64,000 nucleotides of DNA from Thermosynechococcus sichuanensis E542. Its GTDB lineage: Bacteria; Cyanobacteriota; Cyanobacteriia; Thermosynechococcales; Thermosynechococcaceae. The position numbers and the translations under genes were made by a program. The notes beneath the pieces were generated by a model, which saw only the letters and a program-made list of their open reading frames with translations, was not told where the DNA came from and searched no databases. The stretch covers positions 1,535,001-1,599,000 of the forward strand of contig NZ_CP032152.1 of the NCBI RefSeq assembly GCF_003555505.1, written 5' to 3'. Each line of letters starts with the position of its first letter. Within the stretch, counting starts at the first letter, position 1. Shown here piece by piece: positions 1 through 64,000 of this stretch.

Positions 1-105
1 TCTGAAAAACTGTGGAAATCTTTTTATTCTTTTTCCACCGAGATAATAGCCTGTGGAAAAACCCCCTACTTTTTCCACAAGTTTTCCACAGGGGGGAAGT
101 GGCTC

Positions 106-128
106 AAACCCGCTCTACAAGCGGGTTT
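106..128. repeat. Perfect 9-bp inverted repeat inside the origin
   Basis: Arms AAACCCGCT (106-114) and AGCGGGTTT (120-128) flank a 5-base loop. The hairpin sits between the 82-90 and 137-145 DnaA boxes. It could be the terminator of a gene ending left of the window or a structural element of the origin; there is only a short T tract, so termination is uncertain. Confidence 0.6.
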
Positions 129-136
129 CCGAAAAG

Positions 137-201
137 TTTTCCACATTTCCACAGCCCCTGCTACTACTATAAGAATATTTAAATAAATTTAGTAGTAGTA
201 G
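137..201. other. Basal unwinding element: DnaA box, GC spacer, DnaA-trios, A/T-rich DUE
   Basis: In order on the + strand: DnaA boxes at 137-145 and 145-153, the GC-rich spacer GCCCCTG at 154-160, CTACTACTA at 161-169, then the A/T-rich run 170-189. Read on the opposite strand, CTACTACTA is three 3'-GAT-5' trinucleotides, the DnaA-trio repeat described in Bacillus subtilis as the site where DnaA extends on single-stranded DNA. A mirrored TAG x4 lies at 190-201, so 161-169 and 190-198 form a perfect 9-bp inverted repeat around the A/T-rich core. Order and spacing match the described basal unwinding system; activity is inferred. Confidence 0.75.
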
Positions 202-682
202 ATCCTAGATCCTAAAGAGACTAAAGTTTGATCAGAGAAAAATAAGGATGTGATGGGGGTAACTTGGGGTTAGTTTGAAGCTGGTTTGTTTAGAGCTTGA
301 GGAAATCTTGGACGAGAGGATTGTGGTACTGGAGAACTTTTAGGAAGACAAGAACAGAACGAAGGGTTGAGATGGCTAGAGGATCGGAACTTCTAAGTAC
401 TTGGGGAAAACCTTGGGGAATTTGGGGAAAACTGTGAAAAAGGATTTGAATTTAGGTTCAGAACGCTCTAATGGGGATCTGTTTACGCCGCGAAAAATTT
501 TTTTTGGCCTGAGAGTGGTCTAGAAGCTTCTAGAAGGTGGGCGATCGCCCCAGTGAGTAGGTTTTATCGTTGAGGGGATTTAGCTGCCCATAGAGGCGAT
601 TTTATGAGGGGTTGTCTAGAAAACCTTGGGGCAGCCGTTTGCCGATAGGATAATCCAAGCAACTATCGTCCTCAAACTGGCC
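202..682. other. Non-coding stretch between the origin and the ArsA-like gene
   Basis: About 480 bases with no convincing gene. It contains a tandem GATCCTA pair just after the origin, one imperfect DnaA box (TGTGAAAAA at 433-441) and a HIP1 octamer near 541. I see no tRNA, no clear riboswitch and no obvious terminator. Promoter elements for the gene starting at 683 presumably lie in the last 100 bases but none is clear. Confidence 0.5.
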
Positions 683-1780
683 ATGACACGCATTGTTACT
701 CTTTTAGGAGCAACCCCAGAACAACAAACCGCACTGGGTCTAGCCATTGCCCAGTGGTTTGCCGGACAACAGCAGCGAACTTTATTAGCGGTGCCCAGTC
801 CAGCCACTTCCCTGCAATTTCTCATCGGCAGTCCAGATCAGGGGATTGGTTGGCAACCAAAGTTGCTATCAGAGGGATTGGCGATCGCCGAGCTGCTGGC
901 CACTGAAAGTCTCAACGCGGCATGGCAAGAACTCAGCCGTTTAGTGGAACCCTATTTGCCCCAAGAGTTGGTGGGTAAGGTTTATGCGGGGGAATTGGTA
1001 ATTCTACCGGGGATGGATACTCTGCTCACCCTAAATGCGTTGCGCGTGCACTACAGCAGTGGTGAGTACGATGTGATTGTCTATGTGGGTGGGAATAGTC
1101 AAGATACCCTGCGGCTGATTGGGTTGCCCCAAGGGTTAGCGTGGTACTATCGCCGCTTTCAACGGTTGCTGGATCAACTGGATCTGAACGCGATCGCCAA
1201 TGCCATTGGGGGGCCGATCGCTAGTGCGATTATGGCAGCCAATATTGATACCCAAAAAGTACGGGAACGTTTCGGTGAGGCGAAGGAGTGGATCGATCGC
1301 GGTGTGCAGATTGCCGCAGACCCACAACGGCTATCGGTGTTTCTGCTAACGGATGGTACAGCGATCTCAACAGCTCACACCCAATGGCTATGGGGCAGTG
1401 CTCAACAGGTGAATGTTCCCATTTCTGAAGTCTTTTGTATGGGGGAACCCACCCCAGAGGTCAGCAACACGTTTGCACCACTGCGCATTGCGGCTCTCCC
1501 CAAAGACTGGCGCAACTGGCAAAGCCTTGTTTCCCATCTTCCAGACCTGAACCAGTTGGCGGCAGCACCGGCTCCCCATGAATTTGATGAGACGCAACAA
1601 CAGGTGCGCATTTTCCTGCCGGGGTTTCGCAAGGAGCAAGTGAAACTCAGCGAGTTTAGTGGGGAACTGACGGTGGAGGCTGGCGATCAGCGGCGCCATA
1701 TTGAGCTACCCCCGAGTCTCAAGGGCAAACCGGTTCGCGGGGGTAAATTTGAAGCCCCCTACCTGATTGTTAGTTTCTAA
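683..1780 (+). CDS. ArsA/Get3-family protein lacking a P-loop, with C-terminal HSP20-like domain
   Basis: The 365-residue product resembles the ArsA/Get3 anion- or tail-anchored-protein-targeting ATPases: residues 108-112 read LPGMD, followed by HYSSGEYDVIV and the LRLIGLPQGLAWYYRR stretch typical of the family. The N-terminal deviant Walker A motif (GKGGVGKT) is replaced by GATPEQQT at 9-16, and the switch region that normally reads DSAPTG reads YVGGNS, so ATP hydrolysis looks lost. From about residue 300 a short beta-rich segment resembles the ArsA-type HSP20-like domain. The ATG at 683 is preferred over an upstream in-frame TTG because it places the first beta strand (TRIVTLLG) at the N-terminus. 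It shares its last four bases with the hisD stop. Confidence 0.75.
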   Translation: MTRIVTLLGATPEQQTALGLAIAQWFAGQQQRTLLAVPSPATSLQFLIGSPDQGIGWQPKLLSEGLAIAELLATESLNAAWQELSRLVEPYLPQELVGKVYAGELVILPGMDTLLTLNALRVHYSSGEYDVIVYVGGNSQDTLRLIGLPQGLAWYYRRFQRLLDQLDLNAIANAIGGPIASAIMAANIDTQKVRERFGEAKEWIDRGVQIAADPQRLSVFLLTDGTAISTAHTQWLWGSAQQVNVPISEVFCMGEPTPEVSNTFAPLRIAALPKDWRNWQSLVSHLPDLNQLAAAPAPHEFDETQQQVRIFLPGFRKEQVKLSEFSGELTVEAGDQRRHIELPPSLKGKPVRGGKFEAPYLIVSF

Positions 1781-3072
1781 GGCTCAAGGCGCAGACGCAC
1801 GGAGTCGCGGTGGGAGATCAGGCCTTCCGTTTCAGCGAGGGTCATGACCGCTCCCCCCTGTTTGCGTAAGGCGGCAGGGGTGTATTGAATAATGCTGGAG
1901 TGTTTGAGGAAGGTTTCTACGCCCAAGGCAGAAGCATAACGGGCGGCACCAGAGGTGGGTAGCGTGTGATTGGGGCCTGCTAGATAGTCGCCAACCGCTT
2001 CAGGGGTGGAATAGCCGAGAAAAATCGCACCGGCATGGTGCACCTGCTCCACAAGGCTCCAAGGGTCTTCGACTTCCAGTTCCAGATGCTCTGGGGCAAA
2101 GTTATTGGATAGCTCAACGGCTTGTTCAAGGGTTTGAACAATGCCAATCAGGCCGTAGTGGGCGATCGCCTTCTCAGTGAGGACACGGCGCGGATGCTCA
2201 GCCAATTGTTCATTAACAGCAGTGACAACGGCTTCCGCAAGGGGAAGACTCGGCGTGAGCAAAATGGCTGCCGCAAGGGGATCATGTTCCGCTTGAGCCA
2301 GTAGATCAGCCGCAATGTGCACAGGATTGGCTGCCTCATCGGCAATAATTAAGACTTCTGACGGCCCTGCTAGGGAATCAATACCCACACGGCCATAGAC
2401 CTGCTTCTTGGCCAGCATGACATACAGGTTTCCCGGCCCGGTAATGACATCCACCCGAGGAATCGTTTCTGTGCCATAGGCAAGGGCGGCAATGGCTTGG
2501 GCGCCACCAACGCGATAAATCTCTTGAATCCCTGCTTCTTGGGCAGCAACGAGAACCGCAGGGTTAATGCCTTTGCCCTGACCGGGAGGGGTGACCATGA
2601 CAATCCGCTGCACACCGGCCACCTGAGCGGGAATCGCATTCATTAAAACCGTACTCGGATAGGCAGCCCGCCCCCCGGGCACATACAATCCGGCAGCATC
2701 AACGGCAGTGTAGCGTTTGCCGAGGACAATGCCATCTTCACCAAATTGCACCCAACTTTTGGGGACTCGCTGGCGGTGGAAGGCTTCAATTTGTTGCTTG
2801 GCAAGGCGAATCGCATCGAGGAGTTCTTTGGACACCTGTTGGTAAGCGGCATCCAGTTCATCGCCTTTCACCCGTAATGTTTCGGGGGTGAGGTCAATGT
2901 GATCAAACTGGGCCGTGTACTCAATTAGGGCGCGATCGCCTTCCTTGGCCACACGGCGCAAAATTGCCTCAACAGTAGCCTGTTGTTCGCTCATCTCCCC
3001 GCTATCGGTGCGATCGCAAATGCGGCGTAGTTCAGCGCGTAGGTCTGTTAACTGGGTGATGATCCGCAACAT
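1777..3072 (-). CDS. hisD: Histidinol dehydrogenase
   Basis: HisD performs the last two steps of histidine synthesis, oxidising L-histidinol to histidine with two NAD+ and an active-site zinc. The 431-residue protein has the family length and its landmark segments: VPGGRAAYPSTVLMN, GPGNLYVMLAKK, the AGPSEVLI segment, and the NHTLPTSGAARYAS segment carrying a conserved catalytic/metal-binding His. It is convergent with the ArsA-like gene and uses TAG on the minus strand within the shared CTAA. No other his genes are nearby, as is usual for dispersed cyanobacterial biosynthetic genes. Confidence 0.97.
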   Translation of the reverse strand: MLRIITQLTDLRAELRRICDRTDSGEMSEQQATVEAILRRVAKEGDRALIEYTAQFDHIDLTPETLRVKGDELDAAYQQVSKELLDAIRLAKQQIEAFHRQRVPKSWVQFGEDGIVLGKRYTAVDAAGLYVPGGRAAYPSTVLMNAIPAQVAGVQRIVMVTPPGQGKGINPAVLVAAQEAGIQEIYRVGGAQAIAALAYGTETIPRVDVITGPGNLYVMLAKKQVYGRVGIDSLAGPSEVLIIADEAANPVHIAADLLAQAEHDPLAAAILLTPSLPLAEAVVTAVNEQLAEHPRRVLTEKAIAHYGLIGIVQTLEQAVELSNNFAPEHLELEVEDPWSLVEQVHHAGAIFLGYSTPEAVGDYLAGPNHTLPTSGAARYASALGVETFLKHSSIIQYTPAALRKQGGAVMTLAETEGLISHRDSVRLRLEP

Positions 3073-3228
3073 GGTCGTTCACGTAGGCGAGGCAGAGAGT
3101 CGGGTAAAGGTTAAAAAACCTTAATCAACCCTATCAATAGCTTACAGTGATTTTCCAATTACAGGGGCGGGCTAGGGCTGGCCAACAGCGAGTGCTTGAG
3201 GTTATAGGGAGGCCATATCGGTCACAAT

Positions 3229-3564
3229 TCACTGTGCTGTCCCTTCGGAGGTGGCGTCAGGTGACCAAGGGAGCCAGTTCTGATCAAGGGCTTGTTCGAG
3301 GCTAAATTCTGGGGTATCAGGAATCAAATGTGGACTCACCCCACTGGCGCTGAGAAAGAGTTTTCGCCCATTGCGATATTGTTTGACGAAAATTTCCTGC
3401 ACAAAGGATGTCAAGCTAGGGCTGGCTTCGAGTATTTCCTGAATGGGCAATCTAAAATTCATCACTGCTCGTTGCCAACGCCGCAGGCAGTATTCCTGTT
3501 CCGTGTCCCAGTATTTAATTTTGAGGTAAAGGGATGCAGGCTTAGTTTTAATGGGAGAGGTCAT
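3229..3564 (-). pseudogene. DUF29 family protein, C-terminal part only
   Basis: The 111-residue reading frame resembles the second half of DUF29 proteins, a family abundant in cyanobacteria with no known function: LKIKYWDTEQEYCLRRW, then a SPSL segment, a YRNGRKLFL segment and the typical ending of the form F-x-L-E-Q-A-L-D-x-x-W-L-P-W. The usual N-terminal half (YETDxYxWL...LDxENxxEEIESLG) is absent, and upstream is the end of a second DUF29-like frame, so this looks like a truncated tandem copy. It overlaps the upstream frame by 17 bases. A functional short protein cannot be excluded. Confidence 0.6.
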
Positions 3565-4007
3565 ACCAGAACGCTTCTCGAAGGGCAGTGGGTTCTATGA
3601 ATTTAAGGTCAGATTGCCAAGGCAGCCACTCCTCGTCTAGAGCTTCCTCGATTGTGAAGTCGGGTACTTCCGGAATCACGTCAGGGGATAAACCGATCGC
3701 CTTCAGCATACTTTTCCTTGCCTTTTGATAGGAGTCTAGGAAAGCTGCCTTTGCAAACGTCTGAAGACTAGGGCTATCCTGCAAAATGAGGGCAATTTCT
3801 AAACGGAAATGACTAATCTCCAACAGCCAACCCCTATAGCAGTATTGTTGCTCAGTTTTCACTGCGACCCAAGCTCTCAATCTCCTCAATGAAATTTTCC
3901 ACATCTAAGTTGGCAAAGTCTCGTGCCTTTAATTGGGCAACGGTCTCGTTCAGCCAAAGGTAGTAGTCGGTCTCGTAGAGGAGTTGGGTCCTAAGACGAG
4001 GGGTCAT
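3548..4007 (-). pseudogene. DUF29 gene broken by an internal deletion and frameshift
   Basis: An ATG at 4007 opens a 51-codon frame (stop at 3852) encoding a good DUF29 N-terminus (LLYETDYYLWLNETVAQL, then ENFIEEIESLGRSE). The C-terminal half continues in another frame (3548-3904: EISHFRLEIALILQDSPSL ... EEALDEEWLPW). Compared with the usual family layout about 20 residues between GRSE and the Q-Y-x-x-x-x-x-W region are missing, so a deletion that also shifted the frame best explains it. The ATG overlaps the end of ruvB by 17 bases, suggesting it was translated in the ilvC-ruvB operon. Sequencing error is an alternative but would not explain the missing residues. Confidence 0.65.
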
Positions 4008-5079
4008 GGGGACTAGATAACAAGGGCAACTGATTTTCTGGGGGAGTATAGCCTAGGTGTTGCCAAGCGCGGGGCGTGGCGACGCGGCCTCGGGGGGTTC
4101 GTTGCAGATAGCCCATCTGGAGAAGGTAGGGTTCATAGACCTCTTCAATGGTTTGCACATCTTCGCCCGTGGCTGCGGCAAGGGTTTCAATCCCCACAGG
4201 TCCCCCTTGGTAGGACTCAATCATCAGACTGAGGAGCCGGCGATCGCTCCAATCTAAGCCTGCTGGATCCACATTGAACAGTTCAAGGGCAGCAGTAGCC
4301 ACCTCTAGGCTAATCGTGCCACCGTGCTTCACATCGGCATAATCCCGTACCCGCTTCAGGAGCCGCAGGGCAATGCGGGGAGTGCCGCGACTGCGCCGGC
4401 CAATTTCTAGCGCTGCTTCGGGGGTAATGGGGGTTTGTAAGAGGGCTGCCCCCCGCTGCACAATCTGCTGGAGTTCTTCGGGATGATAAAAGCGCAACCG
4501 CTGCACTAAACCAAAGCGATCGCGCAAGGGCGAGGTCAACGCCCCAGCACGGGTGGTTGCTCCCACAAGGGTAAAGCGATTGAGTTTCAGTCGTCGTGTG
4601 CGGGCTGTTTGCTGTTTGCCCACCGTCAGATCAAGGTAAAAGTCCTCCATGGCGGGATAGAGGAGTTCCTCGGTCATGCGGGAGAGGCGGTGAATCTCAT
4701 CAATAAAGAGAATATCCCCCGCTTGCAGGTTGACCAAGAGACCCACAATGTCGCGGGGGCGTTCCAAAGCTGGGGCACTGGTCACTTTGCAGTTGACCCC
4801 CATTTCTGCTGCCAAGATCAAGGCAATAGTGGTTTTCCCTAAGCCCGGCGGGCCATAGAGTAGCAGGTGATCAAGGGGTTCTTGGCGTGCCTTGGCTGCC
4901 TCGATCGCAATGTGCAGCACATCCTTTAGTTCCTGCTGGCCAATGTAGTCCTGCAAAGAGCGGGGACGTAGGGATTCTTCAGCTAGGGACTGCTGTTCCT
5001 CTAGGGTGGGTTGATTGGAAAGCAGTGAAGGGGGGCGCGATCGCTCCGGCGGTGAATTGTGCGACGAAATAATCGCCAT
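3991..5079 (-). CDS. ruvB: Holliday junction DNA helicase RuvB
   Basis: RuvB is the AAA+ motor that, with RuvA, drives branch migration of Holliday junctions. The 362-residue product has an extended N-terminus typical of cyanobacteria (about 20 residues more than E. coli), then [12 protein letters not shown], Walker [10 protein letters not shown] near residue 75, Walker [11 protein letters not shown], sensor GATTRAG, arginine-finger region SPLRDRFG, and a winged-helix C-terminus with RTPRGRVAT. It follows ilvC by only 21 bases on the same strand and overlaps the remains of a DUF29 gene downstream. Confidence 0.97.
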
Positions 5080-5100
5080 CGGTGCCCCCTAGGGCAAAGT

Positions 5101-6096
5101 TTAAGCCCGTTTTAACCAGCTAAACATGGAGCGCAGTTGTTGACCCACCTGTTCAATGGGGTGTTCTGCCTCCCGTCGCCGCATGGCAGTAAAGCCCGGT
5201 TTACCCGCCATATTTTCCAGCACAAACTCACGGGCAAACTGACCCGTTTGAATTTCGTGGAGAATTTTGCGCATTTCCGCGCGGGTTTCATCGGTGATAA
5301 TCCGTGGGCCACGGGTGAGGTCGCCGTATTCTGCGGTGTTGGAGATACTGTCCCGCATTTTGGCAAGACCCCCCTCAACAATCAAATCCACAATCAGCTT
5401 TACTTCATGGAGACACTCAAAGTAGGCCAGCTCTGGCTGATAACCCGCCTGCACCAATGTTTCAAAGCCAGCCTTAATCAGGGCACTGAGGCCACCACAG
5501 AGCACCACTTGCTCACCAAAGAGATCGGTTTCGGTTTCTTCACGGAAGGTGGTTTCCAGAATGCCGGCACGGGTGCCACCAATCCCCTTGGCGTAAGCCA
5601 TGGCTAAATCACGGGCTTGACCACTGGCATTTTGATAGACCGCAAATAGGCAGGGTACCCCTTCCCCTTGGGTATAGGTGCGGCGGACAAGGTGACCGGG
5701 CCCTTTGGGCGCCACCATCACCACATCCACGTTGTCGGGGGGCACAATCTGGCCAAAGTGAATGTTAAAGCCGTGGGCAAAGGAGAGAACATTTCCCGCG
5801 TGCAGGTGGGGGGCAATCTCCTGCTCATAAACAACCCGCTGAACTTCATCGGGCAGAAGAATCATAATCCAGTCGGCCATTTTCGCAGCTTCCGCCACGG
5901 GGTGTACCGCTAAACCATCGGCACGGGCGCGCTCTGCAGAACGACTGCCGGCATAGAGACCCACCACAACATTGAGACCGCTATCCCGCAGGTTGAGGGC
6001 ATGGGCGTGGCCTTGGGAGCCATAGCCAATAATGGCGATCGTTTTGTCTTTGAGGAGTTCTAATTGGGCATCTGCGTCGTAATACATGCGCGCCAT
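5101..6096 (-). CDS. ilvC: Ketol-acid reductoisomerase (NADP+)
   Basis: IlvC converts acetolactate or acetohydroxybutyrate to the dihydroxy acids of valine and isoleucine synthesis using NADPH and Mg2+. The 331-residue class I enzyme has the Rossmann motif [18 protein letters not shown], then [11 protein letters not shown], the acidic metal site in the [13 protein letters not shown] segment, and [12 protein letters not shown]. The start is set at MARMYYD because it gives the family length; an in-frame ATG nine codons upstream (6123) is possible. It is the first gene of an apparent ilvC-ruvB operon. Confidence 0.97.
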
Positions 6097-6184
6097 AGTG
6101 ATGATGTTCCTTTCCAATTGCATTCAGCAGGTCGTTATTATTTCTCTACCACATTGGCAGGGCCGATATAGCTAGTTGCGGGAG

Positions 6185-6469
6185 TTAACGATTACGGGAA
6201 TAGCGATTGTTGCCACCGCCCATGGCTTCACGGGGACGCGCTTTATTGACCTTGAGTTGCCGTCCCATCCATTCGGCACCGTCGAGATCGGCGATCGCCG
6301 CATCTTCTTCAGCATCCGTGGACATTTCCACAAAACCAAAGCCCCGCTTACGGCCTGTTTCCCGATCCACTGGTAAATAGACTTGTTTAACGGAACCGTA
6401 CTCGGCAAAAACGGCCTCTAGGTCTTCTTGGGTGGCCGTGTAGGAAAGGTTGCCGACATAAATAGACAT
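6185..6469 (-). CDS. RNA-binding protein with one RRM domain (Rbp type)
   Basis: The 94-residue protein is almost entirely one RNA recognition motif: RNP2 IYVGNL at residues 3-8 and RNP1 RKRGFGFVEM near 41-50, followed by a short Gly/Asn/Arg tail. This is the layout of the cyanobacterial Rbp family, several members of which are cold-induced and bind RNA; some also influence mRNA localisation. The 233-base upstream region (6470-6702) is long for this window and probably holds a 5' leader, but I see no defined element. It is divergent from mnmA. Confidence 0.93.
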   Translation of the reverse strand: MSIYVGNLSYTATQEDLEAVFAEYGSVKQVYLPVDRETGRKRGFGFVEMSTDAEEDAAIADLDGAEWMGRQLKVNKARPREAMGGGNNRYSRNR

Positions 6470-6702
6470 AATCTGATCTGCTCCAAAGCAAAAATTGAAC
6501 CTAGTGTTGACGCTGACTTCGGAGAGACGACTGTTACGTAACCAACCTTCCCTAAAACCGAACTCAAGAATCGCTCTACTTAAAAACTCAAGCGGCGATT
6601 ACTCGCCAACCTTGTCTCCCGATTATAGCCGATTACGATGGCCTGCGCTGCGAAAGTAGGAATGCTACCCTAAAAGAGGTAGATTTTTTGTGAATCTTAA
6701 CA

Positions 6703-7812
6703 ATGTCCGATTTACCGGCGGTTGTTGTTGGCCTTTCCGGCGGTGTCGATAGTTCTGTGGCCATTGCCAGCCTCAAGGCTCAAGGATACCCCGTTGTCGG
6801 TCTGACACTGTGGCTGATGAAGGGTAAGGGGCAGTGCTGCTCTGAGGGGCTAGTGGATGCGGCGCGTCTTTGTGAGGAGCTGGGCGTCCCTCACCATATT
6901 GTGGATAGCCGTGAAATTTTCGAGAAATATATTGTGAACTATCTGGTCAGTGGCTACGCCAGTGGGGTGACACCGCTGCCCTGTTCCCAATGCAACCGTT
7001 TGGTGAAGTTTGGGCCAATGTTGGCCTATAGCCGTGAGCAACTGGGGATTGACTACATTGCTACGGGGCATTATGCCCAAGTGAAATACAATCCCACTAG
7101 CGATCGCTATGAACTGTGGCGGGCGGTGGATCGTCATAAGGATCAGAGCTACTTTCTCTATGACTTGCCCCAAGAGATTCTAGCCCACGTCCTTTTTCCC
7201 CTCGGTCAGCAAACCAAGGCTGAAACCCGTGCCCTCGCGGCGCAGTATGGCCTGCACACCGCCAGTAAACCGGAAAGCCAAGATCTCTGCCTGATTGAAG
7301 CCCATGGATCCATGCGCCAATTCTTGGATCAGTATCTGCCGAGCCAGCAGGGGGAGATTGTTGATGTCCATGGCCGGGTGCTGGGGTACCATCAGGGGAT
7401 TCACCACTATACAATTGGCCAGCGCAAAGGCTTGGGAATTGCGGCACCTGAACCCCTCTACGTGGTGGCCTTGGATCGGGAACACAATCGCGTCATTGTT
7501 GGCGATCGCGCCACCGCCGGCCGTCGTGAGTGCACAGTAGCACGGGTGAACTGGGTCTCGATTCCCCGCCCCACAGAACCACTGACAGCCACGGTACAAA
7601 TTCGCTATCGCACTCCCCCTGTACCAGTGACCATCATTCCCGACCCCAACTCGGAGCAGGTACAATTGGAGTTTGCTGAACCGCAATTTGGGGTAACGCC
7701 GGGGCAAGCGGCGGTCTGGTATGCGGGCGATCGCCTCCTAGGGGGTGGCATCATCCAGCCCTTTAGCACACCTACCCCAGAACCTCTAGAAACGAGGGTC
7801 GCACAGGTTTAA
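6703..7812 (+). CDS. mnmA: tRNA-specific 2-thiouridylase MnmA
   Basis: MnmA thiolates U34 of tRNAs for Lys, Glu and Gln. The 369-residue product has the PP-loop ATP-binding motif GLSGGVDSS at residues 9-17, the segment [15 protein letters not shown] that carries one catalytic Cys, GHYAQV, the [10 protein letters not shown] segment, and SQDLCLIEA with the second Cys, followed by an [12 protein letters not shown] segment. It is the first gene of a tight + strand run (mnmA, rpoZ, unknown, radical SAM, nanE). Confidence 0.96.
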
Positions 7813-7836
7813 GAACGTCTAAAGAAAGGACTCACC

Positions 7837-8067
7837 ATGCAAAAACGCCTTCATTACTCATCGTTGGAAATTAACCGTCGGGCTGAACAACTGATCAACC
7901 ATTCCGACAGTCGCTATCGAATTACGGTGCAAATTGCGAACCGTGCCAAGCAGCGGCGAGGGCTAGAGGCCAGTGAAGATCTCGATGATCTGCCCCTGAA
8001 GCCGGTGACCCGTGCCATTATCGAAATGTCCGATGAAATTGCCCAACCGGAGTTACTGGCAGATTAG
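7837..8067 (+). CDS. rpoZ: DNA-directed RNA polymerase omega subunit
   Basis: The 76-residue product matches the compact omega subunit of cyanobacteria, which helps assemble the polymerase core around beta-prime: SSLEINRRAEQLI, SRYRITVQIANRAKQRR and KPVTRAIIEMSDE. A good Shine-Dalgarno (AAAGGA) precedes the ATG. It lies 24 bases after mnmA and 5 bases before the next gene, so it is almost certainly cotranscribed with both. Confidence 0.95.
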   Translation: MQKRLHYSSLEINRRAEQLINHSDSRYRITVQIANRAKQRRGLEASEDLDDLPLKPVTRAIIEMSDEIAQPELLAD

Positions 8068-8072
8068 GCGCT

Positions 8073-8753
8073 ATGGCGAGAGGAGGGGGCTGGACACTTT
8101 TGGGCTGGTTTACGTGGGGCTGCTTGCTGGCACTGTTGTGGTTGCCCCTGAGCAGTACTTGGAGCGGGGGGCGATCGCAATCTAACCCCAACTTGCCCGA
8201 TGCCACGGGTCAAATTCTGATTAACCCCCGCTTGGTGGCGGAAACTCTCTATCCGAAGTTACGCGGTTTCCCGAAGGAAAATCACTACATCCGCCAAGAA
8301 AATCGTCAGCCGGCGCCAGAGAGTACGCTCCTAGAGCGATTCATTGTCTATCACACCACTGTCAAAGGGCGATCGCCCCTCTACCGCTTTGACTGGAAAA
8401 TTTCCCTTGCCGACTATTTGGGGCTGAATGAATTCCTGCGGGGAGAAACCTATCCGGGACGTTCCTACCTGACAGTCAACCCAATGGAAGGGGATGTTGC
8501 TGCCATTCGCCAACTCAACCGCCAACAACGGGATGCCTTGGTGAGCACACTGGCCACCTTCTACGCCCAGCAGGCGGGGTTACCCACTACCACACCCCAG
8601 CCTCCCCAACCCCAGACAACGCTGCCAGAACCAACACCGAGACCCACAACGGTACTGCCACCCCTTCCCCAACCCGGTAGTGCCGGACTTTTGGTGCCCC
8701 CTGAACCCCCCCGCCCGATGCCCACTGGGGAATCTCGCTTTTTACTGCCCTAG
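8073..8753 (+). CDS. Unrecognised membrane-anchored or exported protein with Pro-rich tail
   Basis: I do not recognise a named family. The 226-residue product has a hydrophobic N-terminal segment (about residues 8-27) that looks like a signal anchor, a mixed alpha/beta central part (about 45-165), and a C-terminal 60 residues rich in Pro and Thr-Pro repeats. It starts five bases after rpoZ and its end runs up to the radical SAM gene, so it belongs to the same operon. The central domain probably faces the periplasm. Cyanobacteria-specific occurrence is a guess from context. Confidence 0.7.
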   Translation: MARGGGWTLLGWFTWGCLLALLWLPLSSTWSGGRSQSNPNLPDATGQILINPRLVAETLYPKLRGFPKENHYIRQENRQPAPESTLLERFIVYHTTVKGRSPLYRFDWKISLADYLGLNEFLRGETYPGRSYLTVNPMEGDVAAIRQLNRQQRDALVSTLATFYAQQAGLPTTTPQPPQPQTTLPEPTPRPTTVLPPLPQPGSAGLLVPPEPPRPMPTGESRFLLP

Positions 8754-8778
8754 ATGTTTGCAATTGGGTCAATGCGTC

Positions 8779-11370
8779 ATGGCTGTTCCGATTACTGAGT
8801 TGCTTACTCCAGAAATCCTCAAACCTGCTCGCTATTTGGGGAATGAGCGAGGCGCTGTTCATAAGCCTTGGGAGGCCGCAACGGTGCGCTGGGTACTCAG
8901 CTATCCGGAAATCTATGAAGTGGGCGCTTCAAACTTGGGGCACATTATTCTCTACAACATTCTCAATGCTGTCCCCGATCAACTGTGCGATCGCGCCTAC
9001 CTACCGGCAGCGGATTTAGCCGCTAAATTGCGAGCCACCCAAACGCCCCTTTTTGCCGTGGAGTCGCGCCGTCCCCTGCGGGAGTTTGACCTCATTGGCT
9101 TTAGCCTTAGCTATGAGTTGGGTGCCACCAACATTCTGGAAATGCTGGACTTAGCGGGCCTACCCCTGACTTGGCGGGAGCGACAACACTCACCCCTAGA
9201 GGAGATTCCCCTCATCTTTGCCGGCGGACAAACAGCGACATCGAATCCCGAACCCTACGCTGACTTTTTTGACTTTTTTGCCCTTGGGGATGGCGAGGAA
9301 CTCTTGCCCGAAATTGGCCTTGTGGTGGCAGAAGGCAAACGAGTCGGTTTGCGTCGGCAGGACTTGCTGCTGGATTTGGCACAGGTGCCGGGGGTCTATG
9401 TGCCGCAATTTTACGATCGCCAAGGGGATGGCTCCGTCAAACCCAATCGCCCCGATGTGCCCGAGCGCATTTTGCGGCGGGTGGCCACGCCCATGCCCCA
9501 CTATGCCATTGGCTTAGTGCCCTACGTAGAAACGGTTCACGATCGCCTGACGGTGGAAATTCGCCGGGGCTGTACCCGCGGCTGTCGCTTTTGCCAACCG
9601 GGGATGCTCACCCGCCCCGCCCGTGATGTTGCCCCCGATGAGGTGATTGCTGCCATTGAAACCGGCATGCGCGCCACCGGCTACAACGAGTTTTCACTGC
9701 TGTCGTTGAGTTGCTCGGACTATTTGGCGTTGCCCGCTGTCGGCGTGGAAATTAAAAACCGCCTACAAAACGAGAACATCTCCCTCTCCCTTCCCAGCCA
9801 GCGGGTGGATCGCTTTGATGAAAATATTGCCCATATTGTTGGCGGTACGCGCCAAGGGGGACTCACCTTTGCCCCGGAAGCAGGAACGCAACGGCTACGG
9901 GACATTATCAACAAGGGGCTGACCAATGAGGAATTGCTGCGGGGGGTAAAAACCGCCTACGAACAGGGCTGGGATAAGGTCAAGCTCTACTTTATGATTG
10001 GCCTGCCGGGGGAAACCGATGCTGATGTGTTGGGCATTGCCGAAACGATCCGTTGGCTGAAGCGGGAATGCTGGATCAAAGGACGCAAACCCCTGAGCTT
10101 TAATCTGACCATTTCTAACTTTACCCCCAAGCCCCATACTCCCTTCCAGTGGCATGCGGTCTCCACCAGTGAGTTTCTGCGCAAACAGGAGCTACTAAAG
10201 GCGGAATTTCGCACGATTAAGGGGCTGAAGGCCAACTTTACGGATGTGCGCATCTCAGCGATGGAGGACTTTGTCGGTCGGGGCGATCGCCAACTGGGGC
10301 CCGTGATCCGCCGCGCGTGGGAATTGGGGGCACGGGAAGATTCTTGGTGGGAAAGTCTCGATCGCGCCTATGCCGCTTGGACGCAGGCGATTCAAGAAGC
10401 CGGTCTCGATTGGAAGTACCGCCAACTGGAAGCGGGCGAGTGGAATGTCTTTAGTGGTGGCAGCCACAACCTTGATGCCCCTCTGCCTTGGGATCACATT
10501 GATACCGGCATTAGTAAAACGTGGCTGAAGGAAGACCTCCATCGTGCCCTTGAAGCGGTTGTTGTTCCCGATTGTTCTTTTGAAAGCTGCTCCCACTGTG
10601 GCGTCTGTGGCATTGACTTTGGCCATAACGTGGTCGTGCCGCCCCCACCGATTCCCCCCATTCAAGGTCAACCTCAACCCCCGCAAGAACGGGTGCAACG
10701 GCTGCGCCTCACCTTTGGCAAAACCGGGGAAATGACACTCCTGAGCCATTTGGATCTGCTGCGCCTCTTTGAGCGAGCAGTGCGTCGTGCCCACTTACCC
10801 ATTGCCTTTACAGGCGGATTCCATCCTGCGCCGCGCATCTCGACTGCCAGCGCCTTACCCTTGGGGGTGACCAGTTACGGTGAAATCGTTGATCTCGAGT
10901 TTTATCGCGAGGTGGAGCCGCCAACGGTGCTGGAGCAATTGCGGCAACAACTGCCGGCGGAGGTGCCCCTTTACACCTGTGAGGTGGTGCCCCTAAGTGA
11001 ACCGGCCGCTAGTCAAGCCCTGCGAGCCGCTACCTATGAACTGCTCATCCGTACATCTGACCCCGTGGATCGGGAGACATGGCAGCAGTGGTTAGAGGAT
11101 TTGCGAGCCACGCCAGAAATTCTCTATGAGCTAACCACGAAGTCGGGGAAAACCCAAGTGGTGAATTTGCGCGATCGCCTGCTGGAGATCCGCCTCAAGG
11201 AGCACCAAGACCACTGGCCGACGGTGAGCCTGATCTACACGGGGGTCTGTCGCAATGATGGCACGTTCCTGCGGCCAGAGCATTGTCTTTATTTACTAGA
11301 GAAGGTCAGTGGTCACTCCTTAGAACTGGGGGCGATCGCCCGTCAGAAATTGCACCTCGAAACATCATGA
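8779..11370 (+). CDS. Radical SAM protein (TIGR03960-like) fused to DUF2344
   Basis: The 863-residue product combines an N-terminal B12-binding-like region (about 1-240), a radical SAM core with C265-x3-C269-x2-C272, a Cys-rich linker near 598-610 (CSFESCSHCGVCG) that could bind zinc or a cluster, and a C-terminal DUF2344 domain from about 640 (RLTFGKTGEMTLLSHLDLLR). This is the architecture of the fused TIGR03960/TIGR03936 proteins, for which no substrate is established as far as I know. The start MAVPITELL is chosen at 8779 since upstream in-frame codons overlap the preceding gene. Its stop overlaps the nanE start in ATGA. Confidence 0.88.
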   Translation: MAVPITELLTPEILKPARYLGNERGAVHKPWEAATVRWVLSYPEIYEVGASNLGHIILYNILNAVPDQLCDRAYLPAADLAAKLRATQTPLFAVESRRPLREFDLIGFSLSYELGATNILEMLDLAGLPLTWRERQHSPLEEIPLIFAGGQTATSNPEPYADFFDFFALGDGEELLPEIGLVVAEGKRVGLRRQDLLLDLAQVPGVYVPQFYDRQGDGSVKPNRPDVPERILRRVATPMPHYAIGLVPYVETVHDRLTVEIRRGCTRGCRFCQPGMLTRPARDVAPDEVIAAIETGMRATGYNEFSLLSLSCSDYLALPAVGVEIKNRLQNENISLSLPSQRVDRFDENIAHIVGGTRQGGLTFAPEAGTQRLRDIINKGLTNEELLRGVKTAYEQGWDKVKLYFMIGLPGETDADVLGIAETIRWLKRECWIKGRKPLSFNLTISNFTPKPHTPFQWHAVSTSEFLRKQELLKAEFRTIKGLKANFTDVRISAMEDFVGRGDRQLGPVIRRAWELGAREDSWWESLDRAYAAWTQAIQEAGLDWKYRQLEAGEWNVFSGGSHNLDAPLPWDHIDTGISKTWLKEDLHRALEAVVVPDCSFESCSHCGVCGIDFGHNVVVPPPPIPPIQGQPQPPQERVQRLRLTFGKTGEMTLLSHLDLLRLFERAVRRAHLPIAFTGGFHPAPRISTASALPLGVTSYGEIVDLEFYREVEPPTVLEQLRQQLPAEVPLYTCEVVPLSEPAASQALRAATYELLIRTSDPVDRETWQQWLEDLRATPEILYELTTKSGKTQVVNLRDRLLEIRLKEHQDHWPTVSLIYTGVCRNDGTFLRPEHCLYLLEKVSGHSLELGAIARQKLHLETS

Positions 11371-12062
11371 ACCTAGCAACGCAAATTCGCGGTGGTTTGA
11401 TTGTCTCCTGTCAAGCTCCGGCAGATTCTCCTCTGGCAGCGCCAGAAATCATTGCTGCTATGGCAAAGGCAGCGGTTTTGCGGGGGGCAGTGGCCGTGCG
11501 CATCAATACCCCAGCCCATATTCAGGCAGTGCGCCGGGCAGTAAGTGTACCCATCATTGGCCTGTGGAAGCAGGTTTTGCCGGAGTACCCCGTGTATATT
11601 ACGCCTCGCTTTGCTGATGCGCTGGCCGTTGCAGCAGCAGGTGCCGATGTCATTGCCCTCGATGCCACAGCGCGATCGCGCCCTGAACCCCTACAGAACT
11701 TGATTCAGCGAATTCACGATGAACTGGGCAAGCCCGTGATGGCCGATATTGACTCCCTTGAAAGTGCGGAAGCGGCGGTTGCTGCGGGTGCCGATTGGGT
11801 GGGCACGACCCTCTTTGGTTACACCGCAACCACGGCGCATACCCCACCCCCCAGTTGGTCGCTCCTCAGTCAACTGGTCGAACATCTCAGTGTCCCCATC
11901 CTCTGTGAAGGGGGGATTGCCAGTCCAACAATGGCTGCAAAAGCCTTGAATTTGGGCGCTTGGGCAGTGGTCGTAGGCACCGATATTACGGGGATTGACC
12001 TCAAGGTGCAGCAGTATGTCCAGACCCTAAAGGCGAGAACAATTGAAAATTCTCAACCCTAA
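11367..12062 (+). CDS. nanE: Putative N-acylmannosamine-6-phosphate 2-epimerase
   Basis: The 231-residue TIM-barrel product matches NanE, which interconverts ManNAc-6-P and GlcNAc-6-P: RGGLIVSCQA at the N-terminus, GLWKQ, ITPRFADALAVAAAGADVIALDAT, MADIDSLESAEAAVAAGADWVGTTL split over two strands, and the phosphate-binding CEGGIASPT and VVGTDIT ends. The ATG overlaps the upstream stop (ATGA), so translation is probably coupled. No sialic acid or other amino-sugar genes are adjacent, so its physiological use here is unclear. Confidence 0.9.
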   Translation: MNLATQIRGGLIVSCQAPADSPLAAPEIIAAMAKAAVLRGAVAVRINTPAHIQAVRRAVSVPIIGLWKQVLPEYPVYITPRFADALAVAAAGADVIALDATARSRPEPLQNLIQRIHDELGKPVMADIDSLESAEAAVAAGADWVGTTLFGYTATTAHTPPPSWSLLSQLVEHLSVPILCEGGIASPTMAAKALNLGAWAVVVGTDITGIDLKVQQYVQTLKARTIENSQP

Positions 12063-12111
12063 ATCCTATCCAATTCTATCAGTTTGTATATTTTCCTCTA
12101 TATTCCGACCG

Positions 12112-12140
12112 ATAAACGAGAGTTTATGGCAAGATAGAAT
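12112..12140 (+). promoter_or_regulatory. Candidate promoter and operator of the peroxiredoxin gene
   Basis: A perfect inverted repeat ATAAAC-GAGA-GTTTAT (12112-12127) is followed by a -10-like TAGAAT (12135-12140). The palindrome would cover the -35 and spacer region, a natural place for a repressor or redox regulator. No regulator is identified. Confidence 0.4.
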
Positions 12141-12181
12141 CCGTAGCTAAAGATACATCGTTAGCCTAGGAGCCACCATCT

Positions 12182-12817
12182 ATGAGCCTAAAACTTGGGG
12201 ATGTCGTACCCAACTTTACCCAAGCCTCCTCCATGGGAGAGATTAACTTCTACGAGTGGGCAGGGGATAGCTGGGTTGTTTTATTTTCCCACCCAGCGGA
12301 TTACACCCCCGTTTGTACGACAGAACTGGGTGAAGTGGCGCGGTTACGTCCAGAGTTTGAGAAGCGCAATGTCAAAACCCTAGCTTTGAGTGTGGATAGT
12401 GTGGAGTCCCACCTCGGCTGGATCAAAGACATTGAAGAAGTCAACAACGTCAAGGTGGATTACCCAATTTTGGCAGACGAAGATAAAAAAGTCTCCAACC
12501 TCTACGACATGATCCACCCCAACTCCCTCAACAATTTGACGGTGCGCACGGTCTTTATCATTGATCCCCAAAAACGGCTGCGCTTGACCTTGACCTATCC
12601 TGCCAGCACCGGGCGGAACTTTGCTGAGATTCTGCGGGTGATTGATTCGCTGCAACTGACGGACAACTACAGCGTGGCCACCCCCGTCAACTGGCAAGAG
12701 GGTCAAGACTGCGTGATTGTGCCCTCCCTCAGCGATGAAGAGGCCAAGCAGAAGTTTCCCAAGGGCTTCAATGCCGTTAAGCCCTATCTGCGCTTGACAC
12801 CGCAGCCTAACAAGTAG
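12182..12817 (+). CDS. 1-Cys peroxiredoxin (Prx6 type)
   Basis: The 211-residue enzyme reduces hydrogen peroxide and alkyl hydroperoxides in the cytoplasm through a single peroxidatic cysteine, here Cys45 in PVCTTEL with the preceding SHPADYTP. The long C-terminal arm (VNWQEGQDCVIVPSLSDEEA and a PYLR-x-TPQP ending) marks the Prx6/1-Cys group. A Cys is present late in the sequence (GQDC) but is not at the usual resolving position. Start ATG follows AGGAG. It is a single-gene unit with its own promoter and a clear terminator downstream. Confidence 0.95.
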   Translation: MSLKLGDVVPNFTQASSMGEINFYEWAGDSWVVLFSHPADYTPVCTTELGEVARLRPEFEKRNVKTLALSVDSVESHLGWIKDIEEVNNVKVDYPILADEDKKVSNLYDMIHPNSLNNLTVRTVFIIDPQKRLRLTLTYPASTGRNFAEILRVIDSLQLTDNYSVATPVNWQEGQDCVIVPSLSDEEAKQKFPKGFNAVKPYLRLTPQPNK

Positions 12818-12845
12818 CCTAGATTAGCCTAGACAAGTCATGGCG

Positions 12846-12874
12846 ACACCCTGAGCTGTTCGGGGTGTTTTTTT
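12846..12874 (+). terminator. Intrinsic terminator of the peroxiredoxin gene
   Basis: A 9-bp stem ACACCCTGA / TCGGGGTGT (12846-12854 and 12860-12868, one G-U pair) with a five-base loop is followed directly by a run of seven T (12868-12874). Confidence 0.85.
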
Positions 12875-12942
12875 GTGCCTTGGCAGCATCCCAAGATAGG
12901 ATAATCTTGCATGGCAAAACCAAGGAAAGGAATAGAGGCGGA

Positions 12943-13638
12943 ATGCAGCGCTGGATACTTTGGCTCTTGATACCCCTTGTCGTTTGTTTGAGTGGATGCG
13001 TCCAAGCAGATATGGTCATCCAGCATCAGGGACAAACGGGGGGGAGCCTAACCTACACGCTGACGCTGCCCCAACCCGATCTACCTTTTACAGAACAGGT
13101 GATTCAGCAGGCGCGCCGCTTGGGGGGAGCGGTCAAGGAGCGAGATAAAACCCATCTTCAGGTGACGATTCCCTTTGACACCAGCCAGCAATTGGCTACG
13201 GTTCTCAATCGCATTGGTGGCGTTCCCTATCTGCCCCAAGTGACCGCTGAGGCGGATATTTTTGACCAGAATTTGTTGCTCTTTGTACGGGAGCGCTTTC
13301 GCTATGACGTTGATCTGCGACCCTTAGGCATTGAGTCGCGTGATCAAGCCGTTCTCGTGGCACCGCAGTCGCTGCTGAATTTTCAACTCGCTCTCGAAAC
13401 CCCTTGGGGAGCACGCCCGATTGAGCGCCCAGCTCCTGCTACTGATATGGTAGTGAACCCAAATGTCCAGCGGGAGGGCGATCGCCTGACTTGGACATTG
13501 ATGCCCGGTTATCTCAATCACCTTGAGGCAGCCTATTGGTATCCGAGTCCTCTGGGTTGGGGCACACTGGCAATTGTGGGTTTGCTGGTGCTGGGTAACT
13601 GGTTGCGCACTCGCCTGCTTGGGAGTCCTTCAACCTAG
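12943..13638 (+). CDS. DUF3153 lipoprotein
   Basis: The 231-residue product begins with a lipoprotein signal: basic start MQR, hydrophobic core, then LSGC with the lipobox Cys at about residue 19. The body is beta-rich and matches the cyanobacterial DUF3153 (LppM-like) pattern of a sequence starting with 'QADMVIQHQGQTGGSL'. A second hydrophobic segment near the C-terminus (about 202-220) ends in a basic tail, so the protein is probably anchored at both ends with the body outside the cytoplasm. ATG at 12943 follows GAGGCGGA. It lies six bases before an AI-2E transporter gene. Confidence 0.75.
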   Translation: MQRWILWLLIPLVVCLSGCVQADMVIQHQGQTGGSLTYTLTLPQPDLPFTEQVIQQARRLGGAVKERDKTHLQVTIPFDTSQQLATVLNRIGGVPYLPQVTAEADIFDQNLLLFVRERFRYDVDLRPLGIESRDQAVLVAPQSLLNFQLALETPWGARPIERPAPATDMVVNPNVQREGDRLTWTLMPGYLNHLEAAYWYPSPLGWGTLAIVGLLVLGNWLRTRLLGSPST

Positions 13639-13644
13639 ATTCCC

Positions 13645-14679
13645 ATGAGATGGTCTGGCCCGCCGCAGAGTTGGCAACGGTATCTTGCCTATTTAATAGC
13701 GGGGCCTCTGATTGTCCTCAATCTCTGGGTGGCGGAGCAGGTTTACCTCTATTTTGAGTATCCGATTAATATCCTTGTCATTGCCGCCATCTTGGCTTTT
13801 TTGCTCAATCAAGTGGTGATTCGCCTCTGTGCACGTGGTCTGCGGCGACGGCATGCGATCGCCCTTGTGTTGCTGATTACCCTTTTGGTGGTCAGTGTCT
13901 TGATGCTCTTGCTATTGCCCCTTGCTGTGCAACAGGCGGAAGAACTTCTGAATCAACTCCCAGAGTTGGCGGATACGGGCAATCAAAATTTGCGCCATCT
14001 GGATCAACTGCTGCGCCGCTATCGCTTTCCTGTGGGGGTGAATGACTTGATGGAAGAACTGACGATCCAGCTCAAAGGGATTGCTGCCATGTTGCCGGGT
14101 GTTGCCATTACAACACTGACTAAATTTGTTGATGTGCTACTTGTGCTGATCCTAACGGTGTATATGCTCTTTTATGGCAGTGAGATTTGGCGCGGACTAA
14201 TGAAATTGGTGCCTAAGCCTTGGCGACAGGTGGTGGATTACTCGCTGCGGCTGAATATTCGCAGTTTTTTCTCGGCGCAGCTTTTTTTGGGACTGTTTAT
14301 GTTTCTTGCCCTGATTCCCTTTATGATCGCCTTCAAGGTCAATTTTGGCTTTCTCTTTGCCCTAATCATTGGTATTGCCCAGCTCATTCCTGTAGTGGGG
14401 GCAACCTTGGGCATTGGTTTAGTGACACTGCTTATCCTTTTTCAGGATGCGTGGCTGGCTTTGAATATTTTCGTGATTGCTGTGGTCTTGCAGCAAATTA
14501 AGGATAACGTGCTTACTCCAAAGTTACTGGGGGATTTGATGGGCTTGAATCCCCTCTGGCAGTTTATTGCTCTACTTATTGGCGGACGGGTGGCCGGTTT
14601 CTTGGGCATCTTGCTGGCGATTCCCCTAGCTGCAACCCTGAAAACTGTCCTCGAGTCTGAGCCTGTCGAAGACACCTAA
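13645..14679 (+). CDS. AI-2E family (PerM/TqsA-like) membrane transporter
   Basis: The 344-residue polytopic protein has about seven to eight membrane segments, with the amphipathic region LNQLPELADTGNQNLRHLD between them and the C-terminal family motif region LIIGIAQLIPVVGATLGIG and KLLGDLMGLNPLW. Members include autoinducer-2 exporters and Na+/H+ antiporters, so the transported solute is not set by sequence. Cotranscription with the DUF3153 gene is likely. Its stop shares CTAA with the convergent EcsC-like gene. Confidence 0.85.
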   Translation: MRWSGPPQSWQRYLAYLIAGPLIVLNLWVAEQVYLYFEYPINILVIAAILAFLLNQVVIRLCARGLRRRHAIALVLLITLLVVSVLMLLLLPLAVQQAEELLNQLPELADTGNQNLRHLDQLLRRYRFPVGVNDLMEELTIQLKGIAAMLPGVAITTLTKFVDVLLVLILTVYMLFYGSEIWRGLMKLVPKPWRQVVDYSLRLNIRSFFSAQLFLGLFMFLALIPFMIAFKVNFGFLFALIIGIAQLIPVVGATLGIGLVTLLILFQDAWLALNIFVIAVVLQQIKDNVLTPKLLGDLMGLNPLWQFIALLIGGRVAGFLGILLAIPLAATLKTVLESEPVEDT

Positions 14680-15332
14680 CTGACGGCGGGCGATCGGAAG
14701 GTTTTGATCACCCTACACACCCCATGCCCGCAGATGTTCATCATTACGGCATTTGTGGCACCGCCAATCACACCACTCACAAGGGGAACGGCTCGTGCAG
14801 GCAGGGTGAGACTTTTACTCGAGACTTTGCCAAAAATCTGCCGCAGAAGAGGACGCGGAAGTTGCTTGAGGACTGCCATCAGCACTTGGGATGCATTTTT
14901 CTGGGCAGCCCGCCGGCCAAAGGTTTTGAAGACTTGCCGACAAAATTCGGTGCCGAAGTGGTTTGCCAGTTCAGCGGCAGTCACCCCCAAGGCAGCGGGA
15001 ATCAGCATCTTCAAGACATCCTCATTTGTAGGCTCCAAGCCATAAATGGTAAACAAAGCCGCTGCTAGCTTGATTTGGGCGTGGTAAAAGTAGGCAATGT
15101 CGAGGGGCACGCCAGCCCAGCCCATGACGCCAGTGGCGACTCCAGAACCTACTGACCAGAGGGTGGCTTCATAAATTGCGTGGTTGGCCATGCGATCGCG
15201 ATCGCCCCCCCAGCGAGGATCACCGAGAAATTGGTATCCCCATTGCCGCCCCTCTTCGATGGCAGGGAGCAGGAGCTTGAGCAACCAATCGGGGGGAAAA
15301 TGACTCGCGGCGCCAGATGATGCTGCATTCAT
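14676..15332 (-). CDS. EcsC-like family protein
   Basis: The 218-residue product has the Ala/Gly-rich helices and ending of EcsC-family proteins: an N-terminal helical part, GVATGVMGWAGVPLDIAYFY, then a C-terminal GVIGGATNAVMMN segment that fits the family's last hydrophobic helix. EcsC is encoded beside an ABC exporter in Bacillus, but its function is not established. The protein could associate with membranes. It is the last gene of the pepP cluster on this strand. Confidence 0.6.
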   Translation of the reverse strand: MNAASSGAASHFPPDWLLKLLLPAIEEGRQWGYQFLGDPRWGGDRDRMANHAIYEATLWSVGSGVATGVMGWAGVPLDIAYFYHAQIKLAAALFTIYGLEPTNEDVLKMLIPAALGVTAAELANHFGTEFCRQVFKTFGRRAAQKNASQVLMAVLKQLPRPLLRQIFGKVSSKSLTLPARAVPLVSGVIGGATNAVMMNICGHGVCRVIKTFRSPAVS

Positions 15333-15357
15333 AGGTTTATCAGGGAAGCAATAGAGT

Positions 15358-15708
15358 TTAACTAGAAGATAGGGTCATGGTGGTGGTTGTCGAATTGGGG
15401 CGAATGGCCAAGCCCAAGTGAATCAGGGCAGTTTCCACGGCATTGGCGCGATCGGCAAGCACCTGCCAACTGTTGGCTCGTAACCCATAGCGTTCCCGAA
15501 AGTAAGTCTGAGCGGCTCGAAACCTAGGAAAGGCTTTTTGCAATCGAGCCACTGTCCACGGCTGTGCCCCTAGTACTATCGGCTGGGGAGCGTGGTTTTC
15601 CAAGGCTTGGGCTTTTTCCACCAGAAGGTCACTGGCGATCGCCAGCAGCTCCCCATAGTTACGACGCGAGGCGCCAATCGCTGTCTCTAAATCCTCAATC
15701 AGTCCCAT
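15358..15708 (-). CDS. Small unrecognised protein (116 aa)
   Basis: No family recognised. The product is mostly helical, with a helix-turn segment PWTVARLQKAFPRFRAAQTY in the middle and a Ser/Thr-rich tail (TTTTMTLSSS). Its start overlaps the end of the coiled-coil gene by 14 bases, so translation is probably coupled and the two products may act together. A conserved role is suggested only by this arrangement. Confidence 0.55.
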   Translation of the reverse strand: MGLIEDLETAIGASRRNYGELLAIASDLLVEKAQALENHAPQPIVLGAQPWTVARLQKAFPRFRAAQTYFRERYGLRANSWQVLADRANAVETALIHLGLAIRPNSTTTTMTLSSS

Positions 15709-16603
15709 CTGCGTCGGACTCCAGTTGTCGCTTGTGGGAATCGCTTCCCTCTAAATCCGCTTCTAGGATACTACTCATTTTGTCGAGGAAGCTTTGAATG
15801 GGTTGGCGCCACAAAGCGGGCAATTGCTGTACGACTGCTTGACACTGATGGAGGAAAAATTGCAACTTCTTCAGCCGCTTGAGGACATCCTCTAGCATTT
15901 TTTCATTAGCCAACTGCCGCTGGGCATTCATCACAATCTGCCACTGTTGGGCAGCAATGCGCTCTTTTTCTTGCAAATATTGTATCTGTTGCTGCAACTG
16001 CTGCACCTGTGCGGTCAAAGCAGCATTTTTGGTTTCTAAACCTAAAAGCATCTCCAACACCGCCTGCTCATTAGCCTTCCTTTTTTCCTCTAATAACTTC
16101 TTCTCGTTCTCCAATTGGTTAACTTCTTCTTCAAGGGTCTCTACCCACTCCTCTAATTGCTGATTGTGGGTCTGGTAGGCACTTAGCTCCTCCTTGAGCT
16201 GATCAAACTCTTGGCGAGATACAAATTTGTGACCGTTGCCCTCAAAGAAATAAAAGCCCAATGCTGCGAGGTACTCAGTCTGAGCGGCCTCTAGTTCCTG
16301 CAAAATTGGCGAGGCCAACTGCTTCAGGGTCTTATAAAAAGTTTTCTTAGGCAATGTATCACCATCGCCATGCCCTGTTAGGATGACTTTCAGGTGACCA
16401 CGAACGGCTTTTGTGGGGTGTTTTCCAGATCCCTCAATAATTTGCCAGCCCCACTGTCGAGCAATTTGCTTCATCTCTCGTTTAGTATGGATGCCCCGCT
16501 GTTCTTTGAAAAGAGCTTGAATTGCATCAATTTGTGATTGCAGGGTCGCTAACTCCCGAATCATGGCTGCGATTTGGTGAGGATTGTGGCGCGACATATT
16601 CAT
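15695..16603 (-). CDS. Coiled-coil protein with N-terminal basic domain
   Basis: The 302-residue product has a basic N-terminal part (KREMKQIARQWGWQIIEGSG, HPTKAVRGHLKVILTGHG) that could contact nucleic acid, then a long Glu/Gln/Leu-rich coiled coil over about residues 110-240, and an acidic tail. The start is uncertain: ATG at 16603 has GGGGAG seven bases upstream and is preferred over in-frame ATGs at 16618, 16645 and 16597. It lies between pepP and a small unknown gene, probably in one operon. I do not recognise a family and do not assign a function. Confidence 0.6.
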   Translation of the reverse strand: MNMSRHNPHQIAAMIRELATLQSQIDAIQALFKEQRGIHTKREMKQIARQWGWQIIEGSGKHPTKAVRGHLKVILTGHGDGDTLPKKTFYKTLKQLASPILQELEAAQTEYLAALGFYFFEGNGHKFVSRQEFDQLKEELSAYQTHNQQLEEWVETLEEEVNQLENEKKLLEEKRKANEQAVLEMLLGLETKNAALTAQVQQLQQQIQYLQEKERIAAQQWQIVMNAQRQLANEKMLEDVLKRLKKLQFFLHQCQAVVQQLPALWRQPIQSFLDKMSSILEADLEGSDSHKRQLESDADGTD

Positions 16604-16693
16604 AAACCCGCTCCCCATGATGGATAGTTCTACTCCTTTATCCATTGCTGAATCGCTGAGTATGCAGGCCAACCCCAATAATTTTCGGGATGA

Positions 16694-18013
16694 TTATTTG
16701 GGCACCGCTGCCGTTAGTACCTCGTGCCCTTCAGGTGTGACTAGGACATCATCTTCAATGCGCACCCCAATACCGCGCCAGCGATCGCCAATCTCAGGCT
16801 GACCCTCAGCGGGCGTTGCCTCAGGATGAATATAAATCCCCGGTTCGACCGTCAGCACTTGACCCGGTTGCAGCGTTACCCATGTATCCTTGTTGTGCTT
16901 GTAAAGACCAACATCATGGACATCGAGGCCCAGCCAGTGACCAGTGCCATGCATAAAGAAGGTGCGATATTTCTGGGTGTTGTTCTCTTTGCCTTCGTTA
17001 ATGAGATCGTCAATGTTGCCCCGCAGCAGGCCAAGGTCAACTAGACCCTCAACGATCACCCGTACCGCCGCATCGTGGATTTGGTTGTAGGTATTTCCCG
17101 GGCGCACTTGCTCAATGGCGGCTTTTTGGGCAGCGAGGACAATGTCATAGATGGCCTTTTGCTCGCCAGTGAACTGACCACTCACAGGAAAGGTACGAGT
17201 AATATCGGCGTTGTAGTAGCGATAGGCACAGCCGGCATCAATCAGGAGTAAATCCCCTGCGGCCATTTGCCGTTGGTTCTCGGTGTAGTGAAGCACACAG
17301 GCATTCGGCCCAGAGGCCACAATCGAGGGATAGGCCGGGCCATCACCGCCCCGTAGGCGAAAGAGATGCTCGATCTCTGCCTGAATTTCATATTCCCAGC
17401 GGCCGGGGGCAGCCATTTCGCGGGCACGCTGATGGGCTTCAACCGTGATGGCGATCGCCTCACGCATCAAGGCCAGTTCGGCGGCGGATTTGATTTGCCG
17501 CATCGGCGCCAAGAGAATACTAGGATCAGCGATCGCCCGTGGGCCTGTGCCCCGTTTCGGCAGCGTCGTGAGCAGGCGCTGGTAGTGCTTGAGAATCAGT
17601 TGATTAAAGCGCTCATGGTGACCAAAGTGGTAATACAGCGGATCCCCGGTCTCCAAATAGCGAGGAAGGTGCTGCTCCAGTTCACTAATGGGATATACGG
17701 CATCGGCGCCTAACTCCTCCTTAGCTGCTTCTACCCCAAGGCGTGCCCCTGTCCAGATCTCTTGGCTGAGATCCTTGGGCTGCACAAACAGCACATAGCG
17801 ATGCTCACTGTGGTTTGGTGCAAAAACAGCAACAGCCTCTGGCTCATTAAAGCCCGTGAGATAGTAAAAATTACTGTCTTGGCGAAAGTTGTAGTCCACA
17901 TCATTGTGCATGATGGCGCGTGGCGCACTACAGAAAACAGCGACACCTGTGCCCAATTTCTCTAAAAACTGCTGCTGTCGTTGCTGGTACTCTGCTTTCA
18001 TCGCGCCTTGCAA
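16694..18013 (-). CDS. pepP: Xaa-Pro aminopeptidase (aminopeptidase P)
   Basis: The enzyme removes N-terminal residues preceding proline and belongs to the pita-bread dinuclear Mn peptidases (M24B). The roughly 439-residue product has the N-terminal DNDVDYNF-like region (HNDVDYNFRQDSNFYYLTGF) and metal ligands in LLIDAGCAY and NADITRTF (two Asp), HGTGHWLGLDVHDVG (His), TVEPGIY (Glu) and GVRIEDDVLVT (Glu). Start may be 18013 or the ATG four codons later (18001). Upstream lies the intron-bearing tRNA-Leu gene. Confidence 0.94.
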   Translation of the reverse strand: MQGAMKAEYQQRQQQFLEKLGTGVAVFCSAPRAIMHNDVDYNFRQDSNFYYLTGFNEPEAVAVFAPNHSEHRYVLFVQPKDLSQEIWTGARLGVEAAKEELGADAVYPISELEQHLPRYLETGDPLYYHFGHHERFNQLILKHYQRLLTTLPKRGTGPRAIADPSILLAPMRQIKSAAELALMREAIAITVEAHQRAREMAAPGRWEYEIQAEIEHLFRLRGGDGPAYPSIVASGPNACVLHYTENQRQMAAGDLLLIDAGCAYRYYNADITRTFPVSGQFTGEQKAIYDIVLAAQKAAIEQVRPGNTYNQIHDAAVRVIVEGLVDLGLLRGNIDDLINEGKENNTQKYRTFFMHGTGHWLGLDVHDVGLYKHNKDTWVTLQPGQVLTVEPGIYIHPEATPAEGQPEIGDRWRGIGVRIEDDVLVTPEGHEVLTAAVPK

Positions 18014-18052
18014 AGCGGGTCAACCCTTGGGAATGACGACCCTGAAGTGGTT

Positions 18053-18380
18053 TGGTGGGGGCGGAGGGACTTGAACCCTCACGACTTGTTTAAGGTCAAC
18101 GGATTTTCATCCTCCTGCCGCTTTCGCGACCACCCCTTGGGTGTTGAGGATTGGACTCTCCCTTTACCCGCGTAGAGGATCTACGGTAGGGTAGCTCCCG
18201 TCGAGTCTCTGCACCTTCCGTTTCCAGTCTGGGGTTGAGAAACGGCTTGGCTCAGGATTGCCATATTTGCCCTATGGACAAACGTAGGTTTCCCTGAATT
18301 TGAGAGCATTCACTTAATAGATTTCTCTACTAAGGCTCAATTTCTTAAGTCCGCAGCGTCTACCATTCCGCCACGCCCCC
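18053..18380 (-). tRNA. trnL-UAA: tRNA-Leu(UAA) split by a group I intron
   Basis: On the minus strand the 5' exon (18380-18347) starts GGGGGCGTGGCGGAATGG and ends GCGGACTT; the 3' exon (18107-18056) starts AAAATCCGTTGACC and ends CCTCCGCCCCCA. Together they make an 86-nt class II tRNA with a 7-bp acceptor stem GGGGGCG/CGCCCCC and anticodon UAA interrupted after U34. A CCA end is encoded (18055-18053). The exon sequences and insertion point match the classic cyanobacterial and plastid trnL-UAA. Confidence 0.95.
18108..18346 (-). ncRNA. Group I intron (trnL-UAA, subclass IC3 type)
   Basis: The 239-base intron starts AAGAAATTGAGCC and ends GGAGGATG before the 3' exon. Conserved core strings are visible: CTCAGGGAAACCT-like P/Q region (TTCAGGGAAACCTA), GGCAATCCTGAGCCAAGCC, GGAAGGTGCAGAGACTCGAC with GGGAGCTACCC (R/S and P7), and the terminal GAGAGTCCAATCCTCA segment. 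No reading frame for a homing endonuclease is present. Self-splicing is inferred from family knowledge. Confidence 0.92.
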
Positions 18381-18428
18381 TTAAGTACCGCTACTATACC
18401 ACCTTGGCTTTGGGGGATGCAATTCCTA

Positions 18429-19490
18429 CTAGTGTTGGTAATAAGTCCGCAAACCCTCGAGAAGTCGCTGATTTTCACTGTCGCGGCGCACGGCCACCCG
18501 GAAGTAAGAAGCACCCAATTCGGCAAAGCTGCAACAATCGCGAATCAAAATGCGATGCTGCTGGAGGAGGTAGGTTTGCAGGGGCAAAATGGAGTCCGTT
18601 GCTTTGACCAGTAGAAAGTTCGCCTTGCTCTCAGTCACTACCTGCAGTTCGGGTACGGTCTTCAAGGCCTCCGCAAAGGCATGACGCGTTGGCGGTAACC
18701 ATGCCCACGTCTGTTCCTGAAAGGGGCGATCGCCCAAAGCCGTCACACCCGCAATGATCGCCAAGCCATTCACACTCCAAGGATCCCGCCACGATCGCCA
18801 GCGTTGCCAACGTTCTGGCGAGGATACCCCATACCCTAAACGCAGACCCGCCAGACTATAGAACTTCGTCAGCGATCGCAGGATGATTAAATTGGGGTAC
18901 TCAGGCACAGCCGCTATGAGAGACTCGCTCGCCGCCGGCGGCAAAAAGTCCATAAAGGCTTCATCCACGACCACTAAGGCACCCGTCTCTAGCAGGGGCT
19001 GAAGCTGATTCCGCGACCAGAGGTGCCCGCTGGGGTTATGGGGATTGTTAATGAGGATGGCATCTTCAGGGGTTAGGGAAGGGGCGATCGCCCCAAAGCC
19101 GCTTTGCACCTGGGCTAGGGGAATGGGTACCATCGGACACGCAAAAGCCGCCAGTGCCCGCCGGTAGTCGGCAAAGGCAGGAGTAATGAGGTAAATCTGC
19201 TGGCGATCGCTACACTCGCGACCCACCCAAGTCAATAACTCCGCCGCGCCATTGCCCACCAAAAAGTAATCCCTCGCTAGTTGATGCAGGGTAGCAAGGG
19301 CATCCCCCAAGGGATGGCAATCAGGATCGGGATAGTCACGAATCGTGGGCAGCGCAGTCTGAAGGGCGGCTATCACTGAGGCAGGAGGCCCCCAAGGGTT
19401 GAGACTGGCAGAGAAATCCAAGATCTCCTCAGGAGCACAGCCCGCGATCGCTGCCGCCCAAACTAAATTGCCACCGTGGCGAGGGGGCAT
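18429..19490 (-). CDS. cobD: L-threonine-O-3-phosphate decarboxylase-like aminotransferase (CobD/CobC)
   Basis: The 353-residue fold-type I PLP protein begins with the HGGN signature of CobD (PPRHGGNLVWAA), which makes aminopropanol phosphate for the cobalamin nucleotide loop. Other landmarks are DFSASLNPWGPP, NGAAELLTWV, NNPHNPSG, VVDEAFMDF, and the PLP-binding Lys in RSLTKFYSLAGLRLGYG. It lies five bases after hup on the same strand, so the two are cotranscribed. Histidinol-phosphate aminotransferase is the close alternative, but the HGGN start favours CobD. Confidence 0.85.
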   Translation of the reverse strand: MPPRHGGNLVWAAAIAGCAPEEILDFSASLNPWGPPASVIAALQTALPTIRDYPDPDCHPLGDALATLHQLARDYFLVGNGAAELLTWVGRECSDRQQIYLITPAFADYRRALAAFACPMVPIPLAQVQSGFGAIAPSLTPEDAILINNPHNPSGHLWSRNQLQPLLETGALVVVDEAFMDFLPPAASESLIAAVPEYPNLIILRSLTKFYSLAGLRLGYGVSSPERWQRWRSWRDPWSVNGLAIIAGVTALGDRPFQEQTWAWLPPTRHAFAEALKTVPELQVVTESKANFLLVKATDSILPLQTYLLQQHRILIRDCCSFAELGASYFRVAVRRDSENQRLLEGLRTYYQH

Positions 19491-19495
19491 TCAGA

Positions 19496-19822
19496 CTATT
19501 TTTTCTTGCCCTTGGCAGCCGGTTCAGAAGCCGCAGGCGGTGCAACTTTTTCTTTGAAGAGTTTCCCTGCTGAAAAGGCGGGGACAGTAGTGGCTGGGAT
19601 TTGCATTTTTTCTTTGGTTTTTGGGTTGCGCCCTTCACGGGCCTTGCGCTCCCGAGGTTCAAAGGCACCAAAGCCCACTAGGGTTACTTTTTCTCCCTTG
19701 GCCACGGCCTCCATGATTTCCTCAACAGTGGCTGAGATAATCGCCTCCACTTGCTTTTTAGTGACGTTGTTGGTGCTATGGGCACGACTAAATACAGCAT
19801 CTACGAGTTCAGCTTTATTCAT
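19496..19822 (-). CDS. hup: HU-type nucleoid DNA-binding protein
   Basis: The 108-residue product is a histone-like HU protein: MNKAELVDAV, then VTLVGFGAFEPRERKAREGRNPKT, the beta-arm signature, and PATTVPAFSAGKLFKEKV. After about residue 93 it carries an extra tail rich in Ala, Pro and Lys ending in GKKK, longer than E. coli HU and seen in some cyanobacteria. It binds and bends DNA as a dimer. A palindrome lies about 29 bases upstream of the start. It heads a hup-cobD operon. Confidence 0.95.
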   Translation of the reverse strand: MNKAELVDAVFSRAHSTNNVTKKQVEAIISATVEEIMEAVAKGEKVTLVGFGAFEPRERKAREGRNPKTKEKMQIPATTVPAFSAGKLFKEKVAPPAASEPAAKGKKK

Positions 19823-19850
19823 GGGGATAACTCCACAGAAACATTAAAGG

Positions 19851-19868
19851 TTGTTAGTTGACTAACAA
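19851..19868. promoter_or_regulatory. Palindrome upstream of hup
   Basis: TTGTTAGT-TG-ACTAACAA, arms of eight bases with a two-base centre, lies 29 bases before the hup start. A related inverted repeat lies 220 bases further upstream (20071-20089). It could be an operator for hup; no regulator is assigned. Confidence 0.45.
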
Positions 19869-20070
19869 ATGGGTGAAAGGCACGAAACCCTTGCCTCTGC
19901 TTGCTTTCAAGCCTCATTCTAGAATAGCCAGACTCCAACTGGAACCCTGAAACCTTTAAGATATATGGTTTTCAGGCACTTTTATTCATTAGAAATCCCT
20001 CAAACGATTGATTCATCAGCCTTTTAGCCTATTCCATCCTTTTTGCAGGGATGGTTTGGGGCAGTGACAG

Positions 20071-20089
20071 TTGTTAGAAAAATTAACAA
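20071..20089. promoter_or_regulatory. Second TTGTTA...TAACAA inverted repeat upstream of hup
   Basis: TTGTTA (20071-20076) and TAACAA (20084-20089) are separated by seven bases and share their arms with the palindrome at 19851-19868. The intervening 200 bases (19869-20070) hold no gene that I can see; the pgk terminator follows at 20129-20158. Confidence 0.35.
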
Positions 20090-20128
20090 ATTGCGGCGTC
20101 CAAAGGCCTGAATATCGCCTCAGAGAAC

Positions 20129-20158
20129 AAAAAAGCCCCACGGATGAGACGATGGGGC
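20129..20158 (-). terminator. Intrinsic terminator downstream of pgk
   Basis: On the minus strand GCCCCA (20158-20153) and TGGGGC (20140-20135) form a stem, directly followed by TTTTTT (20134-20129). It lies about 75 bases after the pgk stop. Confidence 0.85.
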
Positions 20159-20231
20159 ATTCACAACTTTAATGAGTTTAATGCTTGAATTCAGATGATT
20201 TGATCACAGCCTATTGGCGATGATTTATCCC

Positions 20232-21434
20232 CTAGGCATCATCTAGGGCGGCAATACCGGGGAGTTCTTTGCCTTCGAGGAGTTCAAGGCTCGCTCCCCC
20301 GCCAGTGGAGATGTGACTCATGCGATCGGCAACACCCACTTTTTCAACCGCCGCCACAGAATCGCCACCACCAATAATTGTCGAAACGCCCTCACTGGTG
20401 AGGTCAGCTAAACAGCGGGCGATCGCCTCTGTGCCCTTGGCAAATTGATCAAACTCAAACACCCCCATTGGACCATTCCAGATCACTGTTTTGCAATCCT
20501 TGAGCGCCTCTTGGAAGAGTTTGACGGAAGCAGGTCCAATATCCAGACCCATCCAGCCGTCAGGAATCGCTTCGATACTGACCACTTGACTATTGGCATC
20601 GGCGGCAAAGTTATCTGCCACCACCACATCGGTGGGCAAGAGCAACTGCACCCCTTTTTCTTGGGCTTTGGCTTCGAGGTGTTTGGCTAACTCCAACTTG
20701 TCTTCTTCTACCAAGGATTTGCCAACATTCAGCCCCCGCGCTTTATAGAAGGTGAAGATCATGCCGCCGCCAATCAGCAATTTATCCACTTTTTCTAAAA
20801 GGGCTTCAATCACACCAATTTTAGAAGAGACTTTCGATCCCCCCACAATGGCAGCCAAGGGACGGCGGGGATGCTCAATGGCATTTTGGAGATATTCCAG
20901 TTCTTTCTCAATCAAAAAGCCGGCCACACAGGGACGGAGGTATTGCGTCACCCCAGCGGTTGAGGCATGGGCGCGGTGCGCAGTGCCAAAGGCATCGTTG
21001 ACATAGACTTCTGCACAGGCCGCCAGTTGCTTGGCAAACTCAGGATCATTTTTTTCTTCCCCCGGATGGAAGCGGACATTCTCGAGCAGGCAGACATCCC
21101 CATTGGCCATTGCTTGGGTATGAGCCACCACGGCATCACCAATGCAGTCATCGAGTTTGGCCACGGGTTTGTGGAGCAGTTCCGAGAGCCGCCGAGCCAC
21201 AGGGGTGAGGCGCAGTTTATCATCCACGCCCTTGGGACGGCCAAAGTGGCTGACCAGAATCACCTTGGCGCCTTTGCTGATCAGGTCTTGAATTGTCGGC
21301 AGGGCAGCGCGGATGCGGGTATCATCGGTAATGACGCCATTTTCATCGACAGGAACGTTAAAATCAACCCGCACAAGGACACGCTTTCCTTCTAAGTCGG
21401 CAGCAGATAACTGCGCCACGGATTTTTTAGACAC
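20232..21434 (-). CDS. pgk: Phosphoglycerate kinase
   Basis: Pgk transfers phosphate between 1,3-bisphosphoglycerate and ADP; in cyanobacteria it serves both glycolysis and, in reverse, the Calvin cycle. The 400-residue product has the signature [12 protein letters not shown], then [66 protein letters not shown] and the nucleotide-binding [13 protein letters not shown] and [16 protein letters not shown]. It is a single gene with its own terminator. Confidence 0.98.
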
Positions 21435-21583
21435 GCTAGAGCCTCCTAAATGCGTTAAAACGTAGATGATAGTACTAGGGGCATAACAATCCCGGCTAGC
21501 GATGGAGTGATGCGCTACAAATTCCTCACCTGACCCTCATTCTACCCAAGGGTGTGTCCTTCCACTTGACTGAGGTGAACTTT

Positions 21584-21973
21584 ATGTTCAAAACCATTCT
21601 TTTTCCCATTGACCGTAGCCGTGATACCCAAGAAGCCCTGCCCACCGTGGTTGAGATGGTGAAACTTTTTCAGAGTCAGTTGTTTCTGCTCTCGGTGGAA
21701 GAAAGTCCTGAACCCGATGCGGAGCGAGAGGCGGCGATCGCGGAATTTTTGAACCGAGCAAAGGAGGCCTTTGCCCAACACGCAATTGTGGCGGAAACCC
21801 TGCTGCGGCGCGGTAAACCGGCCTTTGTCATCTGTGACGTGGCCGATGAGATCAATGCCAATTTGATTATTATGGGCTGCCGGGGAACGGGGCTGACCCC
21901 AGAGGGCTTTCAGGAGAGTGTCAGTAACCGTGTGATTAACCTAGCCCCCTGTCCAGTCTTGATCGTGCCCTAG
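21584..21973 (+). CDS. Universal stress protein (UspA family)
   Basis: The 129-residue product is one Usp domain: KTILFPIDRSRDTQEAL at the N-terminus, then a helix, and the ATP-binding type ending IIMGCRGTG-x8-ESVSNRVINLAPCPVLIVP (glycine-rich G-x2-G-x9-G-like segment). The ATG at 21584 is chosen because the previous in-frame ATG adds a tail not seen in the family. It is divergent from pgk with about 150 bases between. The stress it responds to cannot be told from sequence. Confidence 0.9.
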   Translation: MFKTILFPIDRSRDTQEALPTVVEMVKLFQSQLFLLSVEESPEPDAEREAAIAEFLNRAKEAFAQHAIVAETLLRRGKPAFVICDVADEINANLIIMGCRGTGLTPEGFQESVSNRVINLAPCPVLIVP

Positions 21974-22086
21974 GTAGTGCGTAACTAAATCTTGCGGCGC
22001 TTAAAGTTTCGTCACAGGCGGCCTAGCCCTTGGGGCGATCGCCGATGATCAAGGAAAGTGAATGTGTTGTCTTGTGGTTGATCTGC

Positions 22087-24645
22087 ATGCTGAATCCAAC
22101 AGATGTGACGCCGACCGTGTTTTCCCCTGCTGCCGATCAACTGCAAGCCCTTGGGGTGTACGTCACCATCCATGGCCATTTCTACCAGCCCCCCCGCGAA
22201 AATCCCTACCTCAATGCCATTGAACACCAACCCAGTGCCCAGCCATTCCACGATTGGAATGAGCGCATTTACTACGAGTGCTATCGCCCCAATGCCTTTG
22301 CGCGGATTCTCAACGATCGCGGTGAGGTCATTGATATTGTCAATAACTTTGAATACCTAAGCTTTAATATCGGCCCGACACTCTTTAGTTGGCTTGAGCG
22401 CTACGATCTCGAGGTCTATCAGCGCATTATTGAGGCCGATCGCCGCAGTTGTCAGCGCTTCAATGGCCACGGCAACGCGATCGCCCAGGTCTATAACCAC
22501 ATCATTTTGCCCTTGGCCAACTACCGCGATAAACTCACGCAAATTCGGTGGGGCAAGGCGGACTTTCGGCGGCGGTTTGGCCGCGAACCGGAGGGAATGT
22601 GGCTTGCAGAAACGGCCATTGACTATGAAACTGTCGCCGCCTTGATTCAGGAGGGGATTCGCTTTACGATTTTGGCGCCTTCCCAAGCCCAACGCTGTCG
22701 TCCCATTCTTGCCGACGGTGAAAGCGAGTGGATTGAAGTCAGCGGTAGCCAAATTGATCCGACACGTCCCTATCGCTGCTATTTACCGGGGGGCGATCGC
22801 CAGCGGGATTACTTAGACATTTTCTTCTACGATGGTCCTATTTCTCGCGATATTGGTTTTAGTGACTTGCTGACTAGCTCACAATTTTTGGCAGGACGGA
22901 TAGGGCAGGCAGTGCGCGGTGATCATCGCCCCAGTCAAATTATTGCTGTTGCTACTGATGGGGAGACCTTTGGCCATCACAAGTATGGCGGTGAAAAAGC
23001 CCTCGCCTATGCCTTTAAGGTGGAATTTCCACAGCGGGGCTGGCAGATCACCAACTTTGCCTACTACCTCAGTTTGTTTCCTCCCACATGGGAGGTGGAA
23101 CTCAAACCCGTCACGGCGTGGAGCTGTGCCCATGGCGTGGATCGCTGGCAGGACAATTGTGGCTGTGGGGGCGGGGGGGAGTGGCATCAACGGTGGCGAC
23201 GCCCGTTGCGGGATGCCCTGAACTGGCTGCGGGATCAGCTAATTGACATTTATGAAACCCTTGGGGTGGAGCTATTTCAGGATGTTTGGGCTGCCCGTGA
23301 TGCCTACATTGAAGTGGTGGGCGATCGCTCGCCGCAGACTCTATATCGCTTTTTAAGCCAACACCAACGCCGCCCCCTGAGTCCAAGCGAGCAAATTGAT
23401 GCCCTACGCCTGCTGGAGATGCAGCACCATGCCCTGTTGATGTTTACCAGTTGTGGGTGGTTCTTTGATGAACTCTCGCGGCCTGAGGGGGTGCAAATTC
23501 TGCGCTATGCAGCACGGGCGATCGAACTGGCAGGGGATGTCGCCGGCGTCCAGTTGGAACCCGAATTTATTGAGCGTCTGGCCGCCGCCCCTAGCAATGT
23601 ACCGCAGTTTGGCGATGGGGCAACGGTCTATCACCAGTTGGTAAAAACGGCTCAAATTAGCTTGCAGCAGGTGGCCGCCCACTATGCCATGAGTTCCCTC
23701 TTTAATAGCTACCCCCGCCAACATCAACTGTACTGCTATGAAATTGAGCAGGGGGATTATCATCTGCAACGCATGGGCAGCCTGACCTTGGCGATCGGCC
23801 AGATTCAACTGACTTCCACGATTACGACCGAGTCACAACTGCTGATCTTTGCTGTCTTGCACTTGGGGGGCTGGGATTTTCACTGTGCGATTCAACCTTT
23901 CCAAGGGCGGCGCGAATATAGCCAGATCAAGACCCATCTCCTGCAAGCTTTCCAGCAGGGCAGTGCGGCGCGGGTGGTGATGGCGATTACGGAACGCTTT
24001 GGTGGGGTGGCCTACAGCTTGGACGATCTCTTTGCTGAGGAACGACACCGCCTCATGGGGGTGCTGGCGCGGGAAACCCTTACGCGCTTGGATCAGCTTT
24101 ATACCCAAGTCTATCGCGATAACTACGGCATCCTCATGGGGTTTCAGCGGGATGGCCTAACTGTGCCCCAAGAATTGCAAGTCGCAGCAGCAGTGGCGTT
24201 GACCCATCGTGCCATTAGCCATTTGCGGAGTTTAGAGCAAGACCTGAGTGATCTCGGGGATTTGCCCTTGGCGGATCTGCAAAATCATTTGGCAGAATTG
24301 GCGGCGATCGCCCGCGAAGCCCGGTTGTTGGGCTGTCACCTTAGCCTTCAGGAGCAACAGCGGCCCCTTGAGCAGCAAATTCGCACGGGATTGCGTTATC
24401 TGGCTCATCACCTCAACAGTGACACCCTTAGCCAGTTGAGTCCCCTGCTTCAGGACTTGATCACCATCGGCGGTGCCCTAGGTTTGAACCTGAATCTGGA
24501 TCGCGCACAGGAGCAGCTTTATACCCTAATGGGTGAACTGCGGCAGAAGGGCGTACACCTCAGCGAGGGCGATCGGCGGCATCTACAAACCTTAGCTACC
24601 CGCCTCAAGGTTGATCCCCAGCTATTGGTTGCCCTCTCTTCCTAG
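22087..24645 (+). CDS. Glycoside hydrolase family 57 protein with DUF3536
   Basis: The roughly 852-residue product opens with the GH57-type catalytic barrel (VTIHGHFYQPPRENPY, FNIGPTLFSWLE, GMWLAETAIDYETVAALI, ATDGETFGHHKYGG) and carries the long DUF3536 C-terminal half. GH57 enzymes act on alpha-glucans, as amylases, branching or transfer enzymes; the DUF3536 subgroup is uncharacterised as far as I know. GH57 uses a Glu nucleophile and Asp acid; WLAET supplies a candidate Glu and ATDGE a candidate Asp. The start is uncertain: ATG 22087 is preferred, 22045 is possible. It ends in a CTAG shared with the Uma2 gene. Confidence 0.88.
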   Translation: MLNPTDVTPTVFSPAADQLQALGVYVTIHGHFYQPPRENPYLNAIEHQPSAQPFHDWNERIYYECYRPNAFARILNDRGEVIDIVNNFEYLSFNIGPTLFSWLERYDLEVYQRIIEADRRSCQRFNGHGNAIAQVYNHIILPLANYRDKLTQIRWGKADFRRRFGREPEGMWLAETAIDYETVAALIQEGIRFTILAPSQAQRCRPILADGESEWIEVSGSQIDPTRPYRCYLPGGDRQRDYLDIFFYDGPISRDIGFSDLLTSSQFLAGRIGQAVRGDHRPSQIIAVATDGETFGHHKYGGEKALAYAFKVEFPQRGWQITNFAYYLSLFPPTWEVELKPVTAWSCAHGVDRWQDNCGCGGGGEWHQRWRRPLRDALNWLRDQLIDIYETLGVELFQDVWAARDAYIEVVGDRSPQTLYRFLSQHQRRPLSPSEQIDALRLLEMQHHALLMFTSCGWFFDELSRPEGVQILRYAARAIELAGDVAGVQLEPEFIERLAAAPSNVPQFGDGATVYHQLVKTAQISLQQVAAHYAMSSLFNSYPRQHQLYCYEIEQGDYHLQRMGSLTLAIGQIQLTSTITTESQLLIFAVLHLGGWDFHCAIQPFQGRREYSQIKTHLLQAFQQGSAARVVMAITERFGGVAYSLDDLFAEERHRLMGVLARETLTRLDQLYTQVYRDNYGILMGFQRDGLTVPQELQVAAAVALTHRAISHLRSLEQDLSDLGDLPLADLQNHLAELAAIAREARLLGCHLSLQEQQRPLEQQIRTGLRYLAHHLNSDTLSQLSPLLQDLITIGGALGLNLNLDRAQEQLYTLMGELRQKGVHLSEGDRRHLQTLATRLKVDPQLLVALSS

Positions 24646-25214
24646 GGAATAATCCCCCTTAAATCCAGCACGAATCCGGGCAGGAGATCTTCCCCAGAGA
24701 GGTGCCGAGGGGCGATCGCGACTTCGGGAGGCATTTGAGAACGGTAGATTTCTACCCGTTGATTTTGGGGGTCAATTAGCCACCCCAGTTGCAGACCATT
24801 GTCCAGATATTCCCGCATTTTTGCTTCGAGTGGTTGCAGATCATCACTGGGAGAGCGCAGTTCAATCCCAAAATCGGGACAAAGCGGCACAAATCCTTGC
24901 CGTTGTTCGGCAGTCAAGGCGTGCCAGCGATCGCCTCGAATCCAAGCCACATCGGGACTCCGAATGGCGCCATTCGGCAACTTAAATCCCGTCGAGGAGT
25001 CAAAGACAACACCCAATTGGGATTGCTGATTCCATAGGTACAGTTGAACAGCGATTTGAAGATTGCGCCTGCCGGTTTCTCCACCTGTGGGGGGCATAAT
25101 GATTAATTCTCCCCGGGGCGATCGCTCCAGCTGCAGGTCAGGGTTTTGGCAGCAAATTGCGGCAAACTGCTCATCGGTCAGTTCCAGCACCGGTTGTAGG
25201 GCGATCGTCAGCAT
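24642..25214 (-). CDS. Uma2 family (DUF820) putative restriction endonuclease-fold protein
   Basis: The 190-residue product has the Uma2 pattern: LELTDEQFAAICCQNPDLQLERSP split by turns, ELIIMPPTGGETG, SPDVAWIRGDRW, then IELRSPSDDLQPLEAKM-like segment with the PD-(D/E)xK-type acidic residues and YLDNGLQLGWLIDPQNQRVEIY. The family is greatly expanded in cyanobacteria and its cellular role is unknown. The start at MLTIALQPVLEL fits the family; a start six codons upstream is possible. Confidence 0.88.
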   Translation of the reverse strand: MLTIALQPVLELTDEQFAAICCQNPDLQLERSPRGELIIMPPTGGETGRRNLQIAVQLYLWNQQSQLGVVFDSSTGFKLPNGAIRSPDVAWIRGDRWHALTAEQRQGFVPLCPDFGIELRSPSDDLQPLEAKMREYLDNGLQLGWLIDPQNQRVEIYRSQMPPEVAIAPRHLSGEDLLPGFVLDLRGIIP

Positions 25215-25373
25215 GGCTGAGCAGCATCTCATGGCATTGACCCTACCCCAGTTCTAGCAGATCAGGAAAGTTGCCTCTGGCCAGACCCAACCGACATCGA
25301 ACTTCGTTAAAATCGCCAAACTGGCCTAGGTATCCTAAGAGGAGTGCATCTAAAAAGTGTGTGAGGAATTCCT

Positions 25374-26108
25374 ATGTCGTTAACGTCGCCAGACATGGCT
25401 GAGACGGTCGGTGCTGCGTCTGAACGCGGACTAATTCCCCGCGTCTTGCAACCAGCGTTGCACTGGTGGTTATCTGCGCAGTTGGAGCAGGCAACCGGCT
25501 TGGAAATTCAAATTCAAGGGGGCGATCGCCAGATTTTGCGGGGATACTTACCCCACGTGCGCGTTGCCGCAGCAAGAGCCAGTTATCGCGGCATTCAATT
25601 GCGCCAAGCAGCCGTCCAAGCGGAACAAATTCAGATTAATCTGGGGCAGGTGTTGCGGGGCAAACCCCTAAAACTCTTGGCACCGGTGCCCGTGCGCGGC
25701 GAACTGGTTCTCAGCCAAGAGGATCTCAACGCTTCTTTGGGGGCGCCGCTCCTGCAATCGGGTTTACGGGAACTGCTGAAATTGCTCGATCAGCGAGGCT
25801 TGGGCAAAGCGGGGGTCAATCTTCAAGAGTGGCAATTGCTGCATACGCAGGGAGAATTGGGTGCTGGGTGCCTCAAACTGGTGTTCTCGATGGGGAATGC
25901 CCAAGGGGAGCAGGTGGATTGGCATTTGATGGCCCAGGTGCGCTTGCAGGATGAGCGGACGCTTTGTTTAGAAAATGTCCACTGGCAAGGCGAAAGTAAC
26001 GCTCACCCCACGGTGGCCGTTGATTTGGGTGAAGGGGTCGCCATTCAAGAGTTGCGACTAGAGGCGGGTGCTCTCAGGGTGCAGGGGATGATTTGCATTT
26101 ATCCCTAG
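25374..26108 (+). CDS. DUF2993 family protein (LmeA-like)
   Basis: The 244-residue product matches cyanobacterial DUF2993 proteins: an amphipathic N-terminal region, then LEIQIQGGDRQILRGYLPHV, ASYRGIQLRQAAVQAEQIQINLGQVLRGKPLKLLAPVPV and a LSQEDLNASL segment. The fold is related to lipid-binding LmeA, so a membrane or lipid role is plausible but not shown. Its last 51 bases overlap the end of trpF on the other strand. Start ATG follows GAGGAATTCCT. Confidence 0.8.
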   Translation: MSLTSPDMAETVGAASERGLIPRVLQPALHWWLSAQLEQATGLEIQIQGGDRQILRGYLPHVRVAAARASYRGIQLRQAAVQAEQIQINLGQVLRGKPLKLLAPVPVRGELVLSQEDLNASLGAPLLQSGLRELLKLLDQRGLGKAGVNLQEWQLLHTQGELGAGCLKLVFSMGNAQGEQVDWHLMAQVRLQDERTLCLENVHWQGESNAHPTVAVDLGEGVAIQELRLEAGALRVQGMICIYP

Positions 26109-26750
26109 GGTGCTCAGCAACGCTGCCACGCGCCCTAAATCCTTGATCCCCGGTTGGCTTTCTACACCACTGGCAAGGTCAATGCCGTGGGGTTGGGTTT
26201 GGGCGATCGCCTGCCGGCAATTTTCGGGTGTAATGCCCCCCGCCAGCCACCAAGGGCAAGAAACATGTAACTCTTTAAGGAGGGTCCAGTCAAAGGGCTG
26301 ACCCGTGCCCCCTAATTGCTGCGGATGATAAGCATCCAAAAGAATCCGATCCACAATCGGGGCGTAGGCGGGAATCTCTCCTAGGGTGGCTGCCGATCGC
26401 ACCCGCAGGGCTTTGATCAGCACAATGTTAGGCAATGCGCAGCGCACCTGTTGGCAAAATTCGGGGGATTCGCTGCCATGAAGCTGTAACGCCTGTACCC
26501 CTGTGGTTGTGACTAAATTAGCTAATACTGCTAAATCGAGATTAGCAACGACAGCAACGGTGAGCACAGAGGAGGGCAACTGGCGACAGATTTCGGCAAT
26601 CACGGCTGGGGGAACATAGCGGGGGGAATGGGGCACGGTAATAAACCCAAGGGCATTGACGCCCATTTGGGCGATCGCGATCGCCTGCTCAGGCAGGGTC
26701 AAGCCACAAATTTTGACGGCAATGTTTGCAGGGAGGGGTGAGTTAAGCAT
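26058..26750 (-). CDS. trpF: Phosphoribosylanthranilate isomerase
   Basis: TrpF performs the Amadori rearrangement in tryptophan synthesis. The 230-residue (beta-alpha)8 protein has the catalytic Cys and Lys region KICGLT at residues 13-18, GVNALGFITVPHSPRYV, LQLHGSESPEFC, and the catalytic Asp and phosphate region LLDAYHPQQLGGTGQPFDW, PWWLAGGITPENC and GIDLASGVESQPGIKD. It is not in a trp operon here. Its C-terminal 17 codons overlap the DUF2993 gene antisense. Confidence 0.96.
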   Translation of the reverse strand: MLNSPLPANIAVKICGLTLPEQAIAIAQMGVNALGFITVPHSPRYVPPAVIAEICRQLPSSVLTVAVVANLDLAVLANLVTTTGVQALQLHGSESPEFCQQVRCALPNIVLIKALRVRSAATLGEIPAYAPIVDRILLDAYHPQQLGGTGQPFDWTLLKELHVSCPWWLAGGITPENCRQAIAQTQPHGIDLASGVESQPGIKDLGRVAALLSTLGINANHPLHPESTRL

Positions 26751-26813
26751 TTGTAACGAGATGCACCATTTTGTAACGAACTGGCGGTGGGGAATCAGGC
26801 CGTTCCGTATAAT
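26750..26813 (+). promoter_or_regulatory. psaK promoter with two HLR1-like half-sites
   Basis: A perfect TATAAT (26808-26813) precedes psaK. Upstream, TTTGTAAC occurs at 26750-26757 and 26770-26777, exactly 20 bases apart; read on the other strand these are GTTACAAA, which fits the KTTACAWW half-site of the HLR1 element bound by RpaB at light-regulated photosystem I genes. The usual HLR1 spacing is shorter, so this is a variant. Confidence 0.5.
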
Positions 26814-26846
26814 TCATGGGCAATTGTACCCATTCTAGGAGGAACC

Positions 26847-27098
26847 ATGGTGTTAGCCACGCTCCCCGATACCACTTGGACGCCGTCTGTGGGTTTGGTG
26901 GTAATCCTCTGCAACCTATTCGCGATCGCCATTGGCCGCTATGCTATTCAATCACGGGGAAAAGGCCCCGCTTTACCTATTTCCTTACCCGCCCTCTTTG
27001 AAGGTTTTGGTCTGCCAGAATTGCTGGCCACCACCAGCTTTGGTCACCTTTTAGCAGCGGGGGTTGTCAGTGGCCTACAATACTCCGGTGCCCTCTAG
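26847..27098 (+). CDS. psaK: Photosystem I reaction centre subunit PsaK
   Basis: The 83-residue protein has the two membrane helices of PsaK: SVGLVVILCNLFAIAIGRYAI and, after a short loop with SLPALFEGFGLPELLATTSFGH, LLAAGVVSGLQYSGAL. PsaK lies at the outer edge of PsaA in the thylakoid photosystem I complex and contributes antenna chlorophylls. The ATG at 26847 has an excellent AGGAGG five bases upstream, so the longer in-frame extension is rejected. The end overlaps the serine hydrolase gene by 24 bases antisense. Confidence 0.96.
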   Translation: MVLATLPDTTWTPSVGLVVILCNLFAIAIGRYAIQSRGKGPALPISLPALFEGFGLPELLATTSFGHLLAAGVVSGLQYSGAL

Positions 27099-28028
27099 GG
27101 TCGGAATACCACTGGCAATTTGACGGGAAATGAAGGGTAAGACCTCCGTATTTGTACTGGCGGTGCAATTCTCAATAAAGACCACCAACGTATAGGGGCA
27201 ATGATTGGGTAGCTCAATATAGGCGGCATCGTGGCGTACCCAACTGGTGAGTCCTGCCTTTGACCACAACTTTGCCCCCGGAGGTAGCCCTTCCCCCAAA
27301 AAGCCCTGCACCTGGTTTTCTGGATCCTCTGCCAACAACTCTGGATCGAGGGAACGCTCCATCAGTTCCATCATTGCTTGACTAGCGCTAGCAGAGACCG
27401 CAACACCGCCAACAATACTGTGGATTAACTTGGCCGTGGCATCAGTCGTCAGGCGGTTGGCATTCTGGCGATCGCGCCCAACAAATTCCTGCTCTCGTCC
27501 ATAGGGGCCATCACACCACGTTTTTTGATTTACATTGATATGGGCTAGTTCTGGCCACCCCAAGGACTGAAAATAGCGATTGACGATATTGCGCTGGTAT
27601 TGCCACGTGCGAAAGGGTTCTGGCGGCAGCACCGGGCCACTGGTTGTCCCTGTGAGCATATCCACCACCAAGCTCGTGGCATCATTGCTGGAATCCACAA
27701 TCATATCCCGCATAGCGCGTTCCAATTCTGCATCCGGCTGGAGCATGCCACTGTGGAGCCATTCATGACAGGCCACCAAATAGAACAGCTTGACTACACT
27801 GGCCGGGTACATCAGCACATCACCACGATAATGGGCACCGGGAATTGGGTACTGCCAAAATTCTGCGGCGGTGAGCGCCCCCCCCGTATTCACCGGAATC
27901 GGCGGTGGATACACCAGTAAAGTCAGGGCAATATCCTCTTGTCCCAGCCAAGGGAACTGTTCCCATGTGGCCTGGAGCGTCCGCGTCACCAAATCCGTGA
28001 GATAGGGGTTGGCCTGAAAAAAAGTCAT
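27075..28028 (-). CDS. Class A beta-lactamase-like serine hydrolase
   Basis: The 317-residue product has the serine hydrolase motifs of class A beta-lactamase relatives: SxxK as SVVK at residues 77-80, an S-x-N-like SSN at 113-115, and SKAG in place of the third motif KTG. There is no signal peptide, so the protein is probably cytoplasmic and more likely an esterase or glutaminase-like enzyme than an antibiotic-resistance enzyme. ATG 28028 follows GGAG by a suitable distance; a GTG four codons upstream is possible. It directly follows pyk with about 14 bases between. Confidence 0.8.
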   Translation of the reverse strand: MTFFQANPYLTDLVTRTLQATWEQFPWLGQEDIALTLLVYPPPIPVNTGGALTAAEFWQYPIPGAHYRGDVLMYPASVVKLFYLVACHEWLHSGMLQPDAELERAMRDMIVDSSNDATSLVVDMLTGTTSGPVLPPEPFRTWQYQRNIVNRYFQSLGWPELAHINVNQKTWCDGPYGREQEFVGRDRQNANRLTTDATAKLIHSIVGGVAVSASASQAMMELMERSLDPELLAEDPENQVQGFLGEGLPPGAKLWSKAGLTSWVRHDAAYIELPNHCPYTLVVFIENCTASTNTEVLPFISRQIASGIPTLEGTGVL

Positions 28029-28042
28029 TGACAACTCCACTC

Positions 28043-29827
28043 CTACTCGGGCGATCGCTCGACGCCATTGCGGGCACCGGAATAGACTAACCCCCGCTCT
28101 ACATCCATGGTTAGAATCGTGCCCTCACGGATCAGGCGGGTGGCATTTTTGACCCCGACAATCACCGGAATCCCCAAGCGCAACCCCAAGACCGCCGCAT
28201 GGCTTGTCAGGCTATCCTCTTCGGTAATAATGCCTGCCGCTTTGCGAATGGCTTCCACCAATTCAGCACTGGTGCGCTCAGCCACCAAAATCTCCCCACT
28301 ATTAAATGTGCGTACTGGCATTCCTGCATGTACCACCCGCGCAGGGCCACTCACCGACCCATGACCAATGCCACAGCCACGACCCATCACTGAAGTGACC
28401 AGTTCCACCTTGATCATGTCCGTGGAACCAGAGACCCCTTGGAGCGTGCCAGCGGTCATCACCACCAGATCCCCCTCCTCGAGGAAGCCCCGCTCCTGTG
28501 CTGCATTAATGGCTGCCTGAAACGACTGCCGCAGCGAGGGATGATCCAAAGTCAGCAGCGGTTCTACCCCCCAAACTAACTGCAAGCGCCGCGCCACCTC
28601 GATATGGGGGGTTGCCGCCAAAATCGGAATTTGCGGACGGAATTTAGAGACATTCCGCGCCGTTGCCCCCGTTTTTGTTTGGGTGATAATTGCCTTCGCC
28701 TTGAGTTGAGCCGCCACCTGTCCCACCGCTTGACTAATGGCATTGGGAATGGAACGCACCGCCATCGACTCAGCCACGGGCGGTTGCCGCAGTTGGGGTT
28801 GGTTGTCAATACGGGCAGCAATCGTGGCCATCATCTTCACTGCCTCGACGGGGTATTCCCCCATTGCCGTTTCATTGGAGAGCATCACCGCATCGGTGCC
28901 ATCGAGAATGGCATTGGCGACATCGGAAATCTCCGCACGGGTGGGACGGGGGCTTTTCACCATGCTGTCAAGCATTTGGGTGGCTGTAATCACGGGAATG
29001 CCCAAGCGGTTAGCGGCAGCAATCAGCCGTTTTTGCAGAATCGGCACATCCTCAGCGGGCAATTCAACCCCCAAATCACCCCGTGCCACCATGACACCAT
29101 CACAGAGGGAGAGGATAGCATCCATTTGCTCGATCGCCTCGTGCTTTTCGATTTTGGCAATCACCGGTACCTGCTTCCCAGCGTTGGCAATCAGTTCCTT
29201 AATCTCCAGTACATCTTGGGGATTGCGCACAAAGCTGAGGGCCACCCAATCCACCCCTTGATTGAGGCCAAACATCAGATCTTCGCGATCTTTCTCTGTC
29301 AGGGCTTTAATTGAGAGGTAAACCCCCGGAAAGTTCACGCCCTTGGCATTGGAGAGGGTGCCGCCAACAACCACTCGGCAATGGAGTTCACCCGCCTCTT
29401 TATCCACTTCTTCGACAACCATTTCCACACGGCCGTCATCGAGCAAAATTGTGGCACCCGCAGGAACCTCCTGAGCTAAGGGGGGGTAGGTAATTGAGCT
29501 AATGCGTTGATTGCCCATGATCGGACGACTCGTGAGGGTAAAGCGATCGCCCCGCTTCAGGGAAATGGAGCCATGTTCAAACCGCCCAAGGCGAATTTTG
29601 GGGCCTTGCAAGTCCTGCAAAATGCCTACGGGTTGTCCCAATTCATAGGAGATTTGGCGAATCAGGCGGATGCTGCGCTGGTGATCGTCATGGGTACCAT
29701 GGGAAAAATTCAGGCGCAGGGTGGTCGCTCCCGCTTGGATAATCGCCCGCAGTTTATCGGGATGGCTCACTGCTGGACCAATGGTGGCGACAATTTTGGT
29801 GCGTCGTTGCAACGGCTGATTGGACAT
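28043..29827 (-). CDS. pyk: Pyruvate kinase with C-terminal PEP-utiliser domain
   Basis: Pyk makes pyruvate and ATP from phosphoenolpyruvate. The 594-residue product has TKIVATIGPAV, LRLNFSHGTHDDH, the catalytic region VIAKIEKHEAIEQMD, MVARGDLGVELPAEDVP, TATQMLDSMVKSPRPTRAE and SNETAMGEYPVEAV. After the usual body (about 470 residues) it carries the extra PEP-utilising mobile domain (SVSGPARVVHAG ... EDSLTSHAAVLGLRLGIPVIVG) found in Bacillus and many cyanobacterial pyruvate kinases. It is cotranscribed with a serine hydrolase gene. Confidence 0.97.
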   Translation of the reverse strand: MSNQPLQRRTKIVATIGPAVSHPDKLRAIIQAGATTLRLNFSHGTHDDHQRSIRLIRQISYELGQPVGILQDLQGPKIRLGRFEHGSISLKRGDRFTLTSRPIMGNQRISSITYPPLAQEVPAGATILLDDGRVEMVVEEVDKEAGELHCRVVVGGTLSNAKGVNFPGVYLSIKALTEKDREDLMFGLNQGVDWVALSFVRNPQDVLEIKELIANAGKQVPVIAKIEKHEAIEQMDAILSLCDGVMVARGDLGVELPAEDVPILQKRLIAAANRLGIPVITATQMLDSMVKSPRPTRAEISDVANAILDGTDAVMLSNETAMGEYPVEAVKMMATIAARIDNQPQLRQPPVAESMAVRSIPNAISQAVGQVAAQLKAKAIITQTKTGATARNVSKFRPQIPILAATPHIEVARRLQLVWGVEPLLTLDHPSLRQSFQAAINAAQERGFLEEGDLVVMTAGTLQGVSGSTDMIKVELVTSVMGRGCGIGHGSVSGPARVVHAGMPVRTFNSGEILVAERTSAELVEAIRKAAGIITEEDSLTSHAAVLGLRLGIPVIVGVKNATRLIREGTILTMDVERGLVYSGARNGVERSPE

Positions 29828-30001
29828 AGGGGGTTTAATTGTTAGGCTTCAACAGGTTACCGTATTTTGGGAAACCCTTGATCTATTGAGGATGCGCAGG
29901 GTAGTGTTTTGAACAGGGGCTACGGCAACAACTGTTTATTAAGATCAGGTCTTGTTTCTAGCCTACAGCGATCGCTGACCCCTTGAGCGAGTTGCAGCGG
30001 C

Positions 30002-30024
30002 TATAATTTGAGAACAATTCTCGT
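30002..30024 (+). promoter_or_regulatory. Promoter and Zur/Fur-like operator of the CobW gene
   Basis: A perfect -10 box TATAAT (30002-30007) is followed at once by TGAGAAC-A-ATTCTCG (30010-30024), a 7-1-7 inverted repeat in which GAGAA/TTCTC is exact. This layout is that of Fur-superfamily operators, and the zinc-family gene downstream favours Zur. The site would cover the start of transcription and so act by repression. Confidence 0.55.
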
Positions 30025-30040
30025 TCGTGACACACGGCCT

Positions 30041-31093
30041 ATGACGACCTCTCCTGTTTCCGCAACCAACAAAATGGAGGCACTGAAGCACGGCCTGCCG
30101 GTGACGATTATTACGGGGTTTCTCGGCAGTGGTAAAACAACGCTCCTCAACCATATCCTGACCAATCAAGAGGGGTTGAAAACCGCTGTGCTCGTCAATG
30201 AATTTGGTGAAATTGGCATTGACAACGAGCTATTGGTGGCCAGCGATGATGACATGGTGGAACTTAACAATGGCTGTGTCTGCTGCACGATCAACAATGA
30301 CTTGGTGAATGCAGTCTATCGGGTTCTCGAACGTCCGGACAAGGTGGACTATTTGGTTGTGGAAACAACGGGTCTAGCGGATCCGCTGCCGGTGGCTCTG
30401 ACATTTCTAGGGACGGATCTGCGGGATCTCACCCGCTTGGATTCAATTATCACGGTGGTGGATGCGGAGAACTTTAGTCTCGATCTCTTCAATAGCAGCG
30501 CTGCCCAAAGCCAAATTGCCTACGGTGACATTATTCTCCTCAACAAAGCGGATCTGGTCACTGAGGAACGCTTGCAGGAGCTAGAGCGGCGCATCCACGA
30601 GATGCGAGAAGGGGCACGGATCATTCGCACGGTGAAGGCACAGGTGCCGCTGCCCTTAATTTTGAGTGTGGGGTTGTTTGAGAGCGATCGCTATTTCCAT
30701 CCCGAGGCCGAACACGCACACCATGAACACGACCACGACCATGGGTGTGATGAACATTGTGATCATGAGCATCATCACCACCATCACCCCTCCAATCATC
30801 TTGAGGAGGATGGCTTTACCTCTGTGTCTTTCCAGAGCGATCGCCCCTTTGAACTGCGCAAATTCCAGTATTTTCTTGACCACCAATTACCGGAATCCGT
30901 CTTTCGTGCCAAGGGCATCCTCTGGTTTAAGGAAAGTCCCCGCCGCCACGTCTTTCACCTCAGTGGTAAGCGCTTTAGCCTGGATGATGAGGAATGGAAA
31001 GGCGCTCGCAAAAATCAATTGGTGCTCATTGGCCAAAATTTAGATCATTCAACCCTGCTGACGCAGTTGGCCGCCTGTGTCACTGACGCATAG
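30041..31093 (+). CDS. CobW/ZNG-family (COG0523) metal-chaperone GTPase
   Basis: The 350-residue G3E GTPase has Walker A GFLGSGKTT at residues 26-34, the metal-binding CxCC motif (C79-V-C81-C82), ETTGLADP, NKADLV for guanine recognition, a His-rich metal-binding loop over about 222-250 (HHEHDHDHGCDEH and HHHHHH), and the CobW C-terminal domain (FRAKGILWF ... KRFSLDDEEW). COG0523 proteins move or insert zinc, cobalt or other metals. The Zur-like operator and the zinc-ribbon-like protein encoded next favour zinc. An upstream in-frame extension is rejected because it would run through the promoter. Confidence 0.92.
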   Translation: MTTSPVSATNKMEALKHGLPVTIITGFLGSGKTTLLNHILTNQEGLKTAVLVNEFGEIGIDNELLVASDDDMVELNNGCVCCTINNDLVNAVYRVLERPDKVDYLVVETTGLADPLPVALTFLGTDLRDLTRLDSIITVVDAENFSLDLFNSSAAQSQIAYGDIILLNKADLVTEERLQELERRIHEMREGARIIRTVKAQVPLPLILSVGLFESDRYFHPEAEHAHHEHDHDHGCDEHCDHEHHHHHHPSNHLEEDGFTSVSFQSDRPFELRKFQYFLDHQLPESVFRAKGILWFKESPRRHVFHLSGKRFSLDDEEWKGARKNQLVLIGQNLDHSTLLTQLAACVTDA

Positions 31094-31102
31094 CCGCAAA
31101 TC

Positions 31103-31258
31103 ATGGCCAAGCAACGTCGCAAAGCAGACTTCCCCAGTAAAATTTGTGTCGTCTGTGGACGTCCTTTTCAGTGGCGCAAAAAGTGGGCGGATTGCTGGCA
31201 GGAGGTGAAGTACTGTTCCGATCGCTGTCGGCGACGCCGTTCCCAGCCTCAAAGCTAA
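31103..31258 (+). CDS. DUF2256 zinc-ribbon-like small protein
   Basis: This 51-residue gene has C15-x2-C18, C38-x3-C42, the strongly conserved [11 protein letters not shown] segment and [12 protein letters not shown], the hallmarks of DUF2256, a small putative zinc-binding family of unknown function. It starts 9 bases after the CobW GTPase gene and ends 3 bases before the MFS gene. An extra Cys at 31 is present. A nucleic-acid-binding role is suggested only by its strong basic charge. Confidence 0.85.
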
Positions 31259-31261
31259 CCG

Positions 31262-32512
31262 ATGACTCAGCCAGTGCCGACGCTCAAACTCTTTGGTCAA
31301 CCCGCCCAACGGGGGCGCTGGTTTCTGATTCCTTTGGGGATGCTCATCCTGCTGTGCCTTGGCACGGTCTATAGCTGGAGTATCTTTCGTGCCCCCCTTG
31401 CCGCAGAACTGGGGTTGAGTACCACGGCTAGCCTTTTGCCCTATGCCCTTGCACTGGTGTTTTATGCCCTGTTGATGCCGATTACAGGAGCCTATTTGCC
31501 CCGATTGGGGAGTCGCCGACTCACCGTGGTGGGGGGATTGGTGGTGGCGGCGGGTTATCTAGGAGCCAGTATGGCCAATTCGGGTCTGATGTTGGCACTA
31601 TGCTACGGGGTCATTGCTGGCATGGGGGTGGGGATCACCTATGGCATTCCCATGGCGGTGGTGGCCGCTTGGTTCCCCGATCGCAAGGGGTTGGCGGTAG
31701 GAACAACAATTATCGGTTTTGGTCTTTCGCCCCTAATCACTGCTCCCTTAGCCAATGCTCTGATGCAAGCGACATCCGTACGCACAGCACTGCAAATTTT
31801 GGGGATTGCCTTTGGTCTGATCATTATCCTGTGCGCCCAGGGAATGCGCTTTCCACCGACGGATTGGGCACAGATGCTGCCCCAAACCCACAGGTCAACA
31901 GGGGCGGCTCACTATCCGCCCTCACTACTGCGGAGCCGCTCATTCTACGCCCTGTGGAGTTGCTATGCCCTAGGGACATTTATCGGTCTTAGCAGTATTG
32001 GCATCTCGGGTGCAGTGGCGCAGGAGGTGATTGGTCTATCGCCAGCAGTGGCGGCTGCCAGTGTTTCGTTCTTTGCTCTCTTTAATGGCCTCAGTCGTCC
32101 CCTCATGGGGTGGTTGAGCGATCGCTGGCCGCCCCGGTATGTTGGTATGGCAATGTTCACTTGTGTCCTAGCGGCAAGCCTGATCATGACCACGGCAACG
32201 CTGGGGGACGTAGCGCCTTTCTTGGTGGCCTTTGCCCTGCTCTGGTTTTGCTTGGGGGGATGGCTGGCGATCGCCCCGACGTTAACTCTCCGTTTCTTCA
32301 AGCCCGCTGACTATGCCAAAAACTACGGCGTTGTCTTTACTGCCTATGGGGTTGGCGCCCTCTTGGGCACCTTGGTCAGTGGTCAGGTGCGCGATCGCCT
32401 AGGCAGCTACAGTGCCCTGTTTTATTTGCTGGCTGCCCTTGCCATCCTCGGAATTGTCTTGGCGGCCACTTTCCTGAAGCCGGAGCCGCAAACGTCCACA
32501 GGGGTTGAATAA
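31262..32512 (+). CDS. Major facilitator transporter, oxalate/formate antiporter-like
   Basis: The 416-residue protein has 12 predicted membrane segments in two halves. The start LIPLGMLILLCLGTVYSWSIFRAPL and GMGVGITYGIPMAVVAAWFPDRKGLAVG (split by turns) match the OFA group of MFS carriers, whose best-known member exchanges oxalate and formate. The A-like motif GWLSDRWPPR lies after the central loop. The substrate is not set by sequence; its place three bases after the DUF2256 gene makes a metal complex or organic acid ligand conceivable. Confidence 0.85.
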   Translation: MTQPVPTLKLFGQPAQRGRWFLIPLGMLILLCLGTVYSWSIFRAPLAAELGLSTTASLLPYALALVFYALLMPITGAYLPRLGSRRLTVVGGLVVAAGYLGASMANSGLMLALCYGVIAGMGVGITYGIPMAVVAAWFPDRKGLAVGTTIIGFGLSPLITAPLANALMQATSVRTALQILGIAFGLIIILCAQGMRFPPTDWAQMLPQTHRSTGAAHYPPSLLRSRSFYALWSCYALGTFIGLSSIGISGAVAQEVIGLSPAVAAASVSFFALFNGLSRPLMGWLSDRWPPRYVGMAMFTCVLAASLIMTTATLGDVAPFLVAFALLWFCLGGWLAIAPTLTLRFFKPADYAKNYGVVFTAYGVGALLGTLVSGQVRDRLGSYSALFYLLAALAILGIVLAATFLKPEPQTSTGVE

Positions 32513-32583
32513 AAATTGGCTGGATCTGATACGCTAGCGGCAGTTTTGCATCCATTGACGCAAAGGGAGTCAGCACAGCACGA

Positions 32584-33702
32584 ATGTACGACTGCATTAT
32601 TGTGGGTGGTGGGCCTGCGGGGGGGGCAGCCGCTTATCATCTCGCACGGCGCCAGCGTTCGGTTTTAGTCCTCGAAAAAGCCGCCCTACCTCGCCCAAAA
32701 CCCTGCACAGGGGGCGTTTCACCGGCGGTTGGCCAATGGTTTGATTTTGACTTTCAACCCGCCATTGCCGATACCACCCGCACTGTGCGCTACAGTTGGC
32801 AGCTCAGTGATGCCGTTGAAGCTGAGTTAAGCATTCCTGAACCCATCTGGATTGTTGAGCGCACGGTCTTTGATCACTACCTGTTGCAACAGGCACAACA
32901 AAAGGGTGCAGTTGTTGCAGATCAGACGGCAGTAACAGGAATTACGTTCCAAGCAGATCACTGGCAGCTCCAGACAGCAACCACGACCTATAGCGGGCGG
33001 TATCTCATTGCTGCTGATGGTGCCAATAGTCAAATGGCTCAGTGGCTAGGGTTTAAGCCCAAAGTGGTGCGCACGGCAGCGGTGATGACCGTCCCCAATC
33101 CCACAGGCGATCGCGCAGCACATTTTGAATTTGGCCTCGTGAAAAATGGCTACCTCTGGAGTTTTCCCAAGGGAGATCAGCGAACGGTGGGGGTTGCCGT
33201 GGTGCGGGGGAGCGATCGCCCCAACTGGGAACCGATTTTGCAACAGTATTGTGCCGCCCATCAGCTTCAGCTTGCGGATTGTCCGATTCAATACCATCCC
33301 CTCTGTGTCTGGGAAGGTCAACAGCCCCTGCATACCCACCATGCCCTCCTTGCCGGTGAAGCCGCTGGTCTAGTGGATCCCTTTTCGGCTGAGGGCGTTC
33401 GTCCCGCCCTTTACAGTGGTATGCGTGCTGCCGAAGCCATTGATGCGGCTCTTGGGGGAGAAGCGGATGCCTTGGCCACCTACAGCAAAACCTTGCAGGA
33501 GGAATGGGGTGCTGATTTAGTGTGGGCACAACGCCTTGCTGGCCTTTTCCATCGCATGCCGAAGGTGGGCTATCGCCTTGCTATGAAACGCCCCTCTGCC
33601 ACCCAGCGGCTGGGGCAAGTCCTCTGTGGTGAATTGCGCTATCGCGATATTGCTGGCCGCGCTATCCAACGTTTGAGCAGTTCCCTAATTCCTGGTCGCT
33701 AG
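32584..33702 (+). CDS. Geranylgeranyl-reductase-family FAD-dependent oxidoreductase
   Basis: The 372-residue flavoprotein has GGGPAGGAAAYHLARR (FAD-binding GxGxxG type), KPCTGGVSP, LIAADGANSQMAQWLG, and the second FAD site LLAGEAAGLVDPFSAEGVRPAL. This fits the geranylgeranyl reductase family (ChlP and relatives), which reduce isoprenoid chains of chlorophyll, tocopherol or archaeal lipids. The KPCTGG segment agrees, but ChlP itself is longer and has other conserved segments, so this is called only to family level. It shares CTAG with the CHASE2 cyclase gene. Confidence 0.85.
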   Translation: MYDCIIVGGGPAGGAAAYHLARRQRSVLVLEKAALPRPKPCTGGVSPAVGQWFDFDFQPAIADTTRTVRYSWQLSDAVEAELSIPEPIWIVERTVFDHYLLQQAQQKGAVVADQTAVTGITFQADHWQLQTATTTYSGRYLIAADGANSQMAQWLGFKPKVVRTAAVMTVPNPTGDRAAHFEFGLVKNGYLWSFPKGDQRTVGVAVVRGSDRPNWEPILQQYCAAHQLQLADCPIQYHPLCVWEGQQPLHTHHALLAGEAAGLVDPFSAEGVRPALYSGMRAAEAIDAALGGEADALATYSKTLQEEWGADLVWAQRLAGLFHRMPKVGYRLAMKRPSATQRLGQVLCGELRYRDIAGRAIQRLSSSLIPGR

Positions 33703-35663
33703 ATCTCCAGTTCAATCGCCGTGGGCTGGTTGGGGGCGATCGCCAGCCCTTTGCGGACGCCAAGAATGCGAAAGACCTGAATTTTGCGCTCCTTGCCCTT
33801 GAGTTCCAAAGGCCCCCATGCCTCGACCTCGTAGCGATCGCCCAAATACTCCAATGTTTCCTGGGCCACTAAAATCCGACAGGGACTTGGCTGGCGGTGC
33901 TTATCCACACTCTCAAGGCGCGAGGCCGTATTCACACTGTCGCCAATCACACCGTACTCCAAGCGATTTTTACTACCCAGACTGCCAACCACAATCGGCC
34001 CTGTATAGATTCCTGCCCGCATCATCACCTGCGGTAGCCCTTGAGCTGCCCATTCGCGATTGAGTTCCTCCAGCAGTTGTCCCAAGGCCAAGGCACAATC
34101 CACCGCATTGCGGGCATCAATGGCAATTCCTTCGCGACTGGTGCGTTTAATGGGCACGCCAAACACAGCCATAATGCCATCACCGGTAAACTTATTAATC
34201 ACACCGTGGTAGCTTTGCACTACATCTGCCACTTTCTCTAGATAGGCATTGAGCCAGTTAAAGAGTTCCTCCGGTTCCATACCTTCAGAAATGGTGCTAA
34301 ACCCCTTCAAATCGGTAAACAGCAGCGTGGCAATCAGGCGTTGGCCGGGCAACTTGCCATCCTTGAGGAGTTCATCCCGTCGTTCCCACATGGCGGCAGC
34401 AATTTCTGGGGAGATACTTTGACCCAAAAGGCGCATCACCATTTGCCGTTGCTGCTGGGCTTGCTGGGCGGTATAGCTGACCACCCCGCCACTGCCAAGG
34501 AGAAGCGTCAATGCCGGTGGCACAAGGGGAACCCAGCCCAACTTGAGAAACAGGCCATAGCAGGTGAGTAAAAGAAGCAGCAGAGCCGTTCCCACCGCTA
34601 TTGCTAGGGTCAGAGGATGGCGCACTCGCCAAGCAAGGATCGCACCAATCAATGCCCAAAGAACAATCCAAAGATTCTCGACACTGTTGGGCCAAAACCA
34701 AATGACGGCGCGATCGCCCAAGCCCGCATCAATGAATTGCCCCACCATTTGGGCATGGATAAATACCCCCGCCATGCGCTGGTTGTCCCGCAGGCCGGAA
34801 CTAAAGGGGGTATAAAAAAAGTCCTTGCCACTTTCGGCAATGTTGCCAATGAGAACCACGCGATCGCGAATTAATTCGGGTGCCACTCGTTCCATCAGGA
34901 CATCCTCAAGGGGCACCCACGTGACCGCCCGCTGATCACCGCGATAATTGAGCATGATCTGATAGCCCGCTGTATCCGCCCCAACATAGCCACCATCATT
35001 GGGTTGCAGGGGTGTGAAAATGGTCTGCCCCAACTGCATCACATTGGGATCCGCATCACTGCCACGAGGCTCAATCCCTTCATCTGCCAAATACCGCAGC
35101 GCTAGCCGCAATGAGAAGGAGTAAAGCGTATTTCCCTGATCGTCCGGCAAAAAGAGTAAACTGCGACGGACAATGCCACCCGCATCAACCGTGACATCAT
35201 TAAACCCCACCTGATCGGCACTGAGGGCAGCCGGGGGGCGGATTGTCGGATGAGTGGCATCCCCCAGTTTCGTTACAGCAAAGAGACGATCGGAATTCAA
35301 CCAAAGGCGATTCAGCGCCTCATGCCCCGGTGGTACCGCAAAATCGCGGTAAATATCCAAGCCAATGGCACGGGGCTGATGTTTGAGGAGTTTTTGGAGG
35401 GCTTGGGCGTAGAGCCAATCCGGCAGCGATAGGGAGCGGTACCGTTGAATATCGGCTTCGGTGACTGCCACCACCAATAGTCGCGGGTCGGGGCCGGGCA
35501 TAGGACGCAATTGCATCAGGCGATCGTAGGCACCCAATTCCAAGGGTTGGAGCCAACCCATCTCACGAATCCCAATCACCACCGTGCTGGCCACAGCGCT
35601 GGCCACGACAATCAGGCCCAGATCAGCAAAGGTGCGGCGAAAGTGGGACAATAGGGGCAGCAT
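33699..35663 (-). CDS. CHASE2-domain adenylate/guanylate cyclase
   Basis: The 654-residue membrane protein has an N-terminal hydrophobic segment (about 13-32), an extracytoplasmic CHASE2 sensor domain to about residue 320 (with LRPMPGPDPRLLVVAVTEADIQ split and YRGDQRAVTWVPLEDVL), three membrane helices at about 325-410, and a class III cyclase domain from about 445: LLFTDLKGFSTISE with the first metal Asp, FTGDGIMAVFGVP with the second, and YGVIGDSVNTASRLE. It should make cAMP or cGMP in response to an external signal. The substrate is not decided by eye. Confidence 0.92.
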   Translation of the reverse strand: MLPLLSHFRRTFADLGLIVVASAVASTVVIGIREMGWLQPLELGAYDRLMQLRPMPGPDPRLLVVAVTEADIQRYRSLSLPDWLYAQALQKLLKHQPRAIGLDIYRDFAVPPGHEALNRLWLNSDRLFAVTKLGDATHPTIRPPAALSADQVGFNDVTVDAGGIVRRSLLFLPDDQGNTLYSFSLRLALRYLADEGIEPRGSDADPNVMQLGQTIFTPLQPNDGGYVGADTAGYQIMLNYRGDQRAVTWVPLEDVLMERVAPELIRDRVVLIGNIAESGKDFFYTPFSSGLRDNQRMAGVFIHAQMVGQFIDAGLGDRAVIWFWPNSVENLWIVLWALIGAILAWRVRHPLTLAIAVGTALLLLLLTCYGLFLKLGWVPLVPPALTLLLGSGGVVSYTAQQAQQQRQMVMRLLGQSISPEIAAAMWERRDELLKDGKLPGQRLIATLLFTDLKGFSTISEGMEPEELFNWLNAYLEKVADVVQSYHGVINKFTGDGIMAVFGVPIKRTSREGIAIDARNAVDCALALGQLLEELNREWAAQGLPQVMMRAGIYTGPIVVGSLGSKNRLEYGVIGDSVNTASRLESVDKHRQPSPCRILVAQETLEYLGDRYEVEAWGPLELKGKERKIQVFRILGVRKGLAIAPNQPTAIELEI

Positions 35664-35700
35664 AGCTTTGCAGGCAAGAGATTTTCTTCATCCTATCGCT

Positions 35701-36213
35701 ATGAAAAATTACTTGGTCGCGACATTGGGCGATCGCCTCCAGGCCGAGGCCGTTTATACCCAGCTTGAAAAGGACGGCTTCCCAATGGAAAAAGTCGCCC
35801 TACTGGGTCGGGGTTATAAACAGTGGGCAGAGTTGGGACTCATTGATCCGTTTCAAGTCGCCCGCCAGCAAATGCAACGAATGTTGATCTGGCTGGTTCC
35901 CTTTGGCTTCTTTGCCGGTTTTACCTTTAACCAAGCGACTCAAATTGACATTCTGCCGATGCTGGATCGCCTCAACAATAGTATTTTGGGGGGCATCTTT
36001 GGGGCGATCGCTGGTGCCCTCGGTAGTCTCACCGTGGGGGGTGGTCTCCAAGTGGTGATTACGGGCAAGTCCGGCATCCCCTTTGAAAAGCGATTGCAGC
36101 GGGGCAAATACCTGATCCTGATTCAAGGTAGTGACAGCGAGATTCGCCGCGCCGAACGTCTCCTCAAAGTGCAACCCCTAGAAAACTTGCAAAGCTATAC
36201 CCTTGACGAGTAG
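35701..36213 (+). CDS. Unrecognised membrane protein (170 aa)
   Basis: No named family recognised. The N-terminal 50 residues (YLVATLGDRLQAEAVYTQLEK) look like a ferredoxin-like or general-stress-type alpha/beta domain, then two Gly/Phe/Ala-rich hydrophobic segments (about 61-80 and 96-120) and a C-terminal beta-alpha part (KYLILIQGSDSEIRRAERLL) that repeats the first domain's character. This resembles glycine-rich stress proteins that span the membrane twice. The ATG 35701 is chosen because earlier in-frame starts overlap the divergent cyclase gene. Confidence 0.65.
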   Translation: MKNYLVATLGDRLQAEAVYTQLEKDGFPMEKVALLGRGYKQWAELGLIDPFQVARQQMQRMLIWLVPFGFFAGFTFNQATQIDILPMLDRLNNSILGGIFGAIAGALGSLTVGGGLQVVITGKSGIPFEKRLQRGKYLILIQGSDSEIRRAERLLKVQPLENLQSYTLDE

Positions 36214-36284
36214 GGAATTGTTTTCTCAAAACGGGAAGCTCAAGTGTCCCCCCTGATGTGGTATATTAAAAAATCGCGATGAAA

Positions 36285-36366
36285 GGGTCGGTGCCCGAGT
36301 GGTTAATGGGGGCGGACTGTAAATCCGTTGGCTACGCCTACGCTGGTTCGAATCCAGCCCGGCCCA
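36285..36366 (+). tRNA. trnY-GUA: tRNA-Tyr(GUA)
   Basis: An 82-nt class II tRNA. Acceptor stem GGGTCGG/CCGGCCC (one U-G pair), D arm GCCCGAGTGGTTAATGGGGGC, anticodon loop CTGTAAA with GTA, long variable arm, T arm GCTGG-TTCGAAT-CCAGC, discriminator A. No CCA is encoded, unlike the tRNA-Leu in this window. Confidence 0.95.
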
Positions 36367-36561
36367 TAGAGATAAAAAAGCTTACACTGAAGGAATATCA
36401 AGGGTTTCAGGTTTACTATTTTTTTGTAAGTGAACTATTTGTTGCAGTTACTTGCTCAATAAAACTCAATAAAATTGGTCATATTTTGGGTCAAAAGTTT
36501 TCAAAGGCGGGCGATGGTTCCTTAGAACGTTCAGGAAAGGAATTGATGCAAGGGGGCAATC

Positions 36562-37050
36562 ATGAGTGAACCACTAACGCGATCCGAATTGAGTCAAGTG
36601 TTGGATGCCATCCAAGGGATGCAGGCCAGTCTTCAGACCATAGAGAAAAAGCTGGATATTCACATTGCCACCAGTGGCGAGAGGTTCCAACGACTTGAGG
36701 ACAAAATTGATGCCGTTGAAGCGAAGTTAGAGCAGCGTATCAATGCTGTTGAGGCCAAACTGGAACAGCGTATCAATGCCGTTGAAGCGAAGCTAGAGCA
36801 GCGTATCAATGCTGTTGAGGCCAAACTGGAACAGCGTATCAATGCTGTTGAGGCGCAATTGTCGCAACGTATCAGCACTGTCGAGGGGCAATTAGGGCAG
36901 CGCATTGATACGGTGGAGGCCACATTGCAGCAAATTGTCAAACGGCAGGATGGAACCGATGCCCGTCTGTGGGGATTCTTAGTGACGCTGCTGGTGCTGG
37001 CTGCTGGCTTAATCACTAAGCTGCTGTTCTTTGACACGCCACGCCTTTGA
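36562..37050 (+). CDS. Coiled-coil membrane-tail protein with 11-residue repeats
   Basis: The 162-residue product has an N-terminal helix, then six consecutive 11-residue units of the form VEAKLEQRINA (about residues 53-118), giving a hendecad right-handed coiled coil, and a single membrane helix near the C-terminus (LWGFLVTLLVLAAGLITKLLFF). It resembles the many cyanobacterial tail-anchored coiled-coil proteins of unknown role. The DNA shows 33-bp units and a 66-bp duplication. ATG 36562 follows AAGGGGG-type purines. Confidence 0.7.
   Translation: MSEPLTRSELSQVLDAIQGMQASLQTIEKKLDIHIATSGERFQRLEDKIDAVEAKLEQRINAVEAKLEQRINAVEAKLEQRINAVEAKLEQRINAVEAQLSQRISTVEGQLGQRIDTVEATLQQIVKRQDGTDARLWGFLVTLLVLAAGLITKLLFFDTPRL
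36718..36915 (+). repeat. Tandem 33-bp repeats (six units)
   Basis: Six in-frame 33-bp units start at 36718, 36751, 36784, 36817, 36850 and 36883. Units 1-2 and 3-4 are nearly identical as a 66-bp pair, so a recent duplication of two units is likely; units 5-6 have diverged. Confidence 0.9.
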
Positions 37051-37078
37051 TGAAGTTTTGCGACTCCAGCCTAGCCCA

Positions 37079-39556
37079 TCAAAGCAAATAGGCGATTCCC
37101 CAAGCGAGAGCGATAATGCCTAGCCAAGGGTGCCACATTTGTCGCAGGGGCGATCGCGCAATCTTTTGACTGAGGAGTAAACTGGCAAGGGTACTGACGA
37201 CAAGTGTGGTCGTTTGCAGGAACCCGATCACCGCTGGATGGGCTTGCCAACTGGGTAAACTGGCTCCATCGAGGCCAAAGGTTGCAAAGGTTACGGGCAA
37301 CAACTGACCCGCCTCCCCCAGACCAAGGGGTAAATAATAGGCCAAATTGGCACCCAGCACCAAAGGCAGATACCCATAGGCCAAGCGCACAAAGGGCACT
37401 GAACCTTGTCGTTGCATCTGATGCCAACCCCATGCCAAGAGTCCCGGCAGAGCTAGGGCCACCACCGCAATCATCCCCTGTAACCAAAAATGAGCTTCTG
37501 TCAGTCCCAACCATGCCAAAAGCAGGGGTAAACGGTGTAGCACCACCGCCCCCAAGAGCAAAAACAGCAGGCAAACTTCCGCCGCCGTGGCCTCATGACT
37601 AGTCCAGAGATCAATGGCTGGCGGACGCAGATTCACTTCCACCGAGCGATGGGGGCAAGCCTTGAGACAGGTCATACACAAAACGCAGTTGCGGTTATCT
37701 GTCAGTTGAGCCGGATGGGAATAGACGGGACAGCCCCCCGTTTCTTGACCTTCGCCAAGGGCAGGACCGCCTTTGTAGCATTGGTAGGTTTGGCAACTAG
37801 CAGCACACACCCCCTGCTGTGCCCGCAATTCAAGAATGGAGAGTTTGCCAAAGAGGCCATTCATGCCACCAATGGGGCAGAGATAGCGACACCAAAAGCG
37901 GCGTTCATAAAGCTGGGAAAAAATCACGGCTCCCGCTGTAATCAAGATCAGCAGCCAACTGGATAGATAGGCGGTATTGGGTAAATCCCATAATTCCTCC
38001 CACAGCAGAATCACCGCAAAGAGGCCAAAGAGCACCCAGCCTCCCCAGCGTTCAGCTAGTTGACGCGGCCAAGGGCGTAGCTGGCGCGGCCAGATCTTCA
38101 GGGACAGCCTTTGCAGGACTTCGCCGTAGATCATAAAGGGACAAACCGCACACCAAATGCGCCCCAAAAAGGGAAAAATTAGCAATGAGACCGGCCACCA
38201 CCACGCCCAAAAGAGGTTCAGGGTAAAGTTGTGTGGGCGATCTTGGGGTCCCCAGAGACCAATGGCGACAATTAGGGGAAACAGCCAAAGGGTCAGGCCA
38301 TAGTTGAGGCGATCGGGCCACCACGGACTGCGTAGAAAGGCACGCAATTGGGGATAGGCATTGAGTAGGTTCCAACGAAATCGCCGTTGGCGCGATCGCT
38401 CCGGCCAAAAGACCTCTTCAGTGAGCAACTCCGCCCCGTCTGCTTGCACAAGGGCACGCTCCACTAGACTCGCCAACTCCCGCAGATTGCCGGGAAAATC
38501 ATAACTTTGCAGCCGTCGTAGGGCTTCGGGGGTGATTCGAGGCTTAGGAATGCCCCGTTGCCGGCAGTAGAGGGCAATATAGTAATTCACCAAGGCTTCA
38601 ATGTCCGCCTTTGTCACCCGCAGCGGTGGTACTTTAATTTGGTGGTGCACTAGGTCTTGGCAATCGCAGCCTTTCTTTTCGGCAATCAGGATCAATCGCC
38701 CCGGAAAGCGGCGGGGGAGTGCGGGGGGGTCAGCGACTGGTTCATAGGTCTGTTCCGCCACAAGGCGGCGCAGTTGCGGATAGAGGTGGGCGGGCCATTC
38801 ATGGACATTGTTGAGGATCAGGGTGCCCTCTGCGACCCAGTCAAGGAGACCGGGCTTCGTGGCTTTGCCAAAGAGTTCTGCCCCATTGGCGGATAAGGTG
38901 CCGCAGTTAAAACGAATTAGGGGCTGACGGCGATCGCGCGAGCCATAATGAATCAGTGCAGCAATATTGTCCTTTTCCAGACCCGGTTCACCAAAAATCA
39001 ATACCGGTTGGCGATCGCGAGCGGCCTCCTTAATCCCTTGGCGTAAACGCACCGCATAGCGACTACTCCCCACAATTCCCTGTTTCACTCGCGGCACAAG
39101 ATAGGGGCGCAACACTGCCTGCCGCTCCTGCTCATGGGCAAGATCACTGAGGGCACTTTGCAACTGCTGCGACACCTGTTGGCGGAGTTCAGGAAATTGA
39201 TCAGCCAATGGGGCAAACACCTCGCGGGGCAATGTCCACAGTTCACAGTCCGTGAGGGTAATTACTGTTTGCGGTGCCTGTTGCTCCAGCACCAGTTCTG
39301 GCCAGTGCAAGACCGTTCCCGGTAAAAGTGTCGTCACAGTGGCGGGGCGATCGCGGGTGGTGTGGTAGGCCTCCAATTCTCCTGATCGCAGGATGATTAG
39401 ATGGGTTACCGGTGTGTCTTCAAGGACAATACGGCGATTGGCTGCAATCGATTCTGTGCGTAGGGCAGCAGCGATCGCCTCTAATGCTTCCAAAGAAAGC
39501 GATTTGAAGGGAGTATGGGTTTGCAGCCAACTCAGGCGATCGATCATCGAGGGCAC
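37079..39556 (-). CDS. CNB domain, degenerate sigma-54-type AAA+ and membrane 4Fe-4S polyferredoxin fusion
   Basis: The 825-residue product joins three parts. Residues about 10-135 form a cyclic-nucleotide-binding-type domain. Residues about 155-390 resemble the AAA+ domain of sigma-54 activators (ELFG at 227-230, DFPGNLREL at 353-361), but Walker A reads GEPGLEKD (189-196), Walker B ends in LNN instead of LDE, and the GAFTGA loop is deleted. From about 415 there are membrane helices with C469-x2-C472-P, C556-x3-C560-P and the 4Fe-4S motif C624-x2-C627-x2-C630-x3-C634-P, as in NapH/NosR/CcoG-type polyferredoxins. Cyanobacteria have no sigma-54, so the AAA+ part is probably a signalling scaffold. 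A membrane redox sensor or electron-transfer protein is inferred. Confidence 0.85.
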   Translation of the reverse strand: MPSMIDRLSWLQTHTPFKSLSLEALEAIAAALRTESIAANRRIVLEDTPVTHLIILRSGELEAYHTTRDRPATVTTLLPGTVLHWPELVLEQQAPQTVITLTDCELWTLPREVFAPLADQFPELRQQVSQQLQSALSDLAHEQERQAVLRPYLVPRVKQGIVGSSRYAVRLRQGIKEAARDRQPVLIFGEPGLEKDNIAALIHYGSRDRRQPLIRFNCGTLSANGAELFGKATKPGLLDWVAEGTLILNNVHEWPAHLYPQLRRLVAEQTYEPVADPPALPRRFPGRLILIAEKKGCDCQDLVHHQIKVPPLRVTKADIEALVNYYIALYCRQRGIPKPRITPEALRRLQSYDFPGNLRELASLVERALVQADGAELLTEEVFWPERSRQRRFRWNLLNAYPQLRAFLRSPWWPDRLNYGLTLWLFPLIVAIGLWGPQDRPHNFTLNLFWAWWWPVSLLIFPFLGRIWCAVCPFMIYGEVLQRLSLKIWPRQLRPWPRQLAERWGGWVLFGLFAVILLWEELWDLPNTAYLSSWLLILITAGAVIFSQLYERRFWCRYLCPIGGMNGLFGKLSILELRAQQGVCAASCQTYQCYKGGPALGEGQETGGCPVYSHPAQLTDNRNCVLCMTCLKACPHRSVEVNLRPPAIDLWTSHEATAAEVCLLFLLLGAVVLHRLPLLLAWLGLTEAHFWLQGMIAVVALALPGLLAWGWHQMQRQGSVPFVRLAYGYLPLVLGANLAYYLPLGLGEAGQLLPVTFATFGLDGASLPSWQAHPAVIGFLQTTTLVVSTLASLLLSQKIARSPLRQMWHPWLGIIALAWGIAYLL

Positions 39557-39686
39557 CCTCCAACAAAATTAGTGATGAGGAAACACCTCACTAGCTATGG
39601 CTCAGTTCCCCTACCAAACTGCGCTAGGATTGTAAAGGTTTCTTACGCTCCTCAACGCTCTATTACAAAACCCGCAGGAAGTCGCT

Positions 39687-41477
39687 ATGAGTCTGCCGAT
39701 TCGTAATGTTGCCATTATCGCCCACGTTGACCACGGCAAAACCACTCTGGTGGATGCCCTGCTGCGTCAGTCAGGTACCTTTCGTGAAGGGGAAGATATT
39801 CCCGAGTGCGTGATGGACTCCAATGATCTGGAGCGCGAGCGCGGCATTACGATTCTGGCCAAGAATACAGCGGTTCGCTACAAAGACTTGACGATTAACA
39901 TTGTGGATACCCCTGGCCACGCCGATTTTGGCGGTGAAGTGGAGCGCGTCCTTGGCATGGTGGAGGGTTGTCTGCTGATTGTGGATGCCAATGAAGGGCC
40001 GATGCCCCAGACGCGGTTTGTCCTCAAAAAGGCTCTTGAAAAAGGTCTGCGCCCCATTGTGGTTGTCAATAAAATTGACCGGCCTCAGGCAGAACCCTAC
40101 AAGGCCATTGATAAGGTCTTGGACTTATTTATTGAACTGGGGGCGGATGACGATCAGTGTGAGTTTCCCTATCTGTTTGCTTCGGGCTTGGCGGGCTACG
40201 CAAAAACGGCTCTAGACGAAGAGGGCAAAGATATGCAACCCCTCTTTGAGGCCATTGTCCGCCATATTCCACCGCCAGTGGGCAGTCCCGATGCGCCGCT
40301 GCAACTTCAGGTCACAACCTTGGATTACTCGGAGTACTTAGGGCGAATTGTCATTGGCAAAATCCACAATGGTACGGTGCAGGTGGGGCAGCAGGCGGCC
40401 TTGGTCAAGGATAACGGCCAAATTGTCAAGGCAAAGATTACCAAACTCTTGGGCTTTGAGGGACTGAAGCGGATTGAATTGGAAACGGCAAGTGCCGGCA
40501 ATATTGTGGCGATCGCGGGCTTTAGTGATGCCAACATTGGCGAAACCATCACTGACCCCAACAACCCCCAAGCCCTGCCCCTGATCAAAGTGGATGAACC
40601 AACCCTGCAAATGACCTTTGCGGTCAATGACTCCCCCTTTGCAGGTCAGGAGGGAACCTTTGTTACCTCGCGGCAATTGCGCGATCGCCTCTTTCGGGAA
40701 CTGGAAACCAACGTGGCGCTGCGGGTCGAAGAAACCGACTCCCCCGATCGCTTTGCCGTTTCTGGTCGGGGTGAATTGCACCTTGGCATTCTCATTGAAA
40801 CGATGCGCCGCGAAGGCTATGAATTCCAGGTGTCTCAGCCACAGGTGATCTACCGTGAAGTGAATGGTCAGCCCTGCGAACCCTATGAATGTTTAGTGCT
40901 GGACGTTCCCGATGAAGCTGTTGGTGGCTGTATTGAGCGTTTAGGCCAGCGACGCGGCGAAATGCAGGATATGCAGGTGGGGGGCAATGGTCGGACGCAA
41001 CTGGAGTTTGTCATTCCAGCGCGGGGTCTGATTGGTTTTCGTGGCGAATTTATGCGCCTAACCCGCGGCGAAGGGATTATGAACCACAGCTTTTTGGACT
41101 ATCGTCCCTTGGCAGGTGAAATTAGCACCCGTCGCAATGGCGTCTTAATTGCCTTTGAGGAGGGCACGGCCACCTTCTATGCCCTGAAAAACGCCGAAGA
41201 TCGTGGTGTCTTTTTCATTACCCCCGGCACCAAAGTCTATAAAGGCATGATTGTCGGTGAGCACAATCGTCCCCAAGACCTTGAAATTAACGTCTGCAAA
41301 GCCAAACAACTCACCAACTTCCGCTCCTCAACGGGGGATGAACTGGTGCAACTGCAAGCCCCCGTGGAAATGAGCCTAGAGCGGGCACTAGAGTACATTG
41401 GCCCCGACGAACTGGTGGAGGTGACGCCTAAGTCCATCCGGCTGAGGAAAATGAGCAGGAAGCTGGCACGCCGCTAA
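39687..41477 (+). CDS. typA: GTP-binding protein TypA/BipA
   Basis: BipA is a ribosome-associated translational GTPase needed under stress, including cold. The 596-residue product has the G1 motif AHVDHGKTT, the effector region [13 protein letters not shown]3 [16 protein letters not shown]4 NKIDRP, EF-G-like domains III and V, and the BipA-specific C-terminal region ([47 protein letters not shown]). Its stop overlaps the start of the DUF3593 gene (TAATG). Confidence 0.97.
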
Positions 41478-41755
41478 TGCTTACCAATACCTTTTTTGCC
41501 CTCTCGCTGTTTCCCTATTTGGGGTTTTTGTACTTCATGACCCGCAACCCCAATACCCCCCGTCTAGCCCTCATTGGCTTCTATGGGACACTGGTCTTTG
41601 TCGCGGTCACGATTCCAGCGGGACTCTATGCCCAAAAGGTCTATGGCACAACCCTCGCCAATGTGGACGGGTTGCACGGGGGAGCAGAATTTTTTCTGAC
41701 CTTCGCCAATATCCTCATTGCCTTGGGCTTTCGCCGCGCCCTCAAAGAATCTTGA
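41477..41755 (+). CDS. DUF3593 membrane protein
   Basis: The 92-residue product has three hydrophobic segments (about 4-22, 32-51, 72-88) and matches the cyanobacterial and plastid DUF3593 family (FALSLFPYLGFLYFMTRN; GFYGTLVFVAVTIPAGLYA). Its function is unknown. The start codon overlaps the typA stop in TAATG, so translation is probably coupled to typA. Confidence 0.8.
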   Translation: MLTNTFFALSLFPYLGFLYFMTRNPNTPRLALIGFYGTLVFVAVTIPAGLYAQKVYGTTLANVDGLHGGAEFFLTFANILIALGFRRALKES

Positions 41756-41802
41756 TAACAGCCCTTTTCTGAAATATAGCTATTCCAATAAAGAATGAGA
41801 CA

Positions 41803-42095
41803 TTATCCGGCATAGTAGTTGGGAATGATCCCAGTAAGAGAGCTGTTTGACCCTGCATACATCCGCGCTCGCTTCAACCCCCTAAAATCATGCTCAATCA
41901 CATTCAAATCACGAGAGTATTTTGTTCTTGGTAACGCATCTGTTTTTTTGCGGGTAACGTCTATCTGGTCGAGGGCATAACTAATCGTGGAAACTTGTAC
42001 CCCGAATCGCTGGGCACGGTCGATTTGCATGAGCAAGACATCGCCTTTTTCCTCCTTTAATGTATCCCATAGGTCAGAAAAGAGTTGTGTGTACC
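41803..42095 (-). pseudogene. Remnant of an IS630-family transposase
   Basis: The open frame keeps a helix-turn-helix piece (RAQRFGVQVSTISYALDQI then VTRKKT) joined directly to the C-terminal end of an IS630/Tc1-type transposase (KYSRDLNVIEHDFRGLKRAR, where the family reads YSPDLNPIEH and the Glu is the last DDE residue). About 200 central residues with the two catalytic Asp are deleted. The frame stays open to about 42095, where a terminal-repeat-like sequence of another element begins. Confidence 0.75.
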
Positions 42096-42113
42096 CAGAA
42101 GTGTTGAATCCTG
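42096..42113 (+). repeat. Stray copy of an IS end
   Basis: CAGAAGTGTTGAATCCTG is identical over 18 bases to the right end (inverted) of the 278-bp element at 44983-45260. It lies at the 3' boundary of the first beta-helix gene and at the edge of the IS630 remnant. Confidence 0.7.
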
Positions 42114-42117
42114 TCCC

Positions 42118-44889
42118 TCAAACTCCGTTCAATACTTGTGCATCTCCATTATCATAAACTTCACAACGATGGATTTTAGGATGACTATTTTGATCTTGAA
42201 TGTAGATTCCTGCTCCAGTATTTCCCCAAATGTTGCAGTCTTCAATCACACCACTGGCACCATCATGGATGAAGATTCCACCTGTTTTTCCCTCATGAAT
42301 CTGACAACGACGGATGGTGGGGTTGCTGTTGGCATTTCTAATCTCAACTCCCGCGAAAGCATTTCCCCAAATGTTGCAGTCTTCAATCACACCACTGGCA
42401 CCATCATGGATGAAGATTCCACTTGTTTTTCCCTCATGAATCTGACAACGACGGATGGTGGGGTTGCTGTTGGCATCTCTAATCCCAACTCCTGCGAAAG
42501 CATTGCCCCAAATGTTGCAGTCTTCAATCACACCACTGGCACCTGCACCAATGCCAATTCCACCTTGTTTTCCCTCATGAATCTGACAACGACGGATGGT
42601 GGGGTTGCTGTTGGCATCGAAAATCCCAACTCCTAGGTGAGCATTGCCCCAAATGTTGCAGTCTTCAATCACACCACTGGCACCTTTACTAATGCCAATT
42701 CCACCTCCTTGTCCTTCATGAATCTGACAACGACGGATGGTGGGGTTGCTGTTGGCATCGCTAATCCAAACTCCTGCCTCATTATTGCCCCAAATGTTAC
42801 ATTCTTCAATCACACCACTGGCACCTTCACCAATGCCAATTCCAACTCCTTGTCCCTCATGAATCTCACAACGACGGATGGTGGGGTTGCTGTTGGCATC
42901 GCCAATCTCAACTCCTGCGACAGCATTGCCCCAAATGTTACATTCTTCAATCACACCACTGGCACCTTCACCAATGCCAATTCCAACTCCTTGTCCCTCA
43001 TGAATCTCACAACGACGGATTGTGGGGTTGCTGTTGGCATCGCTAATCTCAACTCCTACGACAGCATTGCCCCAAATGTTACATTCTTCAATCACACCAC
43101 TGGCACCATCATGGATGAAGATTCCACTTTGTTTTCCCTCATGAATCTCACAACGACGGATTGTGGGGTTGCTGTTGGCATCACTAATCCCAACTTCTGC
43201 GAGAGCATTGCCCCAAATGTTGCAGTCTTCAATCACACCACTGGCACCTTCACCAATGATAATTCCAACTTCTTGTCCCTCATGAATCTCACAACGACGG
43301 ATTGTGGGATTGCTGTTGGCATCGCTAATCCCAACTCCTACGACAGCATTGCCCCAAATGTTGCAGTCTTCAATCACACCACTGGCACCATCATGGATGA
43401 AGATTCCACTTGTTTTTCCCTCATGAATCTGACAACGACGGATGGTGGGGTTGCTGTTGGCATCTCTAATCCTAACTCCTGCGAAAGCATTGCCCCAAAT
43501 GTTGCAGTCTTCAATCACACCACTGGCACCCTCACCAATCAAAATTCCATATTGTTCTCCCTCATGAATCTCACAACCACGGATTGTGGGGTTGCTGTTG
43601 GCATCGCTAATCTCAACTCCTACGACAGCATTGCCCCAAATGTTGCAGTCTTCAATCACACCACTGGCACCATCATGGATGAAGATTCCACTTGTTTTTC
43701 CCTCATGAATCTCACAACCACGGATGGTGGGGTTGCTGTTGGCATCGCTAATCCCAACTCCTACGACAGCATTGCCCCAAATGTTGCAGTCTTCAATCAC
43801 ACCACTGGCACCATCATGGATGAAGATTCCACTTGTTTTTCCCTCATGAATCTGACAACGACGGATGGTGGGGTTACTGTTGGCATCTCTAATCCTAACT
43901 CCTGCGAAAGCATTGCCCCAAATGTTGCAGTCTTCAATCACACCACTGGCACCCTCACCAATCAAAATTCCACTTGTTTTTCCCTCATGAATCTGACAAC
44001 GACGGATGGTGGGGTTGCTGTTGGCATGGATAATCCCAACTCCTGCGAGAGCATTGCCCCAAATGTTACATTCTTCAATCACACCACTGGCACCCTCATA
44101 GATGAGGATTCCTGCACTTTTGCTTTCATGGATATGGCAGCGGCGGATCACAGGATTGGTTCCTGAATTCTTAATAATAACTCCTACAAATGAACTGGAC
44201 TGAATGTCACAATCTTCTAAAATTAAACGACCTTGCTGAATATCTACGCAGGCATTCTCGCCATCATGGGTTGTTCTCAGGGTTAAATTGGCAACGCGGG
44301 CATTCGTAGTTTGCATCAAAATACAGGCGCTATCCTCAGTAACAAGAACGATCTCTGCTACTGGACCATCGCCAATAATTTCAACAGGTTTATTCAAAAT
44401 AAGACTTTCATGATACTGCCCCGGCTTGATGATAATTGTGCTGCCTGCGGGTACTGATGCGAGAGCCTCACGAATACTGCGGTAATCAGCACTGCCATAG
44501 GGGGCAACAGTCACTTGAGTCGTTTGCGGGGAAGTGACCTTGGATTGTGAGGGCGTGACCGAGATTGAGCGATCAGTACTGACTTGTCCAGAAATCCCCA
44601 GAGCAAAGGCCCAAGCTGACACCCCCAAGTGAGCTACTTCTTCCTGCAAGCCCGTTTCATGCATTAGAACCTGAGTCAAGCGACTAACCAGTAGAGCTGG
44701 ATCGCTCTGGCTATCCTGTAGCAGTTTTGTGGCGATACCCTGTTCTTGAGCAAGGATGACTGTGTTGACTTGCCAAGGTGGCAATTGATGGCACAAATCC
44801 CTGAGCAGAGCTTGCAGTTGGGTAGGACGATTGAGGAGGCTGCTATCCTTTTGCAGTTGCTGCCGCAGAATGTCGCTTATTGTGGTCAT
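42118..44889 (-). CDS. Right-handed beta-helix repeat protein, copy 1 (14 units)
   Basis: The 923-residue product has a helical N-terminal domain (about 1-105: TTISDILRQQLQKDSS, QLQALLRDLCHQLPPWQ), a low-complexity Ser/Thr linker, a pectate-lyase/DUF1565-like opening (YRSIREALASVPAGSTIIIKPGQYHES) and 14 copies of a 47-residue unit of form GASGVIEDCNIWGN-x3-GV-x-I-x2-AN-SNPTIRRCQIHEG-x3-GI-x-I. Each unit makes two coils of a parallel beta-helix with Cys at the same place in each coil. No signal peptide is seen, so it is probably cytoplasmic. ATG 44889 is preferred to a TTG five codons upstream. It is near-identical in its N-terminal third to copy 2. Confidence 0.85.
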   Translation of the reverse strand: MTTISDILRQQLQKDSSLLNRPTQLQALLRDLCHQLPPWQVNTVILAQEQGIATKLLQDSQSDPALLVSRLTQVLMHETGLQEEVAHLGVSAWAFALGISGQVSTDRSISVTPSQSKVTSPQTTQVTVAPYGSADYRSIREALASVPAGSTIIIKPGQYHESLILNKPVEIIGDGPVAEIVLVTEDSACILMQTTNARVANLTLRTTHDGENACVDIQQGRLILEDCDIQSSSFVGVIIKNSGTNPVIRRCHIHESKSAGILIYEGASGVIEECNIWGNALAGVGIIHANSNPTIRRCQIHEGKTSGILIGEGASGVIEDCNIWGNAFAGVRIRDANSNPTIRRCQIHEGKTSGIFIHDGASGVIEDCNIWGNAVVGVGISDANSNPTIRGCEIHEGKTSGIFIHDGASGVIEDCNIWGNAVVGVEISDANSNPTIRGCEIHEGEQYGILIGEGASGVIEDCNIWGNAFAGVRIRDANSNPTIRRCQIHEGKTSGIFIHDGASGVIEDCNIWGNAVVGVGISDANSNPTIRRCEIHEGQEVGIIIGEGASGVIEDCNIWGNALAEVGISDANSNPTIRRCEIHEGKQSGIFIHDGASGVIEECNIWGNAVVGVEISDANSNPTIRRCEIHEGQGVGIGIGEGASGVIEECNIWGNAVAGVEIGDANSNPTIRRCEIHEGQGVGIGIGEGASGVIEECNIWGNNEAGVWISDANSNPTIRRCQIHEGQGGGIGISKGASGVIEDCNIWGNAHLGVGIFDANSNPTIRRCQIHEGKQGGIGIGAGASGVIEDCNIWGNAFAGVGIRDANSNPTIRRCQIHEGKTSGIFIHDGASGVIEDCNIWGNAFAGVEIRNANSNPTIRRCQIHEGKTGGIFIHDGASGVIEDCNIWGNTGAGIYIQDQNSHPKIHRCEVYDNGDAQVLNGV
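42121..44094 (-). repeat. 141-bp tandem repeat array of copy 1
   Basis: Fourteen in-register 141-bp units run from 44094 down to 42121; first and last unit starts differ by exactly 13 x 141. Variation is concentrated in the three codons after NIWGN and the codons around the second coil turn, while the rest is nearly fixed. Confidence 0.95.
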
Positions 44890-44904
44890 TGATAAAGATG
44901 GCAA

Positions 44905-45325
44905 ATGTTTTATGTTAATCTATCAAGCCTAGCTTACCAAAAAAATTGGGTCTAAAGGGCGGCTTTATCTATTCCTCTAGGGGCAGAAGTGTTGAACGAC
45001 AGTTTGAAGGGGTAGAAAAAAGGGAAGAAATGTCGTATTCTTCCCTTAAAAGTTGAATGGGTTTAGTGTGACGGAGAATTTAACGAGTGAGGCGGTCAGG
45101 CATGACATCAGTTTTCGAGAAGAAGTGATAAAAATGATTCCCGATAATGCCGTAGCAATAATGGATGCGGTGTTCCATAGTGCATTGGAGCTTTGATTGG
45201 CAGCCAGAGCTACGTGTGGCTTAAAATGTTAGGTTGTGTTGCAGGATTCAACACTTCTGCTGTTTGACGGATTAAAGTATTTTTGTTAGATTAAGACGAA
45301 CTTTTTGTTAAGAAGTTTCACACCT
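44905..45325. other. Intergenic region between copy 1 and the 54-codon gene
   Basis: The first about 78 bases (44905-44982) are the upstream region of copy 1 and are nearly identical to those upstream of copy 2 (48021-48098), so they probably carry the promoter of both. The rest is the 278-bp inverted-repeat element and 65 bases of A/T-rich DNA before the small gene. Confidence 0.6.
44983..45260. mobile_element. 278-bp element with 14-bp terminal inverted repeats (MITE-like, IS4-type relic)
   Basis: GCAGAAGTGTTGAA at 44983-44996 is matched by its exact reverse complement at 45247-45260. Inside, a + strand frame reads DISFREEVIKMIPDNAVAIMDAVF, resembling the segment before the second catalytic Asp of IS4-type transposases, with the usual DRGF changed to DAVF and a stop soon after. 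It looks like an internally deleted insertion sequence that cannot move by itself. No clear target duplication was seen. Confidence 0.6.
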
Positions 45326-45490
45326 ATGAGCCTGCGCCAGTATGTTGTGCTTTACAAGCTGCCAGGTGATCAAGTGCGATCGCCTCGGAAGCAGGTTATC
45401 GAAGCTAATAGCCCTAGCGATGCTGTCAAGGTTTTCAAAAGCATGATGCCTGAGGCAATTGTCCTAGGCCAGCCACAACTCCTTCGCTAA
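45326..45490 (+). CDS. Small unrecognised protein (54 aa)
   Basis: The product (MSLRQYVVLYKLPGDQVRSP at the start) has a beta-alpha-beta look: VVLYKLP, then SPSDAVKVFKSMMP and EAIVLGQPQLLR. No family recognised. It contains a HIP1 octamer near 45376, unlike the flanking repeat genes, so it may be older in the chromosome than they are. The ATG at 45326 is chosen over an upstream in-frame codon. It is flanked by the inverted-repeat element and copy 2. Confidence 0.55.
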   Translation: MSLRQYVVLYKLPGDQVRSPRKQVIEANSPSDAVKVFKSMMPEAIVLGQPQLLR

Positions 45491-45505
45491 AGAGACAATG
45501 TTCGT

Positions 45506-45548
45506 AGGCGCAGGTACCCTTGACAAGGTGGACTTTCGACTTGCGCCT
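45506..45548. other. Imperfect stem-loop between the small gene and copy 2
   Basis: AGGCGCA (45506-45512) and TGCGCCT (45542-45548) could pair around a 29-base loop that holds a smaller CCTT/AAGG stem. There is no T run after it, so it is not a typical terminator. The remaining bases to 45644 show no gene. Confidence 0.3.
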
Positions 45549-45644
45549 CATCTATTTGAACTCTTTGCACGGTCTTTAACAATGTTGAAGTCTTCCATCC
45601 CTGTGTAGTTCAGGCGCTACAAAATTATCATTGCTCACCTTACT

Positions 45645-48005
45645 CTATCTTTGTGAAAAAAACGGATTCCATCGGGAGGGTTGAATCCTGTCCCTAACTT
45701 CACAACGACGGATTTTAGGATGACTATTTTGATCTAGAATGTAGATTCCTGCTACAGTATTTCCCCAAATGTTGCAGTCTTCAATCACACCACTGGCACC
45801 CTCACCAATGATAATTCCATGTTGTTTTCCCTCATGAATCTGACAACGACGGATGGTGGGGTTGCTGTTGACATGGATAATCCCAACTCCTGCGAGAGCA
45901 TTGCCCCAAATGTTGCAGTCTTCAATCACACCACTGGCGCCATCATGGATGAAGATTCCAAATTGTTCTTCCTCATGAATCTGACAACGACGGATGGTGG
46001 GGTTGCTGTTGGCATCTCTAATCGTAACTCCTGCTTCATTATTTCCCCAAATGTTGCAGTCTTCAATCACACCACTGGCACCCTCACCAATGATAATTCC
46101 ACGTTGTTTTCCCTCATGAATCTGACAACGACGGATGGTGGGGTTGCTGTTAGCATAGGCAATCCCAACTCCTATGACAGCATCGCCCCAAATGTTGCAG
46201 TCTTCAATCACACCACTGGCACCAAGATGAATCAAAATTCCGCCTTGTTTTCCCTCATGAATCTCACAACGACGGATGGTGGGGTTGCTGTTGGCATCTC
46301 TAATGTAAACTCCTGCTCTAGTATTTCCCCAAATGTTGCAGTCTTCAATCACACCACTGGCACCCTCACCAATCCAAATTCCACATTCTTCTCCCTCATG
46401 AATCTGACAACGACGGATGGTGGGGTTACTGTTGGCATCTCTAATCCCAACTCCTGCGAGAGCATTGCCCCAAATGTTGCAGTCTTCAATCACACCACTG
46501 GCACCCTCACCAATGATAATTCCACGTTGTTTTCCCTCATGAATCTGACAACGACGGATGGTGGGGTTGCTGTTGGCATTGCTAATCAAAACTCCTGCTT
46601 CATTATTGCCCCAAATGTTGCAGTCTTCAATCACACCACTGGCACCCTCACCAATCCAAATTCCACATTCTTCTCCCTCATGAATCTGACAACGACGGAT
46701 GGTGGGGTTGCTGTTGACATGGATAATCCCAACTCCTGCGAGAGCATTGCCCCAAATGTTGCAGTCTTCAATCACACCACTGGCACCCTCACCAATGATA
46801 ATTCCATTTGTTTTTCCCTCATGAATCTCACAACGACGGATGGTGGGGTTGCTGTTGGCATTGCTAATCAAAACTCCTGCTTCATTATTTCCCCAAATGT
46901 TGCAGTCTTCAATCACACCACTGGCACCCTCACCAATCCAAATTCCACATTCTTCTCCCTCATGAATCTGACAACGACGGATGGTGGGGTTGCTGTTGAC
47001 ATGGATAATCCCAACTCCTGCGAGAGCATTGCCCCAAATGTTGCAGTCTTCAATCACACCACTGGCACCCTCACCAATGATAATTCCATTTGTTTTTCCC
47101 TCATGAATCTCACAACGACGGATGGTGGGGTTGCTGTTGGCATTGCTAATCTGAACTCCTGCGAAAGCATTGCCCCAAATGTTGCAGTCTTCAATCACAC
47201 CACTGGCACCCTCACGAATGAGGATTCCTGCACTTTTGCTTTCATGGATATGGCAGCGGCGGATCACAGGATTGGTTCCTGAATTCTTAATAATAACTCC
47301 TACAAATGAACTGGACTGAATGTCACAATCTTCTAAAATTAAACGACCTTGCTGAATATCTACGCAGGCATTCTCGCCATCATGGGTTGTTCTCAGGGTT
47401 AAATTGGCAACGCGGGCATTCGTAGTTTGCATCAAAATACAGGCGCTATCCTCAGTAACAAGAACGATCTCTGCTACTGAACCATCACCAATAATTTCAA
47501 CAGGTTTATTCAAAATAAGACTTTCATGATACTGCCCCGGCTTGATGATAATTGTGCTGCCTGCGGGTACTGATGCGAGAGCCTCACGAATACTGCGGTA
47601 ATCAGCACTGCCATAGGGGGCAACAGTCACTTGAGTCGTTTGCGGGGAAGTGACCTTGGATTGTGAGGGCGTGACCGAGATTGAGCGATCAGTACTGACT
47701 TGTCCAGAAATCCCCAGAGCAAAGGCCCAAGCTGACACCCCCAAGCGAGCTACTTCTTCCTGCAAGCCCGTTTCATGCATTAGAACCTGAGTCAAGCGAC
47801 TAACCAGTAGAGCTGGATCGCTCTGGCTATCCTGTAGCAGTTTTGTGGGGATACCCTGTTTTTGAGCAAGGATGACTGTGTTGACTTGCCAAGGTGGCAA
47901 TTGATGGCACAAATCCCTGAGCAGAGCTTGCAGTTGGGTAGGACGATTGAGGAGGCTGCTATCCTTTTGCAGTTGCTGCCGCAGAATATCGCTTATTGTG
48001 GTCAT
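45645..48005 (-). CDS. Right-handed beta-helix repeat protein, copy 2 (11 units)
   Basis: The 786-residue product has the same layout as copy 1: helical N-terminal domain, Ser/Thr linker, DUF1565-like opening, then 11 of the 47-residue beta-helix units. Only a few residues differ from copy 1 in the first 240. The C-terminus differs: after CEV the copy 1 ending (YDNGDAQ...) is lost by a deletion of about 36 bp and replaced by the unrelated tail RDRIQPSRWNPFFSQR read from former downstream DNA. Whether this affects capping of the helix is unknown. ATG 48005 is preferred to an upstream TTG. Confidence 0.85.
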   Translation of the reverse strand: MTTISDILRQQLQKDSSLLNRPTQLQALLRDLCHQLPPWQVNTVILAQKQGIPTKLLQDSQSDPALLVSRLTQVLMHETGLQEEVARLGVSAWAFALGISGQVSTDRSISVTPSQSKVTSPQTTQVTVAPYGSADYRSIREALASVPAGSTIIIKPGQYHESLILNKPVEIIGDGSVAEIVLVTEDSACILMQTTNARVANLTLRTTHDGENACVDIQQGRLILEDCDIQSSSFVGVIIKNSGTNPVIRRCHIHESKSAGILIREGASGVIEDCNIWGNAFAGVQISNANSNPTIRRCEIHEGKTNGIIIGEGASGVIEDCNIWGNALAGVGIIHVNSNPTIRRCQIHEGEECGIWIGEGASGVIEDCNIWGNNEAGVLISNANSNPTIRRCEIHEGKTNGIIIGEGASGVIEDCNIWGNALAGVGIIHVNSNPTIRRCQIHEGEECGIWIGEGASGVIEDCNIWGNNEAGVLISNANSNPTIRRCQIHEGKQRGIIIGEGASGVIEDCNIWGNALAGVGIRDANSNPTIRRCQIHEGEECGIWIGEGASGVIEDCNIWGNTRAGVYIRDANSNPTIRRCEIHEGKQGGILIHLGASGVIEDCNIWGDAVIGVGIAYANSNPTIRRCQIHEGKQRGIIIGEGASGVIEDCNIWGNNEAGVTIRDANSNPTIRRCQIHEEEQFGIFIHDGASGVIEDCNIWGNALAGVGIIHVNSNPTIRRCQIHEGKQHGIIIGEGASGVIEDCNIWGNTVAGIYILDQNSHPKIRRCEVRDRIQPSRWNPFFSQR
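45660..47210 (-). repeat. 141-bp tandem repeat array of copy 2, with a 282-bp internal duplication
   Basis: Eleven in-register 141-bp units; first and last unit starts (47210 and 45800) differ by exactly 10 x 141. Blocks 46578-46859 and 46860-47141 are the same two units repeated, with one base difference that I could find (ATTGCCCC versus ATTTCCCC), so the array grew recently. Confidence 0.95.
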
Positions 48006-48231
48006 TGATAAAGATGGCAAATGTTTTATGTTAATCTATCAAGCCTAGCTTACCAAGAAACTGGGTCTAAAGGGCGGCTTTATCTATTCCTCTAGGGGAT
48101 ATGCTAGTCAGAGAAGCCAAGCTCCTGCACGGGTCTCGAGAGCAATACCAAAGGTGAGCGGATATTTTCGTGTCGTCCCCCTCAATTGCCTGCGAGGTTT
48201 GTAAACTGGGTCGAAGAGACTCACTCCTCAC

Positions 48232-49878
48232 TTATTGCCAGCGGCACAACCAAAGAAAGCGGAGCCAACTGCGCAGGAGTGCCAAACCCGCGAGTGCTGC
48301 TACTGTAAAAAGAGCGATCGCCCCCCCTAGAGCTTTGGCTGACCACAACATTGCTCCTGCCAAGAGGGTAAAACCAGCCAATCCTAAATAGACTAAGCAA
48401 ATCAACAAACTCTCAATGCGCCGCAGTTGCCGCTCCATTGTGGGATTGCGCACCGATAGTTGCAGTTCGCCGCGAGCTAAGCGATCCTCTAACTGTTGCA
48501 GCCGTACTTCAACTCGACTAGGCTGCTGTAATCGCCGGTTGATCAGCGTTTGGGTTTGGTGAATCAGTTCTCGCCACCCCCCCCGCGAGTGACGCATCAA
48601 TTCCTTGACAAAGGGTTGAGCCGCCGCACTTAGGTTGTACTCAGGGTCTAAACTGCGGGCAATGCCATCGAGGGTGGTCAGTGACTTGAGAATATAGGTC
48701 ATCTTTGCAGGTAGGCGAAAGGGTTGCTGCTCAAAAAGGGCATACACATCCTGTTGCAATTCCTTAAAGGCGGTTAAATCCACAGGCCGTTCGGTAAATC
48801 GATCTAGAATTAATTGCATAATCCGTTGCAGGGGTACTCTGTCGGTGACAGGCATCAACAGCCCCAGTTCAATCAAAGCAGCAATCACGCGATCGCTATC
48901 CTTTTGCAGCACGGCAAAAAATGTTTGAATCATCTGTTGCTGGCTGAGGGCAGGGACTTCTGTCATCATGCCGTAGTCATAGAAGATGAGATCGCCCTCT
49001 TTTGTGACCGCCAAATTCCCCGGATGGGGGTCAGCATGGAAAAAACCATCAATCAATAACTGTTTGAGATAGCAACAAATCCCCCGTTGATTAATCTCTT
49101 GGGGATTCAAGCCAAAAGCCTCAATCGCAGCTCGATTGTCAATGCGAATGCCGGGGAGATACTCCATCGTTAGGACGTAGCGGCAGGTGTGTGTCCAATA
49201 GACCTTGGGGACGCGGATATGGGGGTCTTGGGCAAAGTTGGCACGAAAGCGATCGGCATTTTGCCCCTCTTGCACATAGTCAATTTCCCGCAGTAGGATA
49301 CTAAAAAACTCCTCATAGATGTCTTGCAGCGCATAGGGACGAAGAAAGGGGAGCCAGCGATCGCCCCAGCGAATCAATTCCCCAATGGCCAGATAGTCCA
49401 GATACAGTTGCGCCTCTAGGTGTGGCCGTTGTACCTTTACCACCACCTCTTCACCACTATGGAGCGTTGCGCGATGGACTTGGCCAAGACTGGCAGCGGC
49501 AAGGGGTCTAGGATCAAATCTGGCGTAGAGATCCCCAAGGGACTGCCCCAAGTGCTGCTCAATGAGGGCGATCGCCTGTCGTGAGTCAAAGGGCGGCACC
49601 TGATCCTGTAGTTTCCTCAGCGCCTCAATATAGGTGGGGGGCAATAGATCAAACCGAGTCGAGAGAAATTGGCCGATTTTAATAAACGTCGGCCCCAAGA
49701 CTAATAATTGCTGTACGAGCCAACGGGCACGCTGAGACTGGGCGCGATCGCTCTGCCGCCGCCAAGCATAATCCCACAGCAGTTGACTACCAAAGCGCCC
49801 CAAGATTCCCACAATTTGGCTGACACGGCGCAAAAGGAGCCAACGACTTGGACGGTAGGTAGAGGTAGTCACCAGCAT
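48232..49878 (-). CDS. ABC1/UbiB-family atypical kinase
   Basis: The 548-residue product has the ABC1/UbiB hallmarks: the KxGQ motif in [27 protein letters not shown] replacing the usual nucleotide loop (Ala-rich), VVVKVQRP with the ATP Lys, [32 protein letters not shown] with the metal Asp, and two C-terminal membrane segments. Members support quinone synthesis or lipid-soluble antioxidant metabolism in bacteria and plastids, and cyanobacteria carry several. The specific quinone or lipid target is not known. The 211-base region upstream of copy 2 (48021-48231) separates it from the repeat island. Confidence 0.92.
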
Positions 49879-50016
49879 GCAGGAGCAGTTACGAAAAAGT
49901 GCCCAACCTCAACCATACTCCCTTTTTTCCGAGAATTCAGACTTACTCTGTCATCCTTTCCCCGATTCTCCTCTGCCGTGTCTATGATGAGGATAGAGTC
50001 CTGATCGGAATTTGCT

Positions 50017-50331
50017 ATGGCGACAACACGTCAATTTAGTAGCTTCAGCGATCTCCTAGCCACCACCAACAAACCCCTACTAGTTGACTTTTATGCCGAC
50101 TGGTGTGGTCCTTGCCGCATGATGGCGCCGATTTTAGAGCAGGTCAAGCAAGTCTTGAAAGCCGATGTTGAGGTGGTCAAAATTGACTCAGAGCGCTATC
50201 CCCAACTCTCCAGTCAGTACCGTGTTCAAGCCCTGCCAACCTTGATTCTCTTCCACCGTGGCCGTGAAGTTCAGCGCTGGGAAGGGGTGCAGCCGCCAGA
50301 AGTTCTGATTGACGCCATTCGCCGCCTGTAA
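50017..50331 (+). CDS. trxA: Thioredoxin
   Basis: The 104-residue protein is a canonical thioredoxin that reduces target disulfides in the cytoplasm: PLLVDFYADWCGPC with W29-C30-G-P-C33, VVKIDSERYPQLSSQYRVQALPTLILF with the cis-Pro, and a C-terminal helix. It is short and without signal, so soluble. It is divergent from the UbiB-type gene and is followed 21 bases later by a DUF445 gene. Confidence 0.95.
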   Translation: MATTRQFSSFSDLLATTNKPLLVDFYADWCGPCRMMAPILEQVKQVLKADVEVVKIDSERYPQLSSQYRVQALPTLILFHRGREVQRWEGVQPPEVLIDAIRRL

Positions 50332-50352
50332 AATTCTGCGAAAGAAAGGTGT

Positions 50353-51615
50353 TTGAGGAATCAGTCAGGATTGGCCAATATCAGCTATTGGACATTGCTT
50401 GTACCACCGCTAGCAGGGGGTATCATCGGCTACTTTACAAATGATTTAGCAATTACCATGCTCTTTCGCCCCTACAAGCCGATTTATGTAGGTGGTAAGC
50501 AACTCCCCTTTACCCCCGGGCTCATTCCCCGCAATCAGGAGCGACTCGCCCGCCGGATCGCTGATGCCATTCTGGGTTCCCTCTTGACGCCAGAGGAGCT
50601 GCAAAACTTAGCGCGGCGGCTGTTGCAAGTGGAACGGGTCAAGGCGGTTATCCATTGGCTCCTGCAAACAAGCCTTAACCAAATTCAGGCGCAAAGTGAA
50701 CAGCGATCGGCTCAAGTTTTGGCCAATATTCTGCGGGATTTTTTTGGCAGTGCCTTGCCCCGTTTAATCAAGGTGTGGTCGCGGCGGGAAGATTTTCTGG
50801 AGCTGCAACTGAATCAACTTTTCGATCAAGTGTTGGTGGAGCTGCAACTCAATGATGAACAGGCGGAGAAACTGGCAGATTGGCTGCTGTCGGTGATCTT
50901 ACCCCCCGATCGCCTGCGACTGGCAATTATCGACTTTCTCACCGATCGCACGATTAATGTCCTCGATCAAGAACTGCGGCAAAATACCAGTGGCACCTAC
51001 TGGGTGGTGGCTAATCTGGTGGGGGTGCGCAATACCCTAATTCGCCTGCGGGAATATTGCCTCAATGAACGCGAAGCCTGTAACCGTCGCCTTGGAGAAT
51101 TAATCACGGCATTGGCACTGCGGCAACGCTTGGTGGAAGCGCTGCAAAATATCACCCTGCAAAGTTTGCCCCTTGGTACGGTGCGGGAGCTACGGCAACT
51201 GTTTCGGCAGACGGTGCGCAGTTATATCCGAGAGCAGGGCTTCAGCGTCATTGAAAGTGTTAGTCAAACGGTGGAGTGGGAAACCATTTCCCTGAGTATT
51301 TTGCGGCGACTGCGGGATTCGGCGAGTCTGGGTGCCTCTTTAGAAGTGGTCAGCGATGAGTTGGCTCTCGTGCTCGATCGCTATCTAGAACGGGATATGG
51401 AACTGATTATTGAGCGTGCCATCCCCATTTTGGATTTGGATCGGGTGATTGTGGAGCGGGTCAAGGCCACCTCACCGGAAAATCTGGAACTGGCGATTCA
51501 GGGCATTGTTCGCAGTGAGTTGCAAGCTATTGTCCGCTTGGGGGGGATTCTTGGCTTTTTGATTGGTGTCGTGCAGGCGGGCTTTTTGTACTGGCAAAGT
51601 CTTCAAGGGGTCTAA
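50353..51615 (+). CDS. DUF445 family membrane protein
   Basis: The 420-residue product has an N-terminal membrane segment with the family signature [22 protein letters not shown] and [23 protein letters not shown], a long helical soluble part, and a C-terminal membrane helix ([18 protein letters not shown]). DUF445 proteins (YheB/YjiN-like) are membrane anchored at both ends and have no defined role. The start appears to be TTG at 50353, placed after AAAGAAAGG. It shares CTAA with the DUF3318 gene. Confidence 0.85.
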
Positions 51616-52202
51616 ACAGGGACTTTGACCTCAGACTCACCCGCCAACTGGCGCAGGTTTTGGCAGCGAATGAGTTCCGTGACATCAAGGACAGGACGAC
51701 GCTCCAACTCTGCCACCTTAGAAATCCCTGCAAGGAGGGCTTTGGCAGCCTCTTGTTCGCTATAGCCGCGCCGTTGAGCCAGTTGCAGCGCTTGGCGATC
51801 GGCCGCCACCTCCACGGGGATCCCCCGCGTATTTTGCCACACCTGAAGGCCAGCAAAGGTGGTTAGCCCCCCTGCGACTACAATCCCTACGGGGTCTGCT
51901 TGGAGAACTTGCAAGATGGTACCCAGCAAGCCTGCCACCGTGAGTCCTTGGTAGAGGTCAAGTTTGATCAAACCAGTGGTGTTAAACCAAGCCACTGCCC
52001 GCAGCAATAAAAGATCACGCTCTGGGGTATCGAGATGCTGCCACAGGCGAAAGTTAATTTCAATCGGGCGATCGCCCCAGGGGAGAGCGGGCTGATAGCG
52101 CAGGACTTGGCTTTGTTGTGGACGCGAAACCAATTTACAGCGCATCCGTGCCGACGCCGGCATTAGATCAAGCAGACGACGAATCTCAGCCTCTGGAGTC
52201 AT
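51612..52202 (-). CDS. DUF3318 membrane protein
   Basis: The 196-residue product fits the cyanobacterial and plastid DUF3318 family: [36 protein letters not shown] and [13 protein letters not shown], two adjacent hydrophobic segments (about 98-140), then a cytoplasmic helical part with [19 protein letters not shown]. Function unknown. The form of the last part recalls membrane M48-type peptidase neighbours but no HExxH is present, so it is not a peptidase. Confidence 0.8.
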
Positions 52203-52316
52203 AGGGATAGTTACGCAATCAATGCTCTGCCCCTAGTCTGCCATTACGGTACCTTTTCGGCAATCTTCTGGATTCCTTAAAATAAAGGGGCATGTGTTTT
52301 TTGTGCCCAAATCAAA

Positions 52317-53588
52317 ATGGTGATGACATCGGCCTTTGCCCCCTCAGAACAATCGCTGGTTGCTTCAGAACTGCCTGCTGTGGATGTGGCGATTGTCGGT
52401 GCGGGGATTGTGGGTCTGAGTTTAGCCTGTGCTCTACGCAACAGTGGCCTAGCGATCGCCCTCATTGAGGCTACCCCCTACGCACGGCAAAACACCAAAG
52501 GCCAAGCCTATGCCCTGCACCAAGTGTCTCGTTACTTCTTTGAGGAGATAGGGGTGTGGGATAAGCTAATGCCCCATGTGCAGCCCTTTGAAGTGGTACA
52601 ACTCTCCGATGGACGGTTCCCCTTGACCGTTCGCTTTTCCCCAGAAGATTTGGGCACAGAAGCCATTGGCTATGTAGCTGAGCACGCCGCGATCGCCGAG
52701 ACCCTGCAAAGCGTTTTACAGTCCGTTGATAATCTCACATTCCACTGCCCGTGGCGGGTGGTGACAAATGAAGTGAAGGGCGATCGCGCTCAATTGACGC
52801 TCATTTCTGGTGACCCTGCCGCACCCAAGGTGGCTCACTTGGCAGCGCGTTTAGTAGTGGCAGCAGATGGTGGCAAGTCTCCCCTGCGGCAGCAAATGGG
52901 CATTGAACCCAAGGGATGGCAGTATGGTCAGTCCTGTGTCGTTGCCACCCTCGATGTTGCCCATCCTCAACCCGTGATCGCCTATGAACGCTTTTGGCCA
53001 ACAGGACCGATGGGGGTGCTGCCCCTAGCGGGGAATCGCTATCGGGTGGTTTGGACACTGCCCCACCCAGAGGCGGAAGCCGTTGCTGCCCTCGACGATC
53101 ACGCTTTTTTAGCGAAACTTCAGCCCTATCTTGACCCGCGGATGGCAGAGATTACGGGGGTGAGCGATCGCTTTATTTTCCCCACCCAACTGATGCAGGT
53201 CAGTTCCTATGTGGGCGATCGCTTTGTGGTGATTGGTGATGCAGCCCATCGCTGTCATCCGGTGGGAGGGCAAGGGCTAAATTTAGGTCTGCGGGATGTA
53301 TGGGCACTGGCACAACAGATTCTCACAACGCCTTGTGAGCGATTGGGCGATCGCCCTTCCTTGGTGCAATTTCACCGCCAACGCTGGTGGCAAAATGCCC
53401 TAACCCTTGGGTTTACTGACCTACTTAATCGGCTCTTTTCCAATGCGTGGTGGCCTTTAGTGGGGGTGCGCCGCTGGGGCTTGTGGCTGTTGCGAACCGT
53501 TTCGCCTCTCAAGCGTTTGGTGCTACGCTTTATGGCCGGTCTCCTGCTACCCCTACCGAGCGATCGTCAATTCTCCAAAGCGCGTTAA
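52317..53588 (+). CDS. UbiH/Coq6-family FAD-dependent hydroxylase
   Basis: The 423-residue flavoprotein has the FAD motif VAIVGAGIVGLSLACALRNSG, the conserved GQAYALHQVSRYFF, the DG motif VVAADGGKSPLRQQMG and the second FAD site FVVIGDAAHRCHPVGGQGLNLGLRD split by turns. This is the UbiH/UbiF/Coq6 monooxygenase family, which hydroxylates the ring of quinone precursors. In a cyanobacterium it may serve plastoquinone or a related prenylquinone. The start may be ATG 52317 or the second ATG (52323). Confidence 0.88.
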   Translation: MVMTSAFAPSEQSLVASELPAVDVAIVGAGIVGLSLACALRNSGLAIALIEATPYARQNTKGQAYALHQVSRYFFEEIGVWDKLMPHVQPFEVVQLSDGRFPLTVRFSPEDLGTEAIGYVAEHAAIAETLQSVLQSVDNLTFHCPWRVVTNEVKGDRAQLTLISGDPAAPKVAHLAARLVVAADGGKSPLRQQMGIEPKGWQYGQSCVVATLDVAHPQPVIAYERFWPTGPMGVLPLAGNRYRVVWTLPHPEAEAVAALDDHAFLAKLQPYLDPRMAEITGVSDRFIFPTQLMQVSSYVGDRFVVIGDAAHRCHPVGGQGLNLGLRDVWALAQQILTTPCERLGDRPSLVQFHRQRWWQNALTLGFTDLLNRLFSNAWWPLVGVRRWGLWLLRTVSPLKRLVLRFMAGLLLPLPSDRQFSKAR

Positions 53589-53668
53589 AACTTTCTACGC
53601 AGTGATCGCCAGCGCCGTCAATCTGTAGTATCAATTTGACAGAGAAACGAACCCCTTGGGAGAAATCA

Positions 53669-54988
53669 ATGGCTGCTACGGATGATCTCGAGAAAATTCG
53701 CCGCCAGTTTGACTATGGCCCCTATCCCCGTGTTGCCATTGACAAAACTCCCAAGGATGAGCCGAATGTTCTTTTTATCCACGATTTGGTAACCGCCTTT
53801 TATGTACGGGATCATCGGGTGCCAGAGACCAAGGGCAAGCGCATTCTGGATGCCGGGTGTGGTACGGGTTATAAGTCTTTAGTGCTGGCGATCGCCAACC
53901 CCGGCGCAGAAATTGTCGGCATTGACCTGTCCCCTGAATCCGTAAAGTTAGCGGCAGAGCGGTTAAAGTTTCATGGAGTTGACAGCGCCCATTTTGAAGT
54001 CCGCTCCATTTTAGATTTGCCCAGTTGGGGGGAGCAGTTTGACTACATCAATTGCGATGAGGTGTTGTATTTGCTGCCTGATCCTGTAGAAGGCCTCAAT
54101 GCCCTCAAAAGTGTTCTGAAGCCCGATGGCATTCTCCGCAGTAATCTTCACAGTGCGCTGCAACGCTTCCCTTTCTTTCGGGCCCAAAATCTCTTTAAGC
54201 TGATGGGCTTGATGGACGACAATCCCGAAGAAATGGAAATGGACATCGTCCGCGAGATCATGAAAGAACTCAAGGATGGCGTCGATCTCAAAGCCCGCAC
54301 GTGGAACCCCCGCTATGAGCAAGAGGACAGCAATGAGACCCTCTTAGCGAATCATCTCCTGGTGGGGGATAAAGGCAGCACGATTCCTCAACTCTTTCAG
54401 TACCTAGAGGCAGCGGGTCTGGAATTTATTTCCATGGTCAACTGGCGCCATTGGAATTTGGTGGATCTCTTCAAAGACCCAGAAAACTTGCCCACCTTTT
54501 TGGCGCTGAGCCTGCCTGATGTGCCACAGTCAGTGCAGTTGGAGATGTATGAGCTGCTGCATCCGGTACATCGTCTCCTGGATTTTTGGTGTAGTCCGCA
54601 ACCCCGTGCCACTGTACCCGACCTAGGGGAATGGTCTCAGGAGCAGTGGGATCAAAGCACGATTTATCTACACCCGCAACTGCGTACCGAAACTATTAAG
54701 GAAAAATGGCTGGGATACCTCAATGACCGCATGATTGTGGATCTGGGCACGTTTATGTCCTTCTCTAGTCCCGGCCCGGTCTATATTGATCCCGTTGGTC
54801 TGGCAACACTGCTGCCTCTGTTTGATCAGCCCTTGGCCTTTCCAGCGTTGTGCGATCGCTATCAACGCTTGGCTCCCCTTGACCCCGTCACACTGGAACC
54901 CATTGAACCAAGGGTCGCACGGCAACAACTGCAAGCCCTCTTGACCCGCTTGGAAATCAGTTTATTTGTCTTGGTCAGCCTACCCTAG
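53669..54988 (+). CDS. Class I SAM-dependent methyltransferase with long C-terminal extension
   Basis: The 439-residue product has a Rossmann methyltransferase domain in its N-terminal half: motif I ILDAGCGTGYKSLVLA, motif II IVGIDLSPESVKLA, motif IV DYINCDEVLYLL and a PDGILRSNLHS-like post-motif. The C-terminal half (about 230-439) has no match I recognise and is acidic and helical, ending in a PRVARQQLQALLTRLE segment. Related two-domain proteins are common in cyanobacteria. Substrate unknown. ATG 53669 follows GGGAGAAATCA and is preferred over an upstream start. Confidence 0.85.
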   Translation: MAATDDLEKIRRQFDYGPYPRVAIDKTPKDEPNVLFIHDLVTAFYVRDHRVPETKGKRILDAGCGTGYKSLVLAIANPGAEIVGIDLSPESVKLAAERLKFHGVDSAHFEVRSILDLPSWGEQFDYINCDEVLYLLPDPVEGLNALKSVLKPDGILRSNLHSALQRFPFFRAQNLFKLMGLMDDNPEEMEMDIVREIMKELKDGVDLKARTWNPRYEQEDSNETLLANHLLVGDKGSTIPQLFQYLEAAGLEFISMVNWRHWNLVDLFKDPENLPTFLALSLPDVPQSVQLEMYELLHPVHRLLDFWCSPQPRATVPDLGEWSQEQWDQSTIYLHPQLRTETIKEKWLGYLNDRMIVDLGTFMSFSSPGPVYIDPVGLATLLPLFDQPLAFPALCDRYQRLAPLDPVTLEPIEPRVARQQLQALLTRLEISLFVLVSLP

Positions 54989-56095
54989 GCCGATCCAGCG
55001 AAGAGCTTGAGCCAGTGCCAGTCCCAAATAGTTGGCGATCGCGTAGCCAACCAGTCCCAAGGTAATCCCTACTCCCATTAACTGGGGCTGATGCCGACCC
55101 GTCGCTTGGGCAATGGCTGTGGTTGGTCCCCCGACGGCGGCTTGGGAGGCAAGGGCAATCAGTTCCACATCCAACTTCAAAAGTGCCCCAAGGCTGAAGG
55201 TGACAAGACCGTGGGTAAAGACAATCACCGTCGTAAAGAGAATCATTTCCAGTCCCAGCGGCATCAGGGAGGGCACATGGGTACCGGCACCAATCACCGT
55301 AAAAAAAAGATTCAGGCCAAACATTCCCAAAGCGCCCGTGCCCCGCAGATAGCGCATCCACTTCAATTGCGCCAACGCCAAGCTGAGGGTGGTGAGCCAG
55401 ACAATGGTGGGAATCGGCGGCCAAAACTGATGCAGTGCCGTTGCCAGTACCAAGATAGCCACAGCCAAGCTGAGGAGAATGGCTAAATCTAGGGGGGCGA
55501 TCGCTGAGGCCGTCGGCAGAGGGGTCACAGTAGCAGCTTCCTGCACTTCGGCTTGGGGATAAAATCGCGATAACACTGAGGGTAGAGCTAGGGTTGTGCC
55601 TAACCAAATCGCCGTGAGCAGGTTGTCCGCCGTCGTGGCCGCACTAAAGAGTAAATCCGAAAGGTTGAGGGCACGCCCCACCCCCACAAAGTTGATGCTG
55701 CCGCCAATGTAACTCGCTGCCAGACTACCCGCCAAGCGAGGGGTATCCTCTAGAAAGCGACTGTGAAACAGCACACTGGCAAGGAGAGCACCTACCAAGA
55801 TTCCCAAGCTGGCAAGGGCAAAGGCCAACAGGGCCGATCGCCCCAAGCGCCGCACATCCTGCAAATTCACCAGCAGCAGTAGCCAGACGATCGCCAAAGA
55901 GGTAATCGTGCCGTAGATCGTGTCATAGACCGGCGATTGTTGGGGAATAAGACCCAAATTTGCACAGAGGGCCGCCAACATCAAAATGATCAGTGAAGAC
56001 CCCAAGCGGGCGGCCCAGCGAAAGCGATGCTCTAGCCATAGCCCTAGAGCTGTCAATGTCAATAGAATGCCCCAGAGGGTCAAGGATTCATCCAT
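54980..56095 (-). CDS. DUF819 family membrane protein
   Basis: The 371-residue polytopic protein has about 10 membrane segments and the DUF819 pattern: ESLTLWGILLTLTALGLWLE, the GSLAASYIGGSINFVGVG loop, SAATTADNLLTAIWLG, and the near C-terminal AAVGGPTTAIAQATGR. Its glycine-rich re-entrant-like loops recall transporters. Substrate unknown. Its start overlaps the end of the metzincin gene by eight bases, so it is the last gene of the dapF-VWA-metzincin run. Confidence 0.85.
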   Translation of the reverse strand: MDESLTLWGILLTLTALGLWLEHRFRWAARLGSSLIILMLAALCANLGLIPQQSPVYDTIYGTITSLAIVWLLLLVNLQDVRRLGRSALLAFALASLGILVGALLASVLFHSRFLEDTPRLAGSLAASYIGGSINFVGVGRALNLSDLLFSAATTADNLLTAIWLGTTLALPSVLSRFYPQAEVQEAATVTPLPTASAIAPLDLAILLSLAVAILVLATALHQFWPPIPTIVWLTTLSLALAQLKWMRYLRGTGALGMFGLNLFFTVIGAGTHVPSLMPLGLEMILFTTVIVFTHGLVTFSLGALLKLDVELIALASQAAVGGPTTAIAQATGRHQPQLMGVGITLGLVGYAIANYLGLALAQALRWIGLG

Positions 56096-56807
56096 GGGGC
56101 GTTAACTCCGGTAGCCGCTGTCCCAACCGTGTGGGTTGCTCATAGACCCGCCGGAGGGTATTCACATCCCGCTGCGAAATCGGCGGTGGATCCGCCACTT
56201 GGGCAAAATAGAGGGCATCAGTGGGTAAAGGGCTATGTCCCCAAATGCCGAGGGCATGACCCAGTTCATGGCGCAGTGCCCCAAGGACAAACTTACGTGC
56301 TTGACTAGGACGCACCACGACCCGGCAGCGATGGCGCAGCACCCCTTGACTATCCACAAAGAGTTCGTAGCTGGTTTCCGCAAAGCGGGCGCGGCGGTTG
56401 TGTTGATCCGTGGGTCGCTGCGAGAGCAGGCGAATATTGGCCGGTAAACGGGCATCCACAACTTCTAGGGGCAAATAGGCGGACCACTCCCGGACGGCCT
56501 GCTCTGCTGCTGCTTGCCACACATGGTTTGGATCCCACTGCGGCGGTTCAATGGCAACGGTGACTGGAAACTCTGTCCACAGCAGATAGCCCACTTCCAC
56601 TGGTTGAACTTCATCAAAATAGTCTTCGCCTTTCCTAGGAATCTCAGCTAGGGAGGGGGGCAACGGATAGTGTACTGCCGCTGGCAATTGGATATTCTGG
56701 CGGGTCAGATTTGCGGTGATCGCCAAGGACTCCCAATTCCCTTGGGTACCGCCCAGCATCAGTCCTAGGGCAACTATGCACACCAAGAGCCACCAGCGAT
56801 GCTTCAT
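56088..56807 (-). CDS. Exported metzincin-like zinc peptidase
   Basis: The 239-residue product starts with a signal peptide (MKHRWWLLVCIVALGLML; cleavage near residues 21-25). The zinc-binding helix reads HELGHALGIWGHS at residues 180-192. Metzincins normally have HExxHxxGxxH; here the third His comes one residue later (G190, H191). No propeptide cysteine switch is evident. It probably works in the periplasm or outside the cell. It lies between the VWA protein and DUF819 permease genes with overlapping or close boundaries. Confidence 0.82.
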   Translation of the reverse strand: MKHRWWLLVCIVALGLMLGGTQGNWESLAITANLTRQNIQLPAAVHYPLPPSLAEIPRKGEDYFDEVQPVEVGYLLWTEFPVTVAIEPPQWDPNHVWQAAAEQAVREWSAYLPLEVVDARLPANIRLLSQRPTDQHNRRARFAETSYELFVDSQGVLRHRCRVVVRPSQARKFVLGALRHELGHALGIWGHSPLPTDALYFAQVADPPPISQRDVNTLRRVYEQPTRLGQRLPELTPHG

Positions 56808-56816
56808 ACTTGCTCC

Positions 56817-57719
56817 TCAACAGGTCTGTAGAAAGGGCCAGCCCGGAAATCGCCAGAGAATCATGGGAATCGCCACTGTCCAGAAAAAGGCATTGAGTAG
56901 GGCAATTTGACCTGCGAGATTCATCGGCAGATGCAACCACCCCTGCAACACCCAGCGATCCAAGGGCAAGACCAAGAGCCACATGAAACAAATGACAGCC
57001 ATTCCGCCCCAAAAGATCGGCCAGCGGGCATTGCTATTGAAGCCCTCAAAAAAGGTTTGACCCACCAGTTCTTCGAGAATGGCGACGGGGGCAGAGCGGT
57101 ATTGCCCACCCGTGATTTGGCTGGCGGCGGCCAGTTGGGGGGCATGATCACCGACAACAATGGCATTGATTTTCACCCGCTGTTGGCGGGCATTGGCAAC
57201 GACATCTGGATTGACTGGCGCTTCACCATCGGTAATGAGGAGCAGTTCGCGGCAGCGATTGGGAATCTGTTGCAGTTGTTGGGTGGCCATGGCGATCGCC
57301 CCCGAAAGATTGGTTTCCGTGGGATCGACTTGGGCGAGCAAGTCACTGCGATTCAGGGCTTGATCCAGTTGAGTAAGCAGGAGATCACTATTGGTCTCAA
57401 AGCGGGGGGTGAGAAATACCACATTGCGGCCAAAGCCGTGGATCATCACCTCGTTAGGGTTTGTCAGCTCCCGTTGGTTGCGTTGCAAGTAGAGCTTGGC
57501 AGCAAGCACCTGCTGCGCCATCACGGTTTGCGGTTGATTAAATTGCAACGGATTATTGCCAAATGTACTGCCACTAAGATCAAGGGAGAGCACCACGGCA
57601 ACACTGGGGCGTCCCCAATTCAACAATGAAAAGAGCAGCGCCAGTAGGACACAGCCAATGAAAAGAATGAGGGGAATCTGAAAAAGAGGATAATACCACA
57701 GTTGTCGCCGACGGCTCAT
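56817..57719 (-). CDS. Membrane-anchored VWA-domain protein
   Basis: The 300-residue product has an N-terminal membrane helix (about 12-33), a von Willebrand factor A domain with an intact MIDAS (D47-x-S49-x-S51 in LDLSGS, the Thr/Ser segment DPTETNLSGA, and LITDGEAPV), and two C-terminal membrane helices (about 233-255 and 275-295). The layout recalls BatA/BatB-like proteins with the domain on one face of the membrane. It lies seven bases after dapF and nine before the metzincin gene. Confidence 0.85.
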   Translation of the reverse strand: MSRRRQLWYYPLFQIPLILFIGCVLLALLFSLLNWGRPSVAVVLSLDLSGSTFGNNPLQFNQPQTVMAQQVLAAKLYLQRNQRELTNPNEVMIHGFGRNVVFLTPRFETNSDLLLTQLDQALNRSDLLAQVDPTETNLSGAIAMATQQLQQIPNRCRELLLITDGEAPVNPDVVANARQQRVKINAIVVGDHAPQLAAASQITGGQYRSAPVAILEELVGQTFFEGFNSNARWPIFWGGMAVICFMWLLVLPLDRWVLQGWLHLPMNLAGQIALLNAFFWTVAIPMILWRFPGWPFLQTC

Positions 57720-57726
57720 AGCTCAC

Positions 57727-58587
57727 CTAGGGCAGGGTACCACTAAAGACTGCGAGGGCAGGCCCAGTCATATACAGATGTTGGCTAGGTAAATCCCAGC
57801 GAATATGGAGGTCACCCCCCGGCAGTTCAACCGTGGCTTGGGCTTGATTGCCCACAGGACTGAGGCGATTGGTCAAAACGGCAGCGACCAAGGTGGCACA
57901 GGCGCCCGTTCCACAGGCAAGGGTCATACCAGCTCCCCGTTCCCAGACGCGCATCCGCAGGCGATCGCTCCCTAGGACTTGGACAAACTCAGTATTAGTA
58001 CGCTGGGGAAAGACGGGATGATGCTCAAACTGCGGGCCAAGGGTGGCCAGATCAACCGCAGCAACATTTTCAACAAAGGTGACACAGTGGGGATTCCCCA
58101 TACTCACGCAGGTCACCAACCACGGGCGATCGCCCACCATTAGGGGCACATCAATCACCTTTTGATCTGCGGCTGCCAAGGTGGTGGGAATCTGCTGCGC
58201 CAAGAGTTGGGGTTTGCCCATATCCACCGTGACCTGACCATCCGCTTGTACCTCGGGCACAATGAGACCGGCAAGGGTGTCAATGCGGTAGCGCACAATT
58301 TCGCCGGCAGAGCGACCCTCAAGGGCAAAAATAAACTTGGCCAAACAGCGAATGCCATTGCCGCACATTTCGGCCACTGAGCCATCGGCATTGTACATCC
58401 GCATGCGGTAGTCACTTTCCCCTGTCCCTGCCAGCAAAAAAATGACGCCATCGGCGCCCACGCCAAAGTGGCGATCGCACCAGTGTTGGGCTTGTTCTGG
58501 GGTTAAGAGCAGCTCTTCCTGATGGCGATTGTCAATGAGTAGGAAATCGTTACCTAACCCTTGGTACTTCTGAAAAGATAGGCTCAT
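57727..58587 (-). CDS. dapF: Diaminopimelate epimerase
   Basis: DapF makes meso-diaminopimelate for peptidoglycan and lysine without a cofactor, using two Cys. The 286-residue product has FQKYQGLGNDFLLIDNR, the first catalytic Cys in VAEMCGNGIRCLAKF, GNPHCVTFV and the second catalytic Cys in LACGTGACATLVAAV. It heads a run with a VWA protein, a metzincin and DUF819, and is divergent from hfq with 29 bases between, an arrangement frequent in cyanobacteria. Confidence 0.96.
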   Translation of the reverse strand: MSLSFQKYQGLGNDFLLIDNRHQEELLLTPEQAQHWCDRHFGVGADGVIFLLAGTGESDYRMRMYNADGSVAEMCGNGIRCLAKFIFALEGRSAGEIVRYRIDTLAGLIVPEVQADGQVTVDMGKPQLLAQQIPTTLAAADQKVIDVPLMVGDRPWLVTCVSMGNPHCVTFVENVAAVDLATLGPQFEHHPVFPQRTNTEFVQVLGSDRLRMRVWERGAGMTLACGTGACATLVAAVLTNRLSPVGNQAQATVELPGGDLHIRWDLPSQHLYMTGPALAVFSGTLP

Positions 58588-58616
58588 AGAATTGAAAAGG
58601 TACGAGAGGAAAACCC

Positions 58617-58835
58617 ATGACCGACGAATTCAATACGGCACTGCCCAGCATTCGCCAGTTACAGACCTTCATTAAAGATAACACCGAGGTTGAAGTGAAA
58701 CTCAGCACCAGTGATCTTGTCGTCGGCAAGGTGCGCTGGCAGGATACGAATTGTCTTTGCGTTGTTGATCACTACGATCAACCCACGATTATTTGGAAGC
58801 AAGCCATTGTTTTTATTAAACCCAAGCTAGCCTAG
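58617..58835 (+). CDS. hfq: Cyanobacterial-type Hfq
   Basis: The 72-residue Sm-like protein fits cyanobacterial Hfq: [35 protein letters not shown] split by turns, then [21 protein letters not shown]-type Sm2. Cyanobacterial Hfq lacks several RNA-contact residues of E. coli Hfq and, in Synechocystis, binds the pilus motor ATPase PilB1 and is needed for motility; that is family knowledge, not seen here. No E. coli-like disordered tail is present. Divergent from dapF. Confidence 0.92.
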
Positions 58836-60026
58836 GGGCCACAGTTGCAGTGCCACTGCCAAAGCCTCTTGATAGACCACCTGCCACGGTTGCTGATGTT
58901 GACGGGCAAGGGCGGCGCAGTCTTCGTATTCCGGCTGGACATTGAGCCGCTGCCCTTGGTGCTCAGCCACTTTGACCCGTACTTTCCCAAAGGCTGTTGC
59001 GATGGTTTTGATTTGGCGTTCAAGAATATAGCGTTCCTGTACCTGCCGCCGCAGCCCCAGCGTTGTGGTTTCCCGAAAGAGGGTCTGGACACAGGCGGCC
59101 TCAGCACTGGGGGGACACAATACCGTGAGTAAAGCCCCCAAGCGTGACTTCTTCATCGTAATGGGCTGACAAAACACTTCAATCGCACCAGCCGCATAGA
59201 GTTGTTCGAGGGTATAGCTGAGGGCTTGGGGTGTCATGTCATCCAGTTGGGTTTGCAGTTCGACAATGGTTTTTGCTGTTGCTGTTTCCACTGAATCTGG
59301 CCGCCTGCCCAACCAGAGACGCAGGAGATTCGGTAGGGGCAACTCCTGACTGCCAGCGCCTAAACCCACCCGTTGCAATGTCATCGCTGGTGGCGCACCA
59401 AAGCCCTCACTCAGGGCACAAACTAAAGCAGCCCCGGTGGGCGTGACCAGTTCTTTTTCAATACCGTTGCTGTAGAGGGGGACTTGGTACATTTGGCACA
59501 GTTGCAAGACAGCGGGAACAGGGACTGGCAGTTGACCATGGGCTGCTTTGACCGTGCCGCCGCCGGTGGGTAGAGCCGAGCAGTAAATGTGGCTAACATC
59601 GAGGTAATCTAACCCCAAGCAGGTGCCGACAATATCCACAAGGGCATCTACCGCCCCCACTTCATGGAAATGCACTTTTTCTGGCTCAATGCCATGCACG
59701 GCTCCCTCAGCAATGGCCAAGGCCTCAAAGACCTTAAGACTCCAGTTACAGGCGCGATCGCTCAGATCGGCGGCACGAATTTGCTCTGCAATGTCCGGCC
59801 AATGGCGATGGTGATGGGAGTGGCGATCGCGCAAATGCACCTGTGCTTTTAACCCCCGCTGTCCCTTGCGCTGCACCGTTTCTGTCGTCAACTCAAACTC
59901 ATCGGCAATTCCGAGCTTTGCCAACTGGCTTTGCAGATAGTCGAGGGGAACCCCCAGATCAAGGAGGGCACCCAAGCACATATCCCCCGCCACCCCAGCA
60001 GGGCAGTCAAAATAGGCAACCGTCAT
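58827..60026 (-). CDS. larC: LarC-family nickel insertion protein
   Basis: LarC inserts nickel into the pincer cofactor of lactate racemase and related enzymes. The 399-residue product has the N-terminal [20 protein letters not shown], the His-rich [13 protein letters not shown] metal segment, [33 protein letters not shown] and [11 protein letters not shown]. It is one uninterrupted frame, unlike the frameshifted larC of Lactiplantibacillus. No larA, larB or larE is seen in this window. It overlaps hfq by nine bases antisense. Confidence 0.93.
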
Positions 60027-60119
60027 GGCAAACTCACAGGTGCGGCGGCACTTAGAACCATGGTAACAGGGTGGATCAAAATACTGGCTACAGGGATTTC
60101 CTCCTTAGGATAGGCAGCA

Positions 60120-60482
60120 TCAGGCAGAAATCAACTGCTGATAAAAGGTTGCTGACGGTTGCCACTGGTAGCGGCTCAAGTTAATGCGATCGCCCGCCTC
60201 AAAAATAATCCCCTCTGCCTCTAGGCGCCAGCGCTGCAATTCATCCGTCCCTCGGCGTTGGGGCGCGTAGGAAATTTTGCCTTGGGCATTCACCACCCGA
60301 TGCCACGGAATCTCAGAATTTGGTGCCACTTGATAAAGGGCATAGCCCACATAGCGCGCATGACGCGGCCAACCACACAGAGCGGCAATTTGCCCATAGG
60401 TCGCCACACGCCCTACGGGGATTTGCTGCACCAGCCAATAAATTTTTTGTTGAAACGTCAGTACGTGTGTGTTCATGTTCAT
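60120..60482 (-). CDS. Alkyltransferase-like protein (ATL)
   Basis: The 120-residue protein has the MGMT DNA-binding fold: IPVGRVATYGQIAALCGWPRHARYVG split by turns, then PWHRVV where DNA methyltransferases have the alkyl-accepting Cys (PCHRV). W60 replaces that Cys, which defines ATL proteins; they bind O6-alkylguanine, flip it and recruit nucleotide excision repair. The start is at MNMN or at the second ATG two codons later. It is divergent from the Pap-type operon. Confidence 0.88.
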   Translation of the reverse strand: MNMNTHVLTFQQKIYWLVQQIPVGRVATYGQIAALCGWPRHARYVGYALYQVAPNSEIPWHRVVNAQGKISYAPQRRGTDELQRWRLEAEGIIFEAGDRINLSRYQWQPSATFYQQLISA

Positions 60483-60801
60483 AAGATTTCACATTTTAGG
60501 CCCCATGCAACTCCTGTAAATCCGTATTCCTACGGAGGAAAGCATCAAAATGAACCACCTAGATTAAACATTAAGGGTGGTAACAGGATTACTAAATTCA
60601 ATTAAGAACACCTGCCCCCGAAAAGTTAGATCGGTCATGATTTAAGCAGCAGCAATGCTGAGGCAGGGGAGGGTGGAGTTTTTTGCTTTGTGTTGACCCA
60701 TGACGTGTTTCTCATCTAATTGCTTTTTGCTGAATGATTGCTTCTATGCTTTTTTGACTTGAGTTCCCGATATTCTTGACGCTATTTGATGGAGTCGCCC
60801 T
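60483..60801. other. Intergenic region upstream of the Pap-type operon
   Basis: About 320 bases between two divergent genes. It should hold the promoter of the operon starting at 60802; TTGAC sequences near 60754 and 60776 are possible -35 elements but no convincing -10 box is seen. GGAG at about 60790 is the ribosome-binding site. I see no gene or known RNA. Confidence 0.4.
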
Positions 60802-61539
60802 ATGACCATGACCAGTTCCCGACCCCCAGCTTCCGCTGGCGATCGCTTTAATCTCAATCATTTGCTGCGCAAGAAATACCCGAAACGTCACCATCACTAC
60901 GCTTTTTGGGACTTCTTTCACTTCGATAGCGATCGCGGTACCTACACCGATTGGAACAATGCCCGTAACCTCCTAGTCACCGAAGACTTCATCATTGGCC
61001 TCATTGAAGGCCTTGAAGAGGAAGTTGGCCCTGCCTCCAGCGTCGTCATGTACAAAATTGGTGAAGAATGGGGACGTCGCGATGCCCGCTTTTTCCAAGA
61101 GTGGTTTCCCACGGAATATGGCTATGAGCAGGGGATCAAGCAAATGCGGCTCCCCTATGTCCTCGAAGCTTGGTGGTGGCCCTGCACAACCCAAGGCTGG
61201 GGCAACTGGGAAGTGGATCTCAGTGAGCAAAAACACGGCTTCATGTTTATCAACATCTTTGACTCTGTTGTGGCGCGTACCTTAGGGGATGTTGGCCGAC
61301 CCGTGTGCCACCTTTACGCAGGCCTCTTTGCCGGTTTCTTTAGCGGCCTGATTCAAAAAGAACTCAGTTGTATTGAAATCCAGTGCTACGCTATGGGAGA
61401 AACCTACTGCAAGTTCCTTCTCGGCAAGCAGGATCGCATTGATGCCGCCGCCTTCTGGCAAAACGAAGGAGCCTCGGCCAAAGATATTGAAAAACGGCTC
61501 CGCAGTGGAGAACTGGTCTATGAAAAACCTAAACGGTAA
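60802..61539 (+). CDS. V4R-domain protein, Slr0144-like (PSII assembly cluster gene 1)
   Basis: The 245-residue product ends in a V4R (4-vinyl reductase type) domain: the LLVTEDFIIGLIEGLEEE helix, YKIGEEWGRRDARFF, and the ELSCIEIQCYAMGETYCKFLLG ending with the conserved Cys pair. The gene order here (V4R, repeat protein, phycobiliprotein-like, V4R, ferredoxin, small membrane protein) matches the Synechocystis slr0144-slr0149 operon, reported as important for photosystem II assembly. V4R domains bind small hydrophobic molecules or metals; a pigment is plausible. Start has GGAG eight bases upstream. Confidence 0.85.
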   Translation: MTMTSSRPPASAGDRFNLNHLLRKKYPKRHHHYAFWDFFHFDSDRGTYTDWNNARNLLVTEDFIIGLIEGLEEEVGPASSVVMYKIGEEWGRRDARFFQEWFPTEYGYEQGIKQMRLPYVLEAWWWPCTTQGWGNWEVDLSEQKHGFMFINIFDSVVARTLGDVGRPVCHLYAGLFAGFFSGLIQKELSCIEIQCYAMGETYCKFLLGKQDRIDAAAFWQNEGASAKDIEKRLRSGELVYEKPKR

Positions 61540-62116
61540 TTGGCAACAGCAAGCCGTTGCGGAATTCTTTGAGGAACTAAACTGGCTGGGCTTGGTGCGC
61601 CAGCAGCCGGTGGCGGAAGCTGTGGTGCTCAATTGGCAATCTCTGAAAGTTGGTGAATTTTGGCAGCGGGTCAATTGGCTGGGGCTTGAGGTCAAAGGGG
61701 CAACTGCCTACGACACGCTACGCGAACGCCCCACGAGTCCCACAGAATGGCCAAGCTACCGCGTCAAGGACTTCTTTGGCCGCATGAACTGGGAAGGGAT
61801 TGGGGTTATCCTGCCTGCCCTCTCACCACGCCCAGAGGAGGAAATGGCGGCTCTCCCTGTTGCTGCCCCTGCCACCCCTTGGGCTGCTTGGTCGGTAGAA
61901 ACCTTCTTCCGCCAACTCAACTGGGAAGGCCGTCCTGATCAGGCCATTTCCCTCGAGCCGAGTCTGTGCCTCTGGCGCCTATCGGTCAAAGACTTCTGTG
62001 CCAGTCTGCCTTGGGCAGGCCAACCGCTGATTGCTCAAGTGAGTAAAGTGGAGGATCCGCCCCCTGTTCCCGTCGAACCCGAAGTCACCCTCTCAGACTT
62101 ATCAAACTTGTTTTAG
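61520..62116 (+). CDS. Protein with five FFxxxNWxG motifs (PSII assembly cluster gene 2)
   Basis: The 198-residue product is built on five copies of a motif V-x2-F-[FW]-x3-N-W-[LE]-G, at residues 13-24, 44-55, 82-93, 126-137 and 156-167 (the last degenerate: VKDFCASLPWAG), joined by Pro/Ala-rich linkers. It corresponds in position to Synechocystis slr0145. No enzyme motif is visible, so a multivalent binding role is inferred. The ATG 61520 lies inside the upstream gene (20-base overlap) with GGAG nine bases before it. Confidence 0.8.
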   Translation: MKNLNGNWQQQAVAEFFEELNWLGLVRQQPVAEAVVLNWQSLKVGEFWQRVNWLGLEVKGATAYDTLRERPTSPTEWPSYRVKDFFGRMNWEGIGVILPALSPRPEEEMAALPVAAPATPWAAWSVETFFRQLNWEGRPDQAISLEPSLCLWRLSVKDFCASLPWAGQPLIAQVSKVEDPPPVPVEPEVTLSDLSNLF

Positions 62117-62125
62117 GAGACCCCT

Positions 62126-62611
62126 ATGCACACCGAGTTAATGAATCTCTACTACAAAGCCGAAGAAAACTACCTCAGCAATGTGGATATCAAAGTCTTC
62201 CGCCACCACATCGAGTCGCTCCAGCAGCGGTTGAGCACCTATGAATTTCTGCGGGATCATGAAATTGAAATCTTTCAGCCCGTGGCCGACACCCTGCAAA
62301 AGAAATACCCCACTGAAAATCCCCAAACCCTTGAGCAAGTGTTGCGGCAAGCGATCGCCCTCCTGCGCTATGCCGCCATGGCAATGCTGCTGAATAATCC
62401 CGAGTTTTTGCAGCATCGGCTCCTCGAGTGGCTCACGGAAGTGGTCAACGCCCACCAAACTCAAACCCTATGGAGCAGTTGCCACGAGCTTCTTAGTGCC
62501 CGCCTCAAGGAAATGCTCACCGATGCCGAGCAAGACTTGATTTTGCCGCTATTGGATCACGCCCAAGCGACCCTTGTGGGCTTGCCAGCGGTGGTTTCTG
62601 TCCACGCCTAG
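62126..62611 (+). CDS. Phycobiliprotein-like protein without chromophore Cys (cluster gene 3)
   Basis: The 161-residue all-helical product resembles the phycobiliprotein globin fold: helix VFRHHIESLQQRLSTYEF, then R81-YAAMAMLLNNPEFLQHRLL which parallels the RYATYAMLAGDPSILDERVL segment of allophycocyanin. The cysteine that would carry bilin (eight residues before the LRYA-like segment) is absent, so it should not bind phycocyanobilin covalently there. Position corresponds to Synechocystis slr0146. It may be a chaperone or docking protein in the assembly cluster. Confidence 0.8.
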   Translation: MHTELMNLYYKAEENYLSNVDIKVFRHHIESLQQRLSTYEFLRDHEIEIFQPVADTLQKKYPTENPQTLEQVLRQAIALLRYAAMAMLLNNPEFLQHRLLEWLTEVVNAHQTQTLWSSCHELLSARLKEMLTDAEQDLILPLLDHAQATLVGLPAVVSVHA

Positions 62612-62661
62612 GTTGGAAGTCTGCTGCAAGTTCTTGTCATGCCGACGAATGAGGATGTCCT

Positions 62662-63333
62662 ATGATCTCCGTTGCTGATTTGGTTAAAGACCCCATCATC
62701 CCCGGTAACTACTACGCTGCCGATGCTTATGTACAGGGGGATTTTGAAACGGGTCTGATTGAAAACCGCAAAGGGGCGCGTCTGATTGCCCTGCCCGATA
62801 TTTTGCTCCAAGCCATCTATGCCGGTCTCGATCAAGAAGTGGGGCAAGCTAGTGGGGTCGTGCTTTTTAACTGTGGTCGCTGGTGGGGTAAGAACTTTTA
62901 TCGCCGCTTTGTCGAAGAGGTTAGCGAATACTATCGCCGTCCCTTGGCGGAAATGGAAATGGTGGAGTTTCTCCAGTGCCTCAAGGAATGCTGGAAGACC
63001 CACGGTTGGGGCACGATTGATCTCGATGTCAGCTTCTACCAACAGGGCTTTTTGGTGGTGAAAACGTGGGACTCCCCCTTTGCGGCGGCGGCTCCCAAAA
63101 ATACGGGGCAGCCCCAATGTGCCGCCGAAGCAGGGATTTTAGAATCCTTCTTTAGCCAATTAACCGGTCGCGATCTCCACTGTGTGCAAACCGCCTGTGA
63201 AACCCTAGGGGCAGCCAATAACCTCTTTGTCTTGGGCTTGCGAGAGCGGGTTGAACCGGCCAAGGCTTGGCTGCAAGAGGGACAGGATCATGACACGATT
63301 ATGGAGCGGCTATGTCGCGCTCAAGCCGCTTAA
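62662..63333 (+). CDS. V4R-domain protein, Slr0147-like (cluster gene 4)
   Basis: The 223-residue product has a second V4R domain: LIENRKGARLIALPDILLQAIY split by turns, VLFNCGRWWGKNFYRRF, and LTGRDLHCVQTACETLGAANNLFVLG with the conserved Cys pair region. It is a paralogue of the first gene in this cluster in length and domain. It follows the phycobiliprotein-like gene by about 50 bases and precedes the ferredoxin gene by about 50. A role with the other cluster proteins in photosystem II assembly is inferred from the Synechocystis cluster. Confidence 0.85.
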   Translation: MISVADLVKDPIIPGNYYAADAYVQGDFETGLIENRKGARLIALPDILLQAIYAGLDQEVGQASGVVLFNCGRWWGKNFYRRFVEEVSEYYRRPLAEMEMVEFLQCLKECWKTHGWGTIDLDVSFYQQGFLVVKTWDSPFAAAAPKNTGQPQCAAEAGILESFFSQLTGRDLHCVQTACETLGAANNLFVLGLRERVEPAKAWLQEGQDHDTIMERLCRAQAA

Positions 63334-63383
63334 GTATGATCCTAAAGTAACTCTCGATGCGTCATTAAAAGGAGAAAAGAGCA

Positions 63384-63866
63384 GTGGCCAAAGTTGTCAA
63401 ACTTGAACCTATCTCGCGGGAAACCACGATTAATACCAATGACAATTTGCTGTCTGCTCTATTGGACTCCGAACTTCATGTGTTGAAGGAGTGTGGCGGG
63501 CGCGGGATGTGTGCCACCTGCCATGTCTATATCAAAGAGGGGATGGAGAGCCTCTCCCCCATCAATAAGCGGGAGCAACGCACCCTTGAGGTGATTACCA
63601 CAGCGAATGCCACCTCTCGCTTGGCCTGTCAGGCACGGGTACTGGGGCCGGGGGTGGTGGTGGAGCTACCCTCAGGGATGTATGTCAACGCGGTTGAAGA
63701 TATTGAGTCTTTGATTGGGCGGCGGGCGGAGCAGGATATTTTGCACCCCCTCGATGGCCGCGTCTTGGTGGAGGCAGGTAAGCTCATTACCCGCACGATG
63801 ATTACCCAGTTGAAAGATACCCAAGTGCAGGTGGGGCAATATCTCGCCAATACGTCGGATGCCTAA
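63384..63866 (+). CDS. [2Fe-2S] ferredoxin-like protein, Slr0148-like (cluster gene 5)
   Basis: The 160-residue product has the plant-type [2Fe-2S] ligands C37-x5-C43-x2-C46 and C82 in LACQARV, with the family spacing. The C-terminal about 70 residues (from GMYVNAVEDIESLIGR) are an extra segment not found in photosynthetic ferredoxin. It is likely to carry electrons for the assembly cluster rather than for photosynthesis in general. Start is GTG at 63384, with AAAGGAG eight to fifteen bases upstream. Confidence 0.88.
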   Translation: MAKVVKLEPISRETTINTNDNLLSALLDSELHVLKECGGRGMCATCHVYIKEGMESLSPINKREQRTLEVITTANATSRLACQARVLGPGVVVELPSGMYVNAVEDIESLIGRRAEQDILHPLDGRVLVEAGKLITRTMITQLKDTQVQVGQYLANTSDA

Positions 63867-63903
63867 CCAACCACTTCATTTTCATCCTCAGGGAGGCACC
63901 ATT

Positions 63904-64000
63904 ATGGAAGACCGTCGTTTGAATTCTCGTAGGGGACTTGAACCCCTAGAATGGGGCGCAACGGGCTTAACCGTTGTCTTGGCGGTGGCGGCGGCTGCGA
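63904..64000 (+). CDS. Slr0149-like protein, N-terminal part (cluster gene 6, cut by window edge)
   Basis: The first 32 codons are visible: a basic start MEDRRLNSRRG, then EPLEWGATGLTV and the start of a hydrophobic helix (VVLAVAAAA), suggesting a small membrane-anchored protein. ATG at 63904 follows GGGAGG at about 63890. The gene continues beyond the right edge. Its identity rests on its place after the ferredoxin-like gene, as in the Synechocystis slr0148-slr0149 order. Confidence 0.6.
   Translation, partial: MEDRRLNSRRGLEPLEWGATGLTVVLAVAAAA

What the first reader, a model, noticed from the sequence alone, without database searches (positions are those of the whole stretch)
137..201. Cyanobacterial origin with a Bacillus-type basal unwinding element and mirrored DnaA-trios
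The order DnaA box (145-153), GC-rich heptamer (154-160), CTACTACTA (161-169), then A/T-rich DNA is that of the basal unwinding system described for Bacillus subtilis, where 3'-GAT-5'-type trinucleotides bind the DnaA filament. Here a second trio block (TAG x4, 190-201) lies on the opposite strand beyond the A/T core, so the core is enclosed by trios on both strands and by a perfect 9-bp inverted repeat. A mirrored arrangement could open the duplex from both sides or form a cruciform.
Basis: partly seen in the sequence, partly recalled or inferred. Interest (0 to 1): 0.8.

Follow-up and report, generated by a model that had tools for sequence, protein, structure and literature searches.

The report
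Replication origin with mirrored DnaA-trio blocks
This is the probable start site for copying a hot-spring cyanobacterium's chromosome, and its melting zone is flanked on both sides, on opposite strands, by the short repeats that the DnaA starter protein grips, a conserved two-sided layout that may help load the two copying machines.

Summary
At 137-201 lie tandem DnaA boxes, a GC spacer, four DnaA-trios on the bottom strand (CTG CTA CTA CTA, 158-169), a 20-bp AT-rich core and four trios on the top strand (TAG x4, 190-201).

All 11 Thermosynechococcus genomes keep both trio blocks (98.5% and 97.3% mean pairwise identity). The DNA on either side of the right block has drifted to 36-48%, and the core varies from 18 to 28 bp.

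Outside the genus, mirrored trio-like repeats sit 15-36 bp past the left trios in about 15 of 47 cyanobacterial genera (2.8 after shuffling). Mirrored origins also occur beside dnaA in several other phyla; a few carry an inverted DnaA box too.

Three corrections. No inverted DnaA box adjoins the right block, so this is not two full unwinding modules. The genome shows no significant GC-skew polarity, so that test is uninformative. dnaN and dnaA lie 246 and 468 kb away.

Most likely DnaA opens the left side as in Bacillus, then engages the right trios on the other strand. A role in loading the second helicase is a hypothesis. A cyanobacterial unwinding module was already shown in Synechococcus elongatus; I found no description of the mirrored block.

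The parts
11..19 (-). DnaA box, 1 mismatch (ATTTCCACA)
   Evidence: kept as a 0-1 mismatch box in all 11 genomes
31..39 (+). weak DnaA box, 1 mismatch (TTTTCCACC)
   Evidence: kept in only some of the relatives
52..60 (-). DnaA box TTTTCCACA
   Evidence: conserved in 11/11
71..79 (+). DnaA box TTTTCCACA
   Evidence: conserved in 11/11
82..90 (+). DnaA box TTTTCCACA
   Evidence: conserved in 11/11
137..145 (+). upstream box of the tandem BUS pair, TTTTCCACA
   Evidence: conserved in 11/11
145..153 (+). trio-proximal box of the tandem BUS pair, (A)TTTCCACA
   Evidence: conserved in 11/11
154..157 (.). GC-rich spacer GCCC between box and trios
   Evidence: GCCC, GGCC, GCGC or GCAC in the 11 genomes
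158..169 (-). left DnaA-trio block, four trios read 3'-GAC GAT GAT GAT-5' on the bottom strand
   Evidence: 98.5% mean pairwise identity in 11 genomes; same module in 107 of 390 cyanobacterial genomes by strict pattern
170..189 (.). AT-rich core TAAGAATATTTAAATAAATT, presumed melting zone
   Evidence: 18-28 bp in relatives, sequence drifts
190..201 (+). right, mirrored DnaA-trio block, TAG x4 on the top strand
   Evidence: 97.3% mean pairwise identity in 11 genomes against 46% for the 8 bp before it and 48% and 36% after it; recurs in other genera
201..211 (.). two GATC sites (201-204, 208-211) abutting the right block
   Evidence: two or more GATC at this place in 10/11 genomes, against 1% of 32-mers in the window
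402..441 (-). three weak inverted DnaA-box-like sites (402-410, 423-431, 433-441)
   Evidence: no such site in G001 and only one in G008, so not a required partner of the right block

Best explanation
The locus is the chromosomal origin (oriC) of a Thermosynechococcus. Its left half is a standard basal unwinding system: DnaA binds the box cluster, the tandem boxes 137-153 load a DnaA filament onto the bottom-strand trios 158-169, and the AT-rich core 170-189 melts. The right block 190-201 is a second, selected set of DnaA-trios on the opposite strand at the far end of the core. Once the core is open, DnaA protomers, probably supplied by looping from the left box cluster because there is no inverted box on the right, bind the exposed top-strand TAG repeats. 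This holds both strands apart at both ends of the bubble. By symmetry it also offers DnaA on the second strand, which would let the second replicative helicase be placed for the opposite direction. Shown: anatomy, conservation, position-locking and taxonomic recurrence. Inferred from other species: DnaA loading and melting at the left. Hypothesis: DnaA binding at the right block, and second-helicase loading (the last step perhaps 1 in 3).
For: BUS anatomy. Four perfect TTTTCCACA boxes within 95 bp, against 46 in 2.65 Mb. dnaA intact with all domains. Both trio blocks are kept in 11/11 genomes while the flanks drift, with the same gene neighbours. Right-block repeats are position-locked at 15-36 bp past the left trios in other cyanobacteria: [TA]AG[TA]AG in 14.9 of 47 genera against 2.8 mono-shuffled (largest 9); TAGTAG in 5 against 0.4; background at 0-16 and 30-46; GATGAT and CT[TA]CT[TA] none. 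TAGTAG 6.25 of 48 genera against 1.11 in dinucleotide shuffles, 0/300. Right blocks elsewhere vary as AAG/TAG, which the DnaA-trio consensus allows and base pairing with CTA does not. Mirrored modules beside dnaA in Thermus, Binatia, Acidobacteria and others; a dnaA - BUS - inverted BUS - dnaN arrangement in an Atribacteria contig, L107. S. elongatus DnaA unwinds its own BUS scaffold in vitro (PMC8287927). Single-stranded TAG repeats are essential for DnaA binding in Thermotoga maritima (PMC10316083). No DnaD-type match over cut-off and no separate DnaC/DnaI-type loader, but DciA present, so the Bacillus DnaD route to the second helicase is apparently missing.
Against: No inverted DnaA box adjoins the right block, so the known guide for filament loading is absent there. 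No experimental evidence exists here that DnaA binds the right block or that this origin fires. GC skew does not mark it, and some cyanobacteria replicate independently of DnaA (PMC7198777). Only about a third of cyanobacterial genera with a strict left module show a right block, so it cannot be universally needed. The within-genus identities were anchored on the block itself, which flatters the block relative to its flanks.
Confidence: 0.55

Rival explanations
1. The two blocks are kept because they pair: after opening, each strand folds into a 12-bp hairpin, or the duplex extrudes a cruciform, which blocks re-annealing or marks a primase/helicase site.
For: Nearly perfect 12-bp complementarity in this genus; predicted hairpin in every genome, -6.1 to -10.8 kcal/mol at 37 C and -1.7 to -5.0 at 55 C.
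Against: Weak at growth temperature. The own left block carries CTG with no matching change on the right. Right blocks vary in length (4-5 trios) while left ones do not. In other genera right blocks are often AAG/TAG runs that cannot pair with CTA.
Confidence: 0.15
2. The right block, with the paired GATC sites next to it, is a binding site for another protein (a methylation-sensitive or sequestration factor, or a transcription factor of the downstream ArsA-like gene) rather than for DnaA.
For: Paired GATC sites follow the block in 10/11 genomes, and a D12-class (Dam-like) adenine methyltransferase gene is present.
Against: The block has the DnaA-trio sequence in the mirrored register. It recurs at the same place in genera without that GATC pair and with other flanks and in other phyla.
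Confidence: 0.15
3. The right block is a remnant: an ancestral fully mirrored BUS that lost its right-hand DnaA box and now only keeps trios by slow decay or repeat turnover.
For: Complete mirrored modules with an inverted box exist elsewhere, such as L107, and none is left here.
Against: Identity of the block (97%) against 36-48% for its surroundings across the genus is not what decay looks like.
Confidence: 0.05
4. The locus is a DnaA-box cluster and fossil origin that no longer starts replication; DnaA there serves gene regulation or titration.
For: No significant GC-skew polarity; dnaA and dnaN far away; DnaA-independent multi-origin replication is known in Synechocystis and Nostoc (PMC7198777).
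Against: Origin anatomy under strong conservation in 11/11 genomes, dnaA intact, same neighbours. The T. elongatus BP-1 origin predicted in the literature also has 12 boxes and lies between genes of unknown function (PMC4674748).
Confidence: 0.1

Closest known systems
Basal unwinding system (BUS) of Bacillus subtilis oriC; tested in S. elongatus, H. pylori, D. radiodurans and others (PMC8287927)
   Same: Tandem DnaA boxes, short GC-rich spacer, repeated 3'-GAT-5' trios, AT-rich DNA, in that order and spacing
   Different: A second trio block on the opposite strand at the far end of the AT core; none is described for the BUS in the papers read
Thermotoga maritima oriC with eTrio (PMC10316083)
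   Same: Single-stranded TAG repeats bound by DnaA and essential for opening
   Different: As I read the paper, eTrio lies on the same strand as the DnaA-trios, further from the boxes; here the extra block is on the opposite strand
DnaD recognition element of B. subtilis (PMC10201434)
   Same: A strand-specific element proposed to bring the second helicase to the strand without DnaA-trios
   Different: It lies opposite the trios and is read by DnaD; no DnaD-type match over the cut-off was found here, and the element here lies at the other end of the core with a DnaA-trio sequence
Predicted oriC of T. elongatus BP-1 (DoriC; PMC4674748)
   Same: 12 DnaA boxes, TTTTCCACA-type, not beside dnaN; the matching locus in G010, whose 2,593,857-bp chromosome equals the BP-1 length I recall, also gives 12
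   Different: The mirrored trios are not mentioned in the passages read

Membership tests
Bacterial oriC | Cluster of DnaA boxes in an intergenic region | tested here: met
Bacterial oriC | GC-skew inversion at the locus | tested here: inconclusive
   1.26 Mb sampled; best split anywhere 0.012, below the 95% null of 0.0135; this locus -0.002
Bacterial oriC | Beside dnaA or dnaN (usual, not strictly defining) | tested here: not met
   dnaN 246 kb and dnaA 468 kb away; placement away from dnaN is published for T. elongatus BP-1
Bacterial oriC | Replication starts there | not testable with these tools
   Needs marker-frequency sequencing or labelling
Basal unwinding system (BUS) | DnaA box within 16 bp of at least three trios | tested here: met
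   Box ends 153, trios start 158; 11/11 genomes
Basal unwinding system (BUS) | DnaA-dependent strand opening needing both boxes and trios | not testable with these tools
   Shown for S. elongatus in PMC8287927, not for this species
Complete mirrored (double) BUS | Second trio block on the opposite strand | tested here: met
Complete mirrored (double) BUS | Inverted DnaA box beside the second block | tested here: not met
   No inverted box with up to 1 mismatch within 150 bp to the right in 11 genomes
DnaD recognition element system | DnaD present | tested here: not met
   Best match E 0.027, below the family cut-off

The most novel reading that the evidence does not exclude
Many bacterial origins, in cyanobacteria and several other phyla, are two-sided: DnaA engages trios on both strands at the two ends of the melted core, and this symmetry is how bacteria without DnaD place two helicases on opposite strands for bidirectional replication.
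Probability: 0.3. Interest if true: 0.88.

Novelty: new variant of a known kind. Interest (0 to 1): 0.62.

Why it matters
How the second helicase is put on the strand that lacks DnaA-trios is stated as an open question in recent work (PMC10201434; [quoted passage not shown] A conserved trio block on exactly that strand, at the far end of the melted core, is a concrete candidate element. A mutation of 12 bases would test it, in a genus with cultured laboratory strains.

Tried and rejected
GC skew as an origin marker: uninformative in this genome.

A right-hand DnaA-box platform: scanned in 11 genomes and not found. The weak TGGGGAAAA-type sites 200 bp away are absent in G001 and only one remains in G008, so they are rejected as required partners.

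The GC-rich inverted repeat at 107-127 as part of the machine: arms not conserved in most relatives.

Hairpin as the sole reason for conservation: see rivals.

The only internal check is that 10 of 54 non-Thermosynechococcus hits continue with a third in-register TAG.

5 kb upstream of the window is masked.

Virus scan: mostly chance matches, with a few true modules.

Full report
What is there. The window is bases 1,535,001-1,599,000 of a single 2,650,294-bp contig. Contig lengths and names of close relatives (G004 = NZ_DVEH01000054.1, G005, G009) show the genus to be Thermosynechococcus. The first 230 bases hold DnaA boxes at 11-19, 31-39, 52-60, 71-79, 82-90, 137-145 and 145-153, then GCCC, CTG CTA CTA CTA, a 20-bp AT-rich core and TAG x4. 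TTTTCCACA occurs 46 times in the genome; four of these fall within 95 bp here. The arrangement CTACTACTA-N10..40-TAGTAGTAG is unique in the window and absent from 100 shuffles.

The left block has four trios, not three: the 'GC-rich heptamer' is a 4-bp spacer plus CTG, which is CTA in the ten other genomes. The boxes form a tandem pair. There is no inverted box beside the right block. dnaN (1,780,884) and dnaA (1,066,678) lie far away. A published prediction for T. elongatus BP-1 describes an origin with 12 boxes between genes of unknown function (PMC4674748); the matching locus in G010 also gives 12.

Conservation. All 11 genomes of the genus have the locus, with the ArsA-like gene on the right in every relative and the same upstream gene in 9 of 10 (the own upstream stretch is masked). 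Mean pairwise identity is 0.985 for the left trios, 0.973 for the right trios, 0.775 for the first 8 core bases, 0.459 for the last 8 core bases, and 0.484 and 0.360 for the 8 and the next 30 bases after the right block. These are ungapped and anchored on the blocks, which favours the blocks, but the right block is found at the right place in 11/11. The core varies from 18 to 28 bp.

Beyond the genus. In 390 cyanobacterial genomes the strict mirrored pattern was found in 22, including two other genera of the family and several other families; the reversed control pattern gave 2 matches. With the left module alone as denominator, TAGTAG lies downstream in 6.25 of 48 genera, against 1.11 in dinucleotide shuffles and 0/300 as high; one of these genera, G132, entered through the mirrored pattern. 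Without it, and resolved by distance, [TA]AG[TA]AG lies 15-36 bp past the left trios in 14.9 of 47 genera against 2.8 (largest 9 of 500 shuffles). It is at background closer or further out, and reversed or complementary hexamers are not enriched to that degree. The sites were typed over from the output with near-duplicates left out. A scan of 84,980 species for a stricter mirrored pattern gave 57 stretches. Nearly all are true origin modules with tandem boxes, and 39 carry dnaA in the same locus, mostly about 1.5 kb away. They include Thermus, Binatia, Acidobacteria, Clostridia and others. L107 (Atribacteria) has a complete inverted module with its own DnaA box between dnaA and dnaN. I have no denominator outside cyanobacteria, so there I claim occurrence, not enrichment.

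Mechanism. The left module is by anatomy a BUS, and S. elongatus DnaA opens its own BUS scaffold in vitro, depending on boxes and trios (PMC8287927). DnaA of this genome has all its domains. For the right block the sequence is that of DnaA-trios in the mirrored register on the top strand. In T. maritima three single-stranded TAG repeats are essential for binding by the DnaA complex (PMC10316083). With no inverted box on the right, the likeliest route is that DnaA from the left cluster captures the exposed top strand after melting. In B. subtilis the second helicase is proposed to come through DnaD and an element opposite the trios (PMC10201434). This genome has DciA, no DnaD match over the cut-off, and no separate DnaC/DnaI-type match over the cut-off. 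A symmetrical DnaA site on the second strand would solve the same problem; this step is a hypothesis.

Hairpin alternative. The strand can fold into a 12-bp stem, at -1.7 to -5.0 kcal/mol at 55 C with DNA parameters. Pairing alone does not explain right blocks of AAG/TAG in other genera, or the uncompensated CTG here.

Novelty. The origin as such, and the BUS in cyanobacteria, are known. I found no paper on trios mirrored on the opposite strand (open-access library only). I therefore file it as a new variant of a known kind.

Noticed in passing
201-211, and the same place in 10 of 11 relatives: Two GATC sites 7-9 bp apart abut the right trio block in nearly all genomes while the bases around them drift; only 1% of 32-mers in the window hold two. 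The genome has a D12-class adenine methyltransferase. Possible methylation control of the origin.
   Followed up: partly
L107:1186-1245: Atribacteria contig with a complete palindromic double unwinding module (inverted DnaA box included) between dnaA and dnaN.
   Followed up: partly
Perhaps a phage that borrows host DnaA.
   Followed up: partly
L098 and L105 (Ktedonobacteria), L069 and L071 (Rhodothermales): Mirrored trios followed by an inverted TGTGGATA box within 8-23 bp.
   Followed up: no
107-127: Perfect 8-bp GC-rich inverted repeat AAACCCGC-N5-GCGGGTTT inside the box cluster; not conserved in most relatives.
   Followed up: partly
whole genome: No significant GC-skew polarity in the sampled half of the chromosome, despite a well-kept DnaA-box origin.
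   Followed up: partly
683-1780: Right-hand neighbour in all genomes of the genus is an ArsA-type ATPase with an HSP20-like tail.
   Followed up: no

What the first reader, a model, noticed from the sequence alone, without database searches (positions are those of the whole stretch)
37079..39556. Membrane polyferredoxin fused to a catalytically dead sigma-54 activator in a lineage without sigma-54
One protein joins a CNB-type sensor domain, a bacterial enhancer-binding AAA+ domain and a polytopic 4Fe-4S module. The AAA+ part retains ELFG and DFPGNLREL but has lost Walker A (GEPGLEKD), Walker B acids (LILNN) and the GAFTGA loop that touches sigma-54. Cyanobacteria lack sigma-54, so the domain was probably re-used, for instance to couple a nucleotide or redox signal to electron flow at the membrane. 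I know of no assigned function.
Basis: partly seen in the sequence, partly recalled or inferred. Interest (0 to 1): 0.75.

Follow-up and report, generated by a model that had tools for sequence, protein, structure and literature searches.

The report
Regulator-headed membrane iron-sulfur protein
This gene, conserved across many cyanobacteria, joins a broken gene-switch motor to a membrane protein that should carry electrons on iron-sulfur clusters; its closest sister proteins sit among sulfide-handling genes, so the old motor has probably been re-used to control electron flow.

Summary
The fusion is real: one 825-codon ORF (start probably codon 4, ATG at 39547), no frameshift, and the same order in over 80 cyanobacteria. 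N to C: CRP-like domain; AAA+ domain of the sigma-54-activator type; nine-helix NapH/NosR-like module with 12 invariant cysteines, all predicted cytoplasmic. "Catalytically dead" is mostly right: Walker B acids, both arginine fingers and the GAFTGA loop are gone. "Lost Walker A" is wrong: the Walker A lysine is invariant in 57/57 homologues, and about a third keep GEPGLGKD. A cAMP link is not supported. Sigma-54 is absent from the genome. New here: (1) a sister subfamily (about 40% identity) with an intact P-loop lies in sulfide loci, cysK directly downstream in 11 of 15 loci examined, with SQR, ArsR, rhodanese or a Rieske protein nearby; (2) the CRP domain was lost repeatedly while the AAA+ part stayed, and one lineage doubled it; (3) an unannotated ~29-aa single-helix protein is encoded divergently beside many orthologues, occurring in 77/152 genomes with the family and 1/62 without, though not in this genome. 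Best reading: a membrane iron-sulfur electron-transfer protein controlled by a repurposed, probably nucleotide-binding pseudo-ATPase. No function is proven.

The parts
37079..39556 (-). whole ORF, 825 codons from GTG; likely true start ATG at 39547 (822 aa)
   Evidence: GGAGG at 39557-39561, 9 nt before ATG 39547; codon 4 aligns with the usual start in orthologues
39200..39451 (-). CRP-like (cNMP_binding) domain, residues 36-119
   Evidence: Pfam PF00027 4.3e-14; cassette Glu kept, Arg variable; lost in several lineages
38729..39076 (-). AAA+ core of sigma-54-activator type, residues 161-276
   Evidence: Pfam PF00158 2.5e-13; model matches FleQ/NtrX/NtrC1
38969..38992 (-). P-loop GEPGLEKD (residues 189-196), Lys195 invariant in 57/57
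38807..38827 (-). Walker B strand GTLILNN (residues 244-250), both acids replaced by Asn
38414..38611 (-). AAA+ lid, residues 316-381
   Evidence: Pfam PF25601 2.2e-15
37079..38383 (-). membrane polyferredoxin module, residues 392-825, nine predicted transmembrane helices
   Evidence: NCBIfam NapH/MauN 50 bits, below the family cut-off 213; AlphaFold2 pTM 0.84; topology by basic loops
38141..38152 (-). first motif, C469-x2-C472-P, cytoplasmic loop after TM2
   Evidence: invariant in 57/57
37877..37891 (-). second motif, C556-x3-C560-P, after TM4
   Evidence: invariant in 57/57
37655..37807 (-). two 4Fe-4S motifs: C584, C588, C593, C609 and C624-x2-C-x2-C-x3-C634-P
   Evidence: invariant in 57/57; low model confidence, pLDDT under 50

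Best explanation
A cytoplasmic-facing membrane electron-transfer protein of the NapH/NosR superfamily whose activity is set by its own N-terminal head. Shown by sequence: domain order, 12 invariant cysteines, invariant P-loop lysine, loss of the residues normally needed to hydrolyse ATP or touch sigma-54, and no DNA-binding domain. Inferred: the nine-helix module exchanges electrons between the quinone pool and a cytoplasmic partner through 4Fe-4S clusters; the AAA+ part binds a nucleotide or phosphate-like ligand without turning it over and acts as a self-associating gate or scaffold; the CRP-like part is an optional extra input that does not bind cAMP in the canonical way. The sister subfamily does this in sulfide oxidation and tolerance loci, so redox poise under sulfide or over-reduction is the likeliest biology. 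For the window's subfamily the partner is unknown; a ~29-aa single-helix protein is the best candidate partner in other cyanobacteria.
For: Domains. Invariant residues. No GAFTGA, arginine fingers or Walker B acids; no HTH. AAA+ fold. Stand-alone whole-module homologue (452 aa) in Deinococcus ficus shows that the module occurs without the head. Related places are annotated NosR/NirI. CxnCP motifs in NapH/NosR are needed for electron transfer: PMC5928378. Subfamily B in sulfide loci: cysK next to the gene in G286, G213, G116, G296, G207, G512, G413, G386, G511 and two plasmids; SQR-like, ArsR, metallo-hydrolase, TauE, rhodanese, DsrE and PetC genes nearby. AAA+ kept in all 57 aligned fusion proteins while the CRP-like domain is lost, and AAA+ duplicated in G398/G412.
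Against: No biochemistry. The cluster-binding region has pLDDT under 50. No solved structure was found to match the membrane module. The window's subfamily has no conserved operon partner. The gene can be lost: within the genus G089, G179, G482 and G497 lack it, and G089 shows a clean deletion leaving 26 codons. Sulfide context belongs to subfamily B only.
Confidence: 0.5

Rival explanations
1. A membrane redox sensor rather than an electron conduit: the clusters report quinone, sulfide or oxygen status and the AAA+/CRP head passes the signal to another protein.
For: Head made of two signalling folds; subfamily B beside ArsR-type regulator genes; NosR and RdhC were first taken for regulators (PMC5928378).
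Against: No DNA-binding or output domain; 12 invariant cysteines and nine helices are more than a simple sensor needs.
Confidence: 0.22
2. An assembly or maturation factor: the AAA+ head scaffolds insertion of a cofactor or small subunit into a photosynthetic or respiratory complex.
For: NosR is implicated in activating NosZ (PMC5928378); pseudo-ATPase AAA+ scaffolds are common (own knowledge); co-occurring tiny membrane protein.
Against: No complex consistently linked by gene neighbourhood; gene absent from many photosynthetic genomes.
Confidence: 0.13
3. A cAMP-gated electron carrier fed by the nearby CHASE2 cyclase.
For: Pfam cNMP_binding above cut-off; cyclase gene at 33699-35663; cassette Glu conserved in most of the window's subfamily.
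Against: Cassette Arg not conserved; CRP-like domain lost repeatedly; CRP-domain-bearing G056 and G111 have no cyclase detected, and cyclases persist where the gene is gone.
Confidence: 0.06
4. A sigma-70-type transcription regulator like TyrR, DhaR or VpsR, which also lack GAFTGA.
For: Known GAFTGA-deficient activators work without sigma-54 (PMC3162934).
Against: Those keep a DNA-binding domain (own knowledge); here its place is taken by the membrane module.
Confidence: 0.04

Closest known systems
NapH / NosR / NirI / RdhC membrane ferredoxin superfamily
   Same: CxxCP and CxxxCP motifs at helix ends, two 4Fe-4S motifs, transmembrane segments; NapH profile match over residues 463-641
   Different: Scores 50 bits against a cut-off of 213; first cluster motif is C-x3-C-x4-CYKG...GCP; extra C-terminal helices; no FMN domain, no NapG-like partner; fused to CRP-like and AAA+ domains
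Bacterial enhancer-binding proteins (NtrX, FleQ, PspF, NtrC1)
   Same: AAA+ core and lid fold, GExGxxK P-loop pattern, ELFG, FPGN-x-x-EL
   Different: No GAFTGA loop, Walker B acids, arginine fingers or Fis HTH; membrane-anchored; no sigma-54 in the genome
GAFTGA-deficient EBP homologues (TyrR, DhaR, HupR, VpsR, YplP)
   Same: AAA+ domain freed from sigma-54
   Different: Those are soluble DNA-binding regulators
Cyanobacterial sulfide loci (sqr, arsR, alternative psbA; Geitlerinema sp. PCC 9228, PMC5061849)
   Same: Neighbours of subfamily B include SQR-like, ArsR, PetC and psbA genes
   Different: This protein and its cysK neighbour were not found by term search in the two papers read; the window's copy is not in such a locus

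Membership tests
sigma-54 activator (bEBP) | AAA+ fold of the activator type | tested here: met
   Pfam; Z 24 to FleQ/NtrX/NtrC1
sigma-54 activator (bEBP) | Walker A lysine and P-loop | tested here: met
   K195 invariant 57/57; pattern GExGxxK; binding itself not tested
sigma-54 activator (bEBP) | Walker B acids | tested here: not met
   NN in the window's subfamily
sigma-54 activator (bEBP) | GAFTGA loop | tested here: not met
   deleted in all rows
sigma-54 activator (bEBP) | arginine fingers | tested here: not met
   both positions changed
sigma-54 activator (bEBP) | DNA-binding HTH | tested here: not met
   no HTH hit; membrane module in its place
sigma-54 activator (bEBP) | sigma-54 present in the genome | tested here: not met
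   PF04552 absent in G000
NapH/NosR superfamily | two CxnCP motifs at helix ends | tested here: met
   C469-C472P and C556-C560P invariant
NapH/NosR superfamily | two 4Fe-4S motifs after the helices | tested here: met
   eight invariant Cys 584-634; cluster content not testable
NapH (equivalog) | curated NapH score | tested here: not met
   50 bits against a cut-off of 213
NosR | FMN-binding domain | tested here: not met
   no such domain among Pfam hits
cAMP-binding CRP domain | phosphate-binding cassette Glu and Arg | tested here: not met
   Glu kept in most of subfamily A, Arg variable
cAMP-binding CRP domain | co-occurrence with class III cyclases | tested here: not met
sulfide-locus protein | gene among sulfide oxidation genes | tested here: not met
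   met for subfamily B, not for the window's copy

The most novel reading that the evidence does not exclude
A widespread, uncharacterised cyanobacterial redox complex: a nucleotide-binding pseudo-AAA+ head gates a membrane polyferredoxin between the quinone pool and soluble carriers, with a ~29-aa single-helix subunit in many lineages, and a sulfide-specialised sister system.
Probability: 0.3. Interest if true: 0.78.

Novelty: new variant of a known kind. Interest (0 to 1): 0.58.

Why it matters
It gives a function-testable home to a conserved cyanobacterial family that can be annotated as a regulator (for example "nitrogen assimilation regulatory protein"). If right, it shows a transcription-activator motor turned into a regulator of membrane electron flow, adds an electron-transfer route next to photosynthesis and sulfide use, and names a tiny protein, apparently missed by annotation, as its likely partner.

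Tried and rejected
cAMP link by cyclase co-occurrence: none. Upstream NtcA, CRP, Fur, HLR1 and LexA-like sites in 49 orthologues: not above shuffled counts. Conserved operon partners of the window's subfamily: none beyond lineage-level synteny; in picocyanobacteria a Fur-type gene lies close downstream in a few genomes only. RNA families: only a tRNA and a tRNA-Leu group I intron elsewhere in the window. Solved structure for the membrane module: no Foldseek match with E under 0.4, best VIA Z 5.9, which does not exclude a known fold. Tiny protein in the own genome: nothing better than E 0.2. CRP-domain remnants near the CRP-less orthologues: none. Literature searches on this architecture found no paper on it. 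Fusion outside Cyanobacteria: not searchable in whole genomes; in the plasmid collection only two records, both cyanobacterial plasmids, match over 80% or more of the protein.

Full report
What is there. The ORF at 37079-39556 (-) is open for 825 codons. Its GTG start abuts the GGAGG at 39557-39561, whereas the ATG at 39547 lies 9 nt from it, so the protein is probably 822 aa. Pfam gives a CRP-like domain, a sigma-54-activator AAA+ core with its lid, and 4Fe-4S motifs; NCBIfam adds a sub-threshold NapH match. The genome is a 2.65-Mb single contig from the Thermosynechococcus group and has no RpoN DNA-binding domain.

Is it real. Relatives were kept from 80 loci of named cyanobacteria, and the gene occurs in about 67 of 292 sampled genomes of the phylum (B-only genomes not counted); most copies have no internal stop. 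Mean column identity over 57 non-redundant homologues is 49%. This is a strongly conserved family, not a frame error.

The AAA+ part. In the window's subfamily (A) the P-loop is GEPGLEKD or GEPGLGKD; Lys195 is invariant across A, the picocyanobacterial branch and the sister subfamily B. Walker B is NN in A, D-x in four of six picocyanobacterial rows, and mostly DN in B. GAFTGA is deleted in every row, both arginine-finger positions are changed, and the sensor II arginine varies. The AlphaFold2 model (mean pLDDT 87.7) matches FleQ, NtrX and NtrC1 AAA+ domains. So it should not hydrolyse ATP by the usual mechanism or act on sigma-54, but ligand binding is not excluded and the lysine suggests it.

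The CRP-like part. The cassette Glu is kept in most A rows but the Arg is not (Q 17, R 11 of 43). The domain is absent, without remnants nearby, in the picocyanobacteria, in L135/L136 and in L137, which lie in different places on the tree; further CRP-less matches occur in family f26. Class III cyclases occur almost everywhere (259 of 292), including in Thermosynechococcus genomes that lack this gene, and were not detected in two genomes that carry the CRP-domain version. The CRP domain is therefore an optional input and cAMP is unlikely. In contrast the AAA+ part is present in all aligned fusion proteins and is duplicated in tandem in G398 and G412 (1121 aa).

The membrane part. Nine predicted helices and 12 invariant cysteines (469, 472, 556, 560, 584, 588, 593, 609, 624, 627, 630, 634), all on the cytoplasmic side by the basic-loop rule. 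A free-standing 452-aa version in Deinococcus ficus shows that the module is a unit. It resembles NapH and NosR, where such motifs are needed for electron transfer (PMC5928378), but no solved structure was found to match it. The region holding the clusters is modelled with low confidence, so cluster number and arrangement are inferred from cysteines only.

Subfamily B. A clade at about 40% identity (SH-aLRT 100) has an intact PG[ST]GKT P-loop in nearly all rows. Counting one locus per genome group or plasmid, cysK follows directly in 11 of 15 loci examined (G286, G213, G116, G296, G207, G512, G413, G386, G511 and the Pseudanabaena and Aulosira plasmids; not G328, G078, G157 or G087; G413 and G386 share a genus label, so 10 of 14 if merged). 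Around it lie SQR-like proteins (best match type III SQR, below the curated cut-off), ArsR regulators, a metallo-hydrolase of the GloB/persulfide-dioxygenase type, TauE, an ACR3-like transporter, rhodanese, DsrE, PetC and psbA. Such neighbours are typical of cyanobacterial sulfide loci (PMC5061849). This does not carry over automatically to the window's copy, which has no such neighbours.

A tiny partner candidate. Searching upstream of orthologues turned up a ~29-aa ORF, consensus MxxxDLPNLWVPLALLGLIVLAAVFFSRS, upstream and divergent in all 40 loci where it is linked. It is coding: 5235 synonymous against 809 non-synonymous single-base codon differences (ratio per site 0.056). It has no Pfam match. 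In 292 genomes it occurs in 36, all with subfamily A, 12 of them not adjacent on the assembly, though a few of these lie at contig ends. In a second, partly overlapping sample of 214 it occurs in 77 of 152 genomes with the family and 1 of 62 without (Fisher 8e-14, ignoring shared ancestry). Within one family (f7) it is 13 of 15 against 0 of 16. Joint deletion of neighbours explains part of this, and some divergent copies (between lapA-like and scpA genes) could be a separate paralogue. It was not found in the window's genome, so it cannot be required everywhere.

Loss. G089 (2,593,857 bp, from memory the length of the strain BP-1 genome) keeps both flanks at about 90% identity and 26 codons of the gene's end; the rest and the neighbouring coiled-coil gene are missing. 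The gene is dispensable in some strains of the genus.

Verdict. The architecture and the loss of activator residues are established; electron transfer and gating are inferred. I set 0.5 on the electron-transfer-with-regulatory-head reading.

Noticed in passing
L012, L018, L026, L057, L058, L060, L100, L104, L109 and others, 72-1912 bp upstream of the family gene, opposite strand: Unannotated ~29-aa single-helix protein, strongly conserved and co-occurring with the family.
   Followed up: yes
L199:4143-7508 and L200:4346-7711: Same protein with two AAA+ domains in tandem (1121 aa); the first keeps a Walker B Asp.
   Followed up: partly
L202, L204, L205, L130, L168, L169: Cyanobacterial sulfide-type gene clusters holding the sister protein, most with cysK, two of them on plasmids.
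   Followed up: yes
window 18134-18356 (-): Group I intron in the tRNA-Leu(UAA) gene; the well-known cyanobacterial intron.
   Followed up: yes
window 42118-44904 and 45645-48020 (-): Two related repeat proteins of the right-handed beta-helix type with long antisense open frames caused by the repeat.
   Followed up: no
window 36562-37050 (+): Coiled-coil protein with tandem repeats (RINAVEAKLEQ) convergent with the gene, missing with it in G089.
   Followed up: no
L115:1459-2067 (-), genome G125: 202-aa ORF resembling only the DNA-binding part of sigma-54 in a cyanobacterium.
   Followed up: no
L208, genome G089: Clean deletion of the gene in a close relative, leaving 26 codons.
   Followed up: partly
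L180, L181, L183, L185, L186, L188: Divergent copies of the tiny ORF lie between a lapA-like gene and scpA in several genomes; L184 and L187 have it near a pipX-like gene.
   Followed up: no

Follow-up and report, generated by a model that had tools for sequence, protein, structure and literature searches.

Effector-associated domains (EADs) are presented by Kaur et al. as modular adaptors of conflict systems in the passages of their papers drawn on here (PMC7159879; PMC8195603), and TerY-P-like triads with an OB-fold kinase are given as stand-alone antiphage systems in a passage of PMC11090510 that cites Gao 2020. Our study concerns two adjacent genes, A and B, in a window of 64,000 nucleotides (the whole stretch of DNA that was analysed) from Thermosynechococcus sichuanensis E542. 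Their common N-terminal domain (N-domain) resembles the EADs and bDLDs of those passages (PMC7159879, PMC8195603) in being small, helical, non-catalytic and terminal, in occurring in several copies per operon or genome that are most alike within a locus, and in being joined to FGE, TPR/Sel1-like, WD40 and Hsp70-type modules in large or filamentous bacteria. Unlike the EADs as described there, the N-domain has a TerY-type vWA, a PP2C and a kinase as its core rather than MoxR/VMAP, a GTPase or trypsin. Homotypic binding of the N-domain is putative, and none of nine divergent members matched the Pfam EAD models at E ≤10; a remote kinship is possible. N-domain genes adjoin two or three genes of the TerY-P triad (Anantharaman 2012 and Gao 2020, as far as PMC11090510 relates them) in Methylomonas, Thiotrichaceae, Thiomargarita and Parabeggiatoa, whereas the window genome encodes no N-domain protein besides the beta-helix proteins A and B, and no TerY-like vWA was found in it at E ≤1e-3, nor by a profile of four members at E ≤1e-15.

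The repeats of A and B recall a different group of systems. Like the fungal hnwd, het-d and het-e WD40 NLRs (PMC4986451, PMC12222747), they form reshuffled arrays of near-identical tandem units in which positive selection acts on a small number of exposed, hypervariable positions, but their predicted scaffold is a right-handed beta-helix and they lack a NACHT/NB-ARC ATPase. Fold and repeat consensus are those of NosD, Pfam Beta_helix and TIGR03804; unlike the periplasmic copper-binding NosD, A and B have an extra N-domain, a hypervariable face and no signal peptide. In principle, their putative binding surface is also like that of the lamprey VLR LRR solenoid and of NLR-type WD40/TPR arrays. 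We found no hypervariable beta-helix receptor of bacteria in the literature, and the 'helix' passages of Kaur 2020 (PMC7159879) deal with helix-turn-helix motifs and transmembrane (TM) helices, not beta-helices. Judged from their sequences, there is about an even chance that A and B are a diversifying cytosolic receptor pair in which a beta-helix scaffold is combined with an EAD-like adaptor. To our knowledge, only a small set of diversifying recognition scaffolds has been described (LRR, WD40, TPR, C-type lectin and immunoglobulin). If this reading is true, a beta-helix that leaves six positions of each coil free beside a two-residue GI anchor would add a naturally combinatorial and probably heat-stable one.

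The repeat unit and its variable face

The two genes share one layout (Table 1), in which a Ser/Thr/Gln-rich linker separates the N-domain from a pectinesterase-like beta-helix cap. Tandem Repeats Finder reported a period of 141 at 42208-44112 in A (13.5 copies) and at 45747-47228 in B (10.5 copies), and protein parsing resolved 13 and 10 canonical units of 47 aa, respectively, each array having one diverged first unit in addition. The totals of 14 and 11 units, after which a partial cap follows, are those that a previous sequence-only reading of this DNA had counted. Its description of each unit as two coils with a stacked Cys and Asn-rich turns was likewise confirmed, as an invariant, inward Cys occupies position 9 in coil 1 and position 32 in coil 2, and the Asn-rich turn reads NSNP. 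The ORF caller placed a TTG start five codons upstream in both genes, and for B the ATG at 48005 (MTTISDIL...) is more likely. Plus-strand open frames run antisense to the arrays at 42637-44166 (509 aa) and 45819-47282 (487 aa); these are probably not genes and arise from a stop-free frame of the 141-bp unit.

Table 1. Coordinates of genes A and B, their parts and the surrounding elements in the window
Feature	Position	Strand	Remarks
Insert with both genes	41764-48232		6,469 bp, between convergent DUF3593 gene and ABC1-kinase gene
Decayed IS remnant	41764-42117	minus	Related fragments elsewhere in genome, 71-91 %
Gene A	42118-44889	minus	923 aa; 14 x 47-aa units after N-domain, linker and beta-helix cap
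A, repeat array	42190-44163	minus	1 diverged + 13 canonical 141-bp units
A, N-terminal helical adaptor domain	44590-44889	minus	~100 aa, terminating in WAxALG motif
A, upstream (promoter/leader) duplicated segment	44905-44983	minus	96 % identical to B 48021-48098
MITE-like element between A and B	44984-45259		Inverted ends CAGAAGTGTTGAA.../...TTCAACACTTCTG
Gene B	45645-48005	minus	786 aa; layout as in A, but 11 x 47-aa units
B, repeat array	45729-47279	minus	1 diverged + 10 canonical 141-bp units; beta-helix pLDDT mostly 77-93
B, N-terminal helical adaptor domain	47706-48005	minus	AF2 mean pLDDT 88
B, upstream (promoter/leader) duplicated segment	48021-48098	minus	Pair over 79 bp

When a position was called variable if it held three or more residues across the canonical units, variation was confined to positions 15, 16, 17, 20, 22 and 23 of coil 1 and positions 38, 39, 40, 43, 45 and 46 of coil 2, with position 47 mildly variable too, in keeping with the few variable positions per coil claimed before. 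Both coils vary at equal offsets around a conserved G-I/V (xxx-GI-x-I-xx), and the chance of six of 23 offsets coinciding exactly between the coils is about 1e-5. The pN/pS value was 3.02 at the 12 variable codons, compared with 0.21 elsewhere in the units, although picking variable sites inflates pN, and independently chosen sites were therefore tested. Coil-1 positions projected onto coil 2 gave a pN/pS of 2.61, and the offsets derived from the window gave 1.61 (0.30 for the rest) across 30 units from two unrelated beta-helix proteins of the congener G006. Among the 12 variable codons, the first codon position was polymorphic in all 12, the second in ten and the third in seven; at unit position 17, 22 of the 23 codons end in T, whereas the two preceding bases are highly diverse. 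The aliphatic residues of GI-x-I are near-invariant and should point inward, with the variable residues outward or in the adjoining turns, a facing that was deduced from alternation with the invariant, inward Ile and not from model coordinates.

The G006 pair comprises beta-helix proteins of 1,706 aa (L068:8566-13686) and 812 aa (L069:9039-11477), encoded about 70 kb apart. They have a 46-residue homogenised unit and a common, helical-looking N-terminal domain that differs from that of A and B and whose first 229 residues gave no Pfam match, and their variable positions lie at offsets from the GI motif that match those of A and B. A diversity-generating retroelement, or adenine-directed mutagenesis in general, was considered as the source of the variation and does not fit, because 14 adenines in 18 invariant codons, AAC included, never vary and the variable codons carry all four bases; the scaffold is also a beta-helix and not a C-type lectin.

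The proposal that the N-domains and about 80 bp of upstream DNA are products of a recent duplication held up, with six differences between A and B in the first 780 nt (the non-repeat part) and a near-identical upstream segment (Table 1). On average, 71 % of variable residues differed between units of A and units of B, and 62 % within one gene. An exact internal block of 261 nt is duplicated two units apart in B, and coil-1 and coil-2 variants are re-paired in 20 combinations among 23 units. Taken together, the near-identical N-parts against diverged units, the block duplication and the coil re-pairing point to arrays in which units are duplicated, lost and converted at a higher pace than the remainder of the gene changes, unless conversion homogenised the N-parts too.

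It could be argued that these are homogenised repeats whose unconstrained, exposed turn positions drift neutrally and have no role in recognition, as units expand by block duplication, repeats often evolve fast and the variable residues sit in turns and at outward strand positions. However, amino-acid change exceeds synonymous change at the patch, and does so for the coil-2 sites chosen from coil 1 and for the G006 pair, and positions inferred to be exposed on other faces (T5, R7, H12, E13, E30 and W35) are invariant, which makes neutral drift unlikely. In a diversifying receptor, each coil would present an identical six-residue patch on one face, and the shuffling of units by duplication, loss and conversion, with selection diversifying the patch, would create a long and changeable binding surface. 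The ligand-recognition ladder suggested by the sequence-only reading is favoured by this one-face, mostly amino-acid-changing variation, and by the fusion of the N-domain to LRR, WD40 and FGE modules beside kinase-phosphatase triads.

Fold and location of the products

Pfam model PF13229 (Beta_helix) matched along the arrays with 588 bits in A (E 7e-179) and 466 bits in B (E 4e-141), against a cut-off of 25.9, and TIGR03804 matched with 123 and 85 bits, respectively (cut-off 19.45). The AF2 full-length model, in which the N-domain had low confidence, showed regular strands through residues 245-772 with pLDDT values of mostly 77-93 in the repeats, so that the structure prediction recommended earlier returned a regular solenoid. 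The nearest PDB folds to the array were beta-helix lyases, at an E-value of about 1e-3. On the strength of the profiles and the model, the arrays of A and B are predicted to form a right-handed parallel beta-helix (solenoid). The previous statement that no family with a stated function could be found thus fails for the repeats, which are of the Pfam Beta_helix/NosD type, and stands for the N-domain, to which no Pfam, NCBIfam or PADLOC model corresponds and for which context elsewhere is informative. Pfam returned only beta-helix families and weak matches for A and B, with no NTPase domain (NACHT/NB-ARC/STAND); the weak matches (Treslin_STD, YopH_N and similar) were below cut-off or spurious and were discarded. 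An identification of A and B as NosD was also rejected, given scores of 43.2 and 46.8 bits against a cut-off of 300, coverage of 119 of 377 positions and no export signal.

The highest 19-residue Kyte-Doolittle mean was 0.44 among the N-terminal 60 residues and 1.28 along the entire protein, and neither a signal peptide nor a TM segment was seen in A or B, as had been noted for the signal peptide. Each protein contains 30-33 Cys without a pairing pattern. We infer a cytosolic location for both, which fits because of the missing signal peptide and TM segment and the 30-33 Cys.

A secreted or periplasmic beta-helix (CASH/NosD/pectin-lyase) that binds carbohydrate or modifies polysaccharide, for instance as an adhesin, a shield or an enzyme, would account for fold matches to polysaccharide lyases and phage tailspikes and for a cap that resembles pectinesterase N-termini. 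This explanation is improbable for proteins that have no signal peptide or TM segment and 30-33 Cys, whose array is covered by no enzyme family (NosD reaching 43-47 bits of the required 300), and whose N-domain is found elsewhere in kinase/phosphatase operons. The surface shield offered as the second possible function by the sequence-only reading is disfavoured on the same grounds of absent signal peptide, absent TM segment and about 30 Cys without a pairing pattern.

The N-terminal domain and its partners

AF2 modelled the isolated N-domain (105 aa) as a helical bundle with a pLDDT of 88. No convincing model of it was found in Pfam, NCBIfam or PADLOC, and no convincing PADLOC match was obtained for A or B. 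Fold searches with the domain gave no reliable match, the best Foldseek E-value being 1.2 and the best VIA Z 5.6, the latter to the C-terminal domain of spider silk. Bcl-2-like matches had Z values of 2.5-4.5, inside the tool's stated noise, and we therefore claim neither a death-like nor a Bcl-2 fold.

Single-sequence searches at E ≤0.01 detected the N-domain in five of 386 cyanobacterial genomes, one of them marginal, and the fusions were to FGE-type domains (G060, G073 and G066), Hsp70 (G178) and a membrane protein (G022). In the G178 fusion (L061:1391-3463) a frameshift or stop apparently separates the remainder of Hsp70. Outside cyanobacteria, a named scan of Thiomargarita, Parabeggiatoa and Thiotrichaceae MAGs found the N-domain fused to leucine-rich repeats; the degenerate pattern used for N-domain scans was built from a two-member alignment, a six-member version being too diverse. 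On the Methylomonas plasmid CP157007 (L105:8517-15946), a record that carries no annotation, five consecutive N-domain genes lie directly downstream of genes for a Ser/Thr kinase, a vWA and a PP2C, and the N-domains of these five are joined to Sel1, Tim44-like, Clp_N or ClpX-zinc-finger modules or to unassigned tails. A Parabeggiatoa cluster (L123) encodes a kinase, an N-domain-FGE protein, a PP2C and a vWA together with three further N-domain membrane proteins, and L122 encodes a kinase, an N-domain-TM-FGE protein, a PP2C and a vWA.

Across the sulfur-bacteria order (Thiotrichales-type), 26 of 42 genomes carry the N-domain, in up to seven copies each, fused to LRR, FGE, MORN and membrane segments and, by eye, to Lcl/DUF1566-type and WD40 modules. 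Triad genes adjoin the N-domain at L105, L122 and L123, and in part at L127, L128, L133, L135, L154 and L155; marginal matches (E 1e-2 to 1e-5), namely the Clp-type ORF L041, L071/L072 and the 413-aa ORFs of the f44 genomes, were left out. A close TerY-like vWA occurred in 13 of the 26 N-domain-positive genomes and in none of the 16 negative ones (Fisher P 5e-4, with shared ancestry ignored), and counting a distant vWA match in the N-domain-negative G465 changed this value to 6e-3. In the half of the positive genomes that have no vWA, the N-domain is often on membrane proteins. The PADLOC TerY model matched the vWA of these relatives weakly (E about 1e-3). Gene neighbourhoods and fusions indicate that the N-domain is a modular adaptor of TerY-P-like triads in other bacteria, outside the Pfam EAD models.

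If A and B are receptors, their N-terminal helical bundle would play the role of an effector-associated domain, linking recognition modules to a vWA-PP2C-Ser/Thr-kinase switch, and a ligand bound to the beta-helix would be signalled by adaptor-adaptor or adaptor-kinase contact. The role would most likely be defence against phage or other invaders. We infer that A and B bind a ligand, signal homotypically, serve in conflict and use a partner in this genome, and the main weakness of the mechanism is the absence of a TerY-like vWA from this genome. The search for conserved N-domain partners advised by the sequence-only reading therefore succeeded in other bacteria, in the form of the triads, but not here. 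Three PP2C-type phosphatases are encoded by the window genome; A and B may act as a pair, may use a resident Ser/Thr kinase and PP2C, which is pure speculation, or may be stranded cargo.

The same partners would suit a conserved signalling or stress component, or a substrate, of the kinase/phosphatase type that scaffolds host proteins, its diversity reflecting different host partners. The N-domain is fused to Hsp70, Clp_N, ClpX-zinc-finger and Tim44-like modules beside kinase-PP2C-vWA genes, and in the congener G010 (L067:8769-10844) a Ser/Thr kinase carries a right-handed beta-helix as its C-terminal part, with a cap in the style of A and B; beta-helix modules seem to recur among the signalling-type proteins of the genus. 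However, A and B lie on an insert of one species in the genus and have no pathway neighbours, and house-keeping scaffolds rarely show hypervariation on one face. We consider a conserved signalling role improbable as well, and rank it next after a carbohydrate-related one.

A diversifying receptor pair would also raise a broader and more tentative possibility, to which we lean less than to the receptor pair itself, of a novel type of diversifying receptor in prokaryotes that combines a shuffled, positively selected one-face beta-helix (twice in this genus) with a new adaptor plugging into the vWA-PP2C-kinase switches of large sulfur bacteria, methanotrophs and cyanobacteria. The N-domain would then connect many orphan proteins of Beggiatoa-type giant bacteria, with LRR, WD40, FGE or chaperone-like parts, to one kinase-phosphatase switch, and this link makes sensing by TerY-P-type triads directly testable.

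The insert and its surroundings

Both genes lie on an insert (Table 1) in an otherwise conserved junction and were probably acquired recently. The insert has a GC content of 46.7 %, compared with 53.9 % in the remaining window, and A and B are absent from all ten other congeneric genomes, each species being represented by one genome. The junction is empty in seven of these ten Thermosynechococcus-like species, the flanks abutting exactly in G005 and lying 12-19 bp apart in G002, G004, G006, G007, G008 and G009, while in G003 and G010 the DUF3593 and ABC1-kinase genes are located elsewhere. In G001 (L080, L081) the junction is a rearrangement breakpoint, so that recombination may be frequent at this site.

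Remnants of IS and MITE-like elements lie beside and between A and B, as expected from the insertion-rich island described previously, and the C-termini of both genes end near element ends. The right end of the MITE-like element (45180-45260, about 80 bp) has multiple copies across the genome, at 83-98 % identity, and its 18-bp end sequence recurs within the IS remnant at 42096-42113. Translation of this remnant presumably represents the C-terminus of an IS630-type transposase, which it resembles. It is very improbable that A and B are decaying mobile cargo that hitch-hiked with IS elements and is now non-functional, since in spite of the IS/MITE remnants near both 3' ends and the lack of partner genes both long frames are intact, the N-parts of A and B differ little and the constant codons have a pN/pS of 0.21. 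A phage origin is without support, as neither the whole protein nor the N-domain pattern retrieved a relative from IMG/VR. Elsewhere in the window, a coding tandem repeat of 33/66 bp (about five copies of the 33-bp unit) is present at 36710-36922, within a coiled-coil-like protein encoded at 36562-37050.
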